From Jiangella gansuensis DSM 44835 (GTDB lineage Bacteria; Actinomycetota; Actinomycetes; Jiangellales; Jiangellaceae), in assembly GCF_000515395.1 (NCBI RefSeq), contig NZ_KI911782.1, positions 3,780,606 to 3,844,605 on the forward strand: DNA of 64,000 bases. Reading direction: 5' to 3'. Made by a program: the position numbers and the translations under genes. The notes below the pieces were generated by a model, which saw only the letters and a list, made by a program, of their open reading frames with translations, had not been told where the DNA came from and did no database searches. Shown here piece by piece: positions 1 through 64,000 of this stretch (position 1 is its first letter; each line of letters begins with the position of its first letter).

Positions 1-2
1 CG

Positions 3-398
3 TACACCGAGGACCGGTTCCTGCACCAGACCCGCGCGTTGGGCTCGTCGGCGGCGGTGGCCGGCGTGGATGACCTGCCGGCCGCGCTGGCCGGTGGGCT
101 GCCTCGCGGTGACCCGTGGCGGGTGCACTACCACGTGCCGGTGCACGAGCACCCGGAGCCGCCGCTCGCGGTCACGCAGGATCACCTGGCCGCGACGTTC
201 GATGCGCTGTTCGGTGGCGAGCACGCGGTCACCGACCACGTGGAGGTCGAGACCTACACCTGGTCGGTGCTGCCCGAGGGGCGGCGGCCGGCCGGGCCGG
301 ACGGGCTGGCCGACGGTCTGGCGGCGGAGCTGAGGTGGGTCGCGGACCGGCTGATCGCGACGGGTATGACCCCACTTCTGGAGGCTTATCCACCCTGA
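3..398 (+). CDS. eboE: EboE-like metabolite traffic protein, C-terminal part (5' end outside window)
   Basis: The frame is open from base 3 to the TGA at 396-398, so the start lies outside the window. The visible 131 residues contain an HYHVPVHEHPEPP stretch and the end of a TIM-barrel-like fold. This resembles the C-terminus of EboE, a sugar-isomerase-like protein of the ebo cluster, which is linked to export or processing of secondary metabolites such as scytonemin precursors. The next gene is an EboF-like phosphodiesterase, which supports the call. The last eight codons (PLLEAYPP) lie inside the left arm of a 60-nt palindrome, so the palindrome may have inserted at or replaced the original gene end. 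Family assignment is from pattern recognition and is moderately sure. Confidence 0.6.
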   Translation, partial: YTEDRFLHQTRALGSSAAVAGVDDLPAALAGGLPRGDPWRVHYHVPVHEHPEPPLAVTQDHLAATFDALFGGEHAVTDHVEVETYTWSVLPEGRRPAGPDGLADGLAAELRWVADRLIATGMTPLLEAYPP

Positions 399-433
399 AA
401 CTGGCCCGGAAACGTGGACAAGCCTCCAGAAGT
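374..433. repeat. 60-nt palindromic repeat, family A copy 1
   Basis: The left arm ACTTCTGGAGGCTTATCCAC (374-393) pairs with the right arm at 414-433 at 19 of 20 positions, with a 20-nt loop. A second copy with the same arm and loop lengths lies at 20135-20194. The element covers the end of the EboE frame and stops just before the ribosome binding site of the next gene. Confidence 0.75.
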
Positions 434-447
434 CGAAAGGAGAAGCG

Positions 448-1830
448 GTGAACAAGGTCTTGGTGCTCGACGTCGTAGGGCTCACCCCGCGGCTGCTGCA
501 ACACACTCCGAACCTGCGGGCGATCGCGGACGAGGGCTGGCAGGCGTCGCTCGGGACGGTGTTGCCGGCGGTGACGTGCTCGGTGCAGTCGACGTTCCTC
601 ACCGGGACGATGCCGCGCGAGCACGGCATCGTCGGCAACGGCTGGTACTTCCGTGACCTCGGCGAGGTCTTCCTGTGGCGGCAGCACAACCGGCTGGTGG
701 GCGGGGAGAAGGTGTGGGACGCCGCCCGGCGCGTCCGGCCCGGGTACCGGGTGGCCAACGTGTGCTGGTGGTACGCGATGGGCGCGTCGACCGACTGGAC
801 CGTCACACCACGGCCCATCTACCACGCCGACGGCCGCAAGTCGCCGGACTGCTACACCTGGCCGCCGGCCCTGCACGACGAGCTGACCGGCGCGCTGGGG
901 GAGTTCCCGCTGTTCAACTACTGGGGCCCGACGGCGTCGATCAAGTCCAGCGACTGGATCGTGCAGGCGACCCGCAAGCTGATGCCGGGCGCGGATCTGA
1001 CGCTCGCTTACATCCCGCACCTGGACTACGACCTGCAGCGCTTCGGCCCGCACAGCCCGCAGGCGGTCGCCGCCGCCCGTGACGTGGACCGGGTCCTGGC
1101 GCCGCTGCTGACCGAGGCCCGCGACCGAGGCGTCACCGTGCTCGCCCTCAGCGAGTACGGCATCGGCCCGGCCAGCCGTCCGGTGCACGTGAACCGGACA
1201 CTGCGTCAAGCCGGGCTGCTCGAGGTGTACACGCAGGCGGGCATGGAGTACCTGGACCCGTGGACGTCGCGGGCGTTCGCCGTCGCCGACCACCAGGTGG
1301 CGCACGTCTACGTCCGCGAGCCCGGTGACCTCGACGCCGTCCGGGAACTGTGCGAGGCGCTACCCGGGGTGGATCTCGTGCTGGACAAGGAGGCGCAGCG
1401 GGAGTTCGGGCTGGACCACGAGCGCTCCGGCGAGCTGGTCCTGGTCGCCGACATCGGTGCCTGGTTCACCTACTACTACTGGCTGCACGACGACCGTGCG
1501 CCCGACTTCGCCCGTGGGGTGGAAATCCACCGCAAGCCCGGCTACGACCCGGCCGAACTGTTCCTCGACCCCGCCGACCCGCGGGTCAAGTTGCGCGCGG
1601 GCGCGAACCTGGCGAAGAAGAAGCTGGGGCTGCGCTACGCCATGAACGTCGTACCCCTGGACGGTCAGTGGGTCCGCGGCACCCACGGCCGGCTGCCCGA
1701 CGATCCCGCCGACGGGCCGGTGCTGCTGTGCAGCGACCCGTCGACGGCCCGCGACAAGCTCGCCGCCACCGACGTCCGCGACCTCATGCTCGACCTCGCC
1801 CACCTGAGCACCCCAGCACAAGCGGGCTGA
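448..1830 (+). CDS. eboF: Alkaline phosphatase superfamily phosphodiesterase, EboF-like
   Basis: This 460-residue protein belongs to the type I phosphodiesterase/nucleotide pyrophosphatase group of the alkaline phosphatase superfamily, metal enzymes that hydrolyse phosphodiesters or phosphomonoesters. The first metal-binding Asp is in LDVVGL near residue 8, the nucleophile region is CSVQSTFLTGTMPREHG near residues 43-60, and further metal ligands are in IPHLDYDLQRFG near residue 190. No signal peptide or membrane segment is seen, so it is probably cytoplasmic. It starts at GTG 448 behind AAAGGAG. Following an EboE-type gene, it fits EboF, the phosphatase of ebo clusters. The substrate is unknown. 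Confidence 0.75.
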   Translation: MNKVLVLDVVGLTPRLLQHTPNLRAIADEGWQASLGTVLPAVTCSVQSTFLTGTMPREHGIVGNGWYFRDLGEVFLWRQHNRLVGGEKVWDAARRVRPGYRVANVCWWYAMGASTDWTVTPRPIYHADGRKSPDCYTWPPALHDELTGALGEFPLFNYWGPTASIKSSDWIVQATRKLMPGADLTLAYIPHLDYDLQRFGPHSPQAVAAARDVDRVLAPLLTEARDRGVTVLALSEYGIGPASRPVHVNRTLRQAGLLEVYTQAGMEYLDPWTSRAFAVADHQVAHVYVREPGDLDAVRELCEALPGVDLVLDKEAQREFGLDHERSGELVLVADIGAWFTYYYWLHDDRAPDFARGVEIHRKPGYDPAELFLDPADPRVKLRAGANLAKKKLGLRYAMNVVPLDGQWVRGTHGRLPDDPADGPVLLCSDPSTARDKLAATDVRDLMLDLAHLSTPAQAG

Positions 1831-1996
1831 GAGACGCAGACCCTACGGATGAGCAAGCGGGCCGGAGGTGGAGGTGCGGGGGATGCCGGCCAGGGTAGGT
1901 CGGGCGTCCGAGCGAGGAACGAGCGAGGCGGGCGGGGCCGGCACATCCAACACCCCCACCCACCAACAGCAAGCGAACGACTGGAGGAGACGACAC

Positions 1997-3001
1997 ATGG
2001 CACGACCGATCACCCTGTTCACCGGGCAATGGGCCGACCTGCCGTTCGAGGAGGTGGCCCGGCTGGCGGGGGAGTGGGGTTACGACGGCCTGGAGGTCGC
2101 CTGCTGGGGCGACCATCTGGATGTGTGGCGCGCCGCCGAGGACGACGCGTACGTCAAGTCACGCCAGGACGTCCTGGAGAAGAACGGCCTGAAGGTGTGG
2201 ACCATCTCCAATCACCTGAAGGGCCAGGCGGTCTGTGACGACCCGATCGACCAGCGGCATCGGGCCATCCTGCCGGACCGCATCTGGGGTGACGGCGAGC
2301 CGGAGGGCGTGCGGCAGCGGGCCGCGGAGGAGATGAAGGTGACGGCGCGGGCGGCCGCCCGGCTGGGCGTCGACACCGTCGTCGGCTTCACCGGTTCGGC
2401 CATCTGGAAGTACGTGGCGATGTTCCCGCCGGTGTCCGACGATGTGATCGAGGCCGGCTACCGGGACTTCGCCGACCGGTGGAACCCGATCCTGGATGTG
2501 TTCGACGAGGTCGGCGTCCGGTTCGCCCACGAGGTGCACCCGTCGGAGATCGCCTACGACTACTGGACGACGGTGAAGACGCTCGAGGCCATCGGGCACC
2601 GGGACGCGTTCGGGTTGAACTGGGATCCCAGCCACATGGTGTGGCAGGACCTCGACCCGGTCGCGTTCCTGTGGGACTTCCGCGACCGCATTTACCACGT
2701 GGACTGCAAGGACACGAAGAAGCAGCTGGGCAACGGTCGCAACGGCCGGCTCGGGTCGCACCTGGCGTGGGCGGACCCGCGGCGCGGCTGGGACTTCGTC
2801 TCGACGGGCCACGGTGACGTGCCGTGGGAGGCGTCGTTCCGGATGCTCAACGCGATCGGCTACGAGGGCCCGATCTCGATCGAGTGGGAGGACGCCGGGA
2901 TGGACCGGCTGCGTGGCGCCCCGGAGGCGCTGCAGTTCGTGCGGTCCAACCTGTTCGACCCGCCGGAGGCGGCGTTCGACGCGGCGTTCAGCACTCAGTG
3001 A
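1997..3001 (+). CDS. Sugar phosphate isomerase/epimerase family TIM barrel
   Basis: The protein has 334 residues from ATG 1997, placed by GGAGGAG just upstream. The open frame extends further upstream without a matching ribosome site. It is a xylose-isomerase-like TIM barrel (AP endonuclease 2 family). It opens with a strand and [17 protein letters not shown], the usual first barrel unit, and has metal-ligand-type residues in [25 protein letters not shown] and HVDCKDTK, ending with [11 protein letters not shown]. These enzymes isomerise or epimerise free or phosphorylated sugars and polyols using a divalent metal. The upstream gap (1831-1996) contains the low-complexity GAGCGAGGAACGAGCGAGG and no gene. 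It may share a function with the Tat-exported relative next to it. Confidence 0.8.
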
Positions 3002-3094
3002 CTCCGGTGCCCACCGACCGGTGGCCGTGCTCGGACGCCGGCGCCGGTTGGTGATCACCGGGTTCGTCAGTTCGTCAGGAAGGAGAGCACGACG

Positions 3095-4063
3095 ATGTGT
3101 TTCGGATATGACGGCGATCGCGCGTTGGACGTCTCGTTGCAGCGGCGCGGACTGGGCCGGCGGTCGTTCCTGCGGGGTGCGCTCGCCGGTGGCGCGGCGA
3201 TGGCCGCGGGCGGAGCGGCGATGCTGGCCGGCGCCGGTGCGGCGCAGGCCACGGCTCGCCCGACGGGGCTGCCGCGGGTGCCGCGCGGCCTCATCAGCAT
3301 CCAGCTGTGGACGGTGCGCGACGCCTTGAACGGCTCGCCGGGGTTCGACGCGACGCTGGAGGCGATCGCCGACTACGGCTACGTCAAGGTCGAGCAGGCG
3401 CTGGGGTACTTCGGCCGTACCGCCGCCCAGTTGCGCGACTTCTACGACGGCATCGGCATCTCGTGCACGTCGAGCCACGACGGCATCAGCGGTGACGCGG
3501 CGAGTCTCGATGCGAAGATCGAGAACGCGGTGACGCTCGGGCAGCGGTTCATGGTGGTTCCGTACCTGGACTCGGCCGACCTCGACGACTGGAAGCTGTG
3601 GGCCGAGCAGATGAACACCGAGGCGGCCGCGGCCCGCCAGGCCGGCCTGCGCTACGGCTACCACAACCACGCGCACGAGTTCACCACCGACCTCGGCGGC
3701 GGCGTCACCCCATGGGACGTGCTGACCTCCGAGCTGGACCCGAAGCTCGTGCACCTCGAGGTGGACCTCTACTGGGCGGTGGTCGGCGGCATCAACAGCG
3801 GCGACGGCGTGGACGACCCGGAGGGCTTCACCATCGACGTCATTCGCTCCGCGCCGCAGCGGGTGCTGCAGTACCACGTCAAGGACCGGCACGCCCACGA
3901 CGGCGACATGGCCGACCTCGGCACCGGGCACATCGACTTCGCGCGGATCTTCCGTGCCCACCGGGTGCTGGAGTACATCGTGGAGAACGACACCCCTGAC
4001 GTCACGCCGCTGCGGACGGCGCAGGTGGGTTACGAGTACCTGAGCCGCCTGCGGGTTCGCTGA
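3095..4063 (+). CDS. Tat-exported sugar isomerase/epimerase-like TIM barrel protein
   Basis: The protein has 322 residues and starts at ATG 3095 behind AGGAAGGAG. The N-terminus carries a twin-arginine motif (RRSFLRG near residues 25-31), a hydrophobic Ala/Gly stretch and an AQA cleavage-like site near residue 52. The mature part is a xylose-isomerase-like TIM barrel: ISIQLWTVRDALN, YHNHAHEF near residue 190, HLEVDLYWAVVGG and YHVKDRHAHDG hold the usual metal and substrate residues. It probably folds with its metal inside the cell and acts outside. It follows the cytoplasmic relative by about 90 bases, so the two may process an outside and an inside form of one sugar; this is inference. Confidence 0.82.
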   Translation: MCFGYDGDRALDVSLQRRGLGRRSFLRGALAGGAAMAAGGAAMLAGAGAAQATARPTGLPRVPRGLISIQLWTVRDALNGSPGFDATLEAIADYGYVKVEQALGYFGRTAAQLRDFYDGIGISCTSSHDGISGDAASLDAKIENAVTLGQRFMVVPYLDSADLDDWKLWAEQMNTEAAAARQAGLRYGYHNHAHEFTTDLGGGVTPWDVLTSELDPKLVHLEVDLYWAVVGGINSGDGVDDPEGFTIDVIRSAPQRVLQYHVKDRHAHDGDMADLGTGHIDFARIFRAHRVLEYIVENDTPDVTPLRTAQVGYEYLSRLRVR

Positions 4064-4116
4064 CCCCCGGCGCCGGGAGGGACCGCAGCCGGGTGAGCGG
4101 ATCGGCCAGGGTTTCG

Positions 4117-4164
4117 ATGGCGGGTGGTTTGGTGGCGCCCTGGCCCCACCAAACCACCCGCCAT
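4117..4164. repeat. 48-nt palindromic repeat, family B copy 1
   Basis: ATGGCGGGTGGTTTGGTGG (4117-4135) is perfectly mirrored at 4146-4164 around a 10-nt loop. A sister copy lies at 14665-14712. It sits between the Tat-exported isomerase and the sigma factor gene and could act as a terminator, but it lacks a T-run and is symmetrical. Confidence 0.75.
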
Positions 4165-4204
4165 CATCCGTTGCGGCTCAGGTTCGTACTTGTTGATCAT
4201 TGGG

Positions 4205-5317
4205 ATGCCGGAAAGGGTAGATCAACACGACCTCGACAAGGCACACTTGTTGCGAGCCGAGGTGGTGCCGGTGGTCCAAGCGAAGGCGGAGGGTCGCGCG
4301 CTGCCGTCCCAACGTGGGCGGCCCGACGACGGCCAGGCAGAGACATCGACGCCGCGAGACGCCGAGCCCGTGCCCGCGGCCGAACCGCCGCCGCCCCGGC
4401 GCGATGAAGCGACCGGCACCGACCTCACTCGCCACTATCTGCGCGAGATCGGCCGCATACCGCTGCTCAGCGCCACCGAGGAGGTCCGGCTGGCCCGCGC
4501 CATCGAGGCGGGCGTACTGGCCGAGGAGCGCCTGGCCACCAGCTCGCCGTCGGGCCCGGACGACGAATACCTGCGCGAGGTGGTCCGGCTGGGCCGGCAG
4601 GCCAGGGCCAGCCTGGTGGAGGCGAACCTGCGGCTGGTGGTGTCCATCGCACGCCGGTACACCCGGCGCGGGCTGCCGCTGCTCGATCTCATCCAGGAGG
4701 GCAACCTCGGGCTGATCCGGGCGGTCGAGCGGTTCGACCATGCCCGCGGCTTCAAGTTCTCCACCTATGCGACGTGGTGGATCCGGCAGGCCATCAGCCG
4801 GGCCGTGGCCGAGCAGAGCCGCACCATCCGGTTGCCGGTACACGTCGTCGACGAGCTCAACCGGGTGGTGCGGGTGCTCCGGACCATCTCTCAGGCCGAG
4901 GCCCGCGACCCGACGGTGCAGGAACTGGCCGATGCGACGGCGCTGCCGGTCGACCGTGTCGTCGAGCTGCTGTCGTACGCCGAGGACCCGGTGAGCCTGC
5001 AGTCGCCGGTCGGGGAGTCCGCCGAGAACACGTTCGGCGACTTCGTGGAGGACACCGACGCGGTCAGCCCGGAGGAGCTGGTGGCCCAGGTGATGCTGCG
5101 TGACCAGGTCGAGCAGGTGCTGGACGGGCTGAGCGAGCGGGAACGTGCCGTGGTGCGGTTGCGATACGGCTTGCACGACGGACGCGCCCGGACGTTGGAG
5201 GAGGTGGGCCGCGTGTTCGGGGTCACCCGCGAGCGGGTCCGCCAGATCGAACACCGCACCCTCACCAAGCTGCGCCGCAACGAGTGGGCGAGCGAGCTGC
5301 GCGACTACCTCGGCTGA
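4205..5317 (+). CDS. Group 2 sigma-70 factor (RpoD/HrdB-like)
   Basis: The 370-residue protein directs RNA polymerase to promoters. It has region 1.2 ([23 protein letters not shown]), a full region 2 with [25 protein letters not shown] and the -10 recognition segment [15 protein letters not shown], region 3, and region 4 with the -35 helix ([22 protein letters not shown]). The long N-terminal extension of the housekeeping factor is missing, which points to an alternative group 2 factor (HrdA/C/D or SigB class). I chose ATG 4205; an earlier in-frame start at 4124 would begin inside the family B palindrome. No strong ribosome site precedes 4205. No anti-sigma gene is adjacent, so the regulon cannot be told from context. 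Confidence 0.88.
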
Positions 5318-5408
5318 GCGCCGCACGAGAGGGCCGGCGTGGAGCGGCCGGCACGACGAGGCGGCCGGCACGACGAGGCGGCCGGGCGCCGCTGGTTAGG
5401 CTGACGTC

Positions 5409-5882
5409 ATGAGGCTGCGGCGGCGAACCCCCGACATCGACGGTCTGGTATCCGGCGAGCGCGTGCTGGCCACCGCCGGCGGTCCGGACGGCGACGTCGT
5501 CGCCACCACGCACCGCCTGTTCCTGCGCGACACCGAGGTCGAATGGAGCCGCGTCGACACCGCCACCTGGGACGGCGACGCCGAGCTGCTGGCCGTCACC
5601 GAGGTCCCGGAGAGCACCGGGCGCCAGCGCCGCCACCGGGTGGCACTGCGGCACCCGGGCCGGCTGGTCGACGTGGTGCGCGAGCAGGTCATCGCGAGCG
5701 TCCTCATCAGCCGGCACCTCGCCGTCGACGGGCGGCGCGGCGTGCGGGTCACCGGGCGGCGTACCCCGTCCGGCGAGATCGTGTGGTCCGCCGCGCTAGA
5801 CGCCGGCATCGACATGAACGATCCCGCGATCCGCGAACGGGTGGATGCGGCGGTCGCGCTTGTGCGCAACGAGGTGGAGTGA
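5409..5882 (+). CDS. Conserved hypothetical protein
   Basis: The protein has 157 residues and starts at ATG 5409. I do not recognise a named domain. It begins with a basic RLRRRTPD segment followed by short beta-like units (GERVLATAGGPDGDVVATTHRLFL, EVEWSRVDTATWDGDAELLAV). This is reminiscent of small pleckstrin-like or SHOCT-neighbour actinobacterial proteins, which is only an impression. There is no signal peptide or membrane segment. The strong hairpin at 5892-5944 directly after the stop suggests a single-gene transcript. Confidence 0.65.
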   Translation: MRLRRRTPDIDGLVSGERVLATAGGPDGDVVATTHRLFLRDTEVEWSRVDTATWDGDAELLAVTEVPESTGRQRRHRVALRHPGRLVDVVREQVIASVLISRHLAVDGRRGVRVTGRRTPSGEIVWSAALDAGIDMNDPAIRERVDAAVALVRNEVE

Positions 5883-5891
5883 CCCCCACCG

Positions 5892-5944
5892 GGTGATCGT
5901 CAGCGGGTGGCTACCCCTCGGGGGTAGCCACCCTGTCGATCACC
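5892..5944. terminator. Bidirectional terminator-like hairpin
   Basis: A perfect inner stem (GGGTGGCTACCCC with its complement, 5905-5933) is extended by an outer GGTGATCG/CGATCACC stem. It lies between convergent genes ending at 5882 and 5940, and the right arm covers the stop of the minus-strand gene. A hairpin with the same outer stem occurs at 36824-36883. Confidence 0.75.
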
Positions 5945-6389
5945 GCGCACCCGCGGCGCCGGCTGTCGCCCGGGCCGCGACGCCGTCGACGCACTTGCGG
6001 ATGAACCCGGTCAGGGTGCGCCTGTAGAGCCAGCCGGTACCCGGCACCTTCGCGCGAAACGACGAACGCCACCGGATGGTGGTGCCGTTCGTGCCTTCGG
6101 CGAGGTCGATGTCGGCGCGGTAGTCCTTGATGGCCAGGCCGGAGATCAGCACGTAGCTGAACCGCCGGTCCGGCACCAGCTCGACGATGCGCTCGCGGCT
6201 GGCGATCCGCCCGGTGCGGAAAACCCGGACGGCCCCGAGGCCTTCGCCCCCGCCGTCGCCCGGCGACTCCAGTTCGAACGACTCGATGGGTGACCATTCC
6301 GGCCACGTCGCGCCGTCCCTGAGCAGGGCGTACACGTCCGCGGCGGGTGCCGCCGCGGTGGCGGAGACATCGATGTGCTGTGTACCCAT
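5940..6389 (-). CDS. SRPBCC family protein (polyketide cyclase/dehydrase-like)
   Basis: The 149-residue protein has the START/Bet v1-like helix-grip layout: an opening strand (HIDVSATAAAPAADVYALLRDGATWPEWSPIESFEL), the RVFRTGRIASRERIVELVPDRRFSYVLISG sheet and a C-terminal helix ending ATAGAAGAR. Members bind hydrophobic ligands in a central cavity; the ligand here is unknown. ATG 6389 is preceded by GGAGG, and the longer frame would run through the operator. It is divergent from a TetR-type regulator with a 52-bp shared promoter region holding a palindrome, so it is very likely the main target of that repressor. Confidence 0.82.
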   Translation of the reverse strand: MGTQHIDVSATAAAPAADVYALLRDGATWPEWSPIESFELESPGDGGGEGLGAVRVFRTGRIASRERIVELVPDRRFSYVLISGLAIKDYRADIDLAEGTNGTTIRWRSSFRAKVPGTGWLYRRTLTGFIRKCVDGVAARATAGAAGAR

Positions 6390-6410
6390 GGCCAACCTCC
6401 AACGTCTGTA

Positions 6411-6426
6411 TGTACCAAATGGTACA
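6411..6426. promoter_or_regulatory. TetR-type operator in divergent promoter
   Basis: TGTACCAAATGGTACA has perfect six-base arms (TGTACC/GGTACA) around a four-base centre. It lies midway between the divergent SRPBCC gene (start 6389) and the TetR gene (start 6442), where it would repress both. Confidence 0.65.
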
Positions 6427-6441
6427 GCTACCATATGGGGC

Positions 6442-7035
6442 ATGACAGCGGCGGGCACGGCGGGGGACCGCCTGACGGGGCGCGACCGATTGCTGGCGAC
6501 GGCGGTCGAGTACGTCGCCGGTCACGGCGTGGGCGAACGCAGCCTCCGGCAACTCGCCGATGCCCTGGGCACCAGCCACCGCATGCTCATCTACCACTTC
6601 GGCTCCAAGGAGGGCCTGCTCGTCGAGGTGGCCCGGACCATGGAGGTACGCCAGCGGGACCTGCTGGCCGATCTGGCCCGGGCGGCACCCGACGGTTTCC
6701 CGGCCGTCGCGCGCCGCTTCTGGGCCCAGCTGGCCGACCCCGCGCTGTGGCCGTACGAGCGGCTGTTCTTCGAGCTCTACGGGCGAGCGCTGCAGGGTGA
6801 TCCCGGTGCACTGCCGCTTCTCGACGGCGTCGTCGACACCTGGGTGAATGCCCTGGCCGAACCGTTGCGACGGGCCGGGGCGACACCGGAAGCGGCCCGT
6901 GCGCAGGCCCGGCTCGGGCTCGCCGTGGCTCGTGGCCTGTTGCTCGACCTGCTCGCCACCGGCGACCGGGCCGGCGTGGACGCGGCCATGGAGCAGTTCG
7001 TCTCGTTCTACGAGTCCGGCTCCCCCTCCCCATGA
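6442..7035 (+). CDS. TetR/AcrR family transcriptional regulator
   Basis: The protein has 197 residues from ATG 6442; the open frame upstream runs through the neighbouring gene and operator and is not used. The N-terminal helix-turn-helix (LLATAVEYVAGHGVGERSLRQLADALGTSHRMLIYHFGSKEGLLVEV, about residues 17-63) is typical of TetR. The helical C-terminal ligand domain is about 130 residues (FPAVARRFWAQLADPALWPYERLFFELYG...). It probably binds TGTACC-AAAT-GGTACA at 6411-6426 to repress itself and the divergent SRPBCC gene. The stop codon lies inside a perfect terminator hairpin shared with the next gene. Confidence 0.88.
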   Translation: MTAAGTAGDRLTGRDRLLATAVEYVAGHGVGERSLRQLADALGTSHRMLIYHFGSKEGLLVEVARTMEVRQRDLLADLARAAPDGFPAVARRFWAQLADPALWPYERLFFELYGRALQGDPGALPLLDGVVDTWVNALAEPLRRAGATPEAARAQARLGLAVARGLLLDLLATGDRAGVDAAMEQFVSFYESGSPSP

Positions 7036-7085
7036 TCATCGGCGATCGACCCCGTCATAGCGGGGCCGATCGCCGATGATCATGG
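7030..7085. terminator. Perfect bidirectional hairpin containing both stop codons
   Basis: Arms CCATGATCATCGGCGATCG (7030-7048) and 7067-7085 match at 19 of 19 positions, with an inner CCCCG/CGGGG stem. The stop of the TetR gene (7033-7035) and that of the convergent sortase gene (7080-7082) sit in opposite arms, so one palindrome ends both genes. Confidence 0.82.
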
Positions 7086-7691
7086 GACGGTGTCGGCCTC
7101 GGCGAAGACGACCACGTTGTCGCGGTAGCGGCCCAGGTCCCGGTCGTAGTCACCGCCGCAGGTGATGAGACGGAGCACGGGGTGATCGGCCGGAGCGGCG
7201 TAGACGCTCTCGGTCGGGAACGCGTCCTGCGGGTACTGGCCCACGTCGACCACGCGGAACACGGCCTCGGATCCGTCGGCGCGGGTGACGACGATCTCGT
7301 CGCCGGCCTCGACCTCGGCGAGCCGGTAGAACACGTCCGGCCCGTCGGCGTTGTCGAGGTGACCGGCGATCACGGCCGCGCCGGGCTCGCCGGGCTCCGG
7401 GCCGGCCCGCCACCAGCCGGCTTCCCCGTACGGCGGCGGCACCAGCACATTGTCCGCGTCGACGGTGAGCGGCAGGAGGTCTGCCGTGATACCGGCAGCT
7501 GGGACGGCGACGCGGACCGGGTCGGCGACGTCCTGGGTTGCCGACGGTCGCGGAGCCGTGGCGGTGGGAGTCGCGGTCGTCATGGGCGCGGTCGACGGGG
7601 CAGACGATGCGACCGGCGGCGCCATGGTGCCGGTCGCCGATGCGGCGGCACTGGTCGTGGTGGGGTCGCCGTCGCTGCAGGCCGCTGTCAA
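7080..7691 (-). CDS. Class F sortase
   Basis: This transpeptidase would join a sorting-signal protein to the cell envelope. The catalytic residues are visible: His in AVIAGHLDN, Cys in LRLITCGGDYD and Arg in LGRYRDNVVVF, all near the C-terminus, as is usual for class F. A Thr/Ala/Ser-rich linker follows the N-terminus. The first standard start in frame is TTG at 7689-7691. However, the codons upstream to about 7781 read on in frame as RRAATAAVSALCALTAAC, a lipoprotein-like signal with a lipobox. The true start is therefore probably upstream, possibly CTG 7779-7781 overlapping the previous gene's stop, or a base has been lost. Its partner is the Asp-rich anchored protein encoded just upstream. 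Confidence 0.85.
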   Translation of the reverse strand: MTAACSDGDPTTTSAAASATGTMAPPVASSAPSTAPMTTATPTATAPRPSATQDVADPVRVAVPAAGITADLLPLTVDADNVLVPPPYGEAGWWRAGPEPGEPGAAVIAGHLDNADGPDVFYRLAEVEAGDEIVVTRADGSEAVFRVVDVGQYPQDAFPTESVYAAPADHPVLRLITCGGDYDRDLGRYRDNVVVFAEADTVP

Positions 7692-7777
7692 AGCGCACAG
7701 GGCCGAGACCGCCGCGGTGGCCGCCCGCCGTCCGAACCGGAGGCCACCGCGGGTGCAGCGATCGGACTCGTGCTCGG

Positions 7778-8266
7778 TCAGCTCTCCAGCCTCAGCCGGC
7801 GCCAGGCCAGGCCGGCTCCGCCGACCACGGCCAGCCCCACCAGCGCGCCCGGTGCGAGCAGGTCGAGGTTGCCGTCATCCGCTGTGCCACCGGCGCCGGT
7901 GTCGACGCCGCCGCTGGGTGCCTGGCCGTCGTCGTCGCGGTCGCCGTCGCGGTCGCCGTCGCCGTCGCCGTCGTCGTCCCCCGTGTCGTCGTTGTCGTTG
8001 TCGTCGTCCATGGTGACTCCGGTGTTGACGCCGCCGCTGGGCGCCTGGCCGGTGTCGTCGTCGCCGTCGTCGTCCCCCGTGCCGGTGTCGTCGTCGCCGT
8101 GGTCGTCGTCGGTGTCATCACCGTCGTCGTCACCCGTGGCGTCGTCGGTGGTGATGATCGCGGTGTCGACGGCGGCCGTCGCCGGTGCGGCGAGCGTGAT
8201 GCCGGCGGCAGTGAGGCCCGCGGTCGCGGTGAGCGCCGCGGCGAGGCTGAGCTTGCTGGAACGCAT
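7778..8266 (-). CDS. Secreted Asp-rich protein with C-terminal membrane anchor, likely sortase partner
   Basis: The 162-residue protein starts at ATG 8266 behind GGGAG. It has an N-terminal signal peptide (MRSSKLSLAAALTATAGLTAAG, ending near ATAA). A low-complexity middle of Asp, Gly and Thr with Asn and Arg follows, then a hydrophobic helix (LLAPGALVGLAVVGGAGLAW) and a basic tail RRLRLES. Two copies of QAPSGGVxTG occur, the second directly before the anchor (QAPSGGVDTGAGGTADDG). PxGGVxTG-like motifs are found in proteins encoded next to class F sortases, so this is a likely substrate. The acidic middle could bind calcium or act as a spacer; that is inference. Confidence 0.75.
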   Translation of the reverse strand: MRSSKLSLAAALTATAGLTAAGITLAAPATAAVDTAIITTDDATGDDDGDDTDDDHGDDDTGTGDDDGDDDTGQAPSGGVNTGVTMDDDNDNDDTGDDDGDGDGDRDGDRDDDGQAPSGGVDTGAGGTADDGNLDLLAPGALVGLAVVGGAGLAWRRLRLES

Positions 8267-8488
8267 GGCCGAACTCCCTCGTGTCGGATGGACCTGCGAG
8301 CCGGCCAAGGCTGGCCGGCTCACCTCAATCTGTCCTGGTCACGGGCGGTTGGCCAGCGTTCGAGCCGTTGTTGAGAGGCTTCTCATCGAGAGCTCATCCG
8401 CGACCTGGGACGCTCTCATCCGGGAGCCGACATGGTTGCGGGATCCGGGCCGCCGGGGCGACGCGAATCCCCCAACCACGACCGCCGG

Positions 8489-11400
8489 TTACCGTGCGGC
8501 GATCTCGTCCAGGACGGCGAACGGGTCAGCCGATCCGCCGTTGGCCGCGGCCACGACGCGGCGGCTGAGCGTGTAGCTCTCACCCGCCGGGATGTCCACC
8601 TGGAAGCGGCTCATCACCCAGTTGCCGTTCCCGTACGCGGTGAACGCGTCCGCGCCGTCGTAGATGACGCCGTACGTCTGCGGATCGGTGCCGGTCGAGC
8701 CGATCCAGCGGCCAGTGGGTTCGTACGCGGCGGGGTCGGCGTACGGGGTGGTGATGACGCCGTGGCCGGGCACGCCGATCCGCTGGCCGGCGCCGTCCCA
8801 GTCCATGGCGTCGCCGACCCAGACCGACAGGTCGGAGGAGCCGCCGTTGGTGAACACCGTCACGGCAGTGACCCACTCCTCGCCGGGGCGAATGGTGTAG
8901 GTCGTCTCCACGCCCACGCCTGGGTGTGCGGAGGACGTGCCGGTGGCGCGTACCACCGCCTGGTCGCCGGTGGCCTGCACGATCGACACGGCGCTGGTGC
9001 GGACGGTGGTCTGCTGCCACGCCTCGGTGCCGGTGGGTTCGTCGTCGGCGATGTACGGCAGGTTCAGCCAGTCCAGCTGGTCGGCCCGGCCGCGGACGGC
9101 GAGGTCGACCGGCTTGCCGATGGTGGAGTTCGGCAGCTGCCCGTCGTTGAACACCCGGGAGATCGCCATCGCCAGCTTGTCGTTCTCGACGACGACGTCC
9201 TGCGGTCCGGCTTCGACCAGTCCGCTTCCCAGCGTCCGGCCGACACTGGCCAGGACGGACACCGGCTGCAGCGTGACGTCAGCGGTGGCCGTGCCGCCCT
9301 CGGTGACCGACGCGGAGACCGTCGCCGGCGCGTATCCGAGGGTGTTCACCCGCAGCGTGTAGCTGCCCGGGTCCAGCGGCAGCGCGTAGCCGCCGTCCGC
9401 GCCGGTGCGCACCGAGCCGATGACGTCGGACCCGTCCAGCGCCTCCACCAGCACACCCGCGGCAGGGGCGCCGGTGTCGCCCTGAGTGACCGTGCCGGAC
9501 ACCCGCGAGCGGTCGGCGACCTCGTCGTCGAGCAGGTCCAGCTGGGAGGCCCAGTGTGCGATGTTGCCGGTGACGTCGCCGGACGCGGCCGGGTAGTCGG
9601 TGATGTGGTACCAGCTGACGGTGCGGGTGTCGCCGGCCGCGACGCTGGCGTCGAACCACGTGCCGGAGATGTAGCCGAAGCCGCTGACGGCGTACGGCTC
9701 GTCCTCCAGCCACGCGAGGCCGTGCGCCGGGACCTGCCGCGGCGTGGTGGACCCGACGTAGTGGAAGTTGCCGCTCCACCCGGACCGCAGGTAGCCCGGG
9801 TTCTGGCCGCTCACACCTGGGACGAGCGACACGTCCTGGGCGCTGTCCGGGTCCAGCAGGTACTGGAAGTATCCCTGGAAGTCGTCGGTGCCGGTGTTCT
9901 CGACCTCCAACGTGATCTTGACGACCGGTGCGTCCCCGAGCGCCCGGTACCGCAGCGTCGTACGCAGGTCCTCGTCGACCCTCGCGCCTCCGGTGGCGAC
10001 GACGGCGGACCCGTCGACGCCGATGTCGGTGATGTCGAGCCAGTCGGCGCTGCGGCCCCAGTCCGCGGTGCCCGGGCCACCGGCCGTCCGCGACAGCATC
10101 AGCTCGCTCCAGTCGAGCGTCTCCTGAGCGGTGTCGTCCAACAGGGCCAGGTCGGCCAGGCTGCCGACGGCCAGCGTGCCGGGCAGGTTGTTGGCGGCCG
10201 TCTTCGACGAGATGGTCGCCTGGACGCGCTGGTTCATCGTGTAGTGGTAGGTGTCGCCGGCGACGACGTCCAGGCGCGGGCTGGACGAGCTGAAGTCCGG
10301 CGGGACGGTGGACGAGCCCGCGGTCGGGCCGGTCACCTCGATCAGCTCCAGGTCGGCGGTCTGCGTTCCGGTGGTGCCGACGGTCACCGTCGTCGAGGAG
10401 GCGTCGGTGGGCAGGAAAGCGCGCTTGGCCGTCGTCACCGTGTACTCGCCCGCGCCGAGGCCCAGGACGTAGCGGCCGTCGGCACCGGTGGACGTCGAGA
10501 ACGTCGTGCCGTCGCTGGTGGCGGCGATGCGGGCGTCGGCGATCGGCGCGCCGGACTCCGCGTCGGTCACGGTGCCGGTGACGCGGGCCCAACGCGGTGC
10601 CGCTTCGCCGCCGGGCGTGAACGCGTAGAGGTTGCCGTCCCAGGCGCCGGCGACGACGGTGTTGCCGCTGACCGCCGGGCCGGACGCGACCCAGGTGCCG
10701 ATCTCGAACTGCCACAGCGGCTGTCCGGTGAGGCTGTCCAGCGCGTAGAACCAGCCATTGTTGGCGCCCACGAACAGCGTCTCGCCGCTGAGCGCGGGCG
10801 ACGAGTGCACGCCGCCGTCGTAGGTGCCGCCGGGCAGCACCTGGTCCCACAGCACCGCGCCGGTGCGGGCGTTGAGCGCGGTGACCGCGCCGCTGGGGAA
10901 ACCCATGTAGACGACGTCGCCGGCGACAGTGGGAGCGGACGGGGTGGAGCCGCTGGACACCTTGGACGGGTGCGGGCTGCGGTAGGACCAGAGCACCTCG
11001 CCGGTGGCGGCGTCGCGGGCGGCGATGCCGTTGTTCGAGCCGATGAACACCCGGCCGTCGCCGGCGGCCGGGACGCCGTCCTGCCAGCCGCCGAGCACCG
11101 CGGACGACGTCCACTGCCGGGCGCCGGTCTCGGCGTCGAAGGCGAGGACCTGGTCGGCGGTCTGGCTGCCCACGAAGACCTGTCCGTCGACGACGGCCGG
11201 TGTGCCGTCGCTCATGGTGGCGCCGGCCATCGGCGACGCCCAGATGGTGTCGCCGGTGGCCGGGTCCAGCGCCGTGAGCAGGCCCTGGCTGGCCGCGCCG
11301 AAGCGGGTCTGATAGGCCCAGAAGACCTTGCCGTCGGCGACGGCGGGGGAGTAGTAGCCGTAGGCGCGCTGGTTGTTCGGCTCCGGCGCCGCCTCGGTGT

Positions 11401-13246
11401 CGCGCTGCCAGATCTGCTGGCCGCTGGTCCGGTCGACGGCGAACAGCTGGCCGCGCAGCGTACCGACGAAGACGGTGTCGCCGAGCACCGCCGGGGTGCC
11501 GACCACCGACGACGGCACCGGGAACTCCCAGAGCCGCTCGCCGGTGAGCTGGTCCACCGCGTGCAGTGCCGCGTTGCCGTCGCCGTTCTCGTCGCGGGTG
11601 CCGGCGTAGACGACGCCGTCGACGATGACGGGGGACCCGGTGAGGAACGTGCCCGGCGTGCGGTAGGACCACGCCAGCTCCAGGCCGGGCTCGATGGTGT
11701 CGGCTGCCACACCGGAGTGCGCGGCGTCGCCGTGGTGCTGGTTCCAGGCCGCGCCCGCGACCGGCGGCACCAGCGGCTCGTCCGTCATGGTGAACGTGGC
11801 CGACTCCGTCCAGCGCTCGCCGGCCTCGCTGACGGCCTCGACCTCGATGGAGTGCTCGCCGGGCGCCGGCGCGCGGCCGACGAACTCGTTGTGCCAGGTG
11901 AGCTCGCCGGTGGGTCGCAGCGGGCGCCAGCTGCCGCCGTCGATCCGGTATCGGACCCGGGTGACCTCGTCGGCGGTGTCGTACGCGTTGACCTGGATGT
12001 CCGGGAAGCCGGTGCGGTGGCCGTCGGCGCTCACCTCGCTGCCCGGCGCCGGGCTGGTGATCGTGAGCGCCTGGTCGACGCCGTACATCCGGAACGGGTT
12101 CTCGAACTCGTCGCCGCGCATGTGCACGTAGCGGAAGCCGCGCGGCGCGTTGTCGATCGTGTAGGAGCTGGACACGGTCTGGATGTGCTTCGCCGTCGGT
12201 GCGAACTCGCTGTCCGGTTCGACGTCGTTGGAGTGCTGGTGCCCGACGAGCATCAGCTCGGCGCCGTACTCGGCGAACAGGTCGCCGTACTGGTCGTAGG
12301 TGGACGGCGAGCCGAACGGCACGTTCATCGGCTGGTGCGCGAGGACGACGAGCTCCTTGTCGCCCACGTTCGCCGCCAGGTCGCGGCGGATCCAGCTCAG
12401 CTGCTCGTCGAACGGTGCCTGGCCGTTGTTCTCCAGCACCAGGAAGTGCCGGTTGCCGTAGTCGAACGAGTACCACTCCGGGCCGACGTGCCGGCGGTAG
12501 TTGTCGATGCGCGCGGGGTAGCCGGTGCCGCCGCCGGAGAAGTACTCGTGGTTGCCGACCGCCGGCCAGACCGGGACCTGCGAGCCTGCCGTCGCGTCCT
12601 TGTACCTGGTGAACTCCGCGTCGGTGGCGTTGTTGGTGAGGTCGCCGCTGACGGCGATGAACGGGATGTCGTTCGACGTGGAGTTGATCTCGTGGATCTG
12701 CTCGGGCAGCTGCGGGTTCACGTGCGGGTCGGCGATGTTCGCGAACGAGAACGTCGCGCTCTCGCTGCCCGGCACGCGGGTGAGCGCGAAGTCCGCGGTG
12801 CGCTGCTCGCCGTCGGCGACCTGGCCGAACGTCCGGTAGAACCGCGGCGTCATGAACTCGTCCGCCGGCACCTGGTAGCCCGACGGCTGGCTGATGAACA
12901 CCAGGTCGGTCAGCCGCCGCTCGGTGTCCATGTCCAGCTGGTAGCGGCCGTCGGCATCGGTCTCGACGATCGCGACGCCGTCGGACACGCTGACGCCGGC
13001 GACACCGGGCTCGCCGGCGTCGTGCTGCCCGTTGCCGTTGCGGTCCTCGTAGACGGTGCCGCCGACCTGCGCCACCGGCGGGTCGACAGTCTCGGCGACG
13101 ACGCTCGCGACCGGCCCGAGCAACGCCAGCGCCACGAGCACGACGATCGCGGCATTGACCATGCGGCGGAACCGGCCGAGCACTTCGGGGGAGAGGCGTT
13201 CGCTGAGCGCGTTCAACTTCGTCTCCATTCGACGGGGTGGGGACAC
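8489..13246 (-). CDS. Giant surface calcineurin-like phosphoesterase with PQQ-type beta-propeller
   Basis: The 1585-residue protein has an N-terminal membrane or signal segment (AAIVVLVALALLGPVASVV, about residues 32-50), then an SdrD/calcineurin N-terminal-like unit (YEDRNGNGQHDAGEPG). A complete metallophosphatase follows (about 145-370) with all motifs: ADPHV, SGDLTNN, GNHEYF, AHQP and GHQHSND. After an Ig-like segment comes a long beta-propeller of PQQ-type repeats (about 510-880; units such as LYAFTPG and VYAGTRDENGD). Two carboxypeptidase-regulatory-like domains (about 890-975 and 1240-1325) and further beta domains complete it. It probably acts outside the cell on phosphoesters; the substrate is unknown. 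It starts at GTG 13246, seven bases after the upstream stop, without an obvious ribosome site; ATG 13228 is an alternative. Confidence 0.82.
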   Translation of the reverse strand: MSPPRRMETKLNALSERLSPEVLGRFRRMVNAAIVVLVALALLGPVASVVAETVDPPVAQVGGTVYEDRNGNGQHDAGEPGVAGVSVSDGVAIVETDADGRYQLDMDTERRLTDLVFISQPSGYQVPADEFMTPRFYRTFGQVADGEQRTADFALTRVPGSESATFSFANIADPHVNPQLPEQIHEINSTSNDIPFIAVSGDLTNNATDAEFTRYKDATAGSQVPVWPAVGNHEYFSGGGTGYPARIDNYRRHVGPEWYSFDYGNRHFLVLENNGQAPFDEQLSWIRRDLAANVGDKELVVLAHQPMNVPFGSPSTYDQYGDLFAEYGAELMLVGHQHSNDVEPDSEFAPTAKHIQTVSSSYTIDNAPRGFRYVHMRGDEFENPFRMYGVDQALTITSPAPGSEVSADGHRTGFPDIQVNAYDTADEVTRVRYRIDGGSWRPLRPTGELTWHNEFVGRAPAPGEHSIEVEAVSEAGERWTESATFTMTDEPLVPPVAGAAWNQHHGDAAHSGVAADTIEPGLELAWSYRTPGTFLTGSPVIVDGVVYAGTRDENGDGNAALHAVDQLTGERLWEFPVPSSVVGTPAVLGDTVFVGTLRGQLFAVDRTSGQQIWQRDTEAAPEPNNQRAYGYYSPAVADGKVFWAYQTRFGAASQGLLTALDPATGDTIWASPMAGATMSDGTPAVVDGQVFVGSQTADQVLAFDAETGARQWTSSAVLGGWQDGVPAAGDGRVFIGSNNGIAARDAATGEVLWSYRSPHPSKVSSGSTPSAPTVAGDVVYMGFPSGAVTALNARTGAVLWDQVLPGGTYDGGVHSSPALSGETLFVGANNGWFYALDSLTGQPLWQFEIGTWVASGPAVSGNTVVAGAWDGNLYAFTPGGEAAPRWARVTGTVTDAESGAPIADARIAATSDGTTFSTSTGADGRYVLGLGAGEYTVTTAKRAFLPTDASSTTVTVGTTGTQTADLELIEVTGPTAGSSTVPPDFSSSSPRLDVVAGDTYHYTMNQRVQATISSKTAANNLPGTLAVGSLADLALLDDTAQETLDWSELMLSRTAGGPGTADWGRSADWLDITDIGVDGSAVVATGGARVDEDLRTTLRYRALGDAPVVKITLEVENTGTDDFQGYFQYLLDPDSAQDVSLVPGVSGQNPGYLRSGWSGNFHYVGSTTPRQVPAHGLAWLEDEPYAVSGFGYISGTWFDASVAAGDTRTVSWYHITDYPAASGDVTGNIAHWASQLDLLDDEVADRSRVSGTVTQGDTGAPAAGVLVEALDGSDVIGSVRTGADGGYALPLDPGSYTLRVNTLGYAPATVSASVTEGGTATADVTLQPVSVLASVGRTLGSGLVEAGPQDVVVENDKLAMAISRVFNDGQLPNSTIGKPVDLAVRGRADQLDWLNLPYIADDEPTGTEAWQQTTVRTSAVSIVQATGDQAVVRATGTSSAHPGVGVETTYTIRPGEEWVTAVTVFTNGGSSDLSVWVGDAMDWDGAGQRIGVPGHGVITTPYADPAAYEPTGRWIGSTGTDPQTYGVIYDGADAFTAYGNGNWVMSRFQVDIPAGESYTLSRRVVAAANGGSADPFAVLDEIAAR

Positions 13247-13252
13247 AGGGGG

Positions 13253-14446
13253 TCAGAGGATTCTGTGGACGAACCAGGTCAGCCCGGTGACGGCGACGGC
13301 ACCGGCCGCGGCCAGCTGCGCGACGGCCGACCACGCGTGCCGCCGCGCGAGAGCGATCAGCGGGAACAGCGCCGCGGCCAGCAGGAGGTGCCCGGCTTGG
13401 AGCCCGGCGACCACCCCGCCGAACGACGTCACCAGCTCCTGCCCGAACGGACCGTCGAAGCGCAGTTCGCCGGCCAGCGCGAGGCCGTGCAGCGCGCCGG
13501 CGACGGCCACCACCGGCAGGTGGAACCGTGGCTGCGTACCGCCGAGCGCGGTCCCGGCCGCGGCACCGGCCGTGTAGACGACTGTCAGCGCGACCAGCGG
13601 TCCGACGATGCCGGCGGGCAGGCTCGCCGACGTGGCCGAAGCGACCGTCAGGGCCAGGCCCTGCACCAGCGCGAACAGCGCCACCCGACCCATCAGGGCA
13701 GGCAGCGTGGTTGCGCCGAGCGCCAGCGCCACCACGAACAGCGCGCGGTCCAACCCACCGAGCGCCCGCGCGGCGCCGAGACCGAGCGCCCGCAGCACCG
13801 CCGGCCCGGCCTCCTGCTCGCCGGCGGAGAAGCTGGTGGTGCCGCCGTCCAGGACGGCCTGACCGCGCTCGCCGCCGAGGTCGTAGACGACCGTGGAGGT
13901 GTGGTCGTCGACGACGGCGTCGGAGCCGGTGCCGGTGGTCGTTCCGGGGTCGGGGCGCCCGTCGCTGGCCGGCCGGCCGGAGAAGACGGAGTAGCGCACC
14001 ACGTAGTGGCCCGAGGTGCTGCCGTGGCAGTCGAAGTCGAGATCGAGGACCGCATAAGGAACGGCGGCCGCAGTAGTGTCCGATGCCGGCCGCTCCTCCA
14101 GGCCGGTGCCGTCGAGGGTCAGGTCGCAACGCACCCGGTCCGCGGCAACCTCGACGCGGCCGGTGAGGTAACGCTCCACCAGGTCGTGATGCTCGGTGAG
14201 TGCGGCGTTCCGGGCGGGGTCGTCGGGAGCTTCGATCGCGGCCGTACCCATGCCGGTGGCGCGGGCGAGGATCTCGTACTCGAGGCTGAGCCGGACGTCG
14301 ACGTGGTCACCGTGGTCGCGGATCTCGGCGAAGCCGTCGCTCGTGCGCACGTGCGCGCCGGCCAGTCCGACGCCGAGCAGCAGTAGGGCCGCCGCCATCG
14401 CCAGGCCGGCCCACAGCAGCCGGGCCGGGGGCACGCGCATCGTCAT
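13253..14446 (-). CDS. HupE/UreJ-like membrane protein
   Basis: The 397-residue protein has a signal peptide or first membrane helix (LLWAGLAMAAALLLLGVGLAGAH). About 190 extracellular residues rich in beta structure follow, then seven or so membrane helices from residue 200 to the end. The membrane part resembles the HupE/UreJ_2 family, whose members are linked to metal (nickel/cobalt) or lipid-linked functions. Normally the first helix carries a G-x-DH-x-LF motif; here it is GGLDRALFVVALAL, so the usual His is Arg. It is probably co-transcribed with the giant phosphoesterase (6-base gap). Function cannot be assigned beyond the family. Confidence 0.65.
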   Translation of the reverse strand: MTMRVPPARLLWAGLAMAAALLLLGVGLAGAHVRTSDGFAEIRDHGDHVDVRLSLEYEILARATGMGTAAIEAPDDPARNAALTEHHDLVERYLTGRVEVAADRVRCDLTLDGTGLEERPASDTTAAAVPYAVLDLDFDCHGSTSGHYVVRYSVFSGRPASDGRPDPGTTTGTGSDAVVDDHTSTVVYDLGGERGQAVLDGGTTSFSAGEQEAGPAVLRALGLGAARALGGLDRALFVVALALGATTLPALMGRVALFALVQGLALTVASATSASLPAGIVGPLVALTVVYTAGAAAGTALGGTQPRFHLPVVAVAGALHGLALAGELRFDGPFGQELVTSFGGVVAGLQAGHLLLAAALFPLIALARRHAWSAVAQLAAAGAVAVTGLTWFVHRIL

Positions 14447-14664
14447 GGGGACCTCTCCGGCGAAGGGGGCCGGTCATTCGCCGGAATCACCCTGGTTCGC
14501 CGGAGTTCCCGCCGGCAATGCTCGTCGCCCGTTCTTCGCCGACGGTTCGCGCCCGCTCCATCAGCTGGTCGACTGCGGGGCGATCTGCCTGCGACGATGT
14601 CGCAGGAGGTCGTCTCTACGGGAGCGGGGCGGGGCGGGACTGCGCTCCGCCGTCCGAACGGCGT

Positions 14665-14712
14665 ATGGCGGGTGGTCTGGTGGGCATATAGCGCCACCAG
14701 ACCACCCGCCAT
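14665..14712. repeat. 48-nt palindromic repeat, family B copy 2
   Basis: ATGGCGGGTGGTCTGGTGG (14665-14683) is perfectly mirrored at 14694-14712 with a 10-nt loop. It differs from copy 1 by one base in each arm, and the two changes compensate (T-A in one, C-G in the other). It lies in the gap 14447-14731, which holds no gene. Confidence 0.75.
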
Positions 14713-14731
14713 CGGTGCGGAATGGCTCAGG

Positions 14732-17464
14732 TCAGAGGCGGTGCGCCGCCGCGTCGTTGGCCTCGCCGGACTCCAGTGACACCAGCACCCAACGCGCCGA
14801 GCCGCCCGAGCCGGTCTCCGTCAGCGGCACCGTCACGCTGTGCCGCCCGGCGCTGACGTCCACGTCCTGCCGGCCGAGCACCGTCGTCCCGTCCCAGACG
14901 AACACCCGTGCCAGGCCACCGCGGCGGGCCCGCAGCCGCGCGGTCACCACGCCGTCGGCGGCCGAGGCGTCCTGGATCTCGATCGACCGGTCGCCCAGCG
15001 AACGCCAGCCGCCGAGCGGGACGTTGTCGCCGGCCGACTGCAGGATGCTCTGCGGCGAGTCGACGCTCAGGGCGGCGGTGTCCGGCAGCACCGGCTCGAC
15101 CGGCGTCGCGGGCTGAGCCGGCAGGTCCGGCAGCGAGACGACGGCCCAGCGGTACGGGTCGGCCCGCACACCGCGCCAGGTGGACCAGCCGATGCGGGTC
15201 TGGGTGCTCTTGTCCTGGGTGTCGGAGTCGTTGACCAGGATGTTGAACCCGACGTGCTCGGGGTCGAGGGTGTCGGGCAGCACGTCGAACGGGATCTTCG
15301 CCACCAGCGTGTATCCGGTGTACGGGTCGCTGACGCTCGCGGCCACCTCCATGCCGGGGGCGGTCTCCGGGCCCGGACCCTGCCGGTTGTCGCGGTCGCG
15401 GTGGAAGCTCGGCGGATTGCCGTTCGCGGGGTCGTCGGTGATCGGGAAGATGCCGGCGATGAACACCGTCGACGTGTTGGCGGACGTGCCGCGCGGGTCG
15501 ATGTTGATCTCGACGGAGTCGGTGCGCCGCTGCCGCTTCGTGTCCTCCGGAGGCAGCACGAAGCCCAGCGTGTCGTCGGTGACGTTCACGTACACGTAGA
15601 AGGCGTCGTCGGTGTACGTGATCTTGGCGTGCCCGGAGATGTCCTCCGCGGGCGCCTCGGTGCCCTCCCAGAGGGTCGAGATGTCGATGATCTCGCCGGG
15701 GAACTCGCTCTCGTCGACGTCGCCGGACACCCGCGGCGGGGTCGTGGCCTTCACCAGCGACAGCGCCGGCACCAGGAGCAGCGCGGCGGCCTGGGTGCCG
15801 CTGCCGCCGTCGTAGGTGGTGGTGATCTCGATCGGGTAGCGGCCGTCGTCGGGCGCCCGGTTCGACGTGGGCAGCGAGGTGTCGGTGTTGGTAACGGTGA
15901 ACGTGACGGCGCCGGTGCCGCCGGGCGCCAGGTCCTGGTAGTCCTGTGAGGCAGGCGACACGCTGAACCCGTCGGGCGCGGACAGCGTGACGGTGCCGGA
16001 TTGCGGCCGCTCGCCGGTGTTGGTCAGGTCGACGCGGACCTCGCGCGACAGTCCGCTGCCGAGCGCCAGCAGCGGCAGGATCAGGCTGTTCAGGTGCTCG
16101 ACGCCGTTCGCGGCCGTCCAGGTGCGGAACTGCTCGATCTCCGGCAGCGGCTCGAGCGTGCCCCGGACGGGGGCGCCGACCTCCACCACCTCGCCGACGG
16201 TGCCGCTGCCGTGCCGCGGGGTGCTGAGGGTGCCGTGCAGGGTGAACCGCTCACCGATGACGGCGTCGGCGGGGACGGTGACGGCGAAGCGCGCGGCGGT
16301 GGCGCGTCCCGGCGCCAGCGTGCCCAGCCGGCCGGAGCCGGTGATGGTCCAGCCGTCGGGTACCTTGACGTCGACGACGGCTCCGGGCACCGGGCGGCGC
16401 GCTCCGGCCCGGGCGTGCGCCACCAGCTCGAACGTCGTGCCCGGCAGCACGTGGAAGCCCGGCGCCTCGAGGTAGAACTCGGTGCCAAGCGGTAGCCCGC
16501 CCGGCGCCTGTACGGCCGCGCCGTGGATGGCTGCCAGGTCCCCGGAGGTGGGCTCGGGATAGGGCGTGCGGGTGTCGATGAGGGTGAACCACTGGCTGGA
16601 GATGCGGGCGGGGTCGTCCGGCGGGAACGCACGGTTGCCCCAGCCCTGGGTGATGTACTCGCGGGCGGCCCAGGTCTTCACGACGCTCCACCGCTCGCCG
16701 CCGTGTCGCTCGGACACGGTGCCGTCCCAGGTGCCGAAGACGACGTCGGTGGGGACGCTCGGGGTGTAACCGGTGGTAGGCCCGTTCGGGCCGAGCGGCC
16801 CGGAGCCCACGGCGCCGCTCTGCAGGATGCGGCCGACCCGGTGGGGCGCGAAGCCCTCGTCGGCGTGCTCGGGGAAGCGGCTGGGGTCGGCTGCCGCGTA
16901 GTACGCCTCGACGGCCAGCTTGGCGGCCTGCTGGTGGTTGCCGTGGTTGCCGTCGGTGGCCGACGGGTTCATCGTGACGATCACGCTGGGGCGGGTGGCC
17001 CGCACGACGCGGACGATCCGGCCCAGGGTGCTGTCGTGGCCCCAGATCTGCTCGCTCAACGGTGCGCTGGCGGTGTAGTAGAAGTCGAGCCCGTCCAGGT
17101 TGTAGATGTGCTCGATGCCGGCGTAGGCGACCGCGCGCCGCTCCTCGGCCTCGCGCAGCAGGCCCAGCGGCGGGCCTTCCTCCAGGCCGACCGCGTTGCC
17201 GCCGCCCTCACCGCGGGTGATGGTGATGACCCCGGTCCGTACGCCCTGGTACTCGTTCCACTGACCGAGCGCTCCGAGGGTGCTGGCCTCGTCGTCGGGG
17301 TGGGCGCCGATGTAGAGGATGTCCAGTTTCACCACCCCTCCGGGCGCGGCGAGCGCCTGCTCGGCCGGGGTCAGCAGCCGCAGCCCGCTGGCGGCACCGA
17401 CGGCCGCGGCGGTCACGGCTCCGGTGCCCCGCAGGAAGCTGCGGCGGTTCAGGTTCAGATCCAT
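14732..17464 (-). CDS. Tat-exported PIG-L (LmbE-like) deacetylase with CBM9-like domain
   Basis: The 910-residue protein starts at ATG 17464 behind GAGAGG. A twin-arginine signal (NRRSFLRGTG) is followed by a PIG-L deacetylase: zinc motif GAHPDDEAST near residue 52 and the later HGNHQQAA segment. This family removes N-acetyl groups from sugar conjugates. After it come beta domains, including a NEW3-like unit (SREVRVDLTNTGERPQSGTVTLSAPDGFSV). A C-terminal carbohydrate-binding family 9-like domain (ITYTDDAFYVYVNVTDDTLGF... GWSTWRGVRADPYRWAVVSL) is present, then a beta tail. It likely deacetylates a polysaccharide or glycoconjugate outside the cell. It is divergent from the ROK regulator and may serve the same pathway. 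Confidence 0.85.
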   Translation of the reverse strand: MDLNLNRRSFLRGTGAVTAAAVGAASGLRLLTPAEQALAAPGGVVKLDILYIGAHPDDEASTLGALGQWNEYQGVRTGVITITRGEGGGNAVGLEEGPPLGLLREAEERRAVAYAGIEHIYNLDGLDFYYTASAPLSEQIWGHDSTLGRIVRVVRATRPSVIVTMNPSATDGNHGNHQQAAKLAVEAYYAAADPSRFPEHADEGFAPHRVGRILQSGAVGSGPLGPNGPTTGYTPSVPTDVVFGTWDGTVSERHGGERWSVVKTWAAREYITQGWGNRAFPPDDPARISSQWFTLIDTRTPYPEPTSGDLAAIHGAAVQAPGGLPLGTEFYLEAPGFHVLPGTTFELVAHARAGARRPVPGAVVDVKVPDGWTITGSGRLGTLAPGRATAARFAVTVPADAVIGERFTLHGTLSTPRHGSGTVGEVVEVGAPVRGTLEPLPEIEQFRTWTAANGVEHLNSLILPLLALGSGLSREVRVDLTNTGERPQSGTVTLSAPDGFSVSPASQDYQDLAPGGTGAVTFTVTNTDTSLPTSNRAPDDGRYPIEITTTYDGGSGTQAAALLLVPALSLVKATTPPRVSGDVDESEFPGEIIDISTLWEGTEAPAEDISGHAKITYTDDAFYVYVNVTDDTLGFVLPPEDTKRQRRTDSVEINIDPRGTSANTSTVFIAGIFPITDDPANGNPPSFHRDRDNRQGPGPETAPGMEVAASVSDPYTGYTLVAKIPFDVLPDTLDPEHVGFNILVNDSDTQDKSTQTRIGWSTWRGVRADPYRWAVVSLPDLPAQPATPVEPVLPDTAALSVDSPQSILQSAGDNVPLGGWRSLGDRSIEIQDASAADGVVTARLRARRGGLARVFVWDGTTVLGRQDVDVSAGRHSVTVPLTETGSGGSARWVLVSLESGEANDAAAHRL

Positions 17465-17812
17465 GTGAGCCCTCTCTACGACGCGCGACGACGGCGCGAA
17501 CGACGGGATGGCGGACGCCGGCCGAGCGTCCCGGAAGGCCTTCGAAGTCACTCGAGTGTCGTCGGGCCGGGCATGGCCGCAGGACAGGTCGCCCCAGCTC
17601 AGCGCCTTGCACCGACGATGTCGAGGAGGCCTCCGCCCCCTCTCGTCGCCGGTCTGCCCGGCCTTCCTAGGTGGCGACCTTAGGGACGCGCCCAAGCCGT
17701 TGGCAAGAGTTCGCCAGCTTTTTCCTTCGGAGAACGAAAAATAACGAGCCGAGACCGGCCGTGTCCGAAACGTGTCTTGACCGACGAACTTCCTTCGCCG
17801 TAGAAAATAACC
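17465..17812. promoter_or_regulatory. Divergent promoter region with two AT-rich direct repeats
   Basis: This 348-base gap separates the PIG-L gene from the ROK regulator. It holds two unusually AT-rich similar sites, CGAAAAATAACG (17735-17746) and GAAAATAACC (17803-17812), the second touching the ROK start codon. NagC/Mlc-type ROK repressors favour A/T-rich boxes, so these may be autoregulatory operators. I see no gene in the rest of the gap. Confidence 0.4.
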
Positions 17813-18985
17813 GTGAAGGCGAACTCCGAGGTCCCGGCGAGCCCCGTCAGGCGTGCACGCTCCCGGGAGATCAAGCGGTCCGCGGTGATCTCCGCGGCCC
17901 GTCAGGCCCGCCTGCTCTCGCGATCACAACTCACCGAACTGACCGGGCTGAGCCCCGCGACCCTCACCCCACTCGTCCGCGAGCTGATCGCGGAAGGCTA
18001 CCTGATCGCGCGCGGTGCCGACTCGTCCCGAGCCGGCCGGCCGCGCGAGAAGCTCGAGTTCAATCCGCGGGCCGAACTGGTCGCCGCGGTGGCCCTGCGA
18101 CCGCACCAGGCACGCTGCGAGATCGCCGACAGCGACGGCACGGTCATCGCCCACGACGACGTCCCGCTCGGGCCGGACATCGTCGCCACCATCTGCGACG
18201 TCGTGCCGCGGCTGGCCGGGACGGGGCGGCCGGAGCTGCGCGGCGTCGCCGTCGCGGTGCCCGGCGTCACGACCGATGGCGAGGTCCGGCTGGCCCCGTC
18301 CGTCGGGGTGGTCGAGACCCGCTCGATAGGCGACGGCATCCGCGAACGCCTCGGTGTCTCGGTCGTCGTCGACAACGACGTGAACCTCATGGTGGCCGGC
18401 GAGCACGCCGCCGGCGCCGGCGCCGACGTGCGCGACCTCATGCTGCTGCACGTCACCGACGGCGTGGGCGCCGGGCTCGTGCTCGACGGGCGGGTTCGCC
18501 GCGGCGCCTCCAGCGCCGCCGGCGAGGTCGGCTTCATGACGCTGGACAGCGACGCGCACACCCGCGACGGCATCGGCGCGTTCGAGGCGCGGTGGTCCGA
18601 GAGCGCCATCGCCGCCTACCTCGACGACGCCGGCGTCGACCGGGACGGCGCCAGCCCTGTCGCGGCCCTGATCGCCACTGCCGCCGGCGCTCCCGGCGCG
18701 GCGGCCACGGCCGCGGCCGGTGAGTACCTCGACGAGGTGCTCGTGGCGTGGTCGAGGCTGATCATCTCGTGCGCCTGCGTCGTCGACCCCGGACGGGTCC
18801 TGCTCAGCGGCGCCGCCGCGGAGCTCGACGACGCGGCACTGGCCCGGCTGCAGGAGCTCGTGGCCGCCGACGTGCCGGCGCCGGTGGAGATCCGCCGCGG
18901 CGCGCTGGGTGAGCGAGCGGTCCTGTACGGCGCCATCAGCTCCGCGCTCACGGCGGCCGGCCTGATGGTGATGCCACACCCCTGA
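17813..18985 (+). CDS. ROK family transcriptional repressor
   Basis: The 390-residue protein starts at GTG 17813. It has an N-terminal winged helix-turn-helix (LLSRSQLTELTGLSPATLTPLVRELIAEGYLI, about residues 35-66). A ROK sugar-binding fold follows with VAVPGVTTDGEVR, VVDNDVNLMVAGEHAAG and GVGAGLVLDGRVRRGASSAAGEVGF. The ATP-binding motif of kinases is degraded (VALRPHQARCEI in place of D-x-G-G-T), as expected for a regulator. It precedes and is co-directional with a transport/catabolic operon ending in a ROK kinase. It probably represses this operon and releases it when a sugar or its derivative binds. Confidence 0.85.
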   Translation: MKANSEVPASPVRRARSREIKRSAVISAARQARLLSRSQLTELTGLSPATLTPLVRELIAEGYLIARGADSSRAGRPREKLEFNPRAELVAAVALRPHQARCEIADSDGTVIAHDDVPLGPDIVATICDVVPRLAGTGRPELRGVAVAVPGVTTDGEVRLAPSVGVVETRSIGDGIRERLGVSVVVDNDVNLMVAGEHAAGAGADVRDLMLLHVTDGVGAGLVLDGRVRRGASSAAGEVGFMTLDSDAHTRDGIGAFEARWSESAIAAYLDDAGVDRDGASPVAALIATAAGAPGAAATAAAGEYLDEVLVAWSRLIISCACVVDPGRVLLSGAAAELDDAALARLQELVAADVPAPVEIRRGALGERAVLYGAISSALTAAGLMVMPHP

Positions 18986-19054
18986 CCCCCGGAACGACCC
19001 GCGCACCGCATCACGCGCACACCGCACGTCACCCCAACACCCACGGAGGTATCC

Positions 19055-20107
19055 ATGCGACGCCCCATCATCGTGCTCGGCGCGACCGTCGCGCTCGGCA
19101 TGGTCGCGACCGCTTGCGGCGGCGACGACAGCGACACCACGTCCGGCGGCGGCTCGGAATCGAGCAGCCTGACCATCTACAGCGCGCGCGACTCCAACAT
19201 CACGGACTTCGTGGTGGAGCGCTTCGAGGAGGAGTACCCGGAGTACGCCGGCAACGTCGAGGTGCTCAACCTGGGCGCCCAGGAGGTGCTCGAGCGAGTC
19301 CGCGCCGAGTCCGCCAACCCGCAGGCCGACGTCTGGTGGGGAGGCACCCAGCAGGGCCTGGACGCCGCGGCCGCCGAGGACCTGCTCGAGCCGATCGAGC
19401 CGGACTTCGCCGCCGACATCGAGGATGGGTACAAGGACCCGGAGGGCCGCTGGTTCGGTGAGATCCTGCTGCCCGAGGTCATCATGTACAACAACGCGGC
19501 GCTGTCCGCGGACGAGGCGCCGCAGGACTGGGACGACCTGCTCGACCCGAAGTGGCAGGACCAGATCATCATCCGCGACGTGGCCGCGTCGGGCACGATG
19601 CGCTCCATCTACGCCTCGATGATCCTCAAGGAGTCGCCCGACGGCATCGACCCGCAGCCGGGTTACGAGTGGCTGACCCAGCTGGACGCCAACACCGGTG
19701 AGTACGCCGCCAACCCGGCCGACCTGTACCTGAAGATGTCGCGTGAGCAGGGCATCCTCAGCGCCTGGAACCTCCAGGACATCCTCATCCAGGCCGAGCA
19801 GCAGAACATGCCGTTCAGCTACGTGATGCCCGCCTCCGGTGCGCCGGTGCTGGTGGACGGCGTGGCCGCGGTCGGCGGCGGCGACACCGAGGCCGCCACG
19901 CAGTTCCTGGAGTTCCTGTTCGACGACGAGCTGCGTGCCGAGCTGGCCGCGGACTTCTACCAGATCCCGACCGTCGAGATCTCCGAACAGCCGGAGTGGC
20001 TGGCCGAACTCGACCTGCAGCCGATGGACGTCGACTGGGCCACCATCGGTCAGAACGAGACCGAGTGGATCAACTACTGGAACGAGAACATCAAGAACAA
20101 GGGCTGA
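19055..20107 (+). CDS. ABC transporter substrate-binding lipoprotein, iron-transporter-like class
   Basis: The 350-residue lipoprotein has a signal peptide with lipobox-like VATAC (Cys near residue 22), then a Gly/Ser linker. The mature part is a class II periplasmic-binding fold (LTIYSARDSNITDFVVERFEEEYP..., QADVWWGGTQQGLDAAAAEDLLEPI, LPEVIMYNNAAL). It looks like the binding proteins for Fe(III), 2-aminoethylphosphonate or polyamine. There is no adjacent Tyr-Tyr pair anywhere in the protein, whereas ferric-binding FbpA proteins use one, so iron is unlikely. It starts at ATG 19055 behind GGAGG and is the first transport gene of the operon. Confidence 0.85.
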   Translation: MRRPIIVLGATVALGMVATACGGDDSDTTSGGGSESSSLTIYSARDSNITDFVVERFEEEYPEYAGNVEVLNLGAQEVLERVRAESANPQADVWWGGTQQGLDAAAAEDLLEPIEPDFAADIEDGYKDPEGRWFGEILLPEVIMYNNAALSADEAPQDWDDLLDPKWQDQIIIRDVAASGTMRSIYASMILKESPDGIDPQPGYEWLTQLDANTGEYAANPADLYLKMSREQGILSAWNLQDILIQAEQQNMPFSYVMPASGAPVLVDGVAAVGGGDTEAATQFLEFLFDDELRAELAADFYQIPTVEISEQPEWLAELDLQPMDVDWATIGQNETEWINYWNENIKNKG

Positions 20108-20134
20108 CCCGCGCCGCGGGCGCCCGCACACCCC

Positions 20135-20194
20135 ACTTCTGGAGACTTGCGCACGCTTCCCGGCGGGTTTTGGCGTGCACAAGTCTCCAGAAGT
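20135..20194. repeat. 60-nt palindromic repeat, family A copy 2
   Basis: ACTTCTGGAGACTTGCGCAC (20135-20154) pairs with 20175-20194 at 19 of 20 positions, with a 20-nt loop like copy 1. It lies inside the operon between the binding protein and the ATPase, where it could act as an mRNA-stabilising or attenuating hairpin. Confidence 0.75.
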
Positions 20195-20213
20195 GGACGA
20201 TGGAAGGTGAGAC

Positions 20214-21284
20214 ATGGTCGAGGTCCGGCTCGATGCGGTGAGCAAGATGTTCTCCCGCTCCGGCGCTCCCGCGGTCGACACGGTCGACCTGACCATCCGC
20301 GACGGTGAGTTCTTCACGCTGCTCGGCCCCAGCGGCTGCGGGAAGACGACGACGCTGCGGATGGTCGCCGGGTTCTACTTCCCGTCCGCGGGACGCATCT
20401 ACTTCGGCGCCGACGACGTCACCCGGACGGCTCCGAACAAGCGCGACACCGGCATGGTGTTCCAGAACTACGCGCTGTTCCCGCACCTGAGCGTCGCCCA
20501 GAACGTCGGCTACGGTCTGAAGACCCGCAAGGTGCGCGGCCCCGAGGCCAAACGCCGCATCGACGAGGCGCTGGAGCAGGTGCACCTGTCCGGCTACGGC
20601 GCCCGCCGCATCGACCAGCTCTCCGGCGGCCAGCAGCAGCGGGTCGCGTTGGCACGCGCGCTGGTGATCCGGCCGCGCACGCTGCTGTTGGACGAGCCGC
20701 TGTCCAACCTCGACGCCAAACTGCGCGAGGAGACCCGGCTGGAGATCCGCCGCATCCAGCGTGAGGCCAACACGACCTCGATCTACGTCACGCACGACCA
20801 GTCCGAGGCGATGGCGATGTCCGACCGGATCGCCGTCATGAACGGCGGAACCGTCCAGCAGGTCGGCAGCCCCGAGGAGATCTACCGCCGCCCCGCCAAC
20901 CGGTTCGTCGCCACCTTCATCGGCCGCAGCAACGTGCTGGAGCTGCCGGTCGTCGCGGCCGCCGCCGACCACGTCGACGTCGCCGGTCCCGACGGCGTCA
21001 CGCTGCGGGCCGCGGCGCCGGAGGGACACGGGCTGCGTGAGCAGGGGACCGCGCTGGTGTCGGCGCGGCCGGAGAACATCCGGCTGACCGGGCCCGACGT
21101 CACCGGCAGCCTGCGCGCCACCGTCGTCGAGACCGAGTTCACCGGCATGGCGACCAACGTCGTGGTCGACCTCGCCGGGACCGAGCTGCACGTCGCCGCC
21201 GTCGAGATCCCCGCCGGGCTCACCGTCGGCGCCACCGTCGGCGTGGTGCTGCCGCCTGAGCACCTGTGGGTGGTCCGGCCGTGA
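20214..21284 (+). CDS. ABC transporter ATP-binding protein with TOBE-type C-terminus
   Basis: The 356-residue ATPase powers the import system. Walker A is GPSGCGKTT, the Q-loop is VFQNYALFPHL, the signature [15 protein letters not shown], Walker B LLLDEPLSNLD and the switch His is in VTHDQSEAM. About 110 C-terminal residues form a TOBE-like regulatory domain (ALVSARPENIRLTG), typical of PotA/FbpC/UgpC relatives. It starts at ATG 20214, and its stop overlaps the permease start in GTGA. Confidence 0.92.
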   Translation: MVEVRLDAVSKMFSRSGAPAVDTVDLTIRDGEFFTLLGPSGCGKTTTLRMVAGFYFPSAGRIYFGADDVTRTAPNKRDTGMVFQNYALFPHLSVAQNVGYGLKTRKVRGPEAKRRIDEALEQVHLSGYGARRIDQLSGGQQQRVALARALVIRPRTLLLDEPLSNLDAKLREETRLEIRRIQREANTTSIYVTHDQSEAMAMSDRIAVMNGGTVQQVGSPEEIYRRPANRFVATFIGRSNVLELPVVAAAADHVDVAGPDGVTLRAAAPEGHGLREQGTALVSARPENIRLTGPDVTGSLRATVVETEFTGMATNVVVDLAGTELHVAAVEIPAGLTVGATVGVVLPPEHLWVVRP

Positions 21285-23050
21285 GCGTCAGCACCTCCCC
21301 GGAGCCGGTCGCCACCCGGGACGCCCCCTCCGGGCCGACCCGCCGGCTGCGCGGCGGCGCCGTCACCGGGTCGCGGTGGTTCCCGTACCTGCTGGTGCTG
21401 CCGCTGGCTCTGGTGCTGTGGGGCTACATCGTGCAGCCGATGCTGGCGACGTTCTTCGAGAGCGTCGGGGAGAACGCCGGCGACAACTACACCGGCTTCC
21501 TGTCCAGCGGCGGCGTGGCCCGGCAGTCCCTGATCAACTCCATTCTCATCTCGGTGGCCAGCGTCGTGCTGTGCGGCGTCGTCGGGGTGGCGATGGCGTT
21601 CCTGCTGCGCCGGTTCCAGTTCCCCGGCCGGGGGCTGATCGAGGCGATCATCCTGGTGCCGGCGGCGCTGCCGCCACTCATCGGCGCCATCTCGTTCCAG
21701 CTGCTCTACAGCGAGACCGGCATCCTGCCGCGGGCGCTGCAGCAGCTGTTCGGCACCGAGGAACCGGTGCTGGCGGTGAGCGGGATCGCCGGCGTGCTGG
21801 TGGTCCACACGTTCACCATGTATCCGTTCTTCTACCTGGCCGCGTCAGCCGCACTGCGCGGGATGGACCCGTCGGTGGAGGAAGCGGCCTACAACCTGGG
21901 CGCCTCCCGGCTGCGGGTGTGGCGCACCGTGCTGCTGCCGATGCTGACTCCGGCCATGGTCTCCGGCGCGCTGCTGGTCTTCATGACGTCGCTGGCGTCG
22001 TACACCGCGCCGCTGCTGTTCGGCGTCGACCAGACCATGACCATGCAGATCTACATCAACCGCACGAACGGCGACATGCCGCTGGCGTCCACCTACGCCT
22101 CGGTGCTGGGCGTGGTGTCGATCCTGTTCCTGCTGGCCATGCGGTGGTACGAGGGCCGGCGGTCGTACCGGTCGCTGTCCAAGGGCGTCGCGAGCCACCG
22201 GCGCGAGGTGACCAACCCCCTGGGCCGCTGGCTGGCCATGGCCGGCTCCCTGGTGGGCGTGGCGGTGCTGCTGGCCCCGGTGGCGACGATCGGCCTGGTG
22301 GCGTTCTCGCGCGACGGCTCGTGGACCACGCAGGTCATCCCGTCGGAGTACACGACGGAGAACTTCCACACCATCTTCAACGACCCGCGCGCCTTCGAAC
22401 CGATCCTCAACTCGCTCACCATCAGCGCGGTCGCCACCGCCGGCATCATCATCGTCGGCGTGCTCATCGCGTACGCGGTGCGCCGGCTGCGCTTCGTCGG
22501 CCGGTCGCTGCTGGACATCGGCGTCATGCTGGCGTGGGCGCTGCCCGGTACCGTCGTCGCGATCAACCTCATCGCGGCCTTCAGCACCGGCAACGTGTTC
22601 AGCTTCGGGCAGGTGCTGGTGGCGACGTTCTGGATCATGCCGCTGGCCTACTTCGTGCGGTTCCTGCCGATGGTGTTCCGCTCGACGTCGGCGGCGCTGG
22701 CGCAGACGGACCCGGCGCTGGAGGAGGCCGCGCGCAACCTCGGCGCGTCCTGGCCGCGGGCGTTCCTGACGGTGACCGTGCGGCTCGTGCTGCCCGGCGT
22801 CATGGCCGGCGCGCTGCTGGCATTCGTGCACGGCGTCGGCGAGTTCGTGGCGTCGGTGCTGATCTACACTTCGCAGACCGAGCCGATCTCCGTCGCCATC
22901 AACAACAGCATGTACCGGTTCGAGGTGGGCACCGCGGCCGCGTACGGCATGCTGCAGATCGCGTTGATCTTCGTTGTGATGCTCGTCAGCGGCCGGCTGG
23001 AACGCGGCCGGTCGTCCCGCGCGGCCAAGGAGGCGACCCAGTGGGCGTGA
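21281..23050 (+). CDS. ABC transporter permease, two fused permease domains
   Basis: The 589-residue protein starts at GTG 21281, overlapping the ATPase stop. It contains two binding-protein-dependent permease domains in one chain, each with its own EAA loop for docking the ATPase: EEAAYNLGASRLRVWRTVLLP near residue 205 and EEAARNLGASWPRAFLTVTV near residue 485. About twelve membrane helices are visible. A single fused permease is typical of iron/thiamine/aminophosphonate-class importers. The last bases overlap the start of the creatininase-type gene. Confidence 0.9.
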   Translation: MSVSTSPEPVATRDAPSGPTRRLRGGAVTGSRWFPYLLVLPLALVLWGYIVQPMLATFFESVGENAGDNYTGFLSSGGVARQSLINSILISVASVVLCGVVGVAMAFLLRRFQFPGRGLIEAIILVPAALPPLIGAISFQLLYSETGILPRALQQLFGTEEPVLAVSGIAGVLVVHTFTMYPFFYLAASAALRGMDPSVEEAAYNLGASRLRVWRTVLLPMLTPAMVSGALLVFMTSLASYTAPLLFGVDQTMTMQIYINRTNGDMPLASTYASVLGVVSILFLLAMRWYEGRRSYRSLSKGVASHRREVTNPLGRWLAMAGSLVGVAVLLAPVATIGLVAFSRDGSWTTQVIPSEYTTENFHTIFNDPRAFEPILNSLTISAVATAGIIIVGVLIAYAVRRLRFVGRSLLDIGVMLAWALPGTVVAINLIAAFSTGNVFSFGQVLVATFWIMPLAYFVRFLPMVFRSTSAALAQTDPALEEAARNLGASWPRAFLTVTVRLVLPGVMAGALLAFVHGVGEFVASVLIYTSQTEPISVAINNSMYRFEVGTAAAYGMLQIALIFVVMLVSGRLERGRSSRAAKEATQWA

Positions 23051-23907
23051 CGGGGAACGGCGCGGCCCAGCTGGTCGACGCCACCCGGGTCACCGGGGCG
23101 GCCTGGCCGGACGCCGTCGCCGAAGCTGATTTCGCGGTGCTGCCGGTGGGTGCGTTCGAGTGGCATGGCCCGCACCTGCCTTTGGGTACCGACCTGCTGC
23201 TGGCCGAGGGGTTCGCGCGGGCGTGGGCGGACGAGGCCGGTTCCGGTTCCGGCGACGGTGATCCCGCCGGGCCCCGGGCCGTGCTCTACCCGGCCGTCGC
23301 GTACACCGCCTGCCCGGGGCAGACCCGGCCCTGGCCCGGCACCATCGGCGTGCGGCCGGAGGTGGCGCTGTCCTACCTGTGCGACGTGCTGGAAGGCATC
23401 GTCGCGGCCGGCTTCGTCCGGGTGCTCGTGGTCAACGGGCACGACGCCAACATGTCCATCGTCCGGGCGGCCATGGAATGGGTGTCCGGCCGGCAGCGCT
23501 GCAGCCTGCTGCTGGCCAACTGGTTCCAGCTGATCACGCCCGAGGAGACGACCGAGATCTTCGGCCCGCGGACGTCGCGCGGCCACGGCGGCGCCTACGA
23601 GACCAGCGGCGTGCTGGGCTTCGCTCCCTACGCCGTCGACCTGGCCGCAGCCGACGACCTGCCGCCGCGGCCGAAGTTGTCCACCCCGAGCCCGTACGTG
23701 CTGGTCGAGTCGCGGCCCACGCCGTGGGAGGGCTGGTCCGGGCACATCTCGCTGGTCGGCGACGACGCCGGCCGGCGGGTCCGCGACCTGGGGGCCCGGC
23801 GGCTGCGCGACCTCGTGGACGCCTGGCTGGCGGCGCCGCTGCCCGACGCCCCGGGCACCGACTCGCGTCCCGACCCGACACCCGACACAGGAGAGGCCGA
23901 TGCCTGA
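23041..23907 (+). CDS. Creatininase family amidohydrolase
   Basis: The 288-residue protein starts at GTG 23041, overlapping the permease end by 10 bases. Family metal motifs are visible: EWHGPHLPLGTD (Glu, His, Asp) near residue 40, NGHDAN near residue 135 and HGGAYETSG (Glu) near residue 182. Creatininase relatives hydrolyse cyclic or linear amides, for example creatinine, formamidopyrimidines and inositol-derived ring compounds. Tight coupling to an importer and a C-N lyase suggests a hydrolytic step in breaking down the imported compound. The exact substrate is not predictable. Confidence 0.85.
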   Translation: MGVTGNGAAQLVDATRVTGAAWPDAVAEADFAVLPVGAFEWHGPHLPLGTDLLLAEGFARAWADEAGSGSGDGDPAGPRAVLYPAVAYTACPGQTRPWPGTIGVRPEVALSYLCDVLEGIVAAGFVRVLVVNGHDANMSIVRAAMEWVSGRQRCSLLLANWFQLITPEETTEIFGPRTSRGHGGAYETSGVLGFAPYAVDLAAADDLPPRPKLSTPSPYVLVESRPTPWEGWSGHISLVGDDAGRRVRDLGARRLRDLVDAWLAAPLPDAPGTDSRPDPTPDTGEADA

Positions 23908-25360
23908 GCAGGGCTTGACCGTCTACCAGGAGAACCACCTGCGGGTGGCGTTCGAGCACCACGCGGCCACCCTCTACGGGCCAATGGTGCAGGCCAGCCG
24001 CGCCCACGTGGTGATGCTCGCCGAGCAGGGTCTCGTCCCGGCCGAGCGGGCCGTGAGGCTGCTGCGCGGGCTGGAGACGATGCGCTCCGACGACCCGGCG
24101 GCGCTCACCTACGACGGGTCGGTCGAGGACGTCTACTTCACGATGGAGAAGCGCCTGGCCGCGGCCGCCGGCATCGACACGTCGGAGCTGGACGTCCAGT
24201 TGGCGCGCAGCCGCAACGACCTGGACCAGGGCATCTTCCGGATGATCCTGCGCGACCAGCTGGCCGCCGTCCAGGACGAGGTGCTGGCGACGGCGGGCGT
24301 GCTGCTGGACGCCGCGGACCGCTACGCCGACGTCGTCGTCATCGGCTACACGCACCGGCGCCCGGCGCAGCCCACCACCGTCGGGCACGTGCTGGCCGGT
24401 TACGCCGAGGCGCTGGCCGGGCAGGCCCGCGGGTACGCCGCGCTGCTCGACGACCTCAACGTGTCGCCGCTCGGCTCGTGCGCCTTCGCCGGGACGGACC
24501 TCGACATCAGTTCCGCACGGGTGGCCGAGCTGCTCGGCTTCGACGGACTGGTGGTGAACTCGTACGAAGCCGTGGCCGGTGCCGACCACCTGATGCGGGT
24601 GGCCACCGTCAACGCGCAGGCGCTGGCCACCGGCGCGCGGTTCGCCCGGACCCTGATGGACTGGCTGAGCTGGCAGTGGGTGACCACGCCGCCGGAGTTC
24701 ACCCAGGGCAGCAGCATCATGCCGCAGAAGCGCAACCCGGTGGTGTTCGAACACCTGGTCTCCATGGCCGGGGCCACCGCCGCCGATGCCGCGTCCGTGC
24801 TGAACAACGTCGGCGCCGCCTGGTGGGAGGACTCCAACAACGCGACCACCGACGTGCAGGCGCGGCTGTGGGAGAGCAACGACCGGGCCCGCCGCTTCTT
24901 CCGGCTCCTCGGCGGGGTGAGCGCGCGGATCGAGCCGCTGACGCCGCCGTCGGCCGCCGCCATCGTCGCCACCGGCGCCACCACCACCGCGGCCACGGAC
25001 GCGCTCACCGCGTCCGGGGTGCCGTTCCGCGGTGCGCACTCGCTGGCCGGCCGGCTGCTGCGGGAGGCCGAACCCGAGCAGTGGACGGTCGGCATGGTGC
25101 TCGAGGCGGCCGCCGCGCTCGGCCTGCCCGACGTGGGCGAGGAGGCGGCGAAGGAGCTGATCGCCGCCGCCAACGACCCTGCCCGGGTGCTGCTGCGCGC
25201 GCAGGCCGACGGTCCCGGTACCGCCGCGGTGCGCCGGCAGGTCGAGACGCTGCGCGGGAGCGTCGCCGAGTCCGCCGAGCACCTGGCAGGCTACCGGTCC
25301 CGGCTGGCCGCGGCCGCCGGCCGGCTCGACGACGTGGTGCGGGAGCGGATCGCCGCGTGA
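23900..25360 (+). CDS. Argininosuccinate lyase-like enzyme (fumarase/aspartase superfamily)
   Basis: The 486-residue protein starts at ATG 23900, overlapping the previous stop. It has the three conserved regions of the superfamily: SRNDLDQGIFR near residue 97, GYTHRRPAQPTTVGH near residue 150 and the signature GSSIMPQKRNP near residue 272 with the catalytic Ser. True arginine-pathway lyases have TGYTHLQRAQP and lie with argininosuccinate synthase, which is absent. Members also include lyases that release fumarate from N-succinyl compounds such as ethylenediamine disuccinate. I read this as a catabolic C-N lyase for the imported compound; this is inference. Confidence 0.82.
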   Translation: MPEQGLTVYQENHLRVAFEHHAATLYGPMVQASRAHVVMLAEQGLVPAERAVRLLRGLETMRSDDPAALTYDGSVEDVYFTMEKRLAAAAGIDTSELDVQLARSRNDLDQGIFRMILRDQLAAVQDEVLATAGVLLDAADRYADVVVIGYTHRRPAQPTTVGHVLAGYAEALAGQARGYAALLDDLNVSPLGSCAFAGTDLDISSARVAELLGFDGLVVNSYEAVAGADHLMRVATVNAQALATGARFARTLMDWLSWQWVTTPPEFTQGSSIMPQKRNPVVFEHLVSMAGATAADAASVLNNVGAAWWEDSNNATTDVQARLWESNDRARRFFRLLGGVSARIEPLTPPSAAAIVATGATTTAATDALTASGVPFRGAHSLAGRLLREAEPEQWTVGMVLEAAAALGLPDVGEEAAKELIAAANDPARVLLRAQADGPGTAAVRRQVETLRGSVAESAEHLAGYRSRLAAAAGRLDDVVRERIAA

Positions 25361-26247
25361 GCATGACGACGACGGGAGTGCTGCTGGGTATCGACTTCGG
25401 CGGCACCAAGATGGCCCTCGCGCTCGCCGAGCCGGACGGGTCCATCATCGAACGGCGCCGGCTGCCGACCAATGCCGTCGACGGCGCCCAGCGGGCCCTG
25501 GCGCGGGCACTCGACGCGGCGGAGAAACTGGTCTCCGACTCCGGCCGGCCGGTCCTGGCCGCGGGGGTGGCGACGCCCGGCGTGGTACGTCCCGACGGGA
25601 TCGACCTCGCGCCGAACGTCCCCGGCTGGGGAGAACTGCGGCTGGCCGACGCGCTGCGGAAGCGCCTCGGTGACATGCCGGTGCCGGTGTGGAACGACGT
25701 CAACGCCGCCGCCCTCGCCGAGGTACACCACGGCCGGCTGCGCGGTGCCGACCCCGGCCTGGTGCTCGGCCTGGGCACCGGCGTCGCCGCGGCCGTCACC
25801 GTCGGCGGCCGGGTGGTGCCGGGCTTCCACGGCGCGGCCGGCGAGATCGGCTACACCCTGGCCGGCGCCGGTCCGCTGCACCCCGACGAGACCCACCTGG
25901 AAGCCGTCTTCGGCGGACGGGTCCTCGACGAGCTCGCCGCCACACACGGCCTGGCCCGGGGCGCGGCGGACCTCGTCGCCGCCGCGGACGCGGAGCTGCG
26001 CGACGCCGTCGACCGGCGCCTCGACACGATGTCCCGGGCCGTGATCGGCATGTGCCTGCTGCTCGACCCCGAGCGGGTGGTGCTGTTCGGCGGGCTCACC
26101 GGCAGCGAGCGCATCGTCGGACGGCTGACCGAGCGACTGCACGCGCACCTGCCGTTCCCGCCCGACGTGGTGATGTCCGGGTTCGCCCAGGACGCGCCGC
26201 TGGTGGGCGCGGTCACCCTGGCCGCGGACGCCGCGACCGTGCGCTGA
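25357..26247 (+). CDS. ROK family sugar kinase
   Basis: The 296-residue protein starts at GTG 25357, overlapping the lyase stop in GTGA; ATG 25363 is an alternative. It has the phosphate-binding motif GIDFGGTKMALAL, the sugar-contact region VWNDVNAAALAEVHHG with the catalytic Asp, and GLGTGVAAAVTVGG. The usual zinc-site cysteines (CxCGxxGC) are missing and GEIGH reads GEIGY, so it is an atypical member. The intact ATP motif favours a kinase over a repressor. Its place at the end of the operon suggests that a sugar or polyol fragment is phosphorylated after hydrolysis. Confidence 0.8.
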   Translation: MSMTTTGVLLGIDFGGTKMALALAEPDGSIIERRRLPTNAVDGAQRALARALDAAEKLVSDSGRPVLAAGVATPGVVRPDGIDLAPNVPGWGELRLADALRKRLGDMPVPVWNDVNAAALAEVHHGRLRGADPGLVLGLGTGVAAAVTVGGRVVPGFHGAAGEIGYTLAGAGPLHPDETHLEAVFGGRVLDELAATHGLARGAADLVAAADAELRDAVDRRLDTMSRAVIGMCLLLDPERVVLFGGLTGSERIVGRLTERLHAHLPFPPDVVMSGFAQDAPLVGAVTLAADAATVR

Positions 26248-26276
26248 GCGCGCGCGTCCGGGGAAGGTGTCGTGCC

Positions 26277-26476
26277 GCTTGCAATGGGCACCAATGACCA
26301 GCGGGCGCCGGCGTGCTTGCTGTCCTCTGGTAACGCCGTGCGCCGGAACACGGCCGGCAAACGCGACGACAGACCAGGTCGTTACCGGAAGCCAGCAAGC
26401 AAGCCCGGCCCGGAGTCAGGTCGCCTCGCGAGCTGCGCGGCCCTCGGGTGGTGCATATAGGTGCTCATTGCAAAGC
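26277..26476. repeat. 200-nt nested inverted-repeat element
   Basis: Outer arms GCTTGCAATGGGCACC (26277-26292) and its near complement (26460-26476) enclose inner arms GCTTGCTGTCCTCTGGTAACG-like 26315-26335 and 26380-26400 (18 of 21 pair). The element fills the gap 26248-26547 between convergent operons. No gene is seen in it. It could be a MITE-like insertion or a structured transcript. Confidence 0.55.
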
Positions 26477-26547
26477 CCGCTCACACGTATCGCCCGCGCG
26501 AACCAGCCGGGCACGGACGCGGCGCCGCGAGTCAGCTGACGGTGCGG

Positions 26548-27561
26548 TCAGCCCTTGACCGCGCCGCCCAGCCCCGCGCCGCGCAGGAACAGCCGCTGGA
26601 AGACCAGGAAGATCACGATCGGCAGTGCCATCGAGATCAGCAGCGCGGCGAGGAACACGTCCAGCTCCACGGTGTCGCGGATGATCGGCAGCCGCACCGA
26701 CAACGGCTGCAGGGTCGGCTCCGGCAGCACGATCAGCGGCCAGAGGAAGTCCTTCCACGCGCTCAGGAACGCGAAGATCGACACCACTCCGAGGATCGGC
26801 TTCGACATGGGCAGCACCACCGACCACAGCAGCCGGAACGGCCCGGCGCCGTCCACCCGGGCGGCCTCGTAGACGTCCCGTGGCAGCGCGTCCATGAACC
26901 GCTTGACCAACAGCACGTTGAAGGCGTTCGCGCCCGCCGGCAGCCACACCGCCCAGTAGGTGTTCAGCAGGGACGTGTTCAGCAGCGGCAGGTCCAGGAC
27001 GGTGAGGAACAACGGCACGAGCACCACGACGCCGGGCACGAACAGTGTCGCCAGCACCGCCGCGGTGACCACCCGCGTGTACCGCGGCCGCAGTACCGAC
27101 AGCACGAAGCCGCCCGTGGTGGCGACCAGCAGCTGGACGAACCAGGAGCCGAGCGCCACCCACACCGTGTTGGTGAAGTAGTGGCCGATCTGGGCCTGGT
27201 TCCACGCCGTGGCGAGGTTGGCCCAGTCGATGCCGCTGGGCCAGAACGCCATCGGGGTACGCAGCGTGTCCTGGGTGGTGCTGACGGCGGCCCGGGCCAG
27301 CCACAGCATCGGACCCACGCAGGCCACGACCAGCAACACCAGCACCGAGCCCTGGGCGGCGCGCAGCGTCCACCGGGTACCGGGTCGCCGCCAGTCGAAC
27401 ACGGACAGGATGCCGCGCTCGGCCTCGGTGGTGCGAGCCGCCGCGGCGCGTGGCCGCAGCCGTCGCCGTCGTCGCCGGTCGTCGTCCGCGGGCGAGCGGT
27501 CGGTCGGTGGGGGAGCGGCGGCCGCGCGGACGCCGTCGGGAACCTGAACCGTCTCGCTCAT
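26548..27561 (-). CDS. Carbohydrate ABC transporter permease, MalG-type
   Basis: The 337-residue protein starts at ATG 27561, overlapping the stop of the MalF-type gene in ATGA. A 65-residue Arg/Pro-rich cytoplasmic N-terminus is followed by six membrane helices and the EAA loop EAARVDGAGPFRLLWSVVLPMSKP near residue 245. It pairs with the upstream permease for import of an oligosaccharide, most likely an alpha-glucoside because of the GH13 enzyme in the operon. No ATPase is encoded here, so it probably shares a general MsiK-type ATPase from elsewhere, as is usual in actinomycetes. Confidence 0.9.
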   Translation of the reverse strand: MSETVQVPDGVRAAAAPPPTDRSPADDDRRRRRRLRPRAAAARTTEAERGILSVFDWRRPGTRWTLRAAQGSVLVLLVVACVGPMLWLARAAVSTTQDTLRTPMAFWPSGIDWANLATAWNQAQIGHYFTNTVWVALGSWFVQLLVATTGGFVLSVLRPRYTRVVTAAVLATLFVPGVVVLVPLFLTVLDLPLLNTSLLNTYWAVWLPAGANAFNVLLVKRFMDALPRDVYEAARVDGAGPFRLLWSVVLPMSKPILGVVSIFAFLSAWKDFLWPLIVLPEPTLQPLSVRLPIIRDTVELDVFLAALLISMALPIVIFLVFQRLFLRGAGLGGAVKG

Positions 27562-28445
27562 GAGGTGCTCCACGCTCGGGTGGCCCGGAAGTACAGTGCC
27601 GACATCACCGCGAGGAACAGCGCGAGCAGCACCGACAGGGCCGTCGCGGCTCCGTAGTCGCCGAAGCGGAAGGCGTAGTCGTAGATCTGCAGCAGAACCG
27701 TGGTGGTGGCGTGCTGCGGGCCACCGTTCGTCATCAGATACGGCTCGGTGAACACCTGGAAGGTGGCGATGACCTGCAGGATGAGGGTGATCAGCAGGAC
27801 GCCGCGCAGCTGCGGCAGGGTGACGTGCCAGACCTTGCGGGCCAGGCCAGCGCCGTCCATCTCGGCGGCGTCGTACAGCTCCGCGCGGACACCGGTCAGC
27901 GCGGCCAGGTAGATGAGTACCGTCGCCCCGGCGTTCGCCCAGGTGGCCTGGAGCACCAGCGACGGCATCGCCGACGACGCGTCCTGGATCCAGGCGAACG
28001 GCCCCACCCCGGCCCAGCCGAGAATCGTGTTGAACACCCCGGTCTCGCTGGCGTCGTAGAAGAACCGCCACAACAGCACCGCCACCACCGGCGGCACCAC
28101 CACCGGCAGGTACGCCAGCGCGCTGTAGAGGCCCTTGCCGCAGCGCAGCTCGCTCATCAGGACCGCCAGCACCAGCGGCGCCGGGTAACCGAACACCAGC
28201 GCCAGCAGGGTGAAGTACGCGGTGTTGCGCACCGACGTCCAGAACAGCGGATCGCCGAGCACCCGGGTGAAGTTGTCCAGCCCGACCCAGACCGGATCGG
28301 CGACCATGTTGGTCTCCTGGAAGCTCATCACCACGGCCCGCCCGATCGGGAACCACGCGAAATAGCCGAACACCAGCAGCAGTGGGAGCAGGAGCAGCAG
28401 TGCGCTCAGCCCGCCGCCGCGTACCCACCGGATCGTCGCGCCCAC
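27558..28445 (-). CDS. Carbohydrate ABC transporter permease, MalF-type
   Basis: The 295-residue protein has six membrane helices, with the first at about residues 14-34 (LSALLLLLPLLLVFGYFAWFPIG). The EAA loop DAAEMDGAGLARKVWHVTLPQLRG is near residue 205. It is the first permease of the sugar importer, lies 90 bases after the binding-protein gene and overlaps the MalG-type gene by four bases. Confidence 0.9.
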   Translation of the reverse strand: MGATIRWVRGGGLSALLLLLPLLLVFGYFAWFPIGRAVVMSFQETNMVADPVWVGLDNFTRVLGDPLFWTSVRNTAYFTLLALVFGYPAPLVLAVLMSELRCGKGLYSALAYLPVVVPPVVAVLLWRFFYDASETGVFNTILGWAGVGPFAWIQDASSAMPSLVLQATWANAGATVLIYLAALTGVRAELYDAAEMDGAGLARKVWHVTLPQLRGVLLITLILQVIATFQVFTEPYLMTNGGPQHATTTVLLQIYDYAFRFGDYGAATALSVLLALFLAVMSALYFRATRAWSTS

Positions 28446-28536
28446 GGCGCCCTCCCCGCGTCGTCGCGTCAGGACAGGTGGAACGCCCCGCGGGTCGCGG
28501 CCGGTGCGGTCGCGCGACCCGCGGGGCGGCCTCGGG

Positions 28537-29934
28537 TCAGCCCGCCTCGACCAGCGAGCTGACGTTGTCGTTCGCCGTGCGCAGCAGCGCCTCGATGTCG
28601 GCGTTCTCGTCGGTCAGGACGCCCTGCACGACGGCGTCCAGCTCGGCGTAGAGATCCTGTGCCTTGACCGGCGGCTCCGGCACCAGCGGCTGGTCCAGGA
28701 TGGCTTCTTTGAACGGCATCATCTGGTGCAACGGCACGTTGACCAGGTCGGCCACCCAGGCGTCCGACCGCGCCAGCTGCTCGGCGTCGAAGATCGGCAG
28801 CGCCGGCGTGCCCAGCGGCGCGTCCGAGGCCACCAGCGCCTCGGCGTCGGCCACCGCGGCCTCCTGCTCGGTCAGCTTGCTCATGTAGAAGAAGTCGATC
28901 CACTTCACGGCGGCGGCGCGCTCTTCGTCGGAGGCGTCCGGCCGGACCCCGACGATGGTGCCGCCGCCCAGCACCCCGGCGTCGTCGCCCTCCAGCGGCA
29001 GCACCGTCAGCCCGTAGCTGTCCGGGTCGATGCCGTTCTCGGTGACCAGGCTGTTGTAGACGTCCGAGCCCCCGATGTACATCCCCACCTGGCCGGCCGC
29101 GAACGCCTGGTTGATGGTGCCCCAGTCGAACAGGAAGTTGTCGCCCATCGAGTCGTCCTCCCACCGCATCGCCTGGAGCAGCTCCAGGGCCTGGCGGGCA
29201 CCCTCGTTGTCGAGCGTGGCGGTGACGTCGTCGCCCACGCCCTCCTCCATGCGCCCGCCGAGGGCGTAGGTGAGGGTGGTCAGGATCCAGCCGCCGGTGT
29301 TGTTCTGGCTCATCTGCGCGAAGCCGGCCTGGCCGGTCGCCTCCGCGATGGCGTCGGCGTACTCGCGCACCTCGTCCCAGGTGGTGGGTGGCTGGTCCGG
29401 GTCGAGCCCGGCCTGCTCGAACAGGGCCCGGTTGTAGTGCAGGCCCATGCCGTAGGCCGCGGCCGGGACGGCGTAGATGTTGCCGGCGTCGTCCTGGGCG
29501 ACCTCCAGCACGCTGGGGTTGAAGTCACCGGCGTAGGGGAGTTCCTGGACCTCGGCGGTGATGTCGGCGAGCTGGCCGCGCTCGATCAGCGCCTGGCCGT
29601 CGGTGAACGGGAACTCGAACGTCGTCGGCAGGGTGCCGCCGGCCAGCTGGGCCGCGAACGTCGTGACGTCCCACTCGTACTCGCTGGGTTCGACGGTGAT
29701 GTCCGGGTTCGCGGCCTCGAACTCCTCCACCCGGGCGAGGAACGCCTCGCGGGTGGCCGCCTCGGTCGATGGCGGCAGGTTGCTGACGCTGATGGTGACC
29801 TGTTCGCCGCCGGTGCCGTTCTGCTGGCCGGCGCCGCCCGACGCGGGATCGTCGTCGGAACCGCACGCGGCGAGGAGTCCGAACGCCATCGCCGCCGCGG
29901 CCACGGCCCCGGCGTGCTTGCGTGTGCTGATCAT
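28537..29934 (-). CDS. Sugar ABC transporter substrate-binding lipoprotein
   Basis: The 465-residue lipoprotein starts at ATG 29934, overlapping the GH13 stop in ATGA, with GGGATGGAG upstream. The signal peptide MISTRKHAGAVAAAAMAFGLLAAC ends in a lipobox. The mature protein is a family 1 extracellular solute-binding protein (VTISVSNLPPSTEAATREAFLARVEEFEAANPDITVEPSEYEW, PTTWDEVREYADAIAEATG, YALGGRMEEG). It delivers a sugar, probably an alpha-linked oligosaccharide, to the two permeases downstream. Confidence 0.92.
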   Translation of the reverse strand: MISTRKHAGAVAAAAMAFGLLAACGSDDDPASGGAGQQNGTGGEQVTISVSNLPPSTEAATREAFLARVEEFEAANPDITVEPSEYEWDVTTFAAQLAGGTLPTTFEFPFTDGQALIERGQLADITAEVQELPYAGDFNPSVLEVAQDDAGNIYAVPAAAYGMGLHYNRALFEQAGLDPDQPPTTWDEVREYADAIAEATGQAGFAQMSQNNTGGWILTTLTYALGGRMEEGVGDDVTATLDNEGARQALELLQAMRWEDDSMGDNFLFDWGTINQAFAAGQVGMYIGGSDVYNSLVTENGIDPDSYGLTVLPLEGDDAGVLGGGTIVGVRPDASDEERAAAVKWIDFFYMSKLTEQEAAVADAEALVASDAPLGTPALPIFDAEQLARSDAWVADLVNVPLHQMMPFKEAILDQPLVPEPPVKAQDLYAELDAVVQGVLTDENADIEALLRTANDNVSSLVEAG

Positions 29935-31664
29935 GTCGTGCTCCATCCCTCGGTGCCGCTGCGTCGCGGCGTCAGGTGGACGGGGTTCGTGGTGGTGCCG
30001 CTCGTGCGGTCCGGCAGTCGCAGCCAGACGGCGGCGTCGGAAGCGAGCCGGCCGTCGTCGAGGTCCGCGCTGGACAGCAGGACCTCCTCGTGTTCGGGCA
30101 GGGCGGCGGGGTGCGCCGACAGGTTGACGACGCACGCGAACCGTTCGCCACGGCGGAACGCGAGCACGTCGGGTGGCGAGTCGATCCAGCTCATCGGACC
30201 GTCACCGAGATCGGGCTCGGCGCGGCGCACCCGCAGCGCCGTCCGGTAGAGGCTGAGAGTGGAAGCGGGGTCGGCACGTTGCGCGTAGACGGTGAGCGGG
30301 CCCCAGTCCCGCGGTTGCGGCAGCCACGGGTGACCGGTGGCGTCCGCCGGGCTGAACCCGTACGGCGGCGCGTCGCCCGACCACGGCAGCGGCACACGGC
30401 AGCCGTCGCGACCCGGGTCGACGCCGCCGGAGCGGGCGTGCATCGGGTCCTGGATGCGTTCCGGGTCGATGTCCTCGACCTCCGGTAGGCCCAGCTCCTC
30501 GCCCTGGTAGATGTACACCGAGCCGGGCAGGCTCAGCGACAGCAGCGCTGCGGCCCTGGCCCGGCGCAGGCCGAGCTCGAGGTCGGTGGAGGTGCCGGCG
30601 CGTTTGGCGGCGAAGGCGAACGACGTGTCCGCCCGCCCGTACCGGGTGGGCGGCCGGGTGACGTCGTGGTTCGACAGCACCCAGGTGGCGGGCGCCCCGA
30701 CGGCGTCGTGCAGACGCAGGGACGTCTCGATGCTCTTCCGCAGCCGCCGCGGGTCCCACGGGCAACTGAGGAAGTCGAAGTTGAAGACGGTGTGCAGCTC
30801 GCCGGGCCGTAGGTAGCGGGCCAGCCGCTCCAGGTCCTCGAGCCAGATCTCGCCGATCAGCACCCGCGGCTCGGAGTAGCCGTCGGCGACCCGCCGCCAG
30901 CTGCGGTAGATCTCGTGCACCTCGTCCCGGTCGGTGTGCACGTGCTCACCGGGCGCGTGGTCATGGTCGAGGTCGGGCAGGTCGGCGTGCTTGACCAGCA
31001 ACCCGGCGGAGTCGATGCGGATGCCGGCGGCGCCGCGATCGAACCAGAACCGCAGGATCTGCTCGTGCTCGTGCCACACCAGCGGGTGCGTCCAGTTGAG
31101 GTCCGGCTGCTCGGGCGCGAACAGGTGCAGGTACCACTCGCCGGGCGTGCCGTCGGCGTTCTTGGTGCGGGTCCAGGCCGGGCCGCCGAAGATGGACGAC
31201 CAGTCGTTCGGCGGTTCGGTCCCGGCGTGGCCGCGGCCGGGCCGGAACCAGAACCGCTCCCGCGAGGGCGACCCGGGCGCTGCGCTCAGCGCCGCGCGGA
31301 ACCACGGGTGCTGGTCGGACACGTGGTTGGGGACGACGTCGACGATGGTGCGCAGCCCGTGGTCGCGAGCCTCGGCGATGAGCTGCTCGGCCTCGTGGAG
31401 CGTGCCGTAGGCCGGGTCGATGTCGCGGTAGTCGGCGACGTCGTAGCCGCCGTCGGCCATGGGGGACGGGTACCACGGGTTGAACCACAGCGCGTCGACG
31501 CCGAGGTCCTTGAGATAGGGGAGGCGCCGGCGGACACCGGCGAGGTCACCGGTGCCGTCGCCGTTCCCGTCGGCGAAGCTGCGCACGTAGACCTGGTAGA
31601 TGACGGCGCTGCGCCACCATGCGGCGGCTGCGCGGTGACTCTCGGTGGTGGGGTCCTGGCCCAT
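29931..31664 (-). CDS. GH13 family alpha-glucosidase/amylase
   Basis: The 577-residue glycoside hydrolase has all family 13 regions: DVVPNHV (region I), GIRIDSAGLL with the nucleophile Asp (region II), LIGEIW with the acid/base Glu (region III) and LSNHDVTRPP with the transition-state Asp (region IV). No signal peptide is seen, so it is cytoplasmic and would split imported alpha-glucosides such as isomaltose, trehalose-like or sucrose-like sugars. I chose ATG 31664 (MGQDPTTES); GTG starts further up to 31700 are possible. It is the first gene of the operon downstream of the LacI gene. Confidence 0.9.
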   Translation of the reverse strand: MGQDPTTESHRAAAAWWRSAVIYQVYVRSFADGNGDGTGDLAGVRRRLPYLKDLGVDALWFNPWYPSPMADGGYDVADYRDIDPAYGTLHEAEQLIAEARDHGLRTIVDVVPNHVSDQHPWFRAALSAAPGSPSRERFWFRPGRGHAGTEPPNDWSSIFGGPAWTRTKNADGTPGEWYLHLFAPEQPDLNWTHPLVWHEHEQILRFWFDRGAAGIRIDSAGLLVKHADLPDLDHDHAPGEHVHTDRDEVHEIYRSWRRVADGYSEPRVLIGEIWLEDLERLARYLRPGELHTVFNFDFLSCPWDPRRLRKSIETSLRLHDAVGAPATWVLSNHDVTRPPTRYGRADTSFAFAAKRAGTSTDLELGLRRARAAALLSLSLPGSVYIYQGEELGLPEVEDIDPERIQDPMHARSGGVDPGRDGCRVPLPWSGDAPPYGFSPADATGHPWLPQPRDWGPLTVYAQRADPASTLSLYRTALRVRRAEPDLGDGPMSWIDSPPDVLAFRRGERFACVVNLSAHPAALPEHEEVLLSSADLDDGRLASDAAVWLRLPDRTSGTTTNPVHLTPRRSGTEGWSTT

Positions 31665-31693
31665 GGCGGTCACCGTAACGATGGAGACCGCTG

Positions 31694-31710
31694 TGCGCAA
31701 GAGTTGAACG
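31694..31710. promoter_or_regulatory. Putative LacI operator half-site upstream of GH13 operon
   Basis: TGCGCAAGAGTTGAACG shares GCAAGA[AG]TT with TGCAAGAATTTTGCG (32826-32840), the imperfect palindrome upstream of the LacI gene itself. The two sites precede the two promoters that this regulator would be expected to control. Confidence 0.4.
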
Positions 31711-31796
31711 AAAAGCTGAAAGAAGACGATTCTCGGATGAGGTGCTGGCTGCTGCCGACCGGTTGACCGTCTCCGGGCTGGGTCGACGCCCGATGA

Positions 31797-32801
31797 TCAC
31801 GGGGCTGGTGCGGTGGACCCGCGCACCACGAGTTCCGGCTCGAACAACAACTCGTCGGACTCCACGGCGCTGCCGGCGATCAGCCCCACCAGCAGGTCCA
31901 CCGCTGCCTTGCCCATCGCCTCGATGGGCTGGCGGACCGTGGTCAACGGCGGCTCCGTGCAGTTCATCAGCGCGGAGTCGTCGTAGCCGACCACGGAGAC
32001 GTCACGCGGCACGCTGCGGCCGGCCCGCTTGGCCGCGCGGATGGCGCCCAGGGCCATGGGGTCGCTGGCGCAGATGACGGCAGTGACCCCGCGGCGCAGC
32101 AACCGGCTGGCGGCCGCCTGGCCGCCTTCGAGCGAGTGCATGGCGTGCTCGATGTGGTCCTCGGGCAACTCCGCCCCCGCGGCGGCCAGCGTCGAGCGTG
32201 CCGCGGCCAGCTTGCGCTGCGACGGCACGTGGTCGTCGGGCCCGAGGATGAGGCCGATCCGGGTGTGCCCCAGCGCCAGCAGGTGGCCCGCGGCCTGCTC
32301 GGTCGCGACCGCGTCGTCGCAGGACACCCGCGGGAACGGCAGCTCGTCGATGCCTGCGTTGACCATGACCGTCGGCAGCTTCCGCTCGATCAGGCGCGCG
32401 TAGTGGCCGTGCACGCCGTTGCGGCCGCTGTACAGGCCGCCGGCGAACAGGACGCCGGACACCCGCTGCTGGAACAGCAGCTCGAGATAGTCGGCCTCGG
32501 ACACGCCGCCGACGGTCTGCGTGCACAGCACCGGGGTGAGACCCTGCTGGGCCAGCGACCCGCCGACGACGTCGGCGAACGCCGGGAAGATGGGATTCTG
32601 CAGCTCCGGCAGGACCAGGCCGACCAGCCGCGCCCGCTCGCCGCGCAGCTTGGTGGGCCGTTCGTATCCGAGCACGTCCAAGGCGGTGAGCACCGCCTCG
32701 CGGGTGGTCTCGGAGACGCCGGGACGCCCATTGAGCACCCGGCTCACCGTCGCCTCGCTCACGCCGACTTTCGCGGCAACCTCAGTCAGTCGTCCCGTCA
32801 T
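31797..32801 (-). CDS. LacI family transcriptional regulator
   Basis: The 334-residue regulator has the N-terminal LacI helix-turn-helix (RLTEVAAKVGVSEATVSRVLNGRPGVSETTREAVLTALDVLGY) and a periplasmic-binding-like ligand domain (LVGLVLPELQNPIFPAFADVVGGSL, GHTRIGLILGP, VSVVGYDDS, LTTVRQPIEAMG). I chose ATG 32801; ATG 32813 adds four residues. It directly precedes the GH13/ABC operon on the same strand and probably represses it until the sugar is present. Confidence 0.9.
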   Translation of the reverse strand: MTGRLTEVAAKVGVSEATVSRVLNGRPGVSETTREAVLTALDVLGYERPTKLRGERARLVGLVLPELQNPIFPAFADVVGGSLAQQGLTPVLCTQTVGGVSEADYLELLFQQRVSGVLFAGGLYSGRNGVHGHYARLIERKLPTVMVNAGIDELPFPRVSCDDAVATEQAAGHLLALGHTRIGLILGPDDHVPSQRKLAAARSTLAAAGAELPEDHIEHAMHSLEGGQAAASRLLRRGVTAVICASDPMALGAIRAAKRAGRSVPRDVSVVGYDDSALMNCTEPPLTTVRQPIEAMGKAAVDLLVGLIAGSAVESDELLFEPELVVRGSTAPAP

Positions 32802-32825
32802 GGCCGAAAGCATACGACAGGATCA

Positions 32826-32840
32826 TGCAAGAATTTTGCG
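32826..32840. promoter_or_regulatory. Putative LacI autoregulatory operator
   Basis: TGCAAGAATTTTGCG is an imperfect palindrome (TGCAA/TTGCG) in the leader of the LacI gene, about 25 bases before its start. It resembles typical CGCAA/TTGCG LacI-family sites. Confidence 0.45.
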
Positions 32841-32938
32841 TTGCTGCCGAGCGAGCCAGGTGTGGTGGGTGAGAGCGGCCGAGTCGATGCGGGATCGGGG
32901 CCGCCATGGTGACCCGGATCTCGCAACCATCACGGGCG

Positions 32939-35062
32939 TCAGTGCTCGGGCGTCGTGAGGACGGGCTCCTCGGCGAGGGCCGCCGGTGGCGGCTCGGGGG
33001 TCTTCGACAGCGCGCTCGGCCACCACATCCACCGGCCGATGTCGAGGTTGAGCGACGTCACCAGGATCGAGCGGACGATCATGGTGTCGAGCAGGACGCC
33101 GAGTGCCACCGCGATACCGATCTCGGCGAACGCCACCACCGGCAGCGTCGCCAGCACCGCGAACGTCCCCGCCAGCACCAGGCCGGCGGACGTGATGACG
33201 CCGCCGGTGGCGGCCAGTCCGATGAGCGCTCCGCGCCGGGTGCCGTGAACCTTCGCCTCCTCGTGCACCCGGGTCATCAGGAAGATGTTGTAGTCGATGC
33301 CCAGCGCCACCAGGAACACGAAGACGAACAACGGGAACGCGGTGTCGGCGCCGGCGAAGCCGAGGAGGTGCTCGAAGATCAGCGCACTGAGCCCCAGCGC
33401 CGCGGCGAACGACAGCACCACGGTCGCGATCAGCACCAGCGGCGCGATCAGCGCCCGCAACAGCGCCGCCAGGATGACGAACACCGCCACCAGCACGAGC
33501 GGCATGATCACCGCGCTGTCGCGGCTGGCGGCGTCCTGCGCGTCCAGGTTGATCGCGGTGCTGCCGCCGACCAGCGCGTCGGCGTTCGGCACGGCCTGTA
33601 CGGCGTCGCGCACTCGCAGCACTGTGTCGCGGGCCTCATCGCTGTCCGGCGCCGCCTCCAGCGTGCCCTCCAGGTAGGCGACGCCGTCCACCGCCGCCGG
33701 CTCGGTCACGTCGGCGATCCCCGGCGTCTCCGCGAAGGCCGCGCGGACGTCGTCGGCGGCCCCGGCGTCACTGACCACGACGACCGGGCTGCCGGTGCCG
33801 GCCGGGAAGTGCCGGGCCAGGGCCTCTTCACCGGTGATCGAGGCGGGCCGGTCGACGAACGCGTCCCGGTTGGGCAGCACACCGGTGTCGAGGCCGAGCA
33901 GACCCAGCGCCATCGCGCCCAGCGCCAGCGACGTGCCGATCCACACGCCGCGCGGACGGCCGGCGATGCGCCGCCCCACCCTGGCCCAGAAGCCCCGCTC
34001 GGTCGGTTCCGGCGAGCCGAACCGAGGGCGGGCCGGCCAGAACACCCAGCGCCCGACCACGACGAGCACGGCCGGCAGGAGCGTCAGCATGGCCGCCAGA
34101 CCGATGACCACGCCGATCGCGAGCACCGGGCCCATGCCGCGGGTTGAGTTCATGTCGGCGGCGAGCAGGCACAGCATGCCCACGGCGACGGTGGACGCAC
34201 TGGCCACGATGGCGGGGCCGGCCCGGTGCAGGGCGAACGCCATCGCCTCGTGCCGGTCCTCGTGGCGGCGCAGTTCCTCGCGGTACCGGGCGATCAGCAG
34301 CAGCGCGTAGTCGGTGCTGGCGCCGAAGACGAGCACCAGCAGGATGCCTGCGGTCTGCCCGTTGACGGTCACGTCGGCGTACTCGGCCAGCAGGTACACG
34401 ACGGCCTGCGCGGCGGTGAGCGCGGTGAACGCGGAGAACACCGGGATGATCCAGAGCACCGGGCTGCGGTAGGAGACCAACAGGATCACGATGACGACGG
34501 TCATGGCGGCATAGAGCAGGGTGCTGTCGATGCCCTCGAATGCCTCGGCGAAGTCCGCGGCCACGCCGGCGGGACCGGCGACGTACGCCGTCAGCCCGTC
34601 CGGCCCGTCGGAGACGATTCCACCCATCGCGTCGACGGTCTCGCCGAGCTCGAACCATCCGCCGTCGCCGGGATCCACCTGCGCGATGATCTGCAGCGCT
34701 TCGCCGTCCTCGGACGGGATCGGGCCCATCACCTGACCAGTGACCGCGTCGAGGGTGCCGAAGCGCTCGGCGTCGGCGGCGGCTTTCGCCTGGTCGTCGG
34801 GTGTGATGCCGCCCGGCCGCTCGTAGACGATGATGGCCGGCACCTCTTCGCCGGTCTGGAACGCCTCCTGCTGCACCTCGAACACCTGGGTCGACTCGGC
34901 GTTGCCCGGCAACCACGACGCGGCGTCGTTCTCCTGCGCGCCGGTGAGCTCGGCCGACAGCGGGAAGGCCGCTGCCAGGACCGCGAGCCAGAAGACGACC
35001 ACGATCCACTTGCTTCGCCTGCCACACACCACCGTGCCGAGCCTGCGCCTCGATGCCCCCAT
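32939..35062 (-). CDS. MMPL (RND-type) membrane transporter
   Basis: The 707-residue protein has an N-terminal membrane helix (WIVVVFWLAVLAAAFPLSAELTG), an external domain, then two sets of membrane helices around residues 165-345 and 525-690. This layout is typical of MMPL exporters. Family motifs include GASTDYALLLIARYREELRRHEDRHEAM and the second copy ALGIDYNIFLMTRVHEEA, with the intramembrane Asp-Tyr pairs that carry protons. I chose ATG 35062 because GAGGAG lies eight bases upstream; the GTG at 35071 would overlap that site. It exports lipids, peptides or drugs; the substrate is not visible. There is no linked regulator. Confidence 0.9.
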   Translation of the reverse strand: MGASRRRLGTVVCGRRSKWIVVVFWLAVLAAAFPLSAELTGAQENDAASWLPGNAESTQVFEVQQEAFQTGEEVPAIIVYERPGGITPDDQAKAAADAERFGTLDAVTGQVMGPIPSEDGEALQIIAQVDPGDGGWFELGETVDAMGGIVSDGPDGLTAYVAGPAGVAADFAEAFEGIDSTLLYAAMTVVIVILLVSYRSPVLWIIPVFSAFTALTAAQAVVYLLAEYADVTVNGQTAGILLVLVFGASTDYALLLIARYREELRRHEDRHEAMAFALHRAGPAIVASASTVAVGMLCLLAADMNSTRGMGPVLAIGVVIGLAAMLTLLPAVLVVVGRWVFWPARPRFGSPEPTERGFWARVGRRIAGRPRGVWIGTSLALGAMALGLLGLDTGVLPNRDAFVDRPASITGEEALARHFPAGTGSPVVVVSDAGAADDVRAAFAETPGIADVTEPAAVDGVAYLEGTLEAAPDSDEARDTVLRVRDAVQAVPNADALVGGSTAINLDAQDAASRDSAVIMPLVLVAVFVILAALLRALIAPLVLIATVVLSFAAALGLSALIFEHLLGFAGADTAFPLFVFVFLVALGIDYNIFLMTRVHEEAKVHGTRRGALIGLAATGGVITSAGLVLAGTFAVLATLPVVAFAEIGIAVALGVLLDTMIVRSILVTSLNLDIGRWMWWPSALSKTPEPPPAALAEEPVLTTPEH

Positions 35063-35255
35063 GACCACCACTCCTCGGCCGGCGGACCGGCCCCCCGTCG
35101 GAGTTGGACCCGCACGATTCTAGGGCCGAAACAGACAAATGTGACCCACCGCACACGAGTTGGCTGACGCGGCCGAGGCCCGCCCGGTGGTTCGATCCGG
35201 CGCACGTGGGACGTGACGGGTGCGTGCTTTACAGCAACCATCGCCCGCACTAACG

Positions 35256-35273
35256 TACAACCGTGCGGTTGTA
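35256..35273. promoter_or_regulatory. Palindromic operator upstream of RibD-like gene
   Basis: TACAACCGTGCGGTTGTA is perfectly symmetrical (TACAACCG, TG, CGGTTGTA). It lies 35 bases before the start of the next gene and overlaps a likely -10 element. The matching regulator is not adjacent. Confidence 0.6.
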
Positions 35274-35308
35274 TATCCGTGCCTCGCCAACCGGAAGGAA
35301 GCGCTCCC

Positions 35309-35872
35309 GTGCGTACGTTCAAGCTCCAGGTCCAGACCACGCTCGACGGCTTCATGGGCGGCCCGAACGGCGAGCTGGATTGGGTGACCGTGCCGTGGTC
35401 GGACGACCTCACCGCGTACGTCACCGCGCTGGACGACCCCGTCGACACGATCGTGCTGGGGCGCAAGCTCGCCGAGGGGTTCATCCCGGCGTGGCAGGCG
35501 GGCCCGGAGGGTGAGACCCAGGAGAGCATCGACCAGATGAACAACACCCCCAAGGTGGTCATCTCGGACACGCTGACCGAGTCGCCCTGGGAGGGTGTGC
35601 GGGTGGCCGGCGGTGACCTCGCCGAGATCGTCGCCGGCCTGAAGTCCGAGCCGGGCGGCGACATCATCGCCTACGGCGGCAGCACGCTGGTCACCAGCCT
35701 GATCGCCGGCGGCCTGCTCGACGAGCTCCACCTGTTGGTCAACCCGGCCGCCATCGGCTCCGGGCTGCCGGTCTTCCCCGACACCGAGACCTACGGGCGG
35801 TACCGGCTGGTCGGTGCCCGGTCGTTCGATTGCGGCATCGCGGCGTTGCACCTGGAGCCGAACCGGGCCTGA
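35309..35872 (+). CDS. Dihydrofolate reductase family protein (RibD C-terminal-like)
   Basis: The 187-residue protein starts at GTG 35309 behind GGAAGGA. It has the RibD C-terminal/DHFR-like fold: LQVQTTLDGFMGGPNGELDW, DTIVLGRKLAEGF, KVVISDTL, GGDIIAYGGSTLVTSLIAGGLLDELHLLVNPAAIGSGLPVF and a C-terminal strand. These proteins bind NADPH, but the actual reaction is often unknown. It is followed after 21 bases by an SRPBCC gene, probably in one transcript controlled by the palindrome at 35256-35273. Confidence 0.85.
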   Translation: MRTFKLQVQTTLDGFMGGPNGELDWVTVPWSDDLTAYVTALDDPVDTIVLGRKLAEGFIPAWQAGPEGETQESIDQMNNTPKVVISDTLTESPWEGVRVAGGDLAEIVAGLKSEPGGDIIAYGGSTLVTSLIAGGLLDELHLLVNPAAIGSGLPVFPDTETYGRYRLVGARSFDCGIAALHLEPNRA

Positions 35873-35893
35873 AGGCGGGGGAGTGCCTGAGCG

Positions 35894-36382
35894 ATGACAG
35901 TCACACGAGTCGACAAGGACTTCGACGCTCTCACGTTGACGGTGGTCACCGAGTTCGACGCCCCGGCCGAGCGGGTCTGGCAGCTCTGGGCCGACCCACG
36001 GCAGCTGGAACGCTGGTGGGGGCCGCCGGACTATCCCATGACGGTACTGTCGTACGACCTGGCCCCCGGCGGCATGGTCAGGTACGTCATGACCGGCCCG
36101 GACGGCCAGGAGTCGCGCGGCTGGTGGCGGATCGGCGCCGTGACCCCGCCGGCGTCGCTGGAGTTCACCGACGGGTTCGCCGACCGCGACGGGCTCCCCG
36201 TCGCCGGGGCGCCCACGACGGCCATCCAGGTCCGGCTCGACGCGCGCGACGGCGTCGGCACCCGGATGGTGGTGCGCTCGGTCTTCAGCTCCCACGACCA
36301 CATGGAGCAGCTGGCCCGCCTCGGAGCCATGGAGATCTTCGCGGGCACGATCGGGCAGATGGACGCGGTACTGGCCGGGTGA
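35894..36382 (+). CDS. SRPBCC family protein (AHSA1-like)
   Basis: The 162-residue protein has the AHSA1-type helix-grip fold: VTEFDAPAERVWQLWADPRQLERWWGPP, the YDLAPGGMVRYVMTGPDG sheet and the C-terminal helix MEQLARLGAMEIFAGTIGQMDAVLAG. Such proteins bind small hydrophobic ligands and are often encoded with ArsR or TetR regulators. It is likely co-transcribed with the upstream RibD-like gene; the ligand is unknown. Confidence 0.85.
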   Translation: MTVTRVDKDFDALTLTVVTEFDAPAERVWQLWADPRQLERWWGPPDYPMTVLSYDLAPGGMVRYVMTGPDGQESRGWWRIGAVTPPASLEFTDGFADRDGLPVAGAPTTAIQVRLDARDGVGTRMVVRSVFSSHDHMEQLARLGAMEIFAGTIGQMDAVLAG

Positions 36383-36389
36383 GCGGCGG

Positions 36390-36803
36390 TCAGCCGGCCC
36401 GCCAGACGCGGTCGAACAGCTCCGGATCCAGCGGCAGCAGCCAGCAGCGCGCGACCCGTCCGGCGCGCATGCCGTACAGGCCCACCGTCGACCACGTCCA
36501 GTCGGTGCCGCCGATGGACGCGGTCCCGTCTGTGAGCGCCGCGATGGTGTCGCCGTCGCCGGTGAGCACGTCGCGTCGATGCATGCGGAACGTGCCCGTG
36601 GCCAGTCTCCGGCGCCGGTCGAAGTACGTGAAGACATCGTCGATGCCCCGGTACGTGCCGGTGATCGCGTTGTCGCCCGGAACGGTCCAGGTGATGTCGT
36701 CGGTCAGCAGTGAGCGCAGGACGGTGTCGTCGCCGCCGCCGTAGAAGGCGTTCTGCGCGGTGTGCAGGTCGTCCAGGAGGGTGATCGCCGACTGCCGGTC
36801 CAT
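36390..36803 (-). CDS. Nuclear transport factor 2-like (SnoaL-like) protein
   Basis: The 137-residue protein has the NTF2-like cone fold: an opening helix LLDDLHTAQNAFYGGGDDTVLRSLLTDDITWTVPG, the helix YRGIDDVFTYFDRR and strands ending RVARCWLLPLDPELFDRVWRAG. Such small proteins are enzymes (ketosteroid isomerase-like) or ligand carriers; no specific role is visible. It converges with the SRPBCC gene (7-base gap). Confidence 0.82.
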   Translation of the reverse strand: MDRQSAITLLDDLHTAQNAFYGGGDDTVLRSLLTDDITWTVPGDNAITGTYRGIDDVFTYFDRRRRLATGTFRMHRRDVLTGDGDTIAALTDGTASIGGTDWTWSTVGLYGMRAGRVARCWLLPLDPELFDRVWRAG

Positions 36804-36823
36804 GTCCCGAGGCTCTCACGCTC

Positions 36824-36883
36824 CCGGTGATCGACAGGGCGCTGCCACCCCTGGGCGGGCAGCGGCGCCCTCTCGATCACCGG
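36824..36883. terminator. Terminator-like hairpin with GGTGATCG outer stem
   Basis: CCGGTGATCGA/TCGATCACCGG-type outer arms flank a GC-rich inner stem (CAGGGCGCTGCC with GGCAGCGGCGCCCT). It lies between two minus-strand genes, downstream of the AbiEii-type gene's upstream neighbour. The outer stem is shared with the hairpin at 5892-5944. Confidence 0.6.
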
Positions 36884-36894
36884 AGGGGACCGGG

Positions 36895-37800
36895 TCAGGT
36901 CCAGCGGCGTTCGACGCCGGACCAACGGTGGCCTCGCACCGAGCCGTCGAAGGCTCCGGCGGCGAAGCGGTTGACGTCGCCGAGTACGTCTGCGAAGTCG
37001 TCCGGCAGGCGGTCGTCGAGGCCGAGCCGGCTGCGCCAGGCGCGCCACTTCGGTTGAGCAAGCGCGGCGAAGCCGTCGAGATCGAGCGAGGCTCTGTGAA
37101 GCTCTACACCACGATGGTCGGCGACCTGCCGGACCGCCACGGTGAGCTCCGTGCCGTCCTGGTCGTGTCGGCGGGCCAGCAGATACACGTCGGCGAAGTC
37201 CCGCCACCTGGTGTTCGCCGAACCCCGTGCGGCGGCCGTGACGAGCTTCTCGGCGAAGACCATGCTCAACGGGTAGCCGAGCAGCCGGATCGATCCGCCG
37301 AGCAGTCGCGGCAGCTCGATCGGGCGAGGTGCCGGCCAGATCGGGTCGCCGACGTTGACGTCGACGTGGAAGCGCAGCCGCGCCCGGTCCAACGAGCAGG
37401 GCATGGTGACCCGGACGCCGCCGTACTGGTCGTCGTCGCGGATCGTCGCTGCGGTCGTTGCGGCGTGGTCGAAGATCAGCCCGTCGTCGAGGCCGAGCGC
37501 GGCGACCTCGGCGAGCGCGGCCCGTACGGTGTCGGCGTCACGGTCGAGACCCAGGGCGGCGACGTCGATGTCGCGCGTCGGGCGGCGGGTGTCGAAGGCC
37601 GCCAGCAACACTCCGCCCTTGAGCACCATGCGATCGGCCAGCGGCGACGTCCGCAGCCGGTCCAGGAATCCTTCGAGGGCATAGAGCTGCAGCAGTTCCG
37701 CGGTGTCGCGCCCGTGCGCCCGGGCATGGCGGCGCAGGTCCAGATAGACGCGTCCCCCGGCCGTGGCTCGGGTGGGGCGGCGGCCGGGGGATGGCGTCAC
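36895..37800 (-). CDS. AbiEii-type nucleotidyltransferase toxin
   Basis: The 301-residue protein starts at GTG 37800, overlapping the AbiEi-type stop in GTGA. It has the nucleotidyltransferase core of AbiEii/MenA toxins: VLKGGVLLAAFDTRRPTRDIDVAALGL near residues 55-80 (the GG motif and paired Asp). A helical C-terminus includes the Lys of VFAEKLVTAAARGSANTRWRDFADVYLLAR. These toxins add nucleotides to tRNA or other targets and stop growth, for example during phage infection. The antitoxin gene is directly upstream in the same transcript. Confidence 0.87.
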   Translation of the reverse strand: MTPSPGRRPTRATAGGRVYLDLRRHARAHGRDTAELLQLYALEGFLDRLRTSPLADRMVLKGGVLLAAFDTRRPTRDIDVAALGLDRDADTVRAALAEVAALGLDDGLIFDHAATTAATIRDDDQYGGVRVTMPCSLDRARLRFHVDVNVGDPIWPAPRPIELPRLLGGSIRLLGYPLSMVFAEKLVTAAARGSANTRWRDFADVYLLARRHDQDGTELTVAVRQVADHRGVELHRASLDLDGFAALAQPKWRAWRSRLGLDDRLPDDFADVLGDVNRFAAGAFDGSVRGHRWSGVERRWT

Positions 37801-38426
37801 AGCAGGACCTCCAGGGCGTGCCGGATGCTCGGAAGCGTCCGGGGGAAATGGCCGGCCATCGCCAGCAGCGCGCTCGGTTGCGACCCGCGCCGGCTCAGCC
37901 AGCGGCGCAGCGCTTCGTACGCCTCGTCCGAGCCGGTGAGGTGCCGCATCCGGAACGTGTCGACGATGGTTCTCTCCGCGATGTATAGGCCGAGGTCCAG
38001 TTGGCTGTCCACACGGTGCTTTATGCGGCCGACCTCGAACGTGCCGGCGGCGAAGGAGTGCCACGTCACCGGGCCGGTGGTGGCGGGGAACCGGCTGCCG
38101 CGCGGCAGCGCCAGATGCGGCGCTGCCGGGATGGCGTCGCTGAGGTCGTGCTCGACCAGCGCGCTGGTCAGGCACAGCGTCGCGCGCGGCGCCCGAGCGG
38201 CGACCTCGGTGAGCGTCGGATCGGCGAACTCGGCGTCGATGCGTCGGTAGAGGCCTCGGCCCAGTGGCTCGATGACGCCGACATCGCGCAGGCCGTATAG
38301 CCCGCGGTGGTCCAGCCCTGCCAGCCGGCCCTCGGTGTAGGTGAAGGTCGCGGGCAGGCGCCGCAGCGCTGCCTGTGCCCGCTCGGGGAGGCGGTCGGAG
38401 CGGTCGGCCGGCAGCTGGTTCGACAT
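37797..38426 (-). CDS. AbiEi-type antitoxin/transcriptional repressor
   Basis: The 209-residue protein starts at ATG 38426. Its N-terminal winged helix (RAQAALRRLPATFTYTEGRLAGLDHRGLYGLRDVGVIEPLGRGLYRR) is typical of type IV antitoxin AbiEi proteins. The C-terminal domain (LTSALVEHDLSDAIPAAPHLALPRGSRFP, RIVDTFRMRH-like segment) would counter the toxin and strengthen repression. It represses its own promoter in known systems by binding two inverted repeats. A matching 18-base inverted repeat begins right next to its start codon (38427-38473). Confidence 0.85.
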   Translation of the reverse strand: MSNQLPADRSDRLPERAQAALRRLPATFTYTEGRLAGLDHRGLYGLRDVGVIEPLGRGLYRRIDAEFADPTLTEVAARAPRATLCLTSALVEHDLSDAIPAAPHLALPRGSRFPATTGPVTWHSFAAGTFEVGRIKHRVDSQLDLGLYIAERTIVDTFRMRHLTGSDEAYEALRRWLSRRGSQPSALLAMAGHFPRTLPSIRHALEVLL

Positions 38427-38473
38427 GGGAGAAAGTGTAGACACCAATGCCACAAGTGTCGACGTTTTCTCCC
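38427..38473 (-). promoter_or_regulatory. AbiE operator/promoter with embedded -35 and -10, leaderless start
   Basis: Arms 38427-38444 and 38456-38473 match at 15 of 18 positions. On the minus strand, TCGACA (-35, 38457-38462) and TACACT (-10, 38434-38439) are 17 bases apart, one in each arm. The ATG is about 7 bases past the -10, so the transcript is probably leaderless and the repressor would cover the whole promoter. Confidence 0.65.
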
Positions 38474-38503
38474 GGCCATGGGTGGCGAGCGCCGGCGGAG
38501 GCG

Positions 38504-38980
38504 TCAGAGGGCGAGCTTCATGCCCTCGTGGCTGGCGACGAAACCGAGACGGCGGTAGAAGCGATGCGCGTCGACGCGGGTCTTGTCCGTCGTGAGCTGT
38601 ACGAGGGCGCAGCCGCGCTCGCGGGCCAGGTCGATCACCCAGGCCATGAGCGCGGCACCGACGCCGCCCCCGCGCCGGTCCGAGCGCACCCGGACCGCCT
38701 CGACGAGGCAGCGTTCCGCACCGTGCCGGCCCAGGCCCGGGATGAACGTGAGCTGCACGCAGGCCACCACCTCGCCGGCGTCGTCGCCGACGACGAGGAC
38801 GTTGCGCGGGTCGGCGTCGATGGTCGCGAACGCCCGCTCGTAGGCGTCGTCGACGGAGGTGTGTTCACGGCCGCGGCCCAGGACGTCGTCGGCGAGCAGA
38901 GCGACGATGGCGGGCAGATCGGCGCGCGTGGCTTCGCGGAAGACAACCGTGGACAGCGCGGAATCGGTCACGCGCCCCAC
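38504..38980 (-). CDS. GNAT family N-acetyltransferase
   Basis: The 158-residue protein has the GNAT fold: FREATRADLPAIVALLADD, a central strand VLVVGDDAGEVVACVQLTFIPGLGR, the acetyl-CoA loop VRVRSDRRGGGVGAALMAWVIDLARERG and the C-terminal RFYRRLGFVASHEGMKLAL. It transfers acetyl groups to an amine; the acceptor is unknown. No linked genes suggest one. Confidence 0.88.
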   Translation of the reverse strand: MGRVTDSALSTVVFREATRADLPAIVALLADDVLGRGREHTSVDDAYERAFATIDADPRNVLVVGDDAGEVVACVQLTFIPGLGRHGAERCLVEAVRVRSDRRGGGVGAALMAWVIDLARERGCALVQLTTDKTRVDAHRFYRRLGFVASHEGMKLAL

Positions 38981-38981
38981 T

Positions 38982-39404
38982 CTAGGTAGGCGGCGCCACC
39001 TGCTTGGCCTGGGTGAGGCGCCAGTGGTTGCCGAACGGGTCGCGGAAGGCCGCGTCGATGCCGTAGAAGCGCTCCGTCGGCTCCTCGATGAACTCCACGC
39101 CCTTCGCCTTCAGCTCGCGGTAGGTGGCCCAGCAGTCCTGCGTCGCGAACGCGCCGGGGCCCATGTAGCCCGTCGCGACGAGGGTGCGGATCTGCTCGGC
39201 CAGCTCGCCGTCCACGACCGGCGGGCCCGGGACCACGAGCATCAGCGGCACCTCGGGGTGCTCCGGCGGGTGGACGACGAACCAGTGGAAGCCGTCCTGG
39301 ACCTCGTCATAAGCGACCTGGAAGCCGAGGGTGTCGACGTAGAAGGCGCGCGCCTCGTCCATGTCCAGCACGTTCACGCACACCAGGGCGAAACCGGTGA
39401 TCAC
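38982..39404 (-). CDS. VOC family (glyoxalase-like) protein
   Basis: The 140-residue protein starts at GTG 39404, about nine bases after GAGG; GTG 39413 is possible but too close to it. It has the VOC beta-alpha-beta layout (LDMDEARAFYVDTLGFQVAYD and, in the second half, YRELKAKGVEFIEEPTERFYGIDAAFRDPFGNHWRLTQ). These metal-dependent proteins are isomerases, dioxygenases or resistance proteins. It lies downstream of an AraC regulator and an alpha/beta hydrolase, all on the minus strand. Confidence 0.85.
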   Translation of the reverse strand: MITGFALVCVNVLDMDEARAFYVDTLGFQVAYDEVQDGFHWFVVHPPEHPEVPLMLVVPGPPVVDGELAEQIRTLVATGYMGPGAFATQDCWATYRELKAKGVEFIEEPTERFYGIDAAFRDPFGNHWRLTQAKQVAPPT

Positions 39405-39417
39405 AGCGTCCACTTCC

Positions 39418-40203
39418 TCACGAGCGACGCCGGCCGGCGAACTCGGCGACGACCGGCGTGATGGCCTCCGGAGCGACATTGTGGTCCTGACCGTCCAGCA
39501 CGTCGAATCCGGCACCCGGTACGGCCGCCGCGGCACGCCGGGCCGCCCCGATCAGGAACGCGGGGCTGCGAGAACCAGCCAACACCAGCGTCGGGACGGC
39601 GATCCGCCCGAACCGGTCCGCCGGGACGGTGGAGTCGCCCATGATCGCGGCGTCGTAGGCGAGCGTCGGCGCCAGGCTCAGGCCGGCCTGCCAGTACGGC
39701 GAGTGCCGCATGCCGTCGATGGCCTGGTCGGGCATCCCGACCTGCCGCATGAAGTGCGCGAGGGCGCCGTCGCGGTCGTCCACGCCGAGCAGTTCGTCCA
39801 GCCGCCCGGTGTACTCCGCCGCCCGACGGGGCCCGTCGGGGTCAACGCTGAACGGCGGTTCCCACATGACCAGCCGGGTGACCGGGAGGCCGCTGGCCGC
39901 CGCCTCCGCGGCCAGCGCCGCGCCGGACGACAACCCGAGCACGCCGGCGGATCCGCCGGCCGCCTCGAGCAGGGCGTGCAGGTCCTCGACCTCGCGGGCG
40001 ACGGCGTACGGCTGGGTGTCGCCGCTGTCGCCGCGGCCGCGCCGGTCGTAGTTGAGGACGGTGAAGTGCCGGGCCAGCGCGCCGGCCAGGGCCGCGTCGA
40101 CGCCTCGGTCGCAGGCGGCTCCGGCGACGACGATGATCGGTGGGCCCTCGCCCAACTGGTCGAACGCGATCTGCGTGCCGTCCTTGGACTCGATCCGCTC
40201 CAT
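39418..40203 (-). CDS. Alpha/beta hydrolase
   Basis: The 261-residue enzyme starts at ATG 40203 behind AGGAG. It has IIVVAGAACDRGVDAALAGAL (oxyanion region), YDRRGRGDSGD, the nucleophile elbow GLSSGAALA (Ser), an acid in VPTLVLAGSRSP and a His in GQDHNVAPEA. This set is close to fluoroacetate-dehalogenase-free esterase/lactonase relatives; the substrate is unknown. It is probably co-transcribed with the VOC gene. Confidence 0.87.
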   Translation of the reverse strand: MERIESKDGTQIAFDQLGEGPPIIVVAGAACDRGVDAALAGALARHFTVLNYDRRGRGDSGDTQPYAVAREVEDLHALLEAAGGSAGVLGLSSGAALAAEAAASGLPVTRLVMWEPPFSVDPDGPRRAAEYTGRLDELLGVDDRDGALAHFMRQVGMPDQAIDGMRHSPYWQAGLSLAPTLAYDAAIMGDSTVPADRFGRIAVPTLVLAGSRSPAFLIGAARRAAAAVPGAGFDVLDGQDHNVAPEAITPVVAEFAGRRRS

Positions 40204-40316
40204 GGTGCGCTCCTGTCGGCGGTGGCCGTGGCGGTTCCGCGGCCGTTCGTCGTCGACGATAGGAACGGCGCGACCAGCCCGGCTTCTCGAAAACTGCCCA
40301 GTTGCCGACGACGGCG

Positions 40317-40727
40317 TCAGAGCCGCGGCCGCGTCCACATGCGTACGTAGCAGGACGGCACCGTGGCCAGCGCGTCCGGGCGGTGCCGGGCCCGGTAGCC
40401 GCTGGGGCTGTCGCCGACGAAACGGCGGAACTGCGTGCTGAAAGACCCGAGGCTGGTGAACCCGACCGCGAGGCAGATCTCGGTGACGGTGAGGTCGCCG
40501 GCGCGCAGCATGGCCTTGGCCCGTTCCATCCTGCGGCTCATCAGGTACTGGTGCGGCGTCTCCCCGAACGCCGCTTTGAAGCTGCGACTGAAGTAGGCCG
40601 GCGACACCGACGCGCTGCGGGCGAGCGCGGCGACGTCGAGCTGTTCGGCGAACGCGCGGTCGATGAGGTCGCGCACCCTCAGCAGGTGCCGGGCGAGCGG
40701 AACGGCCGGCGGACTCACGTCTCCCAT
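40317..40727 (-). CDS. AraC family transcriptional regulator, short form
   Basis: The 136-residue protein consists almost only of the AraC DNA-binding domain, with two helix-turn-helix units (LDVAALARSASVSPAYFSRSFKAAFGETPHQYLMSRRMERAKAMLRAG and LTVTEICLAVGFTSLGSFSTQFRRFVGDSPSGYR). There is no sensor domain, like SoxS/Rob-type short regulators that are controlled by their own amount. It probably regulates the downstream hydrolase and VOC genes. Confidence 0.9.
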   Translation of the reverse strand: MGDVSPPAVPLARHLLRVRDLIDRAFAEQLDVAALARSASVSPAYFSRSFKAAFGETPHQYLMSRRMERAKAMLRAGDLTVTEICLAVGFTSLGSFSTQFRRFVGDSPSGYRARHRPDALATVPSCYVRMWTRPRL

Positions 40728-40798
40728 CCTTGCGCATCATCGCCACGGCGATCGCCTCGTTCTCCAGTGCTCACGCCTCGGCTGCCGGTGACCGTGGG

Positions 40799-41176
40799 CT
40801 ATGACGTACCGAGGCGCCTGCGCCACCGTCGCACGCCGACGCCGACCGCCGTCGTCACCGCCGCGCCGGCTGCTGCCTTGGAGAAACAGCCGGTCAGGGT
40901 CTTGCAGGTGGGAACCGGGTCCGGAGCGTGCGGGTTGTGGGTGACGTGCACGCGGTCGGCGGGGATCCAGCCGTTGCGCGACGGGAACTCGTTGCCCTCG
41001 GTGTTCATCTGCTTGTAGAACCAGTCGCCGTCCCATTTCTGGGCCAGGCACGTCACGTTGACCCGGAACCGGTCGCCGGTGAGGATGCCCACGACGAGCT
41101 GGTCGTCGTTGTAGATCGGGACCGTTCCGGACAGGTCGTTCATGGTGACGACCGGGAAGTTCGCGTCGAGTCCCAT
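40799..41176 (-). CDS. Hypothetical protein with SH3-like N-terminus and basic tail
   Basis: The 125-residue protein starts at ATG 41176. I recognise no named family. The first 85 residues (GTVPIYNDDQLVVGILTGDRFRVNVTCLAQKWDGDWFYKQMNTEGNEFPSRNGWIPADRVHV) look like a bacterial SH3-type beta fold with a Cys. The C-terminus has a short hydrophobic stretch (AAAGAAVTTAVGVGV) and a basic RRWRRRLGTS end. There is no N-terminal signal peptide. Confidence 0.6.
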   Translation of the reverse strand: MGLDANFPVVTMNDLSGTVPIYNDDQLVVGILTGDRFRVNVTCLAQKWDGDWFYKQMNTEGNEFPSRNGWIPADRVHVTHNPHAPDPVPTCKTLTGCFSKAAAGAAVTTAVGVGVRRWRRRLGTS

Positions 41177-41271
41177 GGCTGTGCCCCCTGGCGCCGAGAC
41201 GTCGTCGTGCGGTGGTGCCGAGCGTAGACCGGCGACGGCGTCCGTGGGGGATCGTGCCGGCGGCAGACGGG

Positions 41272-42168
41272 TCAGCGGTTGCCCGGCGCGGTCTCGGCGA
41301 CGGACGCGGTCGCGGCGGCCGGCGCTGGTTCGGCGACCGGCGCGGTGGCGCTGCCGAGCAGGGCGAGCGCCCGCTCCGACGGGCTACCGGGCTCGGCGTG
41401 GTAGGCGACCAGGAGCTGTCCCGGCGCGCTGGCGACCGCGAGCGTGTCGTAGGCGAGCGTCAGCTCGCCCACCAGCGGATGCATGAACCGTTTGGTGCCC
41501 GAGGTCTTCGGCCGCACGTCATGGCGAGCCCAGAGCCGGCGGAACTGGTCGCTCTTCAGCGACAGCTCGCCGACCAGCTCGGTGAGCCGCGGTTCGTCGA
41601 GGTCCGCGCCGGCGGCCGCGCGGAGGCTGGCCACGGTCTCCAGTGCGACGGTGTCCCAGTCGGGGTAGATGTCGCGCGCGGCCGGATCCAGGAACACCGC
41701 CCGCACCTGGTTCACGCCCAGGCCGGAGCACGAGTTGAGGGCCAGCGCCAGCCGGTTCGCGGCCAGCACGTCGAGGTACCGGCCGAGCACCAGGGCGGGC
41801 GTGTCCGGCCAGCGTTCCAGCAGCCGCAGCACGCCCGGTGTGGGCTTCTCCGGACGGCTCGGCGCTCGGCGTCGCCGGGGCGTCGGGCGGGCCAGCTCGC
41901 GCAGGTGCGCCGCGGCGTCGTCGTCGAGGCCGAACACCCGGGCCAGCGCGTCGACCACCTGTTCGGACGGGTGCTTGTCGCGGCCCTGTTCGAGGCGGAC
42001 GTAATAGTCGGCGCTGACGCCGGCCAGCATGGCGACCTCCTCGCGACGCAGCCCGGGCACCCGCCGGCGGCCCCAACCGGCTGGCAGGCCGACGTCCTCG
42101 GGCCGGGCCAGCTCGCGCCGGGCGCGCAGGAAGTCACCGAGCCGCGTGTCCGCATCCGCCATGCTCAC
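41272..42168 (-). CDS. XRE family regulator with MmyB-like ligand domain
   Basis: The 298-residue protein has an N-terminal helix-turn-helix (VPGLRREEVAMLAGVSADYYVRLEQGRDKHPSEQVVDALARVFGLDDDAAAHL, about residues 37-88). A larger C-terminal MmyB/PAS-like domain follows (VLRLLERWPDTPALVLGRYLDVLAANRLALAL, YPDWDTVALETVASLRAAAG, HPLVGELTLAYDTLAVASAPGQLLVAYHA), which binds fatty-acid-like ligands in known members. It is divergent from an SDR gene with a long operator between them, a frequent pairing in actinomycetes. It probably represses the SDR and itself. Confidence 0.88.
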   Translation of the reverse strand: MSMADADTRLGDFLRARRELARPEDVGLPAGWGRRRVPGLRREEVAMLAGVSADYYVRLEQGRDKHPSEQVVDALARVFGLDDDAAAHLRELARPTPRRRRAPSRPEKPTPGVLRLLERWPDTPALVLGRYLDVLAANRLALALNSCSGLGVNQVRAVFLDPAARDIYPDWDTVALETVASLRAAAGADLDEPRLTELVGELSLKSDQFRRLWARHDVRPKTSGTKRFMHPLVGELTLAYDTLAVASAPGQLLVAYHAEPGSPSERALALLGSATAPVAEPAPAAATASVAETAPGNR

Positions 42169-42200
42169 GAGGCTAGTACGGGCCCGGCGGCGAGGGTGGC

Positions 42201-42239
42201 CCCGCGACTACCAGGATCCCGGCTCCTGGCGGTCGCGGG
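42201..42239. promoter_or_regulatory. XRE operator between divergent regulator and SDR
   Basis: CCCGCGAC-TA-CCAGGA, a 7-nt centre, then TCCTGG-CG-GTCGCGGG form a 39-bp perfect two-block palindrome. It lies midway between the divergent starts at 42168 and 42278. Confidence 0.7.
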
Positions 42240-42277
42240 AGCTGGTTGGTCCGTCACGCCGGCCGCACCGTGGAGTC

Positions 42278-43033
42278 ATGACAACACACACCACGAACAC
42301 CCTGGCCGGCCGCGTCGCGGTGGTCACCGGAGCCACCAGCGGGATCGGCGAGGCCACCGCCCGGCGGCTGGCCGCCGACGGCGCGTCCGTCGCGGTTCTC
42401 GGCCGGCGCGAGGACCGGCTCAAGGGGCTGGCCGGCGAGATCGGCGCCATCGTCGTGTCCACCGACGTGGCCGACCGCGACGCCGTCGAGCGTGCCGCCG
42501 CCGAGATCCGGTCGGCTCTGGGCCGGGTGGACCTCGTCGTCGCGAACGCCGGCGTCATGCTGGGCGCGCCGTTCGAGTCCGCGCACACCGGCGAGTGGGA
42601 CCAGATGATCGCCACCAATGTGAACGGCCTGCTCTACACCGGCCGCGCGTTCGCCGACGACCTCATCGCCGCGGCCGCCGACGGTCAACCGGCCGACCTG
42701 GTGAACGTCGGCTCCATCGGCGGGCACCAGGTCTTCCCGAACTACGCCGTCTACGACGCCACGAAGGCCGCCGTCGCCCACCTGACCCGCAACCTGCGTG
42801 CCGAGCTGGGGCCGCGTCGGGTCCGGGTCAAGAACGTCGAACCCGGCCTGGTCGGCACCGAATTGGGCGACGGCATGCTGGACGCGACGAACAGGGAGAA
42901 CCTGGCCACGTGGCGCGGGTCGATGGAGGTGCTGGTGCCGGAGGACATCGCCGACGCCATCGCGTTCGCCGTCTCCGTTCCGCCGCGGCTCAACGTCGCC
43001 GAGCTGATCCTGGTGCCGACGGAACAGGGTTGA
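42278..43033 (+). CDS. SDR family oxidoreductase
   Basis: The 251-residue short-chain dehydrogenase starts at ATG 42278. It has the cofactor motif VVTGATSGIGEATARRLA, NAGVMLGAP, the catalytic Ser in VNVGSIGG and the active-site pair in NYAVYDATKAA (Tyr and Lys). GRREDRL after the second strand favours NADP. It oxidises or reduces an alcohol/ketone of unknown identity under control of the divergent XRE regulator. Confidence 0.93.
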   Translation: MTTHTTNTLAGRVAVVTGATSGIGEATARRLAADGASVAVLGRREDRLKGLAGEIGAIVVSTDVADRDAVERAAAEIRSALGRVDLVVANAGVMLGAPFESAHTGEWDQMIATNVNGLLYTGRAFADDLIAAAADGQPADLVNVGSIGGHQVFPNYAVYDATKAAVAHLTRNLRAELGPRRVRVKNVEPGLVGTELGDGMLDATNRENLATWRGSMEVLVPEDIADAIAFAVSVPPRLNVAELILVPTEQG

Positions 43034-43187
43034 CTCTCCGCCTGGTCAGGCGGTCGCGGCCGGCGTCCCTGTCGACGCCGGCCGCGATCTGGCTGAGATC
43101 TTTCGCATAATGATCTTGCGCGCCGGCCGTTTCTCCGCCACTGTCATCCGTACGATCTGGTTCTTCGGGGCAAGGAGGATCTAGCGG

Positions 43188-43664
43188 ATGAAACGTGCCT
43201 TCCGTGTCATCGCCGTCGTCGGGCTCCTGCTCCTCGGCTTCGCCGCACCAGCCGCGGCCGGTGGCAATTCGACGCTGCCGCCCGGAGCGGCGGACATGAC
43301 CACCATGGCCGGGCCGTGCGGGTCCTCGTACCGGCACATCGGGCACTATCCGATCAAGAACGGGTCGCAGACGCTGGCCTACCTGGACGTCTACTGGTCC
43401 GGTACGGCGAAACGGAACTGCCTGGTCACCAACCACGCGTCGGCCACCTATGGCGTCTCGCTCTACACCCAGGCGACCATCCGGCCCAGCGGGTACAGCT
43501 GGCCCAGCTGCCCCAGCAGCACCGGTTGCGACGCCGGCCGCTACAGCTACTACGCCGGCCCGGTGTACACGCCGGCCGGGGTGGACATGTCGAACCGCTG
43601 TGTCGACGTCACCGGCGTCATCGACTGGGCGCAGCGCACCCTGACCCGCATCCACTGCGGCTGA
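43188..43664 (+). CDS. Small secreted Cys-containing protein, hypothetical
   Basis: The 158-residue protein starts at ATG 43188 behind AAGGAGG. A signal peptide (FRVIAVVGLLLLGFAAPAAAGG) is followed by about 130 extracellular residues with six Cys (e.g. GPCGSSY, CPSSTGCDAGRY, CVDVTG, IHCG end), probably forming disulfides. It resembles spore-associated or secreted small proteins of actinomycetes (CGSSY start). I cannot assign a function. It is a single gene with its own promoter region upstream. Confidence 0.75.
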   Translation: MKRAFRVIAVVGLLLLGFAAPAAAGGNSTLPPGAADMTTMAGPCGSSYRHIGHYPIKNGSQTLAYLDVYWSGTAKRNCLVTNHASATYGVSLYTQATIRPSGYSWPSCPSSTGCDAGRYSYYAGPVYTPAGVDMSNRCVDVTGVIDWAQRTLTRIHCG

Positions 43665-43721
43665 CGCTGGACGGTCGGCCGCCGGGCGGCTGATTCCCGG
43701 CCGGCCCGGGTTCCGGCGTCG

Positions 43722-44168
43722 TCAGTCGTCCGTGGTGACGCGCTGTGGGCCGGAACCCTGCTCGCTGTACACGTCGTCAGGGTTGAGCAGGCGGCACGAC
43801 TTCATCGACAGGCAACCGCAGCCGATGCACCCGGTGAGTTCGCGCTGCAGGTTCTCCAGTTCCCGCTTCTTCGCTTCGAGCTGCGTCTGCCAGCGTCGGG
43901 AGAGCCGGTGCCAGTCGTGGGAATCGGGCATGTGGTCCATCGGCAGGGTGGCGAACACCTCGGCGACGTCGGCGAGTGAGATCCCCAGCCGCTTCGCCAC
44001 CAGGATCAGGGAGATCCGCCTGATCATGAACCGCGGGTAGCGCCGCTGGTTGCCCGCCGTGCGCCGCGATTCGATCAGGCCGAGCTGTTCGTAGTAGTGC
44101 AGCGCCGACACCGCGACGCCGGTGCGGCGCGCGACCTCGCCCACCGGCAGCATGTCATCGGGATCCAC
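43722..44168 (-). CDS. soxR: Redox-sensitive transcriptional activator SoxR
   Basis: The 148-residue MerR-family protein has the N-terminal helix-turn-helix (LPVGEVARRTGVAVSALHYYEQLGLIESRRTAGNQRRYPRFMIRRISLI), a dimer helix and the four-Cys cluster CIGCGCLSMKSC near residues 113-124. That cluster holds the [2Fe-2S] centre which senses redox-cycling compounds. When oxidised, it activates transcription from a SoxR box. Such a box lies at 44206-44223, just upstream of the gene and facing a divergent, broken MFS gene. Confidence 0.95.
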   Translation of the reverse strand: MDPDDMLPVGEVARRTGVAVSALHYYEQLGLIESRRTAGNQRRYPRFMIRRISLILVAKRLGISLADVAEVFATLPMDHMPDSHDWHRLSRRWQTQLEAKKRELENLQRELTGCIGCGCLSMKSCRLLNPDDVYSEQGSGPQRVTTDD

Positions 44169-44205
44169 GCCTGCACACCTCCTACCAGGCAGTTCCGTGG
44201 GTTGA

Positions 44206-44223
44206 CCTCAAGTTCCCTTGAGA
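44206..44223. promoter_or_regulatory. SoxR box
   Basis: CCTCAAGTT-CCC-TTGAG is close to the SoxR consensus (CCTCAAGTTxxxTTGAGG). TTGACC at 44202-44207 and the CTACC region near 44227 are the probable -35 and -10, with the long spacing typical of MerR-type promoters. It faces the divergent MFS gene. Confidence 0.8.
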
Positions 44224-44240
44224 TTCTACCGTCGTCTCCC

Positions 44241-45229
44241 ATGGCCATGACCGACGAACACGCCTCGGTGATCTCGTCGATGCTGGTGAGCCGTACCTCG
44301 CCAGTCGCGGTCCGGTGGTGGCCTATCTGATCGGCCTCGCGCCGTTCGGGGCCGGCGCGGTGATCGCCGCGCTCAGCCCGACGATGACCGTCCTGCTGGT
44401 CGGCCGGGCCGTCCAGGGCTTCGGTGGCGGCATGCTCGCCGGCCTGGGGTACGCGGTGGTCCAGTCCGCCTTCCCTGCGCGGCTCTGGGCCCGTGCGACC
44501 GCGCTGGTGTCGGCCATGCGGGGCGTGGGGACGCTTGCCGGGCCGGCCATGCGCGGACTGTTCGCGCAGCTGGGTGCCTGGCGGTGGGCGTTCGGCGTGC
44601 TGGCGGTTCTCGGGGTAGTGGTGGCCGTCATGGTGCCGCGGGCGTTGCCGCGCTCCGCCGGGGACGGGACGCGCCAGCCCGTTCCGTACGTGTCGCTCGC
44701 CCTCCTCACCGTGGCCACAGCGCTGATCAGCATCGCCATCCTGGCGATCGGCACAGTGTCGGAAGCGTTCACACCTCTGTTCGGGCAGCGCCTCGCCGGA
44801 CTGGAACCGCTGGTCGCCGGCTTCCTCGGCGCCGCGGTGTCGCTGTGGTGGTCGGTCACGATGCTGGCCAGCTCCGGTGCCGAACGGGCCGAGACGGTGC
44901 TCCGGATGCGGATCGCCGGCCCGGCCGTGCTGGCTCTCGGTCTCGCGGTCGCCGGTGCCGGGATCGGCCTGGCGTTCCCGCACGTCGTCGTCGCGGTGAT
45001 GGGCAGCACGCCGGATCCGGTCGAGGCCGGCAAGGCGAGCGCGGGGGTGAACACCGTCGAGCTGATCGGCTTGGCGTTCGGGTCGGCGGTGGGTGGTCTG
45101 CTGGTGAACCTCGGTGCGCCGTCGATGCTCACCTCGGCCCGGTACCTGCTGTTCGGGCTGGCCGCGACGGCTCTTGTCGGTGTGGTCGTCGCGGCCCGCG
45201 CCGCACGAGTGCCGGCGACAGCGGACTGA
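44241..45229 (+). pseudogene. MFS efflux transporter, frameshifted and missing N-terminal helices
   Basis: The intact start region encodes MAMTDEHASVISSMLVS and then reads RTSPVAVRWWPI and stops at about 44328. The following open frame (from about 44315, VVAYLIGLAPFGAGAVIAAL...) carries the rest of an MFS transporter: PTMTVLLVGRAVQGFGGGMLAGLGYAVVQ and eight or so further helices to 45229. Between the two parts roughly 60 residues (first helices) are missing and the frame changes. The SoxR box and promoter are intact, so the gene was once a SoxR-controlled drug exporter. A short protein starting at GTG 44315 could still be made, but would probably be inactive. Confidence 0.75.
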
Positions 45230-45237
45230 GCTGCGCC

Positions 45238-46263
45238 TCAGCCGGGCGCGACGTCGATGAGGACCTTGCCGACGGCTCCGGTCTCCACCGCGCGGTGCGC
45301 CTCGGCGGCCTCCTCGAGCCGGAAACGGTGCAGCGGCAGGCCGGCGTCGTCGCCCACTCGGAGCGCCCCCGCGGCGATGGCCGCGTTCACGTCGGCGGCG
45401 GCGTCGCTCAGCCGTCCCCAGCCGAGCGTGTACAGCAGGACGAACTGCAGCCGTGCGTTCAAGCCCATGAGCTGGCGGATGTCCGGCGTGAACGGCCGGT
45501 CGCCGTTGTTGGCGTAGACCGCGATCGTGCCCAGCGGTTTGAGGACGGCGGCGTCGGTCTCCGCGTTGGCGCCGATGGCCACCTCGACGACGATGTCGAC
45601 ACCGTCCGGTACCAGCTCGCGGACCCGCGCGGCCACGTCGTCGGCCGTGTAGTCGACGACGTGGCCGGCGCCGGCCGCGCGGGCGAGGTCGCCCTTGGTT
45701 GCGCTGCTCACGGTGGTGACGACGGTGGCGCCGCACCAGCGAGCGAGTTGGATGGCGGCGTTCCCAACGGCGCCCGCTCCGCCCGCGACCAGCACGACCC
45801 GCCCGAAGAGCGCGCCCGGGCCCAACCGCGCCGGGCCGTCCTCGGCGACGGTGAGGGCACGGTGGGCGGTGATGGCCGGGATGCCGACGCTCGCACCCAG
45901 CTCGAAGCCGGCGCCGTCCGGGAGCGGGAACACCCGTTCGGCGGGAACGACGGTGTACTCCTGCGCGGTGCCGCTGGCCGGGCGCTGGAAGGCGGCCAGT
46001 GTCGTCCAGACGCGGTCGCCCACGGCCAATCCCTGGACGCCCGTGCCGATGGCGTCGACGACCCCCGAGCCGTCCTGGTTGGGCACGGCCTCAGCGTCGT
46101 CGATCGCGCCGTAGCCGCCGCTGCGGGACTTCCAATCGGTCGGGTTGACCCCGGACGCGACGATGCGCAACCGCACCTCATCGGGGCCGGGCTCGGGAAC
46201 GGGCCGGTCGGTCAGCCGCAGGATGTCGGCGGGGCCGGTGCCGTGATGCACGATCGCCTTCAT
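45238..46263 (-). CDS. Quinone oxidoreductase-like medium-chain dehydrogenase
   Basis: The 341-residue protein starts at ATG 46263 behind AAAGGAG. It is a zinc-less medium-chain reductase of the quinone oxidoreductase group: MKAIVHHGTGPADILRLTDRPVPEPGPDEVRLRI, SGVNPTDWKSRSG, the nucleotide motif VVLVAGGAGAVGNAAIQLARWCGA and AAEAHRAVETGAVGKVLIDV. No catalytic or structural zinc Cys sets are seen. It probably reduces quinones with NADPH. It lies 3' to the broken MFS gene on the opposite strand; a SoxR link is only suggested by nearness. Confidence 0.9.
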   Translation of the reverse strand: MKAIVHHGTGPADILRLTDRPVPEPGPDEVRLRIVASGVNPTDWKSRSGGYGAIDDAEAVPNQDGSGVVDAIGTGVQGLAVGDRVWTTLAAFQRPASGTAQEYTVVPAERVFPLPDGAGFELGASVGIPAITAHRALTVAEDGPARLGPGALFGRVVLVAGGAGAVGNAAIQLARWCGATVVTTVSSATKGDLARAAGAGHVVDYTADDVAARVRELVPDGVDIVVEVAIGANAETDAAVLKPLGTIAVYANNGDRPFTPDIRQLMGLNARLQFVLLYTLGWGRLSDAAADVNAAIAAGALRVGDDAGLPLHRFRLEEAAEAHRAVETGAVGKVLIDVAPG

Positions 46264-46400
46264 GGGTGACGTCTCCTTTGAACGCTCGGGGCCAGCCGGA
46301 CGCGGACGCTGTGCTCCTCGGAGCATGACACGTGGGCCTGGCGCAGGTCGCCGCTAAATGGTTTGCCCCGAGAAAGCGGCCGAACCTAGTGTCGCGAGAC

Positions 46401-46901
46401 ATGAGGCCGGCCACCGAGAACGACATCCGCGGTTCGTTCGTCAACTGCTCCAAGGGCGAGGCCAAGCGGGTCAATGTCCCACGTGACCTGGACGAACAGC
46501 CCTGGGAGGACCTCGACTTCCTCGGCTGGCGTGACCTCGGCACCCTCGACCGCGGGTATCTCGTCGCCGAGCGCGACGACGGCGGCTTCGTGGGGATCAC
46601 CCTGCGGGCGGCGCCGAAGGCAGCCCGGGGCTTCACCGCACGCAGTATGTGCTCGTTGTGCCTGACCACCCACACGAGCGGTGGCGTGTTGCTGATGGCC
46701 GCTCGCCGCGCCGGTGAGGCCGGCCGCCAAGGCAACACCGTCGGCCAGTATCTCTGCGCCGACCTGGCCTGCTCGCTCTACGTCCGCGGCAGGAAGCACT
46801 CGCCCGCTGGGGCCGAGGTCGAGGAGACCCTGACCGTCGATGAGAAGGTCGAGCGCTTCCGCCGCAACCTGACCGGCTTCATCGCGGCCGTGACCAGGTA
46901 G
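46401..46901 (+). CDS. FBP domain protein (FusB-like, four-Cys zinc finger)
   Basis: The 166-residue protein starts at ATG 46401. It resembles the FBP/FusB C-terminal family that binds elongation factor G. Two Cys pairs, SMCSLC near residue 93 and YLCADLAC near residue 127, would hold zinc. FusB proteins free EF-G from the ribosome and give fusidic acid resistance; whether this one does is unknown. The 3' end overlaps the convergent gene by 23 bases. Confidence 0.78.
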   Translation: MRPATENDIRGSFVNCSKGEAKRVNVPRDLDEQPWEDLDFLGWRDLGTLDRGYLVAERDDGGFVGITLRAAPKAARGFTARSMCSLCLTTHTSGGVLLMAARRAGEAGRQGNTVGQYLCADLACSLYVRGRKHSPAGAEVEETLTVDEKVERFRRNLTGFIAAVTR

Positions 46902-47439
46902 CCGCACCGGGCGGCGATCCCAGCGGCCAGCTCGTCATGAGCCGGCACCGATGCGGTTCGTACCAGGCCAGGTCGACGCGGTCGGCCAGGCAGGTCACCG
47001 GGATGGTGTCGCCCAGCAGCCTGCGAGTCGATTCCTCGGACACGCCCGCGGAGCGCTGGTCGAGCGTGAGGTGCGGGACGATCTCGGGGAATGCGCCGCG
47101 GTACGGCGGGCATTGCGGGAACGCCGCGACGAAACGTTCGGTGAGGTCACGGAACGGTTCGGCGGGCTCCGGCGCCAGGTAGATGATGCCGCTGGGAAAG
47201 GTCTCCAGCCGGCGCAACGCGAACGTGATCGGTTCGGTGCTGGCCAGGATGGATCCGACCGTCGCGAGGGCGTCGGCATGCGGATCGGGCAGGAAAGGCG
47301 CCAACACGGTGATGTGTGCGTGGGTGAAGGCGGAATCGGCCGATAGATAGGCCCGGTCGTAGTGCTCGGTGCGTCCTCGTACGAACGTCTCCACCGCCGG
47401 CACGGGGATCTGGAGAACCGTATGGCCCGGGGCGGTCAT
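46879..47439 (-). CDS. 2'-5' RNA ligase/2H phosphoesterase family protein
   Basis: The 186-residue protein carries the two His-x-Thr motifs that define the 2H phosphoesterase family: THAHITVLAPF near residue 41 and IVPHLTLDQRS near residue 125. These enzymes act on 2',3'-cyclic phosphates or 2'-5' linkages in RNA or nucleotides. The role here is unknown. Confidence 0.87.
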   Translation of the reverse strand: MTAPGHTVLQIPVPAVETFVRGRTEHYDRAYLSADSAFTHAHITVLAPFLPDPHADALATVGSILASTEPITFALRRLETFPSGIIYLAPEPAEPFRDLTERFVAAFPQCPPYRGAFPEIVPHLTLDQRSAGVSEESTRRLLGDTIPVTCLADRVDLAWYEPHRCRLMTSWPLGSPPGAATWSRPR

Positions 47440-47584
47440 GGCGGGATGTTAGCCGGAGCGCGCCGCACCCCGGTTTCGTTGTCACATTCCGCCGCCGCGC
47501 GGGGTCATATGTCTGACGAAGAGATGTGGGCCGGTGGCGCCGACGGGGGTCGACGCGGCGGCGTTGCCATGGAGGTGAACCATC

Positions 47585-47989
47585 GTGAACGCTGATATCG
47601 GGGCACTTGGCGGTGTCGACCCGCACGACGTACTCGGCGTGCGGCGAGGCGCGAGCCCGCAACAGGTGACCCGGGCGTTCCATCGTGAAGCGCTTCGGGG
47701 CGGCCACCCCGATACGGGCGGTGACGCATACGCCTTCCGGCGGCTGGTGGTCGCGCGCGATGCGCTGCTGGCGGTGCGGACCTCACCCGGAGGTGGCACG
47801 CCGGCGACGCCCGCGGCGGCACCACGCGCCGCCGAGACCGATCGGCGGCCGCCGCATGCCCCGGGTCCGGTACGCCCGGCGCCACCATCGTCCGACGCGA
47901 GCGCGCTGCCGCTGATCGTCCTCCTCTTTCTCGCCTTCGTCGTCATTCCCCACGTCCTGCTCGCGATCGTGCTCGTCGTGGTCCCATAG
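47585..47989 (+). CDS. Short J-domain protein with C-terminal membrane anchor
   Basis: The 134-residue protein starts at GTG 47585 behind GGAGGTGA. Residues 10-62 form a J-domain-like unit (DPHDVLGVRRGASPQQVTRAFHREALRGGHPDTGGDAYAFRRLVVARDALLAV) with the HPD motif that stimulates DnaK ATPase. A Pro-rich linker is followed by a single membrane helix (LPLIVLLFLAFVVIPHVLLAIVLVVV) at the very end. It may recruit DnaK to the membrane; this is inference. Confidence 0.78.
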   Translation: MNADIGALGGVDPHDVLGVRRGASPQQVTRAFHREALRGGHPDTGGDAYAFRRLVVARDALLAVRTSPGGGTPATPAAAPRAAETDRRPPHAPGPVRPAPPSSDASALPLIVLLFLAFVVIPHVLLAIVLVVVP

Positions 47990-48195
47990 ATCGTGACGAC
48001 GAACACCCGACCTCGCTACCGCACTGCCGTCCGCACGCCAGCGACGTCCACAACGACATCCTCGATGGCGGCCTACATCCACCTACCGGGACCTCCGGTC
48101 GGCTGGCCCTCGCCAGCCACACGGCTCCCTGGGTGATCTCGGAGGTCGGCCGCGAGTCGGCCGCGTGGACGTGGAACTGCGGCCAGGCAGCCACG

Positions 48196-48224
48196 CAAAG
48201 GGTTCGAGTCCCCTGGATTCCACC
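48196..48224 (+). other. tRNA 3'-end-like fragment (T-arm and acceptor), possible attachment scar
   Basis: GGGTTCGAGTCCC, a typical T-arm, is followed by CTGGATTCCACC, which looks like an acceptor end. No 5' half of a tRNA precedes it. It lies in the gap 47990-48224, which holds no gene, and ends at the CGNR gene stop. Confidence 0.4.
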
Positions 48225-48785
48225 TCAGACGTACTGCTGGCGTATCCGGGCGCGATGGTTGGCGACGTTGACGCGGTTGCCGCAGACCTCCGGCATGCAG
48301 TAGCGACGTCGTCCTGCTTTGCTGGTGTCCACGAACACGCCCGCACATGCCGGGGACGCGCACGGCCGGAACCGTGCGAATCCGAGGCTTCGCAGCGTCC
48401 CGAGCAAGCCGATGCCGATGAGTACGGCCAGCTCGTGCGCGAGTGGAGCGTCGGGCGCGGTGGTTACCAGCCAGTGCCATCGGCGGTTCTCGTCCTGCCT
48501 CAGCACGGGCCCCCTTGCTGCCTTCTCCACGAGCGCGTTCGCGCCTGCGACGGCTTCGGCTTCCGTATCGGCTTCCAGTACCGCGCGGACCTCGTCTCGC
48601 AGCGCGTGCATCAGGGCCAGCTCCGTGCCGTTCGTATCGCGCTGGATGTCGTGCGCGGCAAGGAAGGCGCCCAGCGCCGCCGGATCGGCAACGGCGTCTC
48701 CCGCCGCACGCACGATCGGCGACGTGTTCACGAGGTCCGTCGCCACGGCCGCGCCGCGCGAGTAATCGGCGAAATTGACGTACAA
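48225..48785 (-). CDS. CGNR zinc-finger protein with ABATE domain
   Basis: The 186-residue protein starts at TTG 48785 behind GGGAGG. Its N-terminal helical ABATE domain (FADYSRGAAVATDLVNTSPIVR..., PAALGAFLAAHDI) is followed by the CGNR zinc finger (FRPCASPACAGVFVDTSKAGRRRYCMPEVCGNRVNVANHRAR). That finger has four Cys and binds DNA. It is thought to be a regulator that senses a small ligand. It is divergent from the alpha/beta hydrolase gene, with an AT-rich 61-bp shared promoter, and probably controls it. Confidence 0.9.
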   Translation of the reverse strand: MYVNFADYSRGAAVATDLVNTSPIVRAAGDAVADPAALGAFLAAHDIQRDTNGTELALMHALRDEVRAVLEADTEAEAVAGANALVEKAARGPVLRQDENRRWHWLVTTAPDAPLAHELAVLIGIGLLGTLRSLGFARFRPCASPACAGVFVDTSKAGRRRYCMPEVCGNRVNVANHRARIRQQYV

Positions 48786-48846
48786 CCCTTACCTCCCGCT
48801 AGAGTAACCGGATAAAGACAAATATACCTCTTACCTAGGAGTTGAG

Positions 48847-49686
48847 ATGACCCACTGGGAACTGCCAGATCGCATTCGCTTGTCGGGTAGCGAGGTGGCC
48901 GCGGGAGCGTTCGGCGACGGTCCGCCCGTGATCCTCACGCACGGCACACCGGCATCGTCGTTCCTGTGGCGCAACGTCGTCCCCGCCCTGGCCCGCGAGC
49001 ACAGGGTGTTCGTCTGGGACATGCTCGGCTTCGGTGGCTCCCGGCTCGATGCCGGTGCCACGCCGACGATTGTCCGGCAGGCGCAGACGCTCGCGGAGCT
49101 CATCCACCACTGGCAGCTCGACGCGCCGGGCCTCGTCGGCCACGACATCGGCGGCGGCGTCGTGCTGCGGGCTCACCTGCTCGAACACGTGCCGGCGAGC
49201 TGGCTGGTGCTGGTCGACGCGGCCGTCCTCGGTCCATGGAACACCGAGTTCACCGAGCACATGCAGCGCAACGCCGAGGCGTACCGGACGATGCCGGAGC
49301 ACGTGTTCGCGGATCTGATCGGGCCACGCTTGCGCACGGCCACGTATCGGCCGATGCCGGAGGGCGTCGCCGATGCCTATCTTGCGCCGTGGCGTGGGAA
49401 AGCGGGACAGCAGCGCTGGATCGACCAGGTCGCGGCCGTCAGCTTTGCCGACACTCGCGAGGTCGTCGACCGCCTCGACCGCATTGCCGTGCCCACGCTG
49501 GTGCTGTGGGGCGAGCGTGACAGCTGGCTGACGCCCGACGTCGCCGACCAGCTCGCTGCGGCTGTACCGGGAGCGCGTAAAAAGCTTGTAGGTGACGCGG
49601 GCCACTTTCTTCCGGAGGACGCGCCGGATGAGGTGGCGAAGGCGATCCTCTCTCACGCCGCCGCAAACGACACCACCCGGCGGTGA
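48847..49686 (+). CDS. Alpha/beta hydrolase with Asp nucleophile (haloalkane dehalogenase/epoxide hydrolase-like)
   Basis: The 279-residue protein starts at ATG 48847 behind TAGGAG. The oxyanion His-Gly is in ILTHGTPASS, the elbow GHDIGGG has Asp instead of Ser, the acid is in WGERDSWLTP and the base His is in GDAGHFLPED. An Asp nucleophile is the mark of haloalkane dehalogenases and epoxide hydrolases. The divergent CGNR gene is the probable regulator. The pair forms a small insert bordered by tRNA-like fragments. Confidence 0.87.
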   Translation: MTHWELPDRIRLSGSEVAAGAFGDGPPVILTHGTPASSFLWRNVVPALAREHRVFVWDMLGFGGSRLDAGATPTIVRQAQTLAELIHHWQLDAPGLVGHDIGGGVVLRAHLLEHVPASWLVLVDAAVLGPWNTEFTEHMQRNAEAYRTMPEHVFADLIGPRLRTATYRPMPEGVADAYLAPWRGKAGQQRWIDQVAAVSFADTREVVDRLDRIAVPTLVLWGERDSWLTPDVADQLAAAVPGARKKLVGDAGHFLPEDAPDEVAKAILSHAAANDTTRR

Positions 49687-50371
49687 CCTGGTCGACGGCC
49701 AGCCCGCACGACATCATCGACGTTCCCTCGCGCGGGAGGTCGGCCTGTCTCATCAGACGACCTCCCAGGATGCCGACCATCCTCGCGCCGACGAGCGACT
49801 CGGAGGTCTCGACGACTGCCGTTCCCACCCAGCGTGTGCGGCGGGGCGTTGCCTACAAGGTGGGCGGCGACCACGAGCGCACCGAGGATGAGTTGGGCGG
49901 CGGCTGCACGAGAGCCTCCAGCCGGGTTTCCTCCGGCGGGACAAAGATCAGGCGCGTCGAGGGTTGGGGCGGAGCTCTCTACGCGCTGTCGAGGTAGGGC
50001 AGGTGGGACTCGAACCCACGACCCAGGGATTATGGACACACCCGTTCGAATCCTTGTGCGCTCCAGCAAAAACGCAGGTGAATGGCAACCTCACACGGGC
50101 GAATCCCCGGCTCTAACAGGGTCGGGATTCAGCGGAACCGGGAGGCCGGACCGCTTCGACGACAGGAACCCGCTTACGCTGCCCGCCGTCGGGTCGCATC
50201 GGGTCCGCTACAGCGCCGCGGGGTTCGAGGCCGGGCGGCAGATCGACACCGCGCGGCCCGGCCCGCCAGTCCAGCACGCATGCCGCCTACTGGCACGACG
50301 TCGCCTGGAAGAACTCGCCCTGAAACTCTGGGGCTCAAGTGACCGCGCTCTTCAGCGGCTCCGTCCGCGCC
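49687..50371. other. Non-coding gap with tRNA 3' fragments
   Basis: This 685-base stretch contains no gene I recognise. A minus-strand fragment at 49994-50034 reads as the 3' half of a CAT-anticodon-like tRNA (ATAATCCC then T-arm GTGGGTTCGAGTCCCAC, acceptor TGCCCTAC) without a 5' half. On the plus strand at 50041-50064, GTTCGAATCC with GCTCCA looks like another T-arm and acceptor end. The rest (50065-50371) is open on the plus strand but carries no known domain. Confidence 0.5.
49994..50034 (-). other. 3' half of a tRNA (CAT anticodon-like), probable integration scar
   Basis: Reading the minus strand from the anticodon-like CAT: AATCCC, TGGGTC, T-arm GTGGGTTCGAGTCCCAC and acceptor CTGCCCTACC. 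The 5' half is replaced by unrelated sequence, as at the end of an element integrated into a tRNA gene. Confidence 0.5.
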
Positions 50372-51031
50372 TTAGGCCAGGCCCGTTTGGTACGCGATGA
50401 CGACGAGCTGGGCGCGATCGCGGGCGTGCAGCTTCGTCATGGCGCGCTGCACGTGGGCGCGGACGGTGAAGGGGCTGAGGAACATCCGCTCGGCGATCTC
50501 CTGGTTGGACAGGCCGGTCGCGACCAGGGTCACCATCTCCCGTTCGCGCGGCGTGAGCACGTCGAGTTGCTCGGGCCGGTGCGAGGGCGCGTCGTCGGCC
50601 GGTGTGGCCAGGAAGCGGGCGACCACGGCGCGGGTCGCGGCTGGCGAGAGCAGGGTCTCGCCGTCGGCGATCGTGCGGACGGCGTCCAGCAGGTCGACCG
50701 CCCCGATGCCTTTGCCGATGAAGCCGCTCGCTCCCGCGCGCAACGCCTGGGCGACGTACTCGTCGGTCTCGTAGGTCGTCAGGATCAGGATGCGAGTGGC
50801 CTGCAGCTCCGGGTCCGCGCAGATCTCGGCGGTGGCGGTGAGGCCGTCCACGTCGGGCATCCGGATGTCCATGACCACCACGTCCGGGCGCAGCTCCCGG
50901 GTGAGGCTCACCGCCTCCATGCCGTCGGCAGCCTCGCCGACGACGGTGAGGTCGTCGGCGGTGTCGAACAATGTCCGGAACGCTTGGCGCAGGAGGGCCT
51001 GATCGTCGGCGAGCAGCACCCGGACCGTCAT
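50372..51031 (-). CDS. NarL-type response regulator
   Basis: The 219-residue protein has a receiver domain (VRVLLADDQALLRQ, phospho-acceptor Asp in VVMDIRMPD, LTTYETDEYV, GASGFIGKG) and a LuxR-type helix-turn-helix (LTPREREMVTLVATGLSNQEIAERMFLSPFTVRAHVQRAMTKL). It is phosphorylated by the histidine kinase encoded just upstream (start overlaps its stop in ATGA). It probably controls the divergent ABC exporter. Confidence 0.93.
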   Translation of the reverse strand: MTVRVLLADDQALLRQAFRTLFDTADDLTVVGEAADGMEAVSLTRELRPDVVVMDIRMPDVDGLTATAEICADPELQATRILILTTYETDEYVAQALRAGASGFIGKGIGAVDLLDAVRTIADGETLLSPAATRAVVARFLATPADDAPSHRPEQLDVLTPREREMVTLVATGLSNQEIAERMFLSPFTVRAHVQRAMTKLHARDRAQLVVIAYQTGLA

Positions 51032-52251
51032 GGCGCCTCCCCGGCCTTGGCGGGCGGCAGGGGAAGCTGGGTGGAGACGAGGAAGCCGCCCTCCGGGCGC
51101 CTGCGTGCGGAGAGGTGCCCGCCGACCGCGGTGGCGCGTTCACGCATCCCGATCAGACCATGGCCGGGTGGACGGTCCAGCAGGGTGGCCCCATTGTGGC
51201 CGGTGGCCGGGTCCGGGTGAGCGTTCGTTCCGTCGTCGGCGACGGTGACGGTCAGCCGGTCGCGGTTCCAGGCGAGGCCCACCCGGGCGCTACCTCCGCC
51301 GGCATGCTTGGTCACGTTCGTCAACGCCTCCTGGATGATGCGGTAGACGGTGAGGTCCACCCCCGGCGGCAGCGGCCTTGCCGTGCCCTCCTCGTGCACG
51401 GAGACCTCCAGGCCCGCGCGGCGGAACGACTCGAGGAGGGCGGGGAGCCGGGACAACCCGGGCGCCGGTTCGGTCGGCGCGACCGCGTCGCCGGACTGAC
51501 GCAGCAGACCGACCGTGGCCCTCAGGTCGTCGAGTGCGTTTCTGGTGGTCTCGATGACGTCCTCCAAGCTCTTGCGGGTCTGCTCGGGGCGTACGTCGAA
51601 CACCTGGGCGGCGACCATGGCCTGGGCGTTGGCCAGGGTGATCTGATGGGCGACGAGGTCGTGCAGCTCCCGGGCGATGCGCACCCGTTCCCCGGCGACC
51701 CTCCGCCGAGCCTCGCTCTCCCGGCTCTCCTCGGCGCGGCGGGCCCGCTCCTCCATGGCCGCCATGTACGCCCGCCGGTTCTGCACCGACCATCCGAGCA
51801 CCCCGGCCACCAACGGGACCGCGACCACCGTGCCCAGCCTGGTCAGGTCCTGCCACGACAGTGTCTCGACGAAAGGGGTCGTCGAGACCAGCAGCGCCGC
51901 CGATAGCGGGATCGCGGCCGCCGCCCGCCTCTCGTCGCGCACCGCGAGGACGTAGGCCGTGACCGCGACCGGTGCGACGGCGAGCGGGGTCAGCAGCAGA
52001 CCCACGGGTGCCACCAGCATGCCACCCACGGTGGTGATCACCAGGGCAGCCAGGGGCGCGCGGTGCCGCAGCGGCAGCACGGCACACATCAGAACCGCGA
52101 CGACGTACGCCGCGGCCGGCGGCGGCCCGAAGGTGCCGTCGACATGCGCGATTCCGCCGGAGAGGCAGAGCGTGAACGTGGTAGCGAAGATCGCCGCTTC
52201 CCGCCACCACGATGCGCGTGGTCGCGGGAGCGAGGCGTCTGTGCTCGTCAT
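51028..52251 (-). CDS. Sensor histidine kinase, HisKA_3 type
   Basis: The 407-residue kinase starts at ATG 52251. The N-terminal half has about five membrane helices (AAIFATTFTLCLSGGIA to VVAVPLVAGVLGWSV). The phospho-acceptor His is in IARELHDLVAHQITLANAQA, and the ATPase region has IIQEALTNVTKHAGG and PGHGLIGMRERATAVGG. Short intramembrane sensors of this type often detect cell envelope damage or antibiotics together with an ABC exporter. It overlaps the response regulator start. Confidence 0.92.
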   Translation of the reverse strand: MTSTDASLPRPRASWWREAAIFATTFTLCLSGGIAHVDGTFGPPPAAAYVVAVLMCAVLPLRHRAPLAALVITTVGGMLVAPVGLLLTPLAVAPVAVTAYVLAVRDERRAAAAIPLSAALLVSTTPFVETLSWQDLTRLGTVVAVPLVAGVLGWSVQNRRAYMAAMEERARRAEESRESEARRRVAGERVRIARELHDLVAHQITLANAQAMVAAQVFDVRPEQTRKSLEDVIETTRNALDDLRATVGLLRQSGDAVAPTEPAPGLSRLPALLESFRRAGLEVSVHEEGTARPLPPGVDLTVYRIIQEALTNVTKHAGGGSARVGLAWNRDRLTVTVADDGTNAHPDPATGHNGATLLDRPPGHGLIGMRERATAVGGHLSARRRPEGGFLVSTQLPLPPAKAGEAP

Positions 52252-52455
52252 GTCGGTCCCACGATACGAGGCAGCCAGCCCCGGCGGGCATCGTCCGCAG
52301 CAACCTTCGTTCCGTAGTGCACAGGCACCAACGAGACGCGGCGACTGGTCCGGGCGCACCAGCGGAAGTCGGTCGCGAGAGACGACGACCGGTTGCTTGT
52401 CCGAAGGGAGCATGGGTTGCTGAATCGTCCGGCGCGAGCCGGACAGGAAGGCGGC

Positions 52456-53262
52456 ATGAGAATGTCCCACGACAGCGGCAACACGGCCGACGCGGTCCGG
52501 CTGACGGCCGTCCACAAGGTCTACGGCAAGCGAGACAACCAGGTCGTGGCGCTCGACGGTGTGACGACGCGGTTCGGCCGGGGCACGTTCACAGCGATCA
52601 TGGGCCCGTCGGGCTCCGGCAAGAGCACACTGCTGCAGTGCGCGGCCGGGCTCGACCAGCCGACGTCGGGCTCGGTTCTCCTCGAGGACCACGAACTCAG
52701 CGAGATGAACGAGAGCGAGCTGACGAAGCTGCGGCGAGACCGAATCGGCTTCATCTTCCAAGCGTTCAACCTGCTCCCGGTCCTGACGGTACGGCAGAAC
52801 GTGACGTTGCCGCTGCGGCTCGCCGGTCGCAAGCCGGCCAGAGGCCGGGTGACGAGCGTGCTCGATCAGGTCGGCTTGGCCGAGCGGAGCAGGCACCGTC
52901 CGGCGGAGCTGTCCGGCGGACAGCAACAGCGGGTCGCCATCGCGCGGGCGCTGATCAGCGAGCCCGCGGTCATCTTCGCCGATGAGCCGACGGGTGCGCT
53001 GGACACGGGAACCGCGCGGGGGGTCCTCGGGTTACTGCGGCACGCAGCGCGGACTGCCGGTCAGACGATCGTCATGGTGACGCACGATCCCGTCGCGGCC
53101 TCCTACGCCAATCGCGTCCTGTTCCTCGCCGATGGGCGTCTGGCCGGTGAGCTGCACTCGCCGACGGCTGGCGCCGTGGCCGAGCGGATGACTCGCCTGG
53201 GCGCCTTTGCCGACGACGCGCCCCTCCCGTCCTCGGCGACGGCTGTGGGAGGGCAGCGCTGA
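52456..53262 (+). CDS. ABC transporter ATP-binding protein, MacB/LolD-type
   Basis: The 268-residue ATPase starts at ATG 52456 behind GGAAGG; the upstream open frame lacks a ribosome site. Walker A is GPSGSGKST, the Q-loop [11 protein letters not shown], signature [15 protein letters not shown], Walker [12 protein letters not shown] and switch VTHDPVAA. It overlaps the permease gene by one base (TGATG). It is divergent from the two-component system. Confidence 0.92.
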
Positions 53263-55514
53263 TGTTGCAGCTTGCGCTTCGCACCTTGCGGTTCCGGGTG
53301 GGCACGTTCGTGGCGGCCTTCCTTGCCATGTTCTTCGCCGCGGCCATCGTGATGGCCTGCGGCGGGCTGATCGAGACGGGCATCCGCACCGCTGTTCCTC
53401 CCCACCAGCTGGCCTCGGCCGACATCGTCGTCGCCGGTAACCAGGAATACGACGCTCCCGGCGGCGACCCGGACGAACCGGCGATCCTGCCCGAACGGGT
53501 CCGCATCGACGCCGGGCTCGAGGACACGATCTCGGACCTTCCGGGCGTGCAGGACACCACGACCTACGTCTTCGACGGCGACCCGCCCCCGGGGACCGTC
53601 GACGCGATCGGGGTGGTGACCGAGCCCGGCGCGAACCTGAGCGAGGTCCGGGAGCGGATCGACGCCGACCTGGACGGCACCGCCACCACCCTGGTGGGCG
53701 ATCAGCGGGGGCAGGTGGAACTGCGCGAGGCCAAGGGCACCAGTGTGAACATCGTCGCCCTGGCCGGCGTCTTCACCGCCTTCGCGTTCATGGTGTCGAT
53801 CTTCGGCGTGGCGTCCATGCTCGCCCTGTCGATCTCTCAACGCCAGCAGGAGCTCGCGCTGCTGCGGGCCATCGGATCCACCCCCCGTCAGCTGCGCCGG
53901 CTGATCCTCCGCGAGACTTTGGCCCTGTCGTTGCTCGCCACCGCGCTCGCCATCGCCCCGGGCCGTTTCCTGGGCGAGTTCGTGTTCGACCAGCTGGCCG
54001 ATCGCGGCATCGCCACCGAAGGGGTGGCCTTCCACCAGGGCTGGATACCGACGGTGGCCGCGATCGGGATAGCAGTCGTCGCGGCCCTCGCCGGTGCCCT
54101 GGGCGCCGGGCGGAGAGCCGCACGCATCAAGCCCACCCAGGCCCTCGCCGAAGCCTCCCTCGAAGGCAAGCTGATCGGCGGGTGGCGGGTGTTTGTGGCG
54201 GTACTCCTGCTCGGTGGCGGGACCGCGCTGACCTTCGTGACCATCGCGGTGATGAGCGGACCGCTCACACCCGCCACCGCCGCGCCCGCCGTCATCGTCT
54301 TCGCCATCGGGTTCGCCCTCCTGGCACCCGTCCTGTCGAAGGTCATGACCTTCGTCCTGCAATGGCCCGTACGCGCGCTGGGCGGCGTGACCGGCGAGCT
54401 CGCTGTGCTCAACGCCCGCGGCCGCACCGGCCGGATGGCGGCTGTGATGGCACCGGTCATCCTGCTGACCGGAGTAGCGACTGGGATGTTGTACCTGCAG
54501 ACGACCAACGACGACGCCGACCGGCAGATCTTCGCGGACAGCCTGGTCGCCGACGCGGTGGTGACCGCTGAGGACCGGTTCGACCCGGAGCTGGTCGAGC
54601 AGATCAACGAGCTGCCAGGCGTCGCCGGCGCGTCGGAGTGGGTCAGCAGCATCGGGTTCATCGAGAACCCGGACGACCGCTCGCCGGCGGCTGAAGGCTG
54701 GAACCTCCAGGGAGTCACCGCCGACGGCGCGGACGCCACCACACCCGTCGACCTCACCGCCGGCGGATTCGCCGACCTGCACGGTGACACGGTCGCGATC
54801 GAAGACCAGCACGCCAGCAAACTGGGCATCGACGTCGGCGACACGATCACGCTGCGGATGGGCGACAACACCACGATCGAAGCGCAGGTGGCCGCGCTGT
54901 TCTCCGCCCCGGACGACTACGACACGCTGCTGCTTCCAGCCGAAACCCTGGCCGCGCACACCACCGAGGGGTTCGCGACGCGGATCCTGGTCAGCGCCGA
55001 CAGCGACACCGACCCCAAGACCCTCGTGGCAGACCTGACCCAGTCGCTCGCCGGCCAGAACGGGCTGACGGTGAGCGGCCGCGACGTCCTGTTCAGCGAG
55101 TACGACGAGCAGAGGACGACCGCCACCTTCGCGATCTACATTATGGTGGTCATGATCGCCGGGTACGCGGCGATCACGGTGGTCAATACCCTGGCGTCGA
55201 GCACGACCGCGCGGCAGCGAGAGTTCGGGCTGCAGCGGCTCGCGGGCTCAACTCGCGGTCAGGTGCTCCGGATGGTCGGGATCGAAGGCGCGATCGTCGC
55301 CGTCAGCGGTGTCGCGTTGGGCACCCTGGCCTCGATCGCAATCCTGGTCCCGGTCAGCCTCAAGCGCCTCGACTCGGTGCTACCCGCTGGTTCCCCGTTG
55401 ATCTACGCGGCGACCGCCGGCCTGGGCGTACTGCTGACCCTCGGCGCCACGCTGCTACCCGCATGGCGGGCGACCCGTGGCCGACCCGCCGAGTCGGCCC
55501 TCGCCATCGAATAG
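53262..55514 (+). CDS. FtsX-like ABC permease
   Basis: The 750-residue protein has the two-FtsX arrangement: helix 1 near residues 12-34, a large external domain, a helix group near 155-285 with the coupling segment LRAIGSTPRQLRRLILRE, and more helices near 300-400. A second external domain and a final group near 620-735 with RLAGSTRGQVLRMVGIEG complete it. Such mechanotransmission exporters remove antimicrobial peptides or act on envelope lipids. It pairs with the preceding ATPase and probably responds to the adjacent two-component system. Confidence 0.9.
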   Translation: MLQLALRTLRFRVGTFVAAFLAMFFAAAIVMACGGLIETGIRTAVPPHQLASADIVVAGNQEYDAPGGDPDEPAILPERVRIDAGLEDTISDLPGVQDTTTYVFDGDPPPGTVDAIGVVTEPGANLSEVRERIDADLDGTATTLVGDQRGQVELREAKGTSVNIVALAGVFTAFAFMVSIFGVASMLALSISQRQQELALLRAIGSTPRQLRRLILRETLALSLLATALAIAPGRFLGEFVFDQLADRGIATEGVAFHQGWIPTVAAIGIAVVAALAGALGAGRRAARIKPTQALAEASLEGKLIGGWRVFVAVLLLGGGTALTFVTIAVMSGPLTPATAAPAVIVFAIGFALLAPVLSKVMTFVLQWPVRALGGVTGELAVLNARGRTGRMAAVMAPVILLTGVATGMLYLQTTNDDADRQIFADSLVADAVVTAEDRFDPELVEQINELPGVAGASEWVSSIGFIENPDDRSPAAEGWNLQGVTADGADATTPVDLTAGGFADLHGDTVAIEDQHASKLGIDVGDTITLRMGDNTTIEAQVAALFSAPDDYDTLLLPAETLAAHTTEGFATRILVSADSDTDPKTLVADLTQSLAGQNGLTVSGRDVLFSEYDEQRTTATFAIYIMVVMIAGYAAITVVNTLASSTTARQREFGLQRLAGSTRGQVLRMVGIEGAIVAVSGVALGTLASIAILVPVSLKRLDSVLPAGSPLIYAATAGLGVLLTLGATLLPAWRATRGRPAESALAIE

Positions 55515-55664
55515 CTGCGAGGGCCGACCTCCCGTCGGGCACGGGCGATCGGCGCAGCGGTGGCGCGCTTCCCCAGGCCACCGGCAAGCCGATCTCTCCG
55601 GGAGGTCGCGCTCGCAGCGGGACTGCGCTCCGAACATGTGTGGATTGGCCGCTCGTGGTGGACG

Positions 55665-55814
55665 GGTCCTCGTGAGCGCCGAGAATGAAACGGCGTGCCC
55701 CAGGCGAAGGGCCAAGACAGCCAAGAGCACAGCTGGACGTGGGGCCAACGGCACTGGCACACCGTCCCGGTGCACCTCGAACGGGCCAAGCAGCCTCACG
55801 TTGATGGTCGACAC
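55665..55814 (-). pseudogene. AfsR/SARP regulator, N-terminal fragment
   Basis: From GTG 55814 the minus strand encodes STINVRLLGPFEVHRDGV and then PVPLAPRPAVLLAVLALRLGHAVSFSAL, which matches the start of the SARP winged-helix domain (LLGPFEVxxDGxPVxLxxxKxRxLLAxLALRxGxxVSxxxL). After about 50 residues the similarity ends and unrelated sequence follows. The rest of the regulator is absent. The surrounding gap 55515-56207 holds no other gene that I can support. Confidence 0.65.
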
Positions 55815-56207
55815 GAGTGCCTCGCGCTCAAAGCCCCTACTACTCGACGCTGTGTACCGTCCGAAGTCTAGCGGCGGTGACACCGGGCGCGCGGGTCCGG
55901 AGATGGTTAGAACAGTCTGCGGTCCCTCGTCAGCAGTTGAGGCCAAGGTGGCTCGACGAGGAACACGGTCGTATCGCGGCGTTTGGACCCCGGGCGCCTG
56001 GCTCGTCGGGGAGCCCGGTGCACCGGTGTGAAGCAGATCTGAAGCATCGGCTCGATTGGCTGGCGGGCGTTCAACAGGTCGCACGGTGCGAGCCCGGCCT
56101 GTGTGCATCTGATCGATGTAGGGGTTCGGCGGATCCTTTTGCACACGCCTGTCGCCGAATGGTGCCAACGCTACCCCCTGAGCTCATCTCCGAAGGAGGA
56201 CGTTTCA

Positions 56208-56723
56208 ATGATAAGACTTGCTACAAGAGTGGGCCGCCTCGTTGCGGGCGCCGCTGCGCTCTTGGTTCTGTCGGCCGGGACAGCGGCAGCGACGACCGAT
56301 GCGGCGGCGACTGGGACGCAAGCGAAAGCGACAGTGGGTGCGACGACAAAAGATGTCTCGGCGAACATCACCCAACTCAAAAAGTGTCTCGGGTACCGGG
56401 TGCGCCGCTGCCTGTGGATAAACGTCGACCATTACCACAACCGTGTGCGCGTCTACGGGGAAGCCAGTGAAGGGCCTGGTGGCGCCATTTACGATGTTGC
56501 GGTCGAGCATGTGATTACGGACAATATGACGGGTTTTCGACCCTATGCGGGTGACCTCGACGGCTACCATGCTCGCGCGGATGGAGCCTGGTCCAGGCTC
56601 GAAAGTTGCGTCAATGGGCGCTATTATGAGTTCAACTTGCGTGGCAATTTCGGGTGGCGAAACTCTCAGACAGGAAACTATGACTCTGAGGTCGAGGACA
56701 TCGATGTAAGGTTCCGCTGCTAG
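56208..56723 (+). CDS. Secreted Cys-containing hypothetical protein
   Basis: The 171-residue protein starts at ATG 56208 behind AAGGAGGA. A signal peptide (RLVAGAAALLVLSAGTAAA) is followed by a mature part with paired Cys (KKCLGYRVRRCLWINVDHYHNRVRVYGEASEGPGG, ESCVNGRYYEFNL, VRFRC end). I do not recognise the family. The base composition is visibly lower in GC than neighbouring genes (AAA, TAT, ATT codons), which suggests that it arrived by transfer. It lies inside the degenerate zone. Confidence 0.65.
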   Translation: MIRLATRVGRLVAGAAALLVLSAGTAAATTDAAATGTQAKATVGATTKDVSANITQLKKCLGYRVRRCLWINVDHYHNRVRVYGEASEGPGGAIYDVAVEHVITDNMTGFRPYAGDLDGYHARADGAWSRLESCVNGRYYEFNLRGNFGWRNSQTGNYDSEVEDIDVRFRC

Positions 56724-56924
56724 CCTCATATCACGATCGCTGCTTGGCTACTGAGCTGAAGAAGTGGGTCCTGGCCGAGGACGTCTTGATGCAGATCGTG
56801 GCGGCCATCGCCCGCTGACCGGTCGTCTCAGTGGCCGGGCGGAACAAGGTCGCACTCAATGTCGCCAGCCACAGTGGTCGGCTCGTTGGTCACCTCCTCG
56901 ACGTTCGTGTCGACAGTTTGGGAC

Positions 56925-57240
56925 CTGACGAGCACGTCGAGTCTGAGGTAGCGGCGGCCATCGGCTCACTTGTCGTGCTGGCCGGCCAGGACGACACCGA
57001 CGAGCCGGATGATGCTGGCGCGTTCGGGGAAGATGCCCACGACATCGGTGCGGCGGCGGATTCGCGGTTGAGCCGCTCGTTGGGGTTGTTCGACCAGAGC
57101 TGGCGTCAGACCGCCTTCGGGAACGCGGTGAAGGCGAGGACCTCCGCGCGGGCCTGCTCGATGTACTCGGCGACCGTGGGGAGCTTCTCGGCCAGGGCGT
57201 CGACGACGCGGTCGAACTGGCGTGCACCGACTCGGCGTCG
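56925..57240 (-). pseudogene. IS256 (Mutator)-type transposase, C-terminal remnant with several lesions
   Basis: The minus strand encodes QFDRVVDALAEKLPTVAEYIEQARAEVLAFTAFPKAV, then a stop where the family has HW, then RQLWSNNPNERLNRE. A frameshift leads into RRRTDVVGIFPERASIIRLVGVVLAGQHDK, then another stop where the family has W, and ADGRRYLRLDVL. These are the conserved C-terminal blocks of IS256-type transposases with at least three inactivating changes. No terminal inverted repeats were found. The rest of the gap 56724-57667 shows no intact gene. Confidence 0.8.
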
Positions 57241-57667
57241 GGCTGGTCTAGATCGAGTGCAGCAGCGCTTTGATCCACCCCTATGCGTCATATGGCGCGA
57301 CCACGACTCATCGCCGACGATCGCTCGGTGCTATGGGCGAGCTGAAGCGGGCCAGCAGGTTCGGGCGATATCTTTCGGCATTGAAACGGTCGGCGTGAAA
57401 CTCTGCATCGACCGGTTCGCCATGGGCGGCGTATCGGAACCCCTCTGGACTCCGCTTTCCGCAGCCGGCGCCGCTATGACCGGGGAGTCCGCGTCGATCT
57501 ACGTTCGCCCGGATGGATCCCTGGCGCAGACGATCTTCTACTTCACGGCCCGGGGCTGCTCCGGTCGAGCAGGTTGATCGATCTTGGTTTCGTCGTTGTC
57601 GTGCGATGAGTTTCGTCGGTGTGCTGGGGCCGTTCCTGTGAGTGCCGACATGGAGGAGGAGATGGAC

Positions 57668-58042
57668 ATGGGCGCGCGCGACAGCATGAAGGTGGGGATG
57701 TATTCCTTCGATTGCCGTGACGCAGCGACGTTGGCGGGCTTCTGGTCTGCAGTGTTGATGCGATCGGTCGACGAGGGTGCGACGTCGGCGTTCGCGACGA
57801 TCGGTTTCGCGGGAGAAGGCCCGACCTGGATGTTCCACCAACCGAGCGGTGAGCTTGCATCCGGCGAGAACCGTCTGATGCTCGATCTGGGCGGTGAGAA
57901 CGACTGGGCAGAGCAGGCCGACCGTGTCGAGACGCTTGGCGCGGAGCGGGTCAGCGATAACGAAGTGGACGGCATCCGCTGGGTCGTGTTCCACGATCCC
58001 GAGGGCAACACCTTCCGGATCTTCGCTCCACGTCCGGAGTAG
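57668..58042 (+). CDS. VOC family protein
   Basis: The 124-residue protein starts at ATG 57668, seven bases after GGAGGAGGA; ATG 57662 is too close to that site. It resembles the glyoxalase-like VOC fold: VGMYSFDCRDAATLAGFWSAVLMRSV, PTWMFHQPSGE, RLMLDLGGENDWAEQADRVETLGAERV and VVFHDPEGNTFRIFAPRPE at the end. The family includes isomerases and resistance proteins. It appears intact inside a zone of broken genes. Confidence 0.82.
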   Translation: MGARDSMKVGMYSFDCRDAATLAGFWSAVLMRSVDEGATSAFATIGFAGEGPTWMFHQPSGELASGENRLMLDLGGENDWAEQADRVETLGAERVSDNEVDGIRWVVFHDPEGNTFRIFAPRPE

Positions 58043-58189
58043 ACCCGCAAGTTCGTAGAGCACTACTTTTCGCATGTTCTGAGGCCCCTCTCTTCCGGCC
58101 GGCTTCGTCGGCTGATGGTGAGCGCTTCGAGCAGCCATCCGGATCTCCGCGACGCATACGTCATGGAACGTCGCTTCGGCCGGTTCGGA

Positions 58190-58441
58190 CCCGTCGATCA
58201 GGCGCACGGTACGGCGCAGCGCGTACTGCAGGCTCATTGCCAGCAAGAGGGGCCCAGATCGCCATCGGCGCATACGCCACGAGCTGGACCGTGGTGGCCG
58301 GGCCCGGCCGCATCTGGGATCGAACGGTGTCCCGGTGACGGCGACCACGACGATGCCCACGGTCCACATTGCGGTTAGCACCATCGCGCTGACGACTCCC
58401 AGGACGGGGGGCAGCCATGGCGGGTTGATCCGGCACTGCAA
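58190..58441 (-). pseudogene. Small membrane protein with two compensating frameshifts
   Basis: The minus strand begins QLQCRINPPWLPPVLGVVSAMVLTAMWTVGIVVVAVTGTPFDP (one membrane helix). A second helix, VQLVAYAPMAIWAP, continues in another frame, and then LLLAMSLQYALRRTVRL returns in the first frame. Together they look like a short two-helix membrane protein broken by two frameshifts. This is inference from hydrophobicity alone; I recognise no family. Confidence 0.35.
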
Positions 58442-58640
58442 CTGCACGGCTCGAGCGGGACGATCTAAATCCCATGCGCGAGCGGCCGTTCCCGTTCAAA
58501 GATCTTCGGCACGACGCTGCTTATAGCTCCGGCGGCGCATGCCGGCGGGCTGCTGGGCGACGACTGCGCCGTCGGGTCGCCATGTACCTGGCGCGCAGTG
58601 CCGGCCGAGCGCGAGTAGCCAGCCAAGCTTGAGGAGCCGC

Positions 58641-58883
58641 ATGACAATACAGCACGACAAATTCCTGATCGTCACCCTCCGCAACCGATCGTATGAGGTC
58701 AACCTCACGCTTCTTCATCTGTCGCCCGACGATCCCCATTTGGGGCGCAGGTGCGTGCGCATCCGAGAAATCCACACACTTTGCCGCGAATATGGACCGC
58801 AGACCCGCGAGCGATGCAGAGGCGCACTTATCGGCGCTCAGGCGCGCCTGCCGACTGATGTGGCGGCGCGGCCGCGACGCTAA
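58641..58883 (+). CDS. Possible small hypothetical protein
   Basis: This 80-residue frame starts at ATG 58641 behind GAGGAG. It begins MTIQHDKFLIVTLRNRSYEVNL and has three Cys and a basic end. I recognise no family. The good ribosome site is the only support; it lies in the degenerate zone and could be chance. The flanking stretches 58043-58640 and 58884-59111 hold no other gene beyond the membrane fragment listed separately. Confidence 0.25.
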   Translation: MTIQHDKFLIVTLRNRSYEVNLTLLHLSPDDPHLGRRCVRIREIHTLCREYGPQTRERCRGALIGAQARLPTDVAARPRR

Positions 58884-59111
58884 CGAGAGAGAGCTGTCCC
58901 AAGGCACCCAGGACTCATGTGCCAATGGCATGTGAGGTGTATCACATCATTCGCTACGTGCTATTCCCATGCGTTTCGGCCTCTCACGAGTAGGGAGTCC
59001 TTTCCGCGTGCATTGGTTCCGCGCGGATATCGACCGTGCCTCATGCGCGGACACCGCGAACGACGGTGCTGGGTTCCTCGGGGATTTCCGAGTTGTAGGG
59101 AGACCGAGATC

Positions 59112-62100
59112 ATGTCGATGTATCGACGGGGGAAGTTCCGCGCACGCCGCCGACGGTTCCGTGGCCTGGCGGCGCCACTTGGTGTGACGGGGCGGCGAAT
59201 CCTCATGGGCGCCAAGCCGTCAGCGGCGGCCGCCCTTGCGCTCGCGCTGCTCTGTTCACTGATGGTCGCTGGCGCCTCGGTGTCTGCTCAGGCGGTACCG
59301 GCTGAAGCGTCGGCCGGCGATCAGGCCGACGCTGGTGAGGCCGTGGAGGTCGCGGAGACGGCGGACGGGAGCGTGGACGCGGCGCCTGAGGAGGATACAT
59401 ACGCCTCCGATGAGCAGGCAATGACGGCTGAGGGCGAGGTGGATCCGCCTACCGACTCCGGCGAGCCGCAGGCTCCCGGGCGTGACGAGGATGCGGAGCC
59501 CGCGCTGCCGGACGATTCTGACCGCGACCGTTCGGAGCCTGAGAGCGCTGACGGCCAGGCGGGTGGCCCGATTGCGCCGATGGCGGCGGAGTCGCCCGGT
59601 TCGGCCGTGACGGGCGGGACGACGTTCTACGCGTACGTCGGTGCCGGTGAGTCGTTGGACGCGCTCTTCGCCAAGGCGTTCGAGCTAGGCGCCGTCGGTT
59701 CTGACACGCAGATCCGGATCACTGATCCTTCTGGGGCGGTGCGGCACGACTGCACGATCCAGAACACCGCGCCGAACGGGGCGGCGCCGTGTGATGTCAC
59801 GGGCCTGACGGGACCGGCGGGCGTGTGGTCGATCGAGGTCATCGCTCTGAACGGGAACCCAGCCAACTGGCCCGAGTCGGGTACCAGCTTCTTCGACTGG
59901 GAGATCTCCGTACAGGACGGCGCCGGCGCCGACGTTCCGGGCCGCGTCTGGACGGAGAAATACCGGGGCTACGACTGGCAGCGTGACCTGAATCCGGATG
60001 TTCACTTCTGGGTGGTAACGGAGCACGGTTCGCAATACACGGTGGATCTCTACGACTTCAATGGCGGCGGTTGGGCCTTCGACAGCAACGCCTTCGGTGT
60101 CGCCCCGACCGGTACATGCGCACCCGCGTACCAGTCGATCGAGATGACGACGAACACGCCGGAGTATCCGTCGGCGCCGGCCTCTTGCGGTGATCCGTAC
60201 AAGCTGTTCTTCGAACCGCCCGACCCCAACCTTCCCGCCACGGCGCCAGGGGCTAACGGCACGGAGTGGGTGCTCCCGCCTGTGGTCACCCCCACGATCG
60301 ACAACCTGCAGTTCGGCTCGGTCGACACCGACACAAGGGAGGGAACGTTCACCTACGACCTCACCGACTTCACCGGCACCTACAGCCTGCAGATTGACGC
60401 CAACGGTGACGGCGATTACGACGATCCGGTAGACCGTGTGATCCCGCTGTCGGGCTCGAGTGGCTCGCAGAGCTACTCCTGGGATGGGCTGGACGGCAAT
60501 GGTGATCCAATCGGTGTGTGCCAGGAGATCAACGCCAGGGTCGCCATCGACCGCATCGACGAGATCCACTTCGTCCTGGGTGATACCGAATCCCTGGGCG
60601 GCATCACCATCGAGCAGCTCATCGGCAACGCGCCGGGCGAGACGACCATCTACTGGGACGACACCCAGATCATCGGGACCCCGCCCACGACACCGATCGA
60701 CGGCACAGCGGGGGTGGAGAGCGACGTCCCTGGCGGCGTCCATGGCTGGGCGTTCAACTGGAGCGACTCTTGGGGCAACCAGGCCGCGATCGACAACTGG
60801 ACCTACAGCGCTGTCGACGTCGCCGAGACCCTCACCGTGCCGTCGGAGTGCTTCGAGATCGAAAAGATCTCCGATGCCACCGCCGATTCGCGGCCCGGCG
60901 ATGTCATCACCTACGAGGTGACGATGCGCAACACCGGCACGGCGACGTTCACTGCCAGCAACCCGGCGCGGCTGTTCGACGATCTGACCGGTGTGATCGA
61001 CGACGCGACTTATAACAACGACGCCACCGCTGACCGCGGCCCGACGCCGTCGTACAGCGCGCCGATCATCTCGTGGGAGGGCCCGCTGGCGCCCAACGAG
61101 ATGGTGACCATCACGTACACCGTCACGTTGCAGGGCGGCGGTGACGGCGAGGTTCGGAATGTGGCGTTCACACCCTTGTGTGATCCGGCCGAACCGGACT
61201 GCGACACCACGACGCCGGTCTGCGACCCGCCTGACGACGAGGGCCGCGATCCGGACACCGGTTTGCCGTGTGCGGAGCACGAGTTCGAGCTGCCGCGGCT
61301 GCAGATCGACAAGGTGGCCGACGTGACGGAGCTGCCGGGTGTCGGCGAGACCGTGACCTACACCGTCACGGCGACCAACGTCGGGCCCGGCGTCTACACG
61401 CCGACCGCTCCAGCACCGGTCACCGACGACCTGACGGATGTGATCGACGACGCGACCTACAACAATGACGCGACCGCTGATCGGGGGCCGACGCCGTCGT
61501 ACAGCGCGCCGATCATCTCCTGGGAGGGCCCACTGGCCGTCGGCGAGACGGTGACCATCACCTACACGGTGACCTACACCGGTGCGGGCGACCACATCCT
61601 GGTCAACACGGCCTGCGTGCCGGACGACCAGGTCGTCGTGGACGACGACCCCTGCGCGTCGGTGCAGATCCCGGCCGCGTTCATCGAGGACAGCAAGGCG
61701 GTGGAGGCGTCGGATGACCCGCTGGTCGCCGGTTCCACGCTGACCTACACGTTGACCTTCGAAAACACCGGCGAGGCGGCAGGCACCGTCGACAAGGTCG
61801 ACAACCTGCTGCACGTGCTCGACGACGCCGACGTCACGGTGCAACCGGTCGTGGACCCGGCCGGCGGCCTGACGGTGTCGCCGATCGCCAACGGGCAGTT
61901 CTCCATCACCGGCACGCTCGACCCCGATGAGGTCGTGACAGTCACCTACACCGTCACGATCAGACCGGAGGGTGAGCGCGGCGATAACGTGGCGGCGAAC
62001 TTCCTGCTGCTGCCGACGGATCCGGCGCCGTGCGACCCGGCCGAGGAGGACTGTACGGTGCCGCCGTGCGAGCCGGCTCCGGGTGAGCTGCCGGACTGCA

Positions 62101-64000
62101 CGACCACTCCGATCGGTGAGATCGAGGACGGCAAGTCGGTCGTGGCGAGCGACGACCCGCTGGTGGCGGGGTCGACGCTGACTTACACCCTCACGTTCGA
62201 GAACACCGGCAACGCCGACGCGGCGGTGGACAAGGTCGACAACCTGCTGCACGTGCTGGACGACGCCGACGTGACGGTGCAGCCGGCCAGCAGTGACCCG
62301 TCGAAGCTGACGGTTTCGGCGATCGCCGGCGGCGAGTTCTCCATCACCGGCACCCTCGAGCCCGGCGACATCGTCACCGTCACGTACACCGTCACGATCA
62401 AGCCCGAGGGTGAACGCGGCGACAACCAAGCGAACAACTACCTGGTCGAGCCGGGTACCGACATCTGCGACCCGGCCACCGACGAGGACTGTGCACCACC
62501 TCCGTGCATCCCGGCAATCGGGGAGCTGCCGGACTGCACCGTCACGCCGCTCGGTGAGATCGTCGACTCCAAGGCGGTCGAGGCGTCTGACGATCCGCTC
62601 GTCACCGGCTCTACCCTCACCTACACGTTGACGTTCGAGAACGTCGGCAACGCCGACGCCGTCGTCGACAAGGTGGACAACCTGCTGCATGTCCTCGACG
62701 ACGCCGATGTCACCCTGCAGCCGGTCGTGGACCCGGCCGGGGCGCTCACGGCGTCGCCGATCGCCAGCGGCGAGTTCTCCATCACCGGCACTCTGCAACC
62801 GGGCGAAATCGTCACCGTCACGTACGAGGTGACGATCAAGCCCGAGGGTGAGCGCGGCGACAACGTGGCGGCGAACTTCCTGCTGCTGCCGACGGATCCG
62901 GCGCCGTGCGACCCGGCCGACCCGGACTGCGTCACTCCGCCGTGCGAGCCGGCTCCGGGTGAGCTGCCGGACTGCACGACCACTCCGATCGGCGAGATCG
63001 AGGACGGCAAGTCGGTGGTCGCGTCGGACGACCCGGTCGTCGCGGGCACGGTGCTGACCTACGCGCTCACGTTCGAGAACGTCGGCAACGCCGACGCGCC
63101 GGTGGACAAGGTCGACAGCCTCCTGCACGTGCTCGACGACGGCGACGTCACGGCGCAGCCGGTCGTTGACCCGGCCGGTGAGCTGGCGGTGTCGCCGATC
63201 ACCAACGGTGAGTTCTCGATCACCGGCACGCTGCAACCGGGCGAAATCGTCACCGTCACCTACGAGGTGACGATCCGGCCGGACGGGGAGCGCGGCGACG
63301 ATCTCGCGGCGAACTACCTCATCGAGCCGGGTGAGGAGATCTGCGACCCGGCCGACGAGGACTGCGAGCAGCCACCGTGTGTGCCGACGCCGGGTGAGCT
63401 GCCGGACTGCACCGTCACGCCGGTCGGCGAGGTCATCGACTCCAAGACCGTCGAGGCCTCCGACGACCCGCTGACGGCCGGTTCGACGCTGACCTACACC
63501 CTCACGTTCGAGAACACCGGCCAGGGCCCGGCGCCGGTCTCGAAGATCGACAACCTGCTCCACGTCCTGGACGACGCCGACGTCACGACGCCGCCCGCCG
63601 TCGACCCGGCCGGTGAGCTGACCGTGTCGCCGATCCAGAACGGCCAGTTCACCATCACCGGCACCCTGGATCCCGGCGAGGTCGTGACCGTCACCTACAC
63701 CGTCACGCTCAAGCCCGACGGGGAGCGCGGCGACAACGTCGCGGCGAACTACCTCATCGAGCCGGGCGAGGTCATCTGCGACCCGGCCGACAAGGACTGC
63801 GAGCCGCCGGTCTGCGAGCCGGCCGAGGGCGAGCTGCCGGACTGCACCATCACGCCCATCCCGGAGCTGGAGGACTGGAAGGAGGTCGTGGCCAGCGATG
63901 ACCCGCTGGTGGCAGGGTCGACGCTGACCTACACCCTCACCTTCACCAACACCGGTGAGGCGGCGGGCAACGTGGACAAGATCGACTACCTGCTGCACGT
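59112..64000 (+). CDS. Giant secreted protein with DUF11-like and 145-residue tandem repeats (3' end outside window)
   Basis: The frame is open from ATG 59112 (behind AGGGAG) to the window end, giving 1629 residues without a stop. A long basic N-terminus and a signal peptide (AAAALALALLCSLMVAGASVSAQA, about residues 37-60) precede an acidic Ala/Glu/Asp-rich linker of about 100 residues. A beta region follows (to residue about 580), then two DUF11-like domains (IEKISDATADSRPGDVITYEVTMRNTGTA and the copy near 61310). From 61683 a unit of 145-146 residues repeats: IEDxKxVxASDDPLVAGSTLTYTLTFEN, VDKVDNLLHVLDDADVT, FSITGTL, GERGDN and a Cys-containing linker. Five full units and a partial sixth are visible. 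It is likely a surface adhesin or wall stalk; the C-terminal anchor is not visible. Confidence 0.85.
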   Translation, partial: MSMYRRGKFRARRRRFRGLAAPLGVTGRRILMGAKPSAAAALALALLCSLMVAGASVSAQAVPAEASAGDQADAGEAVEVAETADGSVDAAPEEDTYASDEQAMTAEGEVDPPTDSGEPQAPGRDEDAEPALPDDSDRDRSEPESADGQAGGPIAPMAAESPGSAVTGGTTFYAYVGAGESLDALFAKAFELGAVGSDTQIRITDPSGAVRHDCTIQNTAPNGAAPCDVTGLTGPAGVWSIEVIALNGNPANWPESGTSFFDWEISVQDGAGADVPGRVWTEKYRGYDWQRDLNPDVHFWVVTEHGSQYTVDLYDFNGGGWAFDSNAFGVAPTGTCAPAYQSIEMTTNTPEYPSAPASCGDPYKLFFEPPDPNLPATAPGANGTEWVLPPVVTPTIDNLQFGSVDTDTREGTFTYDLTDFTGTYSLQIDANGDGDYDDPVDRVIPLSGSSGSQSYSWDGLDGNGDPIGVCQEINARVAIDRIDEIHFVLGDTESLGGITIEQLIGNAPGETTIYWDDTQIIGTPPTTPIDGTAGVESDVPGGVHGWAFNWSDSWGNQAAIDNWTYSAVDVAETLTVPSECFEIEKISDATADSRPGDVITYEVTMRNTGTATFTASNPARLFDDLTGVIDDATYNNDATADRGPTPSYSAPIISWEGPLAPNEMVTITYTVTLQGGGDGEVRNVAFTPLCDPAEPDCDTTTPVCDPPDDEGRDPDTGLPCAEHEFELPRLQIDKVADVTELPGVGETVTYTVTATNVGPGVYTPTAPAPVTDDLTDVIDDATYNNDATADRGPTPSYSAPIISWEGPLAVGETVTITYTVTYTGAGDHILVNTACVPDDQVVVDDDPCASVQIPAAFIEDSKAVEASDDPLVAGSTLTYTLTFENTGEAAGTVDKVDNLLHVLDDADVTVQPVVDPAGGLTVSPIANGQFSITGTLDPDEVVTVTYTVTIRPEGERGDNVAANFLLLPTDPAPCDPAEEDCTVPPCEPAPGELPDCTTTPIGEIEDGKSVVASDDPLVAGSTLTYTLTFENTGNADAAVDKVDNLLHVLDDADVTVQPASSDPSKLTVSAIAGGEFSITGTLEPGDIVTVTYTVTIKPEGERGDNQANNYLVEPGTDICDPATDEDCAPPPCIPAIGELPDCTVTPLGEIVDSKAVEASDDPLVTGSTLTYTLTFENVGNADAVVDKVDNLLHVLDDADVTLQPVVDPAGALTASPIASGEFSITGTLQPGEIVTVTYEVTIKPEGERGDNVAANFLLLPTDPAPCDPADPDCVTPPCEPAPGELPDCTTTPIGEIEDGKSVVASDDPVVAGTVLTYALTFENVGNADAPVDKVDSLLHVLDDGDVTAQPVVDPAGELAVSPITNGEFSITGTLQPGEIVTVTYEVTIRPDGERGDDLAANYLIEPGEEICDPADEDCEQPPCVPTPGELPDCTVTPVGEVIDSKTVEASDDPLTAGSTLTYTLTFENTGQGPAPVSKIDNLLHVLDDADVTTPPAVDPAGELTVSPIQNGQFTITGTLDPGEVVTVTYTVTLKPDGERGDNVAANYLIEPGEVICDPADKDCEPPVCEPAEGELPDCTITPIPELEDWKEVVASDDPLVAGSTLTYTLTFTNTGEAAGNVDKIDYLLH

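Follow-up and report, generated by a model that had tools for sequence, protein, structure and literature searches.

A Predicted Leaderless Promoter at the Operator Edge of an AbiE Operon in Jiangella gansuensis

Results

The locus described here lies in a 64,000-nucleotide stretch of the genome of the soil actinobacterium Jiangella gansuensis DSM 44835 (contig NZ_KI911782.1), which we refer to as the window. On the minus strand, a gene for a GNAT protein (38980-38504) is followed by a palindrome and then by the genes abiEi and abiEii (Table 1), the second of which begins in a GTGA overlap (37800-37797) with the stop codon of the first. The AbiEi protein scores 17.8 bits against the Pfam model AbiEi_4, which is under the curated cut-off of 25, and it found no match in NCBIfam. 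Structure 6y8q, which we take to be that of AbiEi from S. agalactiae, was matched by a profile of 24 AbiEi relatives with an E-value of 7.9e-22; the single sequence reached just 0.01. Given an AbiEi-family antitoxin, an overlapping AbiEii toxin directly downstream and inverted repeats that overlap the promoter of the operon, the locus is, by its sequence, a type IV AbiE toxin-antitoxin operon in which AbiEii would act as the toxin. In anti-phage systems of this type the toxin inhibits growth, the antitoxin counteracts it although the two form no complex, and phage infection is aborted.

Table 1. Features of the abiE locus (positions in the window)
Feature	Position	Strand	Basis or remark
abiEi, AbiEi-family antitoxin/autorepressor, 209 aa	37797..38426	(-)	PADLOC AbiEi 6.2e-48
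abiEii, AbiEii nucleotidyltransferase-family toxin, 301 aa	36895..37800	(-)	Pfam PF08843 2.9e-37; PADLOC 3e-79
Operator palindrome, 47 bp	38427..38473	(-)	dyad axis 38450; outer edge is the base before the ATG
-35 element TCGACA	38457..38462	(-)	inside upstream arm; promoter scan
-10 element TACACT	38434..38439	(-)	inside downstream arm; promoter scan
abiEi ATG and predicted transcription start	38424..38426	(-)	predicted leader 0

The palindrome consists of two arms of 18 nt (38427-38444 and 38456-38473) of which 15 of 18 positions are paired (83%), separated by a loop of 11 nt. A preliminary description of this DNA had pointed out that the repeat contains TCGACA and TACACT 17 bp apart, with an ATG about seven bases further on. 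Both the coordinates and a promoter scan of positions 38380-39100 confirm this arrangement. TCGACA-17-TACACT, with 9 of 12 matches, is the sole promoter-like site in the scanned region (50 shuffles gave a mean of 0.0 sites, sd 0.2). The spacer measures 17 bp, the gap from TACACT to the ATG is 7 nt, and the end of the -10 element lies 16 bp from the dyad axis. Since TACACT agrees with TATAAT at only 4 of 6 positions and TCGACA with TTGACA at 5 of 6, the promoter may be weak. A terminator scan of the same region returned zero terminator-like sites. Between the end of the co-directional GNAT gene and the operator lie 30 bp, and read-through from this gene into abiEi is therefore possible.

The inverted repeat alone is unremarkable. 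In 60 dinucleotide shuffles of the window, comparable repeats (arms of 18 nt, at least 15 paired, loops of 0-30 nt) were found 7.35 times on average and up to 19 times, and therefore we rejected the repeat taken by itself as evidence. The real window contains many more such repeats than the shuffles, owing to several longer palindromes in it. What goes beyond chance is the combination of palindrome, promoter and abutting start codon, together with its conservation in relatives. The two arms are also the only half-sites without mismatch in the genome, a single contig of 5.59 Mb. Six further matches in the 5.59 Mb have two mismatches each, and a reversed control pattern gave two matches. As an intact half-site occurs nowhere else in the genome, the control exerted by AbiEi is most likely local and limited to repression of its own operon.

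A long palindrome lies directly 3' of the abiEii stop (36822-36886). Among the genome matches listed we found at least 21 further copies, with some matches on both strands, and the element recurs again in sampled stretches of the genome. We take it to be a dispersed REP-like hairpin element, which may act as a terminator. Two more palindrome families were recognized in the window by eye, as the pairs 375-440/20133-20198 and 4113-4178/14661-14726, and dispersed palindromes thus appear to be abundant in this genome.

We then consider the start of the abiEi message. With a TANNNT motif 7 nt before the ATG and a weak Shine-Dalgarno (SD) duplex of -2.8 kcal/mol at this codon, abiEi has the features of a leaderless gene, and its transcript most likely starts at the ATG. 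Three in-frame codons, GTG, TTG and GTG, precede the ATG by 18, 21 and 27 nt, respectively. The GTG at 27 nt has an SD duplex of -6.9 kcal/mol, compared with -2.8 at the ATG, with a G-rich stretch about 15 nt away. Transcription from 7 nt after TACACT would leave these upstream GTG codons outside the message; a read-through transcript from the GNAT gene would include them.

Leaderless initiation is not remarkable in itself. We sampled 464 kb of the genome, window included, and assigned to each ORF the 5'-most acceptable start, which is a crude rule. In 18 of 170 coding-like ORFs a TANNNT motif precedes the start by 6-8 nt (exactly 7 nt in nine, which is the mode), and any other gap from 0 to 40 nt was seen in 0 to 3 ORFs each. 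Across Actinobacteria, an average of about 19% of genes are leaderless (PMC3160421). In M. tuberculosis a quarter of the genes with a primary start are leaderless, and so are 32 of the 37 toxin-antitoxin pairs with a primary start (PMC3898074). The view in the preliminary description that a leaderless antitoxin mRNA would be unusual is supported neither by the genomic spacing nor by these literature figures. Its remaining interpretation holds up better: an AbiEi-type operator does span the whole promoter, and the transcript likely begins at the ATG.

An AbiEi match is present in 8 of 12 genomes of the genus (loci and genomes are given below by our handles L and G). In three congeneric loci, L003, L004 and L005 (AbiEi identities of 83, 73 and 74%), the operator is conserved and adjoins a GTG, an ATG and an ATG, respectively, with TACACT 7 nt before the start codon in each. 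A relative of AbiEi with 83% identity in Jiangella asiatica evidently corresponds to L003 in genome G008. The DNA footprint shared by the four operators ends at the start codon; the codons downstream and the DNA upstream diverge. All four operators have an in-frame RTG 18 nt upstream, and in L005 this codon is an ATG with a well-spaced GGAGG in front of it (-9.5 kcal/mol). A TNNACA-like -35 element was seen by eye in several relatives. The matching DNA block in G013 runs from window position 38477 to 36899 and comprises the operator and both genes, while that in G008 begins at 39403 and additionally includes the GNAT gene and the gene preceding it. A strict operator pattern was found in 1 of the 12 genus genomes, but this pattern is too exact, failing to match even the operator of the window, and the count is no guide to empty sites. 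In L009-L012 a strong operator adjoins an ATG, yet GACACT stands where TANNNT was expected. The homologues in the plasmid collection are distant (37 records, each <60% identity), and the phage collection yielded none at 1e-5.

Two AbiEi types, about 73% and about 40% identical to that of the window, occur in Jiangella relatives downstream of apparently the same gene, named RidA-like by eye (L004, L005, L009, L010, L011 and L012). This neighborhood suggests a single chromosomal hot spot. Immediately before the intact operator of the second type, L011 and L012 contain an apparently decayed copy of the window-type operator. The AbiEii protein of G006 (L005, 671-1501) has 276 residues compared with 301, with about 24 residues missing by eye from the second half, and may be an altered toxin.

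The three mismatches between the arms of the window operator all lie inside the -10 hexamer. For a wider comparison we hand-picked 18 related operators with the -10 element at about +16 from the axis, of which 15 were counted; L009-L012, L019 and L025 were left aside as they have no TANNNT at this place. In the 15 operators the pairs that involve the hexamer are mismatched in 28 of 90 cases, while positions 5-10 and 17-23 away from the axis have 34 mismatches in 195 (Fisher p 0.013), a contrast that vanishes (28/90 against 74/255) when distances 1-4, taken as loop and mismatched in 40 of 60 cases, are included. Pairing stops abruptly: at distance 23 one of the 15 operators is mismatched, and at distance 24, where zero-leader members have their start codon, nine are. 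Such a pattern would be expected of a symmetric site that has to accommodate a unidirectional promoter.

To place the operator within its family, we collected 107 AbiEi loci from the same phylum. Removal of 31 duplicate, partial or weak loci (L002, L014, L015, L030, L033, L063-L087 and L107) left 76, and 75 had a usable upstream region after L040 was dropped, because its match begins inside the gene. In 47 of the 75 loci there is an upstream palindrome that no more than one in 100 shuffles equalled. Twelve loci have no palindrome with a score of at least 8, which is a loose threshold, and the other 63 were used for a comparison of promoter registers. Measured from the palindrome axis, the end of TANNNT lies at +16 in 19 of these 63 loci, the window operator among them, at +4.5 to +6.5 in 14 and at +1 in 11; a random-axis control gave a mean of 2.66 loci per single offset and a maximum of 8 in 2000 draws. 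These counts do not down-weight related loci, and AT-rich genomes hold many TANNNT motifs. The offsets -5 (9 loci) and -16 (8 loci) are likewise prominent, probably due to TA-rich mirror motifs of the half-sites. With a stricter -10 definition the distribution changes to 9 loci at +5, 8 at +6, 7 at -16 and just 3 at +16.

Nine of the 19 loci in the +16 class have an in-frame ATG or GTG at a predicted leader of -1 to +2 nt. The predicted leader is exactly 0 in L001, L004, L016, L029, L032 and L039, and outside the genus a -10 element at +16 is combined with a predicted leader of 0-2 nt in L016, L020, L029, L032, L039, L041 and L043. L003, L005 and L042 also have the 7-nt gap, but they were not classed automatically because the best palindrome lies elsewhere or none reached a score of 8; for L003 and L005 the highest score went to a palindrome other than the operator. 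Longer leaders within the +16 class are predicted for L034 (3 nt), L055 (8 nt), L017 and L018 (11 nt), L053 and L054 (15-18 nt), L021 and L031 (22-23 nt) and L013 (28 nt, or 16 nt if a TTG is used); L103 has no listed start. The 11-nt leader behind a similar operator in L017/L018 indicates that leaderlessness is not required. In L019 an ATG abuts the operator in the absence of TANNNT, and the SD duplex is -6.4 kcal/mol.

The SD duplexes before the start range from -5.5 to -10.9 kcal/mol in 17 loci labelled leadered, and from -0.3 to -4.0 kcal/mol or weaker in 10 loci labelled leaderless. Judged from these predictions, starts without a leader occur again in further actinobacterial lineages; the remaining relatives are leadered, mostly with a Shine-Dalgarno sequence. 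On a quick tree of 38 of the 75 sequences (chosen by score and length limits, with labels set by hand), the leaderless label requires at least five changes, of which strongly supported branches force just one. The association between leaderless starts and register (9 of 19 loci at +16, 2 of 12 at +5.5) is not significant (Fisher p 0.13).

Three loci in this set have features of their own. L105 and L060, which are distant and have TATAAT near +5, list in-frame ATGs inside an operator arm; the arm may therefore encode the first residues of the antitoxin. L041 has a perfect palindrome (20/20) with TAGACT in both arms, so that this promoter could in principle fire both ways; its AbiEi frame has an internal stop.

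Discussion

We estimate a probability of about 0.7 that the palindrome is an autoregulated AbiE promoter with a leaderless transcript. In this model a sigma-70-type promoter, TCGACA-17-TACACT, would be written into the two arms of the 47-bp AbiEi operator. Transcription would begin at the downstream edge of the operator, on the first base of the abiEi ATG, and consequently the mRNA would be leaderless. AbiEi would occupy both half-sites and physically shut out RNA polymerase, which would keep expression of the bicistronic operon low, and AbiEii would be translated by coupling at the GTGA overlap.

The promoter and the operator could be real while the working transcript carries a leader, starting upstream by read-through from GNAT or at an unseen promoter and being translated from an upstream GTG or ATG. 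The co-directional GNAT gene so close to the operator, the in-frame GTG codons at 18 and 27 nt, the latter with the better SD duplex, the GGAGG before the upstream ATG in L005, and the leaders of related operons all speak for such a transcript. Nevertheless we consider it unlikely, because the promoter scan of 38380-39100 revealed no second promoter-like site, the SD duplex at the ATG falls outside the range of the 17 leadered loci, and the four-way footprint ends at the start codon, beyond which the next codons diverge. In L020, moreover, a stop codon overlapping the -10 element leaves the abutting ATG as the sole start before the conserved domain. That the inverted repeat works as an RNA hairpin instead, which terminates the GNAT transcript or hides the abiEi start, appears much less probable again. 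The RNA strand does fold (-23 kcal/mol, z -3.16), and this structure could influence read-through transcripts. However, we rejected the repeat as a terminator in view of the empty terminator scan of 38380-39100. All three arm mismatches fall in the -10 hexamer, and the operator travels with abiE operons despite differing upstream sequence, neither of which favors a role in RNA.

We attach slightly less weight still to the idea that a regulator other than AbiEi binds the operator, which we regard as very improbable. It draws on the observation that Rv1044 from M. tuberculosis failed to bind its own upstream region (PMC7319586). Against it stand the upstream palindromes in 47 of 75 abiEi loci, the confinement of intact half-sites to the window operator, and two AbiEi homologues that are proven autorepressors. 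Experiments on S. agalactiae AbiEi and on Rv2827c from M. tuberculosis established autorepression by way of inverted repeats over the promoter (PMC3985639, PMC7319586), and the operator-over-promoter mode is therefore already known. The preliminary description had an AbiEi dimer covering the promoter. The operator does span the promoter, but binding need not involve a preformed dimer; for S. agalactiae, two AbiEi monomers are described as binding with positive cooperativity (PMC7319586).

The closest comparison for the autoregulated, leaderless promoter proposed here is the abiE operon of S. agalactiae (PMC3985639). This operon is also bicistronic, with a 4-nt overlap between abiEi and abiEii, and AbiEi represses a promoter with 17-bp spacing by way of two inverted repeats across the -35 and -10 elements. 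The operators are similar in length (49 bp in S. agalactiae, 47 bp in the window). In contrast to the window operon, the mapped start in S. agalactiae lies 26 nt upstream of the ATG and the message contains a ribosome-binding site, and the -10 element ends 6 bp from the axis, as counted from the quoted sequence, instead of 16 bp (PMC3985639). The rv2827c-rv2826c operon of M. tuberculosis likewise encodes an AbiEi-family autorepressor, and its repeats straddle a predicted SigA promoter near the start codon; it differs in that it has four repeats of 23 bp, arranged as two pairs with gaps of 13 bp, and that cooperativity is negative, whereas the window has one pair (PMC7319586).

Leaderless toxin-antitoxin operons of M. 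tuberculosis share the missing leader, and TANNNT is the common -10 motif of mapped starts in this organism, but the available portions of these genome-wide reports do not single out AbiE-type operons (PMC3898074, PMC8485053). Rv1460 (SufR) at the suf operon is another actinobacterial repressor for which a leaderless transcript was suggested and binding to its own promoter was predicted, although it belongs to a different regulator family and operon (PMC6034842). In the parts of the literature accessible to our search we found no description of a leaderless operator-edge variant of AbiE.

The distance between -10 element and axis raises a more general question. This element ends about 5-6 bp from the axis in some distant relatives and 16 bp from it in the actinobacterial group of the window, and the two main registers would thus differ by about one helical turn. 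We put forward, as a tentative idea that we doubt more than we believe, that AbiE operators occur in discrete promoter registers about one helical turn apart, that the shifted register, by placing the start at the outer edge of the operator, reconciles an intact palindrome with a leaderless mRNA, and that the presence or absence of a short leader between the start codon and an operator that otherwise stays constant decides among relatives whether initiation is of the Shine-Dalgarno type or leaderless. The register comparison is just partly supported by the counts described above.

Conclusions

The abiE locus of J. gansuensis is a tidy AbiE autoregulatory promoter of known design, in what is predicted to be a leaderless operator-edge variant; it introduces no new principle. 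Taken by itself, the locus chiefly allows such a promoter to be annotated cleanly in Jiangella. With a single palindrome that would combine promoter and operator and also mark the 5' end of the message, it is also a compact test bed. The most interesting lead is the register comparison. If the comparisons of registers and leaders hold, AbiE would show a repressor site and a mode of translation initiation co-evolving, and the effect of leader loss on the dosage of antitoxin to toxin would be testable between relatives.
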